From the NCBI GenBank assembly GCA_025996865.1, contig BNTV01000117.1:1-14358 (forward strand): 14,358 nt of DNA, read 5' to 3'. The position numbers were made by a program, and so were the translations under genes. The stretch comes from Bacteroidia bacterium. Lineage in GTDB: Bacteria; Bacteroidota; Bacteroidia; Bacteroidales; Azobacteroidaceae. This document shows, one piece after another, positions 1 through 14,358 of this stretch (its first letter is position 1; every line of letters begins with the position of its first letter). A model generated the notes under the pieces. The model made no database searches and had not been told where the DNA came from. It saw only the letters and a list, made by a program, of their open reading frames with translations.

Positions 1-60
1 CGTGCCGGGACTTGGTATAAATGACATACCATCCCTTTTGAATGAATTCCATACAGGGTT

Positions 61-105
61 TAAAAAAAGTAAGGAGGCTACACTAAATTGTAGTGTAACC
101 TCCTT
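61..105 (-). terminator. Rho-independent terminator at the end of the minus-strand operon
   Basis: Bases 71-85 (AAGGAGGCTACACTA) pair with 91-105 (TAGTGTAACCTCCTT) around a 5-base loop. On the plus strand there is one C-A mismatch, but in minus-strand RNA the same position becomes a G-U pair, so the 15 bp stem is fully paired. In that direction the stem is followed after two bases by seven U (A62-A68 on the plus strand), a canonical intrinsic terminator. It lies about 160 bases past the GH18 stop. The plus-strand side is T-rich (GTTTATATGATATTT), so it may also stop a plus-strand transcript entering from the left. Confidence 0.82.
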
Positions 106-242
106 GTTTATATGATATTTATTTATTCGCGCACGCTATATTGTACGCCTGTTGTGTGTGTTAAGAAAAATGTCGGGAAAAACAAATTAATTAACATAAA
201 AAATTTGAAAGATGCAAGTAATTTTTTAATTAGTTTTCACGA

Positions 243-260
243 CCGGGAGTAATTACCCGG
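243..260 (-). other. small stem-loop just 3' of the GH18 gene
   Basis: CCGGG at 243-247 pairs with CCCGG at 256-260, and the loop contains GTAATTAC. It sits five bases past the GH18 stop codon. No U-run follows in the minus-strand direction, so it is not a standard terminator. It could protect the mRNA 3' end or assist termination. The stem is only 5 bp, so chance is possible. Confidence 0.3.
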
Positions 261-265
261 AACGT

Positions 266-1390
266 TTATTTCTTCATCGTCGCTTTCCAAACCGCCTTCC
301 GGAGTGTTCCATCGCTGTCGTCTCCGTCGTAATCCCAAAACATCATGCCTTTCATACCTTTTTCCAACAACCATTCGCCTTTGATGGCGATGCTTTTAGC
401 ATTGTCGTAACCACAATAATATTGCCCGTTGTAGGTAACGTAAGGTACCGACGCGGCTTCGTCCCAATTATCAATTTTATAACCGGAACCTAATTGAATA
501 ATTTTATTATAATTGATAGCGCCCGGCGAAGCGGAAAATGAAATCCGGCCGTAAAAAGGGATACCCAATACCAGCTTATTGGCCGGCATTCCGGCGTTCA
601 GGTAAGCTTGTACCGCACGGGTACAGTCGGAATAAGCCGAGGGGTCGTTCAATGCAGACTGATGGTCGCCTCCTTCATCGCCGGCGTCCAAGTCGTAGGT
701 CATGATATTGACAAAGTCCACGTAAGGTGCGACTCCCGCAATATCTATATATTGAAAGCCGCCCGAAACAGCCGTTTTATCCATACAATATCCGGCATAA
801 GTGAGCAGATAGCGGCTTCCCAACGTTTCGCGCAATTCTCTCATCAATAGTATGTGGTTTTGTACGTCCACGGCTCTGTCATAAGCATTGGCATCGCCGC
901 TCCACGAAAGTCCGGGAAATTCCCAGTCCATATCAATGCCATCAATATTCCATTTAGCGAGGAAAGCCTTACAGTCGGCTGCAAAGGCTTTGCGATAAAC
1001 ATCCGATTTGGCAAGTGCAGAAAAACATCCGCCTCTCGCATCTTCCTTGGCGTTGGTAAATGCGATGGAAATTTTCAGATTAGGATTTGTTTTTTTCAGG
1101 TTTACTATTTGTTGGAAACGTGTTTCGTTACCCTGCAATCCCAATCCTTTATATTCGCCGTCTGCCATATATGGTTCGGCAAATGCATAATTGAGATGTG
1201 TCAGGTGGCTGGGGTCAGGGATCGCCGAACCGTAATAGGTTACGTAAGCTAAGACCACACGTCCTTCTACTTTTTCGGGTAATTCGTTACCGCCGACGCC
1301 TCCGCTACCTTGGCCGGGGATGTAATCGTCCTCGCCGCAACCGGTGAACAATAAGGCTATTGCTGTAAAATAGAATAAAAGTTTTTTCAT
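266..1390 (-). CDS. GH18 chitinase-like surface lipoprotein
   Basis: This is a 374-residue glycoside hydrolase family 18 protein predicted to cleave beta-1,4 bonds next to GlcNAc by substrate-assisted catalysis. The catalytic motif DGIDMDWE is at residues 150-157, with Glu157 as acid/base. MTYD at 230-233 and MMFWDYDGDD at 349-358 match the later conserved barrel strands. The Trp after the motif's last Asp and the FP after Glu resemble chitinases more than endo-N-acetylglucosaminidases. The lipobox LFTGC puts the lipidated Cys at residue 18; the following GEDD is acidic, consistent with surface display. A Gly-rich linker (27-34) leads into one catalytic domain, with no visible carbohydrate-binding module. 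The start at 1390 was chosen because it opens directly on the signal peptide; the frame is open to 1492, but that extension would bury the signal. It is the last gene of the SusC/D operon. The usual SxGG motif is absent (SIAF at 108-111). Confidence 0.9.
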   Translation of the reverse strand: MKKLLFYFTAIALLFTGCGEDDYIPGQGSGGVGGNELPEKVEGRVVLAYVTYYGSAIPDPSHLTHLNYAFAEPYMADGEYKGLGLQGNETRFQQIVNLKKTNPNLKISIAFTNAKEDARGGCFSALAKSDVYRKAFAADCKAFLAKWNIDGIDMDWEFPGLSWSGDANAYDRAVDVQNHILLMRELRETLGSRYLLTYAGYCMDKTAVSGGFQYIDIAGVAPYVDFVNIMTYDLDAGDEGGDHQSALNDPSAYSDCTRAVQAYLNAGMPANKLVLGIPFYGRISFSASPGAINYNKIIQLGSGYKIDNWDEAASVPYVTYNGQYYCGYDNAKSIAIKGEWLLEKGMKGMMFWDYDGDDSDGTLRKAVWKATMKK

Positions 1391-1416
1391 GGGATTAATT
1401 TGTTTTTTTATGGAAC

Positions 1417-1493
1417 CATGTAACCCGCATCTATTGGCTCCGCCGAACGTTGTTTCATGCTCTTTGGTGCAAATTTTGCATGCGGGTTTCATG
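1417..1493 (-). other. long-range inverted repeat in the gap before GH18
   Basis: CATGTAACCCGCAT (1417-1430) and ATGCGGGTTTCATG (1480-1493) are inverted copies matching at 13 of 14 positions, separated by 49 bases. They nearly fill the 129 bp gap between the surface lipoprotein and GH18 genes, in an operon where the other gaps are 15 and 20 bp. In minus-strand RNA this would form a stable stem about 27 bases before the GH18 start. No U-tract follows, so a role in mRNA processing, stability or translation of GH18 is more likely than termination. The function is unknown. Confidence 0.45.
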
Positions 1494-1519
1494 TGTTTAT
1501 AATTTTTATCGGTAAAAAT

Positions 1520-2419
1520 CTATTCTTCTACGGTAAAGAAATAGTAACTTGCATCATAATCCCAGTCGTCGCCGGTACGGTTGTATGTACCCGGCAAGCA
1601 GAGAATCATATTGTTGTCATCTATGCTCAGGATGTAATACGGTGTACTTGTACCCGAGAAACTTTGCCAGCTTTTTTCAGTAGCGATAAGCCGAATGGAA
1701 GCGATTACTTCGCCTGCTATTTGTTCACCCCGGTCATCGTGACTGAAACCCCAGCCGCCGGTATTCAAAACAGCCCCATTTTTGTCGTAGATGGTCAACT
1801 TGCTGCCTGCAATTTCAAATACCATGTATTTTCCGAAATCGTCGGCTGTCAATACACTTGCACCACCTTGGTAATTGCTTTGACCCGGAGTCATGTCGTA
1901 GTACTTCCATGCGCCGTACATACCGTTGTAGAACGCCATCGGGTGGTTGAGCAGTTTCCATGTTTTCTTTGCTGTTTTGTCGGCTTTGTCTTTGGCTCCC
2001 GAAAGAAACGTCATATACTCATCGAAACAATTGGTAACCGTAACGGTAAATGTTCCCGATGTTACGGCTTGCTTTTCGGATAACCCGACAAAGTAAATAT
2101 CATACGTGCCGTTGGCTGCGTAAACAATCGTGTCGTGATCGGTATGATATTGTTTTACGCCGGTAGGCGTGTTGACAAACCATGTACCCGCGATGTCCTT
2201 ACGAGCGTTGTTGAGTACTACGTATTGATCACCCTCCACTTTGTCGTCGTTATTGGGAATGGGTTGCGTAACCGAGAGCGCAGCCGTCAGTTCTGCGTTT
2301 GTAACCGGCGTACCGGTTTTTGCAAATTCGTCGCGCAGGCTTTTATCTTCGATAGGGTCGCAAGCGATTATACCGAGCAGCGCGGCTGTTATCATGAAAA
2401 TAAATAATTTTGTCTTCAT
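1520..2419 (-). CDS. PUL surface lipoprotein, candidate glycan-binding protein (SusE/F position)
   Basis: A 299-residue lipoprotein. The signal peptide ends in LGIIAC with the lipidated Cys at residue 20, followed by DPIEDK, an acidic stretch compatible with outer-membrane surface display. Residues about 60-130 are beta-rich and resemble a PKD/Ig-like fold (GTYDIYFVGLSEKQAVTSGT at 104-123). Residues about 150-299 form a second beta-rich, aromatic-rich part with many Trp and Tyr (KTWKLLNHP at 152-160, AWKYYD at 170-175, GDDWDYDASYYFF at 283-295), as expected of a protein that stacks sugars. No catalytic motif is visible. It starts 20 bp after the SusD gene, the slot usually held by SusE/SusF or another surface glycan-binding protein. 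That position, not a recognised family, is the basis for the role. Confidence 0.75.
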   Translation of the reverse strand: MKTKLFIFMITAALLGIIACDPIEDKSLRDEFAKTGTPVTNAELTAALSVTQPIPNNDDKVEGDQYVVLNNARKDIAGTWFVNTPTGVKQYHTDHDTIVYAANGTYDIYFVGLSEKQAVTSGTFTVTVTNCFDEYMTFLSGAKDKADKTAKKTWKLLNHPMAFYNGMYGAWKYYDMTPGQSNYQGGASVLTADDFGKYMVFEIAGSKLTIYDKNGAVLNTGGWGFSHDDRGEQIAGEVIASIRLIATEKSWQSFSGTSTPYYILSIDDNNMILCLPGTYNRTGDDWDYDASYYFFTVEE

Positions 2420-2439
2420 TTTGTAAAATGTTTTTAATA

Positions 2440-4260
2440 TTACAAATTATTCCAATCTTTAAACAAAGCATCGGCGCCCCAACCCGGGTTTTGTTCTATT
2501 ACACCGTTGGAGCGGTCGATTTCCGATTGTGGAATATACCAATAACCTTGTGTTGCTTTCAAACGCGCTTTATAATCGTATTGTACCATCGGTGCAATTA
2601 CAGCTGCGTTAATTACCGTAAAGCCGTTTTGTTTATTCAGGGCATTACCGGCTTCTTCCATAGAAGAACCCGACCAGCGGAGCAAATCAAACCAGCGAAG
2701 CGATTCAAAGGCCAATTCGTAACGCCGTTCGTTTTTGACGGCGTCAAGTGAATAAGCAACCGGCGCCAGATTCGAACGGGCGCGTACGCGATTCAGTCCC
2801 CCGGCATCTTCTTTCAGTTCCGATTGCATCAGCAGTACGTCGGCAAAGCGTATCAGAATCAAATCGGGAATCTGATGGATGGTTTGAGAGGGTGAAGGAA
2901 CCGAAACTTCGGGAAACATCTGAGGTCCAAAAGGTTTGAAACCGCCATCATAGAATGAATTTACGGCAATATATTTCTTCTGGTGGTATCCGGTTTGTTC
3001 GTAATAGCGTTTGGCCACGGTATAATCCGGCTCGTCGGCGTTCAGCTTGCGGTCGCCGATCAATACACTGCCGTTATTCGGGTCTAATGCCTTGTACGAC
3101 CAGACAGAGCCGGTCAGACGCGGGTCTTCGGTAACGCCGCCGATGTAGGTTTGACGAGCTGACCACGTTTTCCAGTCCTCGACAAAAGCGGGCGAAACGG
3201 GTCCTGCGCCCCAACCCTGTCCGAAAGGATAGCGTTCCTGAAAAGTTGAATTGTCATGTGAAGGCGAGAAATAGGTAATGCAGGTATTGCTATACATGGT
3301 ATTGTCCCATCCATTGCCTTGCAATTTGTGCTTGTTGGCAAAAACAGTTTCTTTTGAGTTTAAACCTTCCCAATGCAATCCGTTGTTTACCGCATATTTG
3401 TAACTGTATGCTCCACTATTATGATTGGTAACATTGTTGGTGTAAGCCCACAGGTTGCGTTGGTCGCTTACCAATTGGTGTCCCGAGTTGTTTACGCAGT
3501 CATCAATCCAGGTGATTACCTGCTGTTTGGTAATACCTTCCGGCAGTTCTGTTTTCGCGTAACGGCCGGTGTAGAACAAGAACACGCGCGCCATCATGGC
3601 TTCGGCCGCATATTTAGTGGCGTGGCCTGCCAGCGGGTCATTATCCGGATAAGCCTTGGCGGGCATCCGTTCGATAGCGTTTTTCAAATCGGAAGCAATC
3701 TGTGCATAAATTTCGTCCACAGAAGCGCGGGACAATTTATCCATGTCCGTACCCAAACGCAACGGTACACCGCCAAATACTTGTGCTAATTCATTATAGG
3801 CATAAGCCCGCAGAAAATACACTTCACCCAGATGGCGGTTTTTTTCCGCTTCGCTTGTCCATCCCTTGAAGTTTTCAAAAGCGGTTAAAGCGCTGTTGGC
3901 GCGAAAAATCAGTTGATAGTCGCGTTGCCAGATACCCGGATTCCAATAAGTACCATCCATAGCTCCGAGGAAGAAGTCGGGATTTCTGTATCGTAAAAAA
4001 TTCATGGCGCAGTTGTCGGAACCGGACAGGTTGCCGCCTAAGCCTTCGTCGCCTGCCAGCAGGGCGAGGAAAAACTGGGATGAAGTTTCAGGGCTTTCAA
4101 AGAGCATTTTCGCATATACTCCCGTTAGCATTTCGCCGGCTTCCTGCATGGTTGACGGATAATTATCGCTGGATTTGGTCGTCAACGTTTTCGTATCAAG
4201 GAAATCGTCGCAACTTGCCAGAAATGCGATTGCCAATAATAATATTCCTATTTTTTTCAT
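2440..4260 (-). CDS. SusD/RagB-like outer-membrane glycan-binding lipoprotein
   Basis: A 606-residue SusD-family lipoprotein that would cap the SusC transporter on the cell surface and capture oligosaccharides. The signal peptide ends in FLASC with the lipidated Cys at residue 17, followed by the very typical DDFLDT. The N-terminal half is Tyr- and Ala-rich helical sequence as in the SusD TPR scaffold (HLGEVYFLRAYAYNELAQVF, near residues 143-162). The C-terminal RagB/SusD signature is clear: LILIRFADVLLMQSE, then LNRVRARSNL, then NERRYELAFESLRWFDLLRW. Its length is within the family range of about 500-650. It follows the SusC gene by only 15 bp, the usual coupled pair. The bound glycan cannot be read from the sequence; the neighbouring GH18 suggests a GlcNAc-containing one. 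Confidence 0.96.
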   Translation of the reverse strand: MKKIGILLLAIAFLASCDDFLDTKTLTTKSSDNYPSTMQEAGEMLTGVYAKMLFESPETSSQFFLALLAGDEGLGGNLSGSDNCAMNFLRYRNPDFFLGAMDGTYWNPGIWQRDYQLIFRANSALTAFENFKGWTSEAEKNRHLGEVYFLRAYAYNELAQVFGGVPLRLGTDMDKLSRASVDEIYAQIASDLKNAIERMPAKAYPDNDPLAGHATKYAAEAMMARVFLFYTGRYAKTELPEGITKQQVITWIDDCVNNSGHQLVSDQRNLWAYTNNVTNHNSGAYSYKYAVNNGLHWEGLNSKETVFANKHKLQGNGWDNTMYSNTCITYFSPSHDNSTFQERYPFGQGWGAGPVSPAFVEDWKTWSARQTYIGGVTEDPRLTGSVWSYKALDPNNGSVLIGDRKLNADEPDYTVAKRYYEQTGYHQKKYIAVNSFYDGGFKPFGPQMFPEVSVPSPSQTIHQIPDLILIRFADVLLMQSELKEDAGGLNRVRARSNLAPVAYSLDAVKNERRYELAFESLRWFDLLRWSGSSMEEAGNALNKQNGFTVINAAVIAPMVQYDYKARLKATQGYWYIPQSEIDRSNGVIEQNPGWGADALFKDWNNL

Positions 4261-4275
4261 GTGATTGATTTGTTT

Positions 4276-7200
4276 TTAAAATTTAATATTTGCTCCTACC
4301 ATATAAGTCCGGGCGCTCGGATAAAATCCAAGGTCAATGCCTTTCGTCCATGTTTCGCCGGCGCTGTAACCGATTTCGGGATCCATACCTGAATATCCGG
4401 TGAAGGTAAACAGATTTTGAGCCGTTACATATATTTTCAATTGTTTGACGGGAAGTTTCGGGAATAGGCGTTTAAAGTCGTAACCCAGTGTTATATTCTT
4501 GATTTTCAGGTAATCGCCATCTTCTACATAAATGTCGGATATCCAACTGTAATTGGTACTCGATGAACTTGCCAGTTTGGGGAGACGGTCGGAAGTGCCT
4601 TCGCCGTGCCAACGGTTGAACACGTCGGTCGTGTAGTTATTGAGCGGCGATGATACGAAGTCGCGATAACATTTCATGATCTGGTGTCCAAAAGCGCCGT
4701 AAGTAGTAACCGACAAGTCAAATCCTTTGTAACCCATATTGAATGAGAAGCCCAAAGTCATCTTCGGATGCGGATTGCCAATCATTGTGCGGTCGTTTTC
4801 GTCAATAACGCCGTCACCATTGCTATCCACCCAAATCAGGTCGCCCGGTTCCGGTTTACCCAATTTAGCGCCTTGGTATTCGCTGATCTGTTGTTGATTT
4901 TGCCATACGCCGGCGGTTTTATAGCCGTAAAAGAAGCCCATCGGTTTACCTATTTCCATGCGGTAGCTTTCAGGCGCTGTTCCCCACAGAATACCCGGAG
5001 AACCGTTGATGTATCCGTTTTCGTTGGCAATTCTGCTTACTTCGTTTTTATTGAAGCCTATCGACAGGTTGGCGCCATAAGAAAAGTCTTTGCCTGCGCG
5101 ATCGTTCCAACGAAGGATGGATTCAAAGCCGGTGTTTTTCACGTCGCCGCCATTCACATAAGCGGCGTTTGCTCCCAAATAGACCGGAATTGGCGGAATA
5201 ACCAACCAATCTACGGTTTTACGTTGGTAAACGTCAAATTCCCAACTTAAACGGTTGTGCAGGAAACGGGTATCAATACCGAAATTAATCATGGTTTGTG
5301 TTTCCCATCTCAGGTCGGGATTGATCAGGCGCATGGGGTAAGAAGCTACGGCGGGGTCACCCATCGAATTACCGAAAGGATAACCAAATGTACCGCTTGT
5401 AGATATCAACGACAGATGTTGATTGCCGGTTACGCGGCTGTTACCGTTTTGCCCGTAAGACAGACGCAGTTTCAGAAAGTCGATAGCTTTTACATTTTCT
5501 TCCCAGAAATTTTCGTTGCTGATTACCCAGCCGGCTGATGCGGAGGGAAAATAACCCCAGCGATGACCGCGTGCGAAAACCGAAGAACCGTCGGCGCGCA
5601 TAATCAGGCTTGCCAGGTATTTTTCCTGATAGTTGTAATTTATCCTGCCGAAGAATGAGGATAAAGCGCTTTCGCTGTAAGGAGTACCCGTTAAGGATGC
5701 TACGGTTTTTCCCGGCACATTGCTTAACCAGGCATGTTCAAAGTCGGTAAAAGAAGATTCGGTGTTTGCGCCGCTGATATTTTCGCCGTAACCCGATTTG
5801 TAAATGCTTTGTCCGATCAGTACGTCAAAATTATGTTTGCCTTCAATGTCGAATATATAATTCAGCGTGTTGTCCAATGACCACGAATGTCCTATGCTTT
5901 CCGATTGCGTAACGCGGTCGATACCTCCCAAAACAGTCGATGACAAGGGCTTGTAAGCGGGAGTGTAGGCGCGGTAAGAAGATGCACTGAAATTGTAGCC
6001 GAATTGAGAGCGGAATTTCAAATTCTTAACCGGTTGCAGTTCAGCGTAAGCAGATGCTTGCAGTCCGTAAGATTTGCTGATATTTTGATTGCCGGTATAG
6101 TCCATATAGGCTATCGGATTTTTGTTTGCGCCGTTTGATACGTCCCAGTTGTAGCCTTCAGCCTGCTGGTCGCTGAGGATGTAATAATCGCCGTCAGCAT
6201 TGTACGGATGCATTAATGGACTCATAATTAGCATATTGTGAACGGAGTTCCAATAAATATCGTCGCGGGGTACCGTTCCGTGCATTATTTGATAACGGTA
6301 ATTCATGGTTTCGCCCACTTTGAACAAATCCCAGTCATGGTGTTTATAAATTATTTGTTCGGTATTCAGGCGGAAATTTATCTTTTGGAGGTCGGGCATG
6401 GCGCTTGGTACGCCCATCGTGGCTTCCTGGCTCAGGTAAGTCACGCCCATGGCTGTGTTCGTACGTTCCGTTCCACTGGTAATGCTTACCGAATGGCTTT
6501 GTGTGGGTGCATTTTTGTTCATCGTTTCTTTCAACCAATTGGTGCCTGTCCAAGTTCTGTTTTGGATAGCTGTCCAATCGGCCGACGGAAGAAAATTAGC
6601 CCAGTTAAAAGCAGGTAATCCGTTGATAATCTGCGATTCGTCCTGAATAGTCATGTATTCCTGCGCATTGAGGATTGTCGGAATTTTATAGAGATTTTGT
6701 ACGCCATAGTAACCGTCGTAAGCCACTTCATAATTGCCTGTCTTTCCTTTTTTTGTCGTAACGAGAATAACGCCGTTGGCAGCTTGTACACCATAAATAG
6801 CTGCGGAAGCGGCATCTTTCAATACATCAATGCTTTCAATGTCGTTGGGGCTGAGTCCGTCGATGCTGGCATTGGGTACTCCGTCCACCACATAGAGCGG
6901 TGTATTGGTGCCGTTAGTACCCAAACCGCGAATGTTTACCTTGAAACCGTCGCCGATAAAACCGCTGGTCTGCGTGATTTCAACGCCCGGCGCCTGGCTC
7001 TGCAAAGCTCCCAATACACTTGAGGTGTTTAGCTTAGCAATATTTTCCCCTTTTACCTGCACCGTCGCTCCGGTTACCAGTTTTTTCTTCTGAACGCCGT
7101 AACCGATTACCACCACATCTTCAAGCGTGTTTGCCGATTCCGTCAATGTGATTTTCAGGTTTTCGCCGGCTTTCACTTCTCGCGTTTCGTATCCCAGATA

Positions 7201-7500
7201 AGACACTACAATAATAGCATTGGGATGCACTTTTAACGAAAATTGTCCGTCAAGATCAGTCATCGTTCCGTTGCTTGTTCCTTTTTCGGCAACGGAAGCT
7301 CCTACAAGAGGTTCATTATGAGCATCAACAACGACTCCGTTAGCTACGGGCGTCTGTTGTTGAACAGAAGTTGCGATTGTACTTCCTTCGCCGGAAGGAA
7401 CGGCCATAACCGGATTTCCTCCCACAAAAAAGTACAGTCCCAAAACTGCTGCCAGCAATTTGCTTGACAGTGGGTGCTTTTTTTTGTGATTGTTGTTCAT
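4276..7500 (-). CDS. SusC/RagA-like TonB-linked outer-membrane transporter
   Basis: A 1074-residue SusC-family TonB-dependent transporter, importing oligosaccharides across the outer membrane with the SusD partner. A basic start (MNNNHKKKHP) and hydrophobic stretch at 15-33 form the signal peptide. A carboxypeptidase-regulatory-like domain follows at about 52-118 (NEPLVGASV, GTMTDLDGQFSL, VVSYLGYET), then the SusC junction EDVVVIGYGVQKKKLVTGA (127-145). The plug domain has VNIRGLGTNG, PLYVVDGVP and IDVLKDAASAAIYG (188-237). The remainder is Tyr/Trp/Asn-rich beta-barrel and ends in the expected Phe (GANIKF). The length is typical and the frame is intact. There is no N-terminal STN domain, so signalling through an anti-sigma factor is not indicated. 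It is first in the minus-strand operon, with a -7 box 29 bases before the start. Confidence 0.97.
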   Translation of the reverse strand: MNNNHKKKHPLSSKLLAAVLGLYFFVGGNPVMAVPSGEGSTIATSVQQQTPVANGVVVDAHNEPLVGASVAEKGTSNGTMTDLDGQFSLKVHPNAIIVVSYLGYETREVKAGENLKITLTESANTLEDVVVIGYGVQKKKLVTGATVQVKGENIAKLNTSSVLGALQSQAPGVEITQTSGFIGDGFKVNIRGLGTNGTNTPLYVVDGVPNASIDGLSPNDIESIDVLKDAASAAIYGVQAANGVILVTTKKGKTGNYEVAYDGYYGVQNLYKIPTILNAQEYMTIQDESQIINGLPAFNWANFLPSADWTAIQNRTWTGTNWLKETMNKNAPTQSHSVSITSGTERTNTAMGVTYLSQEATMGVPSAMPDLQKINFRLNTEQIIYKHHDWDLFKVGETMNYRYQIMHGTVPRDDIYWNSVHNMLIMSPLMHPYNADGDYYILSDQQAEGYNWDVSNGANKNPIAYMDYTGNQNISKSYGLQASAYAELQPVKNLKFRSQFGYNFSASSYRAYTPAYKPLSSTVLGGIDRVTQSESIGHSWSLDNTLNYIFDIEGKHNFDVLIGQSIYKSGYGENISGANTESSFTDFEHAWLSNVPGKTVASLTGTPYSESALSSFFGRINYNYQEKYLASLIMRADGSSVFARGHRWGYFPSASAGWVISNENFWEENVKAIDFLKLRLSYGQNGNSRVTGNQHLSLISTSGTFGYPFGNSMGDPAVASYPMRLINPDLRWETQTMINFGIDTRFLHNRLSWEFDVYQRKTVDWLVIPPIPVYLGANAAYVNGGDVKNTGFESILRWNDRAGKDFSYGANLSIGFNKNEVSRIANENGYINGSPGILWGTAPESYRMEIGKPMGFFYGYKTAGVWQNQQQISEYQGAKLGKPEPGDLIWVDSNGDGVIDENDRTMIGNPHPKMTLGFSFNMGYKGFDLSVTTYGAFGHQIMKCYRDFVSSPLNNYTTDVFNRWHGEGTSDRLPKLASSSSTNYSWISDIYVEDGDYLKIKNITLGYDFKRLFPKLPVKQLKIYVTAQNLFTFTGYSGMDPEIGYSAGETWTKGIDLGFYPSARTYMVGANIKF

Positions 7501-7528
7501 GATAAATGTATATTAACTTTATTTTGGA

Positions 7529-7536
7529 CAAATATA
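7529..7536 (-). promoter_or_regulatory. predicted promoter -7 box for the SusC operon
   Basis: The minus strand reads TATATTTG, an exact match to the Bacteroidetes primary-sigma -7 consensus TAnnTTTG. It ends 29 bases before the SusC start, giving a leader of roughly 20 bases. I do not see a clear TTTG -33 box at the usual distance. The region is very AT-rich, so a chance match is possible, but position and orientation fit. Confidence 0.5.
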
Positions 7537-7665
7537 GAAATTATTTGGGCATTATGCGTTTATTTTAATTATTATTAACGATTTATCATGTGATTTTTAT
7601 GAATAATAGGATTTAATAAAAAAATTGCTTTGAAAATAATTAAAAATAAGTCAATGATTATTAAA

Positions 7666-7679
7666 TTATATTAATATAA
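7666..7679. promoter_or_regulatory. 14-base perfect palindrome in the divergent promoter region, possible operator
   Basis: TTATATTAATATAA is a perfect palindrome located between the two divergent -7 boxes. A dimeric regulator could bind here and control both operons. The composition is entirely A/T inside an AT-rich spacer, so chance is a real alternative. The rest of 7501-7761 shows no gene. Confidence 0.2.
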
Positions 7680-7713
7680 CACTTTAATCTATGTTTTATA
7701 TTTAAATTATTAT

Positions 7714-7721
7714 TATTTTTG
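7714..7721 (+). promoter_or_regulatory. predicted promoter -7 box for the ROK-MFS-SIS-creatininase-GH9 operon
   Basis: TATTTTTG matches the Bacteroidetes -7 consensus TAnnTTTG exactly. It ends 40 bases before the ROK start codon, giving a leader of about 30 bases. The -33 box is not clear; the nearest candidate is the T-rich ATGTTTTA around 7691-7698. No Shine-Dalgarno sequence precedes the ATG, which is normal for this phylum. Confidence 0.5.
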
Positions 7722-7761
7722 CAGGGTTAATTGTTTATTTTTTATAAAAACACATACAAAA

Positions 7762-8736
7762 ATGTTGGCAGTAGGAATCGATTTAGGAGGAACAAAGATC
7801 AATGGTGCGGTTTTCGACAGTGAAGGAAACCGGTTATATCAGACAACTCACCTGTTGGAAAAAAGAAAAGGCTCTGAGGTGGGACATTTAGTTACAGAAA
7901 CCATTCGTGAATTGTTACCGCCAACGGCTTTTTCCAATGTACAGGCTATCGGGATTTGCGTTCCGGGCATCAGCGATACGAAAACCGGTCGCGTGTGGGC
8001 GCCGAATATCCAGGGTTGGGAGAGTTATCCTTTACGGAGAGAAATCGAAGAGTTCTTGGGTAATCCAAGCATTAAGGTTGAAATCGCAGGCGACCGCAGT
8101 TGTTGTATTCTGGGAGAAACCTGGAAAGGGGTGGCTCAAGGCGCCAAAGACGCGCTTTTTATCGCGGTAGGCACCGGTATTGGAATCGGGATTTTGGCAA
8201 ATGGACGGATATTGGAAGGTCATACCGGTATTTCCGGTGCGGCAGGTTGGCTGGCATTAGATACAAAATATGAAGCGGATTACGTGAAATACGGTTGTTT
8301 TGAAAGCAATGCTTCCGGAGACGGTATCGCCCGTTGCGCTCAACGTTTATTGCGGGAAAATTCCGTATTCAAAGGGAGTATCCTTCAAACTTATCCTGCC
8401 GGAAACATTACGGCTCGCGAAGTATTCCATGCGTGGACGAAGAACGACCCGTTAGCGGTGTATGTTATCGACCAGGCAGTGCAAATGTGGGGAATGGCAG
8501 CGGCCAATGTGGTCAGCTTGTTTAATCCTGAAATGATCGTTTGGGGTGGCGGCGTATTCGGACCGGCTAAACAATTGCTTGACCGCATTTATTATGAAGC
8601 CTGCCGGTGGGCGCAACCGATTGCTATCCGGCAAGTGCGATTCGAGGTTTCCCTGTTGGGTGGAGATGCGGGGTTGTATGGTGCGGGGCGTTTGGCTTTG
8701 ATACCCCCCAACCCCCTGAAGGGGGAGTTAGGGTAG
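7762..8736 (+). CDS. ROK-family sugar kinase homologue with degenerate sugar and zinc sites
   Basis: A 324-residue cytoplasmic protein of the ROK family, whose members usually phosphorylate hexoses with ATP. Phosphate-1 motif DLGGTK is at 7-12, ICVPG at 65-69, a putative catalytic Asp111 in AGDRSCCILGE (109-119), and GTGIGIG at 137-143. It departs from the family: NDxN at the catalytic site is GDRS; the sugar-binding ExGH becomes AAGW (160-163); and the zinc motif CxCGxxGCxE is reduced to YGCFE (177-181), leaving one Cys. ATP binding and the base look intact, but sugar recognition must differ, or the protein is not a classic kinase. There is no N-terminal HTH, so it is not a NagC/Mlc-type repressor. 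It is first in the plus-strand operon. The last ten or eleven residues (from about 314) are encoded inside an intergenic repeat; the natural end was probably near GAGRLAL. Confidence 0.87.
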   Translation: MLAVGIDLGGTKINGAVFDSEGNRLYQTTHLLEKRKGSEVGHLVTETIRELLPPTAFSNVQAIGICVPGISDTKTGRVWAPNIQGWESYPLRREIEEFLGNPSIKVEIAGDRSCCILGETWKGVAQGAKDALFIAVGTGIGIGILANGRILEGHTGISGAAGWLALDTKYEADYVKYGCFESNASGDGIARCAQRLLRENSVFKGSILQTYPAGNITAREVFHAWTKNDPLAVYVIDQAVQMWGMAAANVVSLFNPEMIVWGGGVFGPAKQLLDRIYYEACRWAQPIAIRQVRFEVSLLGGDAGLYGAGRLALIPPNPLKGELG

Positions 8737-8790
8737 TGGGTTTAATGATTGTGCTGAGGCAAAGTCCCCTTCAGGGGATTTAGGGGTAAA
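8702..8790. repeat. GC-rich palindromic repeat, copy 1 (REP-doublet-like)
   Basis: The element starts TACCCC (8702-8707) and ends GGGGTA (8783-8788). Each half is itself a hairpin: CCCCCTGAAGGGGG at 8712-8725 and CCCCTTCAGGGG at 8766-8777. The two halves are imperfect inverted copies of one another, separated by a non-conserved middle. The right 32 bases (8759-8790) are identical to 9996-10027 in copy 2. The left half overlaps the 3' end of the ROK gene and the right half stops 15 bases before the MFS start. The surrounding spacer is AT-rich, so the composition stands out. It may act as an mRNA hairpin within the operon, or be a non-autonomous mobile repeat. Confidence 0.85.
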
Positions 8791-8805
8791 TAAAAATATA
8801 AAAGT

Positions 8806-9930
8806 ATGTACAGTAAAAATTTGGTTTTTATAGCATGTTGTGCAGGACTGGCTTTCTTTGGAGTTACGATGTTGGCTCTGGGACCGGTTCTTTCGCACTT
8901 GGGCGAGGGCGCTAATGCGTTGCCGGCTACTTTGTCCATGGGTATCATTGCCGGTACGATAGTGTTTGGTCCGGTAGTGGACAAATTCGGTTACAAAGGG
9001 CTGCTGATTGCCGGTTCGGCGATGGCGTTGCTTGGGGTTCAAGGATTGGCCAACTTGACTGCCATGCCGCTCCTCCATATATCCATGTTGATGTTGGGCA
9101 TTGGCGGTGGTATTCTGAATGGCGAAACCAATGCATTGGTTGCCGAAATCTACGATGACAAAACCCGTGGCGGAAGGTTGAGTCTGCTCGGCGCTTTTTA
9201 TTGTATCGGCGCTCTGTTGTGGACGCTGCTGAATTATTTTATAAAAGATAACTTTACGTTGCCGCTCAACTGTATATCCGTGATAATGGCTGTGTTTATC
9301 GTATTTTTTATAACGATACCTTTTCCCAAGCCTAAGCCGTATGTTAATGTATCCCTCCCAAAAATGCTGGGTTTGTTGAAATATCCGTCCCTGATTCTTT
9401 TTGCTGTTCTTTTATTTTTCCAGAGCGGATTCGAGGGTATCACCGGTAATTTTACCGTTCGGTTTTTAGAAAACGCCCACGGTACGGCAACCGATGCGGC
9501 AACACTTTCTCTCACCTGGTTTACAATCGGCATGTTGGCCGGACGTTTGCCGCTGGGTTGTCTGATGAAGAAATTAGGCGATAACACAACGCTTTATATC
9601 TATTTGTGTGTGGCATTGGCCGGTGTAATGCTTTTGTATTTTGCTCCGGCGTTGGTGTGGATTTATGCGGCTACCGCGTTAATTGGTTTTGGCGTAGGCG
9701 CTACTTATCCCGTCGTATTCAATTATCTCGGCGGCGCTTTCAAGGAATTGTCGGGAACCGTGTTTTCCATTGCCATTTTCATTGCTTTGTGGGGACAGTT
9801 CACGTTCAATAAAGTGATAGGAGTTCTGTTCGACCGGGAACAGTTCAGCTATTTTCCCATTGCATTGGCTTTTGCTGTTGTGATGATGCTGATTATATTG
9901 CCGGTGGCGAAGGGACGAATTAAAAATTGA
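8806..9930 (+). CDS. MFS transporter, probable sugar permease
   Basis: A 374-residue inner-membrane major facilitator protein, probably carrying the sugar released by the PUL enzymes into the cytoplasm. Hydrophobic segments run through the whole length, about 11-12 helices in two halves, with a loop of charged and Pro residues near 172-190 (PFPKPKPYVNVSLPK). The MFS motif A is visible as GPVVDKFGYKG (55-65), with a degenerate second-half counterpart GRLPLGCLMKKLGD (246-259). GGGILNGETNALVAEIYDD (100-118) is a conserved polar/Gly-rich helix as in fucose/hexose-type MFS permeases. Neighbours are a ROK protein upstream (69 bp gap) and a SIS protein downstream (157 bp gap), each gap occupied by a copy of the same palindromic repeat. 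The substrate cannot be read from sequence; an amino sugar or a short oligosaccharide is the guess from context. Confidence 0.88.
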   Translation: MYSKNLVFIACCAGLAFFGVTMLALGPVLSHLGEGANALPATLSMGIIAGTIVFGPVVDKFGYKGLLIAGSAMALLGVQGLANLTAMPLLHISMLMLGIGGGILNGETNALVAEIYDDKTRGGRLSLLGAFYCIGALLWTLLNYFIKDNFTLPLNCISVIMAVFIVFFITIPFPKPKPYVNVSLPKMLGLLKYPSLILFAVLLFFQSGFEGITGNFTVRFLENAHGTATDAATLSLTWFTIGMLAGRLPLGCLMKKLGDNTTLYIYLCVALAGVMLLYFAPALVWIYAATALIGFGVGATYPVVFNYLGGAFKELSGTVFSIAIFIALWGQFTFNKVIGVLFDREQFSYFPIALAFAVVMMLIILPVAKGRIKN

Positions 9931-9937
9931 GACAAGA

Positions 9938-10027
9938 TTACCCCCAACCCCCTAAAGGGGGCTTTAGTGTCTGCGATTTTGCAAGTGGTGCCGCAGCAAA
10001 GTCCCCTTCAGGGGATTTAGGGGTAAA
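9938..10027. repeat. GC-rich palindromic repeat, copy 2 (REP-doublet-like)
   Basis: Same architecture and orientation as the copy at 8702-8790. Terminal TTACCCC (9938-9944) is complementary to GGGGTAA (10020-10026). Internal hairpins are CCCCCTAAAGGGGG at 9948-9961 and CCCCTTCAGGGG at 10003-10014. The right half (9996-10027) is identical to copy 1 over 32 bases, while the middle (about 9967-9995) is unrelated. It fills most of the gap between the MFS stop and the SIS gene; the remaining 10028-10087 is a plain AT-rich leader in which I see no promoter consensus. Confidence 0.85.
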
Positions 10028-10087
10028 AAAGCGGATAATCATAATAATATAAAATAATAGTAATTTATCAATTAAAAAATTTAGAAA

Positions 10088-10849
10088 ATGTTAGCATTAG
10101 AATGGTTGGCAAATGCCCGCGGCATTATGCAGAAAATCGAAGAAACACAGTTGGAAAATATCAAAACGGCTGCAACGGCTATGGCGGACAGTATTGAAAA
10201 AGGTCATTGGGTACACACGTTTGGTTGTGGTCACGCCACAATTCCCATCGAAGAAATGTATCCGCGTATTGGTGGTTTTGTAGGATTTCATCCGATGGTT
10301 GAACAAGCGATGACTTTCTTTACAGGTATAACGGGACAAGGGGGTATTCATCAATTTTTGTTCCTTGAAAGAGCAGAAGGTTATGGAAACGCCATTATGA
10401 AAAACTATCATTTTGAAAAAGAAGATGTGATGTGGATTTTCTCGCATACCGGCATTAACAATGTGAATATTGATGTGGCTTTAAAGGCAAAGGAATTGGG
10501 AATGAAAGTAATCGCCTTTGGTTCGGTAGCCGAAGCAAAAGGCAAAACCACCCGTCACCCGAGCGGTAAAACCATCTTTGAAATTGCCGACATCGTGGTT
10601 GATTCCTGTGTTCCGGTTGTAGATGCTTCGGTGGTTTTGAAGAACCATCAGGATAAAGTCGGGCCATTATCTACGCTTGGATTTATTACCTTGGTATGGA
10701 TGACCGTCACCACTTGCGCCGAAATATTGGCCGACCGCGGTGTGAAACTTTACATTCATCCTTCGCACAATGTGCCCGGCGACACGACAGCCCACGAACG
10801 TTTGGATGCTTGTCTTGCCGAATACAAACGCCGTGTTGCTACCGTTTAA
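10088..10849 (+). CDS. SIS-domain protein (UPF0309-like), putative phosphosugar isomerase or deaminase
   Basis: A 253-residue cytoplasmic SIS-domain protein. SIS domains bind phosphosugars and catalyse isomerisation, deamination or ether cleavage. The N-terminal helix (KIEETQLENIKTAATAMADS, 16-35) leads to the phosphosugar-binding turn HTFGCGHA (43-50) and a second turn IFSHTGINNVNID (117-129), where most SIS proteins have a Ser/Thr-rich S-x-S-G-x-T-x-E; here the Glu is missing. The C-terminal IHPSHNVPGDTTAHER (223-238) resembles UPF0309 'sugar isomerase domain' proteins. Length and the single SIS domain also fit that uncharacterised family better than GlmS, NagB-II or MurQ. Only 9 bp separate it from the creatininase-family gene, so the two are co-transcribed and may act in sequence. 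Confidence 0.85.
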   Translation: MLALEWLANARGIMQKIEETQLENIKTAATAMADSIEKGHWVHTFGCGHATIPIEEMYPRIGGFVGFHPMVEQAMTFFTGITGQGGIHQFLFLERAEGYGNAIMKNYHFEKEDVMWIFSHTGINNVNIDVALKAKELGMKVIAFGSVAEAKGKTTRHPSGKTIFEIADIVVDSCVPVVDASVVLKNHQDKVGPLSTLGFITLVWMTVTTCAEILADRGVKLYIHPSHNVPGDTTAHERLDACLAEYKRRVATV

Positions 10850-10858
10850 TAACGAATA

Positions 10859-11629
10859 ATGGAAGCGTTGAAAGAAAATAAACCGATTGATTTGCAGTCG
10901 GCTACCTGGGCTGACGTGAAGGCGGGCGGTTATTCGTTCGCTGTCTTGCCTTGGGGCGCTACGGAACCGCACAATTATCATTTGCCGTATTTGACCGACT
11001 GGTACATTGCGCATGATATTGCGATGGATTCGGTGGCGAAAGCACAATCCCGGTATGAAGTCCGGGGGATGATTTTTCCCCCGATTCCTTTGGGTGCACA
11101 AAATCCGGGACAGAAAGAATTGCCGTTTTGCATTCATACGCGCTATGAAACCCAGCGTATGATACTGACCGATATTGTCGGTTCGCTCCAAATTCAAGAT
11201 ATTCATCTGTTGATTCTGGTGAACGGACACGGAGGCAATAATTTCAAACCCATGATACGCGACCTGGCGTTCGATTATCCCGGTATGACTATCGTTTGCA
11301 TAGACTGGTTTGCCGTAGAACCTCAAAAGAATTATTTTGAAAATTTTGACGATCATGCGGGGGAAATGGAAACTTCGGTCATGCTGCATTATCATCCGGA
11401 ATTGGTGCGATTGGAACAGGCGGGAGACGGCGCTTCTACGCCTTTTAAAATTGAAGGTCTGAACACTAAGGTCGGATGGATACCCCGCCGATGGGATAAA
11501 ACGACTCAGGACACCGGGGTAGGGGATCCCCGCAAAGCGACTGCCGAAAAAGGCAAACGATATGTTGATGTCGTTACGGACAAAATCGCTCAATTGATGA
11601 ATGACTTGGTACATCAAAACATTTATTAA
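10859..11629 (+). CDS. creatininase-family metal-dependent amidohydrolase
   Basis: A 256-residue cytoplasmic protein of the creatininase/CrnA superfamily, whose members hydrolyse C-N amide bonds (and in one branch a cyclic C-C bond) with one or two divalent metals. Expected metal ligands are in place: Glu36, His38, His41 and Asp47 in GATEPHNYHLPYLTD (33-47), His124 in NGHGGN (122-127), and Asp165/His166/Glu169/Glu171 in DDHAGEMETS (164-173). NGHGGN separates it from true creatininase, which has a Glu two residues after that His. There is no signal peptide. It follows the SIS gene by 9 bp and precedes GH9 by 27 bp, so a role in sugar catabolism is far more likely than in creatinine metabolism. 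Deacylation of an N-acyl sugar, or ring opening of a keto- or lactam sugar, are possible; neither can be shown from sequence. Confidence 0.9.
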   Translation: MEALKENKPIDLQSATWADVKAGGYSFAVLPWGATEPHNYHLPYLTDWYIAHDIAMDSVAKAQSRYEVRGMIFPPIPLGAQNPGQKELPFCIHTRYETQRMILTDIVGSLQIQDIHLLILVNGHGGNNFKPMIRDLAFDYPGMTIVCIDWFAVEPQKNYFENFDDHAGEMETSVMLHYHPELVRLEQAGDGASTPFKIEGLNTKVGWIPRRWDKTTQDTGVGDPRKATAEKGKRYVDVVTDKIAQLMNDLVHQNIY

Positions 11630-11656
11630 AAATTACAAACAAAAAATTGTAATATC

Positions 11657-13453
11657 ATGAGAAAAATTTGTTTATTTCTGGTTTTAATAGTTTGCACAAT
11701 AACATCTTATGGGCAAACAGGCTCGTGGGTAAGAATCAATCAAGCAGGTTATTTGCCCCAAGAAGTGAAAGTAGCTGTTTTTATTTCCGAAAAATCAAAT
11801 AAAAGCAAAGCGTTTCAGGTAAAAGATGCCAAAACCAATGGCATTGTCTTGAAAGGCGAAGGCGTTGCCGCTAATGCCGGACGTTGGGGAATGAAACAAG
11901 CCCTGCGCCTCAATTTTTCCGGTTTGAAAACCAATGGTAAATACTACATCGAATGTAACGGAACGAAATCCCCGGTTTTTGATATTGACCCGAAAGTGTA
12001 TGACGGTGCGGCGGATTTTATTCTGAATTATATGCGTCAGCAACAATGCGGCTACAATCCTTATTTAGATACGGTATGTCACCAACACGATGGTTATATT
12101 GTGGATCATCCGACGCTTACCGGTCAAAAGATAGATGTGCGGGGCGGTTGGCACGATGCTTCCGACTACCTGCAATACTTGACCACTTCGGCCAATGCGG
12201 TTTTCCAGATGCTTTTCGCCTGGCAACAAACACCCGATCCTGCGATATTCAAAGATGAATACGATGCAATGGGACGTAAAGGCGCCAACGGTATTCCCGA
12301 TATTTTGGACGAAGCCCGTTGGGGCTTGGATTGGATGGTTCGTATGAACCCTGATTCTGCCTTGATGTTCAACCAGATAGCTGATGATCGCGATCATGCC
12401 AATTTCCGTAATCCGGCGCTCGACTTGGTGGACTATGGCTATGGACCGGGATTGGGACGTCCGGTATTTCCTGTTACCGGTGTGCCACAGGGATTGCGTG
12501 AACATAAAAACCGGTCAACCGGCGTATCGTCTTCGGCTGCGAAATATGCTTCCGCTTTTGGTTTAGGCGCCGCCATTTTCAAAGATATTGACCCGGCATT
12601 TGCAGAAATCCTGCAAGCAAAAACTTCACCGGCTTATGGTTATGCCGAAGCCATTCCGGGTAATAATCAAACGGCTTGTACGGTTTCGCCTTATTTTTAT
12701 GAAGAGGATAATTGGGTGGATGATGTAGAATTAGCGGCGGCAACCCAATATGATTTGGTACAATCGCCTTTCTGGCTGAAAAAAGCCGATTACTGGGGAC
12801 AACTCGAAGAAATCACTCCCTGGATGGAACTGGGACGCGCGCGTCATTACCAATTTTATCCGTTTGTGAATCTGGGACATTATTATTTGGCCAAATCGGA
12901 TCACCCGACTATTAGCGATAAATACAAGGCATTTATGAAAAGAGGTTTGGAATCGCTTAAAAAACGGGCTGTGGAAAATAACGACCCGTTCCTGAACGGT
13001 ATCCCTTATATTTGGTGCTCCAACAACTTAACGGTAGGCGCTCTTACCCAAGCGATGCTCTACCATGAAGTTTCGGGCGATGATACATTCCTTGAAATGG
13101 AAGCGGCTTTGCGCGATTGGCTGTTGGGTTGCAATCCCTGGGGAACTTCCATGATTTGCGGTTATCCGGTTCATGGTGATTTTCCCAGCCGGCCTCATTC
13201 CTATATATCGGAAATGCTGCATGAAGTTCCTATTGGCGGATTAATCGACGGCCCGATTTACAAACATATCTATGAATCGCTTTTGGGTATTCATTTGCAA
13301 TATGAAGATGGTTATGCTCCTTTCCAATTCGGAGCGGCTGTTTACCATGACGATCCGGGTGATTATTCTTCGAATGAGCCTACCATGGACGGGACAGCCA
13401 GTTTGAGTTATTTTCTTTCTACGATGCAGAAACGGGGGAAGTTGCAGCGGTAA
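11657..13453 (+). CDS. secreted GH9 glycoside hydrolase with N-terminal Ig-like domain
   Basis: A 598-residue glycoside hydrolase family 9 enzyme, an inverting beta-glycosidase fold. A signal peptide (1-19, ending TSYG before QTG) has no lipobox, so the product is periplasmic or secreted. A CelD-type Ig-like domain spans about 23-110 (VRINQAGYLPQEVKVAVF near its start). The catalytic (alpha/alpha)6 domain carries GGWHDASD (163-170; Asp167 and Asp170 as the water-activating pair), GANGIPDILDEARWGLDWM (209-227), LLGCNPWGTSMICGYP (489-504), SRPHS (511-515) and the acid Glu574 in SSNEPTMDG (571-579). GH9 is mostly cellulases, but in Vibrionaceae chitin loci the GH9 enzyme acts as an exo-beta-glucosaminidase. 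The neighbouring GH18, kinase-like and amidohydrolase genes make the amino-sugar reading more likely. It is last in the plus-strand operon. Confidence 0.93.
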   Translation: MRKICLFLVLIVCTITSYGQTGSWVRINQAGYLPQEVKVAVFISEKSNKSKAFQVKDAKTNGIVLKGEGVAANAGRWGMKQALRLNFSGLKTNGKYYIECNGTKSPVFDIDPKVYDGAADFILNYMRQQQCGYNPYLDTVCHQHDGYIVDHPTLTGQKIDVRGGWHDASDYLQYLTTSANAVFQMLFAWQQTPDPAIFKDEYDAMGRKGANGIPDILDEARWGLDWMVRMNPDSALMFNQIADDRDHANFRNPALDLVDYGYGPGLGRPVFPVTGVPQGLREHKNRSTGVSSSAAKYASAFGLGAAIFKDIDPAFAEILQAKTSPAYGYAEAIPGNNQTACTVSPYFYEEDNWVDDVELAAATQYDLVQSPFWLKKADYWGQLEEITPWMELGRARHYQFYPFVNLGHYYLAKSDHPTISDKYKAFMKRGLESLKKRAVENNDPFLNGIPYIWCSNNLTVGALTQAMLYHEVSGDDTFLEMEAALRDWLLGCNPWGTSMICGYPVHGDFPSRPHSYISEMLHEVPIGGLIDGPIYKHIYESLLGIHLQYEDGYAPFQFGAAVYHDDPGDYSSNEPTMDGTASLSYFLSTMQKRGKLQR

Positions 13454-13465
13454 ATCGTTTGACAC

Positions 13466-13478
13466 TTGAAATTTTCAA
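13466..13478. other. short inverted repeat between convergent genes
   Basis: TTGAAA (13466-13471) and TTTCAA (13473-13478) are complementary around one base, in and just beyond the 21 bp gap between the GH9 stop and the convergent TssG-like stop. The stem is AT-rich and too tight to fold well in RNA. No convincing terminator is visible for either gene here, so the transcripts may overlap. Confidence 0.2.
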
Positions 13479-14358
13479 ATAAACGAATTAATACCGAGAA
13501 ACGTGCTTGTATTTTCGTCGGACAATATAAATGCGGAATCTTCCGGTAATATTTTAAATTCCTTGACTACAAAAGCGTTCATCGGCAGAAACATATCGCA
13601 CAGGATTTCCAACAATTCGTAGTCTTTATGTCCCGCTATAAAATCAATCATCCGGCGGGACGATATGGGTCCAACGGTTATTTTCAAGTCCAGTTCGCCG
13701 TCGTCGAAAGAATCTCCCAAAACAAAATTGTCACCTAAACGACAATCGCCAAGCGTTGAGGAAAATGACCGGTCGGCTTTTTTTTCCGGAAGCCGGATAT
13801 GGCTTATGTTTACCGGAACGTTCAGCAGCACGGAAAGGACTTTTTCCGATTCTTCCCGCTGACTTTGTATCCGGTGTATCATCGGGATGATATACAGGAA
13901 AATATTGGCTTGTTCCGGCGTCAGTCGTTTCAGGACAGGCCAATAGGGGCGGAACATATCGACAAAATCCGGATAGCTGATTTTTTTGTGCAGCTTGATG
14001 TCCAGCAGGAAAGCATCCGTCAGGGTTTCATCGGCAACGATTTCAAAGGCTTGGAAGAATTTCCGTGCAAAAAACTCTTCCCTGCGGTGCACGTTGATTT
14101 CGTGCAACACGTCTTCTTTGTCCAGGTCAAGCCTTTTCCTGTAAAGCGGTTGATGGAACAATCCCTGCGGGAGCATGTCGTAAATGCCTTCGCGATTGAT
14201 CCGGACATGTAACATATTCATTTGGTTATGGAGTGAATATTTCAGTTGTACTTTCTCCACTTCTTTCGAAAATCCCCGCCTTCCGTACCCTTCACGGATG
14301 ATATGGATTTGTTCGGGATTGTAGCCTTGTTCCATCAAAGAAGCGACTACCACTTCCG
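13475..14358 (-). CDS. tssG: TssG-like type VI secretion baseplate protein, 5' end outside the window
   Basis: At least 293 codons in an open frame running off the right edge; the first start codon inside the window is GTG at 14353, but the preceding codon is also sense, so the true start is probably outside. Numbering from that GTG, residues 58-122 include YDMLPQGLFHQP and HRREEFFARKFFQAFE, an acidic/aromatic region seen in TssG-like proteins. The C-terminal half matches the TssG pattern best: LLNVPVNI (176-183), RLGDNFVLGDSFDD (205-218), LKITVGPIS (223-231) and the end FLGINSFI (285-292). TssG joins TssF and TssK in the phage-like baseplate wedge in the cytoplasm. In Bacteroidota this would belong to the type VI subtype iii. 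It is convergent with GH9 and unrelated to the PUL. The call rests on recalled motifs, so it is moderate. Confidence 0.62.
   Translation of the reverse strand, partial: EVVVASLMEQGYNPEQIHIIREGYGRRGFSKEVEKVQLKYSLHNQMNMLHVRINREGIYDMLPQGLFHQPLYRKRLDLDKEDVLHEINVHRREEFFARKFFQAFEIVADETLTDAFLLDIKLHKKISYPDFVDMFRPYWPVLKRLTPEQANIFLYIIPMIHRIQSQREESEKVLSVLLNVPVNISHIRLPEKKADRSFSSTLGDCRLGDNFVLGDSFDDGELDLKITVGPISSRRMIDFIAGHKDYELLEILCDMFLPMNAFVVKEFKILPEDSAFILSDENTSTFLGINSFI

Follow-up and report, generated by a model that had tools for sequence, protein, structure and literature searches.

Gene arrangement of the locus

The window (the whole stretch of DNA analysed, 14,358 nucleotides) contained the following genes.

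266..1387, − strand: GH18 chitinase-like hydrolase (PF00704, 187.4 bits)
1520..2419, − strand: 299-aa protein without Pfam match, companion of SusCD-GH18
2440..4260, − strand: SusD-like lipoprotein (PF14322, PF07980)
4276..7500, − strand: SusC-like TonB-dependent transporter of the divergent operon (named by eye from its sequence and its position before SusD)
7762..8736, + strand: ROK-family sugar kinase homologue lacking the E-x-G-H motif usual for sugar binding (PF00480, 163.7 bits)
8806..9930, + strand: MFS permease of the triad (PF07690, MFS_1)
10088..10849, + strand: SIS-domain phosphosugar enzyme, assigned by sequence to the UPF0309/NagS group (PF13580 SIS_2 / NF002805)
10859..11629, + strand: CRE, creatininase-family hydrolase, proposed amino-sugar N-deacetylase (PF02633, 186.8 bits)
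11657..13453, + strand: GH9 glycoside hydrolase with CelD_N domain (PF00759 + PF02927)

The SusC, SusD, hypothetical and GH18 genes (266-7500, − strand) were divergent from the ROK-MFS-SIS-CRE run on the + strand. The ORF coordinates agreed with the first-pass annotation that ROK, MFS, SIS and CRE run in one direction (all +) beside the GH18/SusCD genes, that SIS and CRE are 9 bp apart (10849 and 10859) and that the window holds no NagA- or NagB-like gene. The other intergenic gaps were 69 bp for ROK-MFS, 157 bp for MFS-SIS and 27 bp for CRE-GH9, and the GH9 gene is a member of the ROK-MFS-SIS-CRE run. The top-scoring solved structures for GH18 were chitinases, and the N terminus of GH9 resembled a secretion signal by eye. 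The open frame of GH18 extends to 1492 and a later start was assumed. Promoter and terminator scans found 16 compared with 13.1 in shuffles and 14 compared with 8.0, respectively, and carry no weight in the interpretation.

Conservation of the gene run and its neighbours

Comparison of 80 SIS loci showed that ROK and MFS both lay within three genes upstream of SIS in 75 loci, with MFS near SIS in 78, GH9 in 19 and the 299-aa hypothetical in nine. CRE was the gene directly after SIS in 22 of the 80 loci, and this immediate downstream position was kept in all CRE-carrying SIS loci. GH9, GH18 or GH20 genes were found within six genes in 16 of the 22 CRE loci compared to 6 of 58 non-CRE loci (p 1e-7). 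Among 393 order-level genomes, CRE was present in 10 of 13 SIS-carrying genomes compared to 39 of 380 others (Fisher p 8e-8), and SIS and CRE were adjacent by coordinates in five of the 13 (G000, G017, G052, G601, G766). The association of SIS with CRE and within the triad is more than chance, and the co-occurrence with GH18/GH9 or ROK genes that the first-pass annotation had proposed to look for in related genomes was found.

The triad is spread through Bacteroidota, with two further loci in Ignavibacteriales, and no role was assigned to it in the literature searched. Its neighbours included GH18, GH20, GH9, NagX-like, NagA or NagB genes. Two Dysgonomonas loci additionally carried a GH20 and a NagX-like (DUF5009) gene, and L083 and L100 likewise had NagX-like genes close to the triad. 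In one genome (G757, L148) NagA, ROK, MFS and SIS formed a single run (NagA 276 bits). Some neighbours were considered and set aside. A GH42-like gene preceded ROK in five loci (L091, L092, L149 and L152 by Pfam, L066 by length and place), and its candidacy as an exo-glucosaminidase was rejected, the one copy searched (L149) being closest to ordinary beta-galactosidases. A polysaccharide-deacetylase gene after SIS in one genome (L154/L091) was only a weak parallel to CRE because by eye its N-terminal end suggests a secreted protein. In L157, from the same genome as L066, the gene after SIS was ecotin and not CRE.

Comparison of the SIS, ROK and CRE proteins with their families

The SIS protein had 253 aa and a single SIS_2 domain. 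Its sequence and fold resembled those of NagS over the full length at 28-29% identity; a structure model from 40 rows (pLDDT 84) replaced an earlier one from 11 rows (pLDDT 60). NagS and BH3325 were its nearest relatives in the structure lists, where two-SIS-domain entries stood well below NagS by list rank only. NagB-II and GlmD-type SIS deaminases carry two SIS domains; they share the SIS fold and GlcNAc-operon neighbours with the window protein but differ from it in domain number. NagS (SCO4393, UPF0309) of Streptomyces dehydrates GlcNAc-6-P; its His53, Arg64, Glu94 and Asp179 are essential, Asn228 is important, and a change of Ser91 caused a 40-fold loss of kcat/Km (PMC12680351). In the alignment, H49, R60, E94, D179 and N228 of SIS corresponded to NagS H53, R64, E94, D179 and N228 in 95 of 95 SIS rows, but the Ser91 position was Leu, Val or Ile in all 95. 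By sequence, the SIS protein is a member of the UPF0309/NagS group and keeps five of the six important NagS residues. Its identity lies below the 58.7% that NagS orthologues share at least (PMC12680351). In the same study, four NagS homologues were assayed, the three with 26-36% identity showed little or no activity, and the dehydratase activity was held to be limited to Streptomycetaceae. An undescribed role for UPF0309-like proteins, as suggested at first, is not wholly new: an amino-sugar role is already in print for NagS (PMC12680351), although confined there to Streptomycetaceae.

The kinship with NagS raises a route in which SIS and CRE would act in sequence, from GlcNAc-6-P to 6-phospho-chromogen I, to the deacetylated enamine/imine and then to 3-deoxy-hexosulose-6-phosphate and ammonia, without GlcN-6-P. 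NagS performs the first step and its product is deacetylated by NagA to the enamine/imine (PMC12680351), the five residues are matched in every row, and CRE directly follows SIS in the 22 CRE-carrying loci. However, the replaced Ser91, the inactive or nearly inactive homologues, the occurrence of CRE without SIS and a cassette in which no gene that would consume the 3-deoxy product was seen argue against this sequence of steps, which is judged improbable. A NagB-independent route in gut Bacteroidota, in which a NagS-like dehydratase and a CRE deacetylase would take GlcNAc-6-phosphate through 6-phospho-chromogen I to a 3-deoxy-2-keto sugar phosphate, is likewise given little credence. If true, it would make a productive pathway from a reaction known only in the Streptomyces toxicity pathway.

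For the ROK protein, W163 and D111 were invariant in 86 of 86 aligned triad rows, and the window protein reads G-A-A-G-W where 2qm1 has G-E-V-G-H. E-x-G-H is the usual ROK sugar-binding motif. The protein scored 103.2 bits with the NCBIfam NagK model, below the 380-bit cut-off, and so differs from the ROK GlcNAc kinase NagK in both score and motif. Since the motif that binds ordinary hexoses is missing, the sugar handled may be something other than plain GlcNAc. The triad could serve another amino sugar or derivative, such as MurNAc or a modified hexosamine, with SIS as an etherase, epimerase or isomerase giving GlcNAc-6-P or GlcN-6-P and CRE removing a different acyl group. This is unlikely, though still a serious alternative. 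Against it, CRE-carrying loci accompany GH18, GH20 and GH9, and MurQ was not among the PDB sequences listed by the profile of 40 SIS rows.

CRE scored 186.8 bits against a PF02633 gathering cut-off of 31.3, which places it in the creatininase superfamily, and matched the solved structure 3lub (12 chains) at E 9.4e-100. Across 43 rows, conservation of the motif residues E36, H38, D47, H124, H166 and E171 reached 95% or more. CRE has the family and most metal-site motifs in common with creatininase, MftE, ArfB, IolN and 3lub, but it reads NGHGGN for the creatininase NGHYEN and fell below the NCBIfam cut-offs for creatininase (73.8 bits, equivalog cut-off 235), IolN (43.6 bits, cut-off 245) and MftE (82.2 bits, cut-off 172). 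PMC3975891, the only paper found on UPF0309/3LUB, lists 3lub as deposited with 24 Zn. No function for 3lub was given in the papers searched, and a literature search joining creatininase with the SIS domain and N-acetylglucosamine found no paper.

Outside SIS loci, CRE adjoined sialate or GlcNAc-pathway genes in five of 20 loci: NanA-like and N-acylglucosamine 2-epimerase genes in L171 and L174, an N-acylglucosamine 2-epimerase gene in L179, NanM-like and sialate-esterase-like genes in L170, and MFS and NagB in L167. The gene orders MFS-CRE-NagB and MFS-NanA-epimerase-CRE both occurred. No amino-sugar reference gene was matched in the other 15 loci, and a fixed CRE partner outside SIS loci was rejected. 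Further CRE homologues (G030, G040, G035, G047) had other neighbours; that of G030, at 61% identity, adjoined GFO_IDH_MocA and 3-keto-disaccharide hydrolase genes. This neighbourhood and the weak IolN and MftE matches would suit a CRE without amino-sugar role, that is a lactonase, IolN-like ring-opening hydrolase or peptidase carried along. Such a passenger is very improbable, as sialate and GlcNAc pathway neighbours recur and the position of CRE after SIS is fixed.

NagA and NagB in the genomes and the proposed pathway

A search for nagA and nagB elsewhere in the genome, as the first-pass annotation had proposed, showed no NagA match at E ≤ 0.001 in the window's genome (G000, 88% complete). 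NagB was represented by a copy truncated at a contig edge (C198:5-397, 173 bits), whose open frame holds one stop, and by a NagB domain within a 638-aa ORF. Of the 19 CRE-carrying triad genomes, 15 gave no NagA match, and Dysgonomonas sp. 521 had none either. NagA was present in four of the 19 compared to 14 of 31 CRE-less triad genomes (p = 0.13); the remaining 17 CRE-less genomes had no NagA match, so the triad works without both. With at most four candidates scored per genome, NagA was matched in just 49 of the 393 order-level genomes, and its absence is therefore ordinary. Bacillus subtilis has NagA, and this control was missed by the NagA search at E ≤ 1e-20, which slightly lowers the confidence in CRE acting for NagA. 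NagA was commoner in genomes with CRE (17/49 compared to 32/344 without) and with SIS (7/13 compared to 42/380). Because of these positive correlations, CRE or SIS as a strict NagA replacement was rejected.

NagB was matched in 25 of 26 genomes tested (22 of these being triad genomes) and in 40 of 44 of a second set, and SIS as sole NagB was rejected as a general rule. The original proposal, with SIS as glucosamine-6-phosphate deaminase for NagB and CRE for NagA, is accordingly doubtful in its first half. It would fit the single run of L148, which resembles kinase-permease-deacetylase-deaminase operons, and the NagA-bearing G757 and G416, where NagB matches were weak (≤81 bits, best inside 780-785-aa ORFs), as well as G297 and G641, where NagB was not matched. 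However, besides the wide presence of NagB, the SIS protein is a single 253-aa domain nearest to NagS and BH3325, and NagS did not bind GlcN-6-P (PMC12680351). Taken literally, the proposal has a low probability.

Overall, the locus is best explained as a cassette for amino-sugar use, with CRE most likely performing the deacetylation that NagA would otherwise carry out, a reading drawn from gene context only and held tentatively, at somewhat less than even confidence. The cassette would catabolize N-acetylated amino sugars and here adjoins a SusCD/GH18/GH9 locus of the chitin or glycoprotein type. Outside the cytoplasm, GH18 and GH9 would cleave the glycan, whose pieces SusCD and MFS would take up, and ROK would phosphorylate the sugar at O6. 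SIS may act on the open-chain 2-acetamido-6-phosphosugar through its NagS-like active site, and CRE, whose solved relative holds zinc, would remove the N-acetyl group in NagA's stead. NagB elsewhere in the genome would then convert GlcN-6-P to fructose-6-P. From the earlier interpretation, the amino-sugar link was upheld by the triad neighbours and by the five CRE loci outside SIS. CRE for NagA stayed plausible from the missing NagA in G000 and most CRE triad genomes and from the orders MFS-CRE-NagB, MFS-NanA-epimerase-CRE and NagA-ROK-MFS-SIS, but is weakened by the positive association of NagA with CRE and with SIS, by the many triads that have neither NagA nor CRE, by the control missed in the NagA search and by the ROK protein's missing motif; SIS for NagB is weak. 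In G569 (L171, 3.4-Mb contig) and G535 (L167), NagB was present and neither genome was among the NagA-positive ones, so the deacetylation step would otherwise be missing there. NagA went undetected in 344 of the 393 order-level genomes at limited sensitivity, though most triad genomes tested have NagB; a CRE deacetylase, if true, would fill this gap in genomes carrying CRE and give the 3lub branch of the creatininase family an amino-sugar role.

Compared with known systems, CRE is like NagA in its proposed deacetylation and its operon place with kinase and MFS, but NagA belongs to the amidohydrolase superfamily (PF01979) and CRE matched PF02633 only. The triad gives the NagS fold another natural context, a catabolic operon, whereas NagS works in a toxicity pathway. 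The Thermococcus chitin pathway uses a deacetylase, the exo-glucosaminidase GlmA and a SIS-type deaminase. The one GH42-like neighbour searched (L149) was not close to GlmA (5gsm, E 0.0019). The cassette has in common with the Thermococcus pathway the logic of a deacetylase, an exo-hydrolase and a SIS enzyme, but the protein families differ.

The ROK-MFS-SIS triad and its neighbours

The four genes grouped by the first-pass annotation were confirmed at the positions below on a single strand. The gaps between them measure 69, 157 and 9 bp, and the GH9 gene starts 27 bp past the creatininase-family (CRE) gene.

1520-2419 (-), 299-aa protein without a Pfam match
7762-8736 (+), ROK
8806-9930 (+), MFS
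10088-10849 (+), SIS, a UPF0309/NagS-group phosphosugar enzyme
10859-11629 (+), CRE, a PF02633 hydrolase
11657-13453 (+), GH9
13475-14353 (-), TssG-like type VI secretion baseplate protein

The SusC-SusD-hypothetical-GH18 genes of the window are divergent from the cassette, and the TssG-like gene is convergent with the GH9 gene; in one relative (locus L017) a MurB-like gene takes the place of the TssG-like gene. The 299-aa protein, a conserved unknown whose gene accompanies SusCD near SIS in 9 of 80 loci, is perhaps a candidate surface glycan-binding lipoprotein. The genome that contains the window, as contig C117, measures 5.4 Mb (421 contigs, 88% complete); it is bigger than each of 33 genus mates searched (1.0-4.2 Mb) and has a stated contamination of 2.7%. 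The loci closest to the window came from genomes of Dysgonamonadaceae bacterium or Candidatus Symbiothrix.

Genome contigs were scanned with 11 SIS sequences, and the best 80 of 409 relatives (74-93% identity) were analysed as loci, L050 and L087 coming from one genome. The unit conserved in these loci is ROK-MFS-SIS: in 75 of the 80, both ROK and MFS precede SIS by no more than three genes. Of the five loci that depart from this order, three (L060, L087 and L102) start close to the end of a contig. CRE was immediately downstream of SIS in 22 loci; a GH9, GH18 or GH20 gene was found within six genes in 16 of these compared with 6 of the 58 non-CRE loci (p 1e-7). Two Dysgonomonas loci showed the order SusC-(SusD-like)-ROK-MFS-SIS-CRE-GH20-GH9 with a NagX-like (DUF5009) gene close by, L148 showed NagA-ROK-MFS-SIS, and a NagB gene was within six genes of SIS in 7 of the 80 loci. 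Porin_10-like and SLT-like clusters (Pfam on one member per cluster) were downstream of SIS in 22 loci (L070-L073, L075-L082, L084-L086, L088-L090, L093 and L097-L099). Many of these also carried, ahead of the triad, genes resembling nicotinate phosphoribosyltransferase (20 loci) and isochorismatase (17 loci), each typed by Pfam from a single member. In L056, L057, L061, L062, L063, L065 and L067 the gene directly upstream of ROK, or of the SusCD pair belonging to it, was GHL10-like (Pfam applied to L062 alone), and a protein of about 1000 aa followed GH9 in L056, L057, L061, L063 and L074, the L057 member matching Golvesin_C and, weakly, Amidase_3.

ROK and CRE proteins

The ROK alignment had 86 rows (the window and loci with a ROK ORF >280 aa, some genomes in twice). 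The presumed catalytic Asp D111, which we take to be the catalytic base, and E181 were retained in 86/86 rows, and Trp occupied the motif-histidine position in all of them. The motif G-E-V-G-H of 2qm1, whose Glu and His presumably bind sugar, aligned with G-A-A-G-W in the window ROK. The altered motif suggests a substrate or binding mode distinct from ordinary hexose kinases. The zinc Cys motif, which we assume to be a ROK feature, appears incomplete in the 86 rows.

The CRE protein (PF02633) is near 3lub (E 9.4e-100), which has 12 chains; an excerpt of PMC3975891 gives 24 Zn and 12 Ca ions for the deposition. The protein scores under the creatininase, MftE and IolN cut-offs. Its motif residues, assumed after creatininase to be metal ligands, were kept across 43 aligned rows. 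No signal peptide was apparent on by-eye inspection of the sequence, so the substrate should be cytoplasmic.

CRE was present in 49 of 393 order-level genomes (E ≤ 1e-50). Twenty CRE loci not adjoining SIS were sampled, mostly among higher-identity matches; 15 were without sialate or GlcNAc genes nearby and five had them, as follows.

L171 and L174, MFS-NanA-epimerase-CRE (one gene between in L171)
L179, epimerase-CRE-MFS
L170, esterase-NanM-esterase-CRE, plus a GH20-like gene
L167, ROK-like-MFS-CRE-NagB

In L171, both the NanA-like protein and the epimerase score under the NCBIfam equivalog cut-offs. Among further non-SIS loci, L022 (genome G044) had a sialate-esterase-like neighbour, and L020, L023, L024 and L025 had no sialate/GlcNAc genes among the neighbours scanned. 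In the CRE tree, the 23 SIS-linked CREs were all on one side of one branch with modest support (74/81), and the five sialate/GlcNAc-linked CREs were scattered.

Distribution of NagA and NagB

The first-pass annotation proposed CRE in place of NagA and SIS in place of NagB. NagA (TIGR00221) had no match in the window's genome at E ≤ 0.001 and was above cut-off in 3 of 58 relatives. The triad genomes behind 50 of the 80 loci were searched at E ≤ 1e-20, and 18 of the 50 matched: 4/19 with CRE vs 14/31 without (p 0.13). Bacillus subtilis has NagA; this control had no match at E ≤ 1e-20, so the search may overlook divergent forms. With up to four candidates scored per genome, NagA matched 49 of 393 order genomes and was commoner in genomes with SIS (7/13 vs 42/380 others, p 3e-4) and with CRE (17/49 vs 32/344, p 1e-5). 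These positive associations argue against simple replacement and favour a shared amino-sugar lifestyle.

NagB matched 25 of 26 genome handles at E ≤ 1e-20, four being CRE genomes without SIS, and 40 of 44 at E ≤ 1e-15, several handles being one genome entered twice. Among handles tested it was unmatched in G641/G381 (one genome), G297, G359 and G354 (53% complete), with weak matches only in G757, G416, G363 and G368. NagB is thus usually still available in the genomes tested, and support for SIS in its place comes from just a handful of genomes that lack a good NagB, most sharply G757, where NagA, ROK, MFS and SIS are contiguous.

Functional reading and known systems

Judged from neighbouring genes, an amino-sugar role of the cassette is probable. 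The best explanation, put forward tentatively and at somewhat less than even chances, is an N-acetyl amino-sugar cassette with CRE deacetylating for NagA. In genomes lacking NagA, CRE would deacetylate GlcNAc, ManNAc or the corresponding 6-phosphates, and NagB would take over downstream; this is preferred as the simplest reading covering both CRE settings, with and without SIS. SIS may act parallel to CRE, upstream, or ahead of it by NagS-like dehydration; the last, an unlikely option, would be the most novel.

The suggested role would be only partly undescribed. UPF0309 action on GlcNAc-6-P is already known (NagS); neither a creatininase-family amino-sugar deacetylase nor a catabolic ROK-MFS-SIS triad in Bacteroidota was found among the top matches in open-licence PMC papers. 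Mucin-sugar comparative genomics gives non-orthologous replacements, the triad and CRE not being among those in the sections concerned (PMC5583593). A ROK and a hexokinase are described for Bacteroidales glucosamine in a passage of PMC11300592, and a NagB-II operon is mentioned for Xanthomonas in an extract of PMC13055268.
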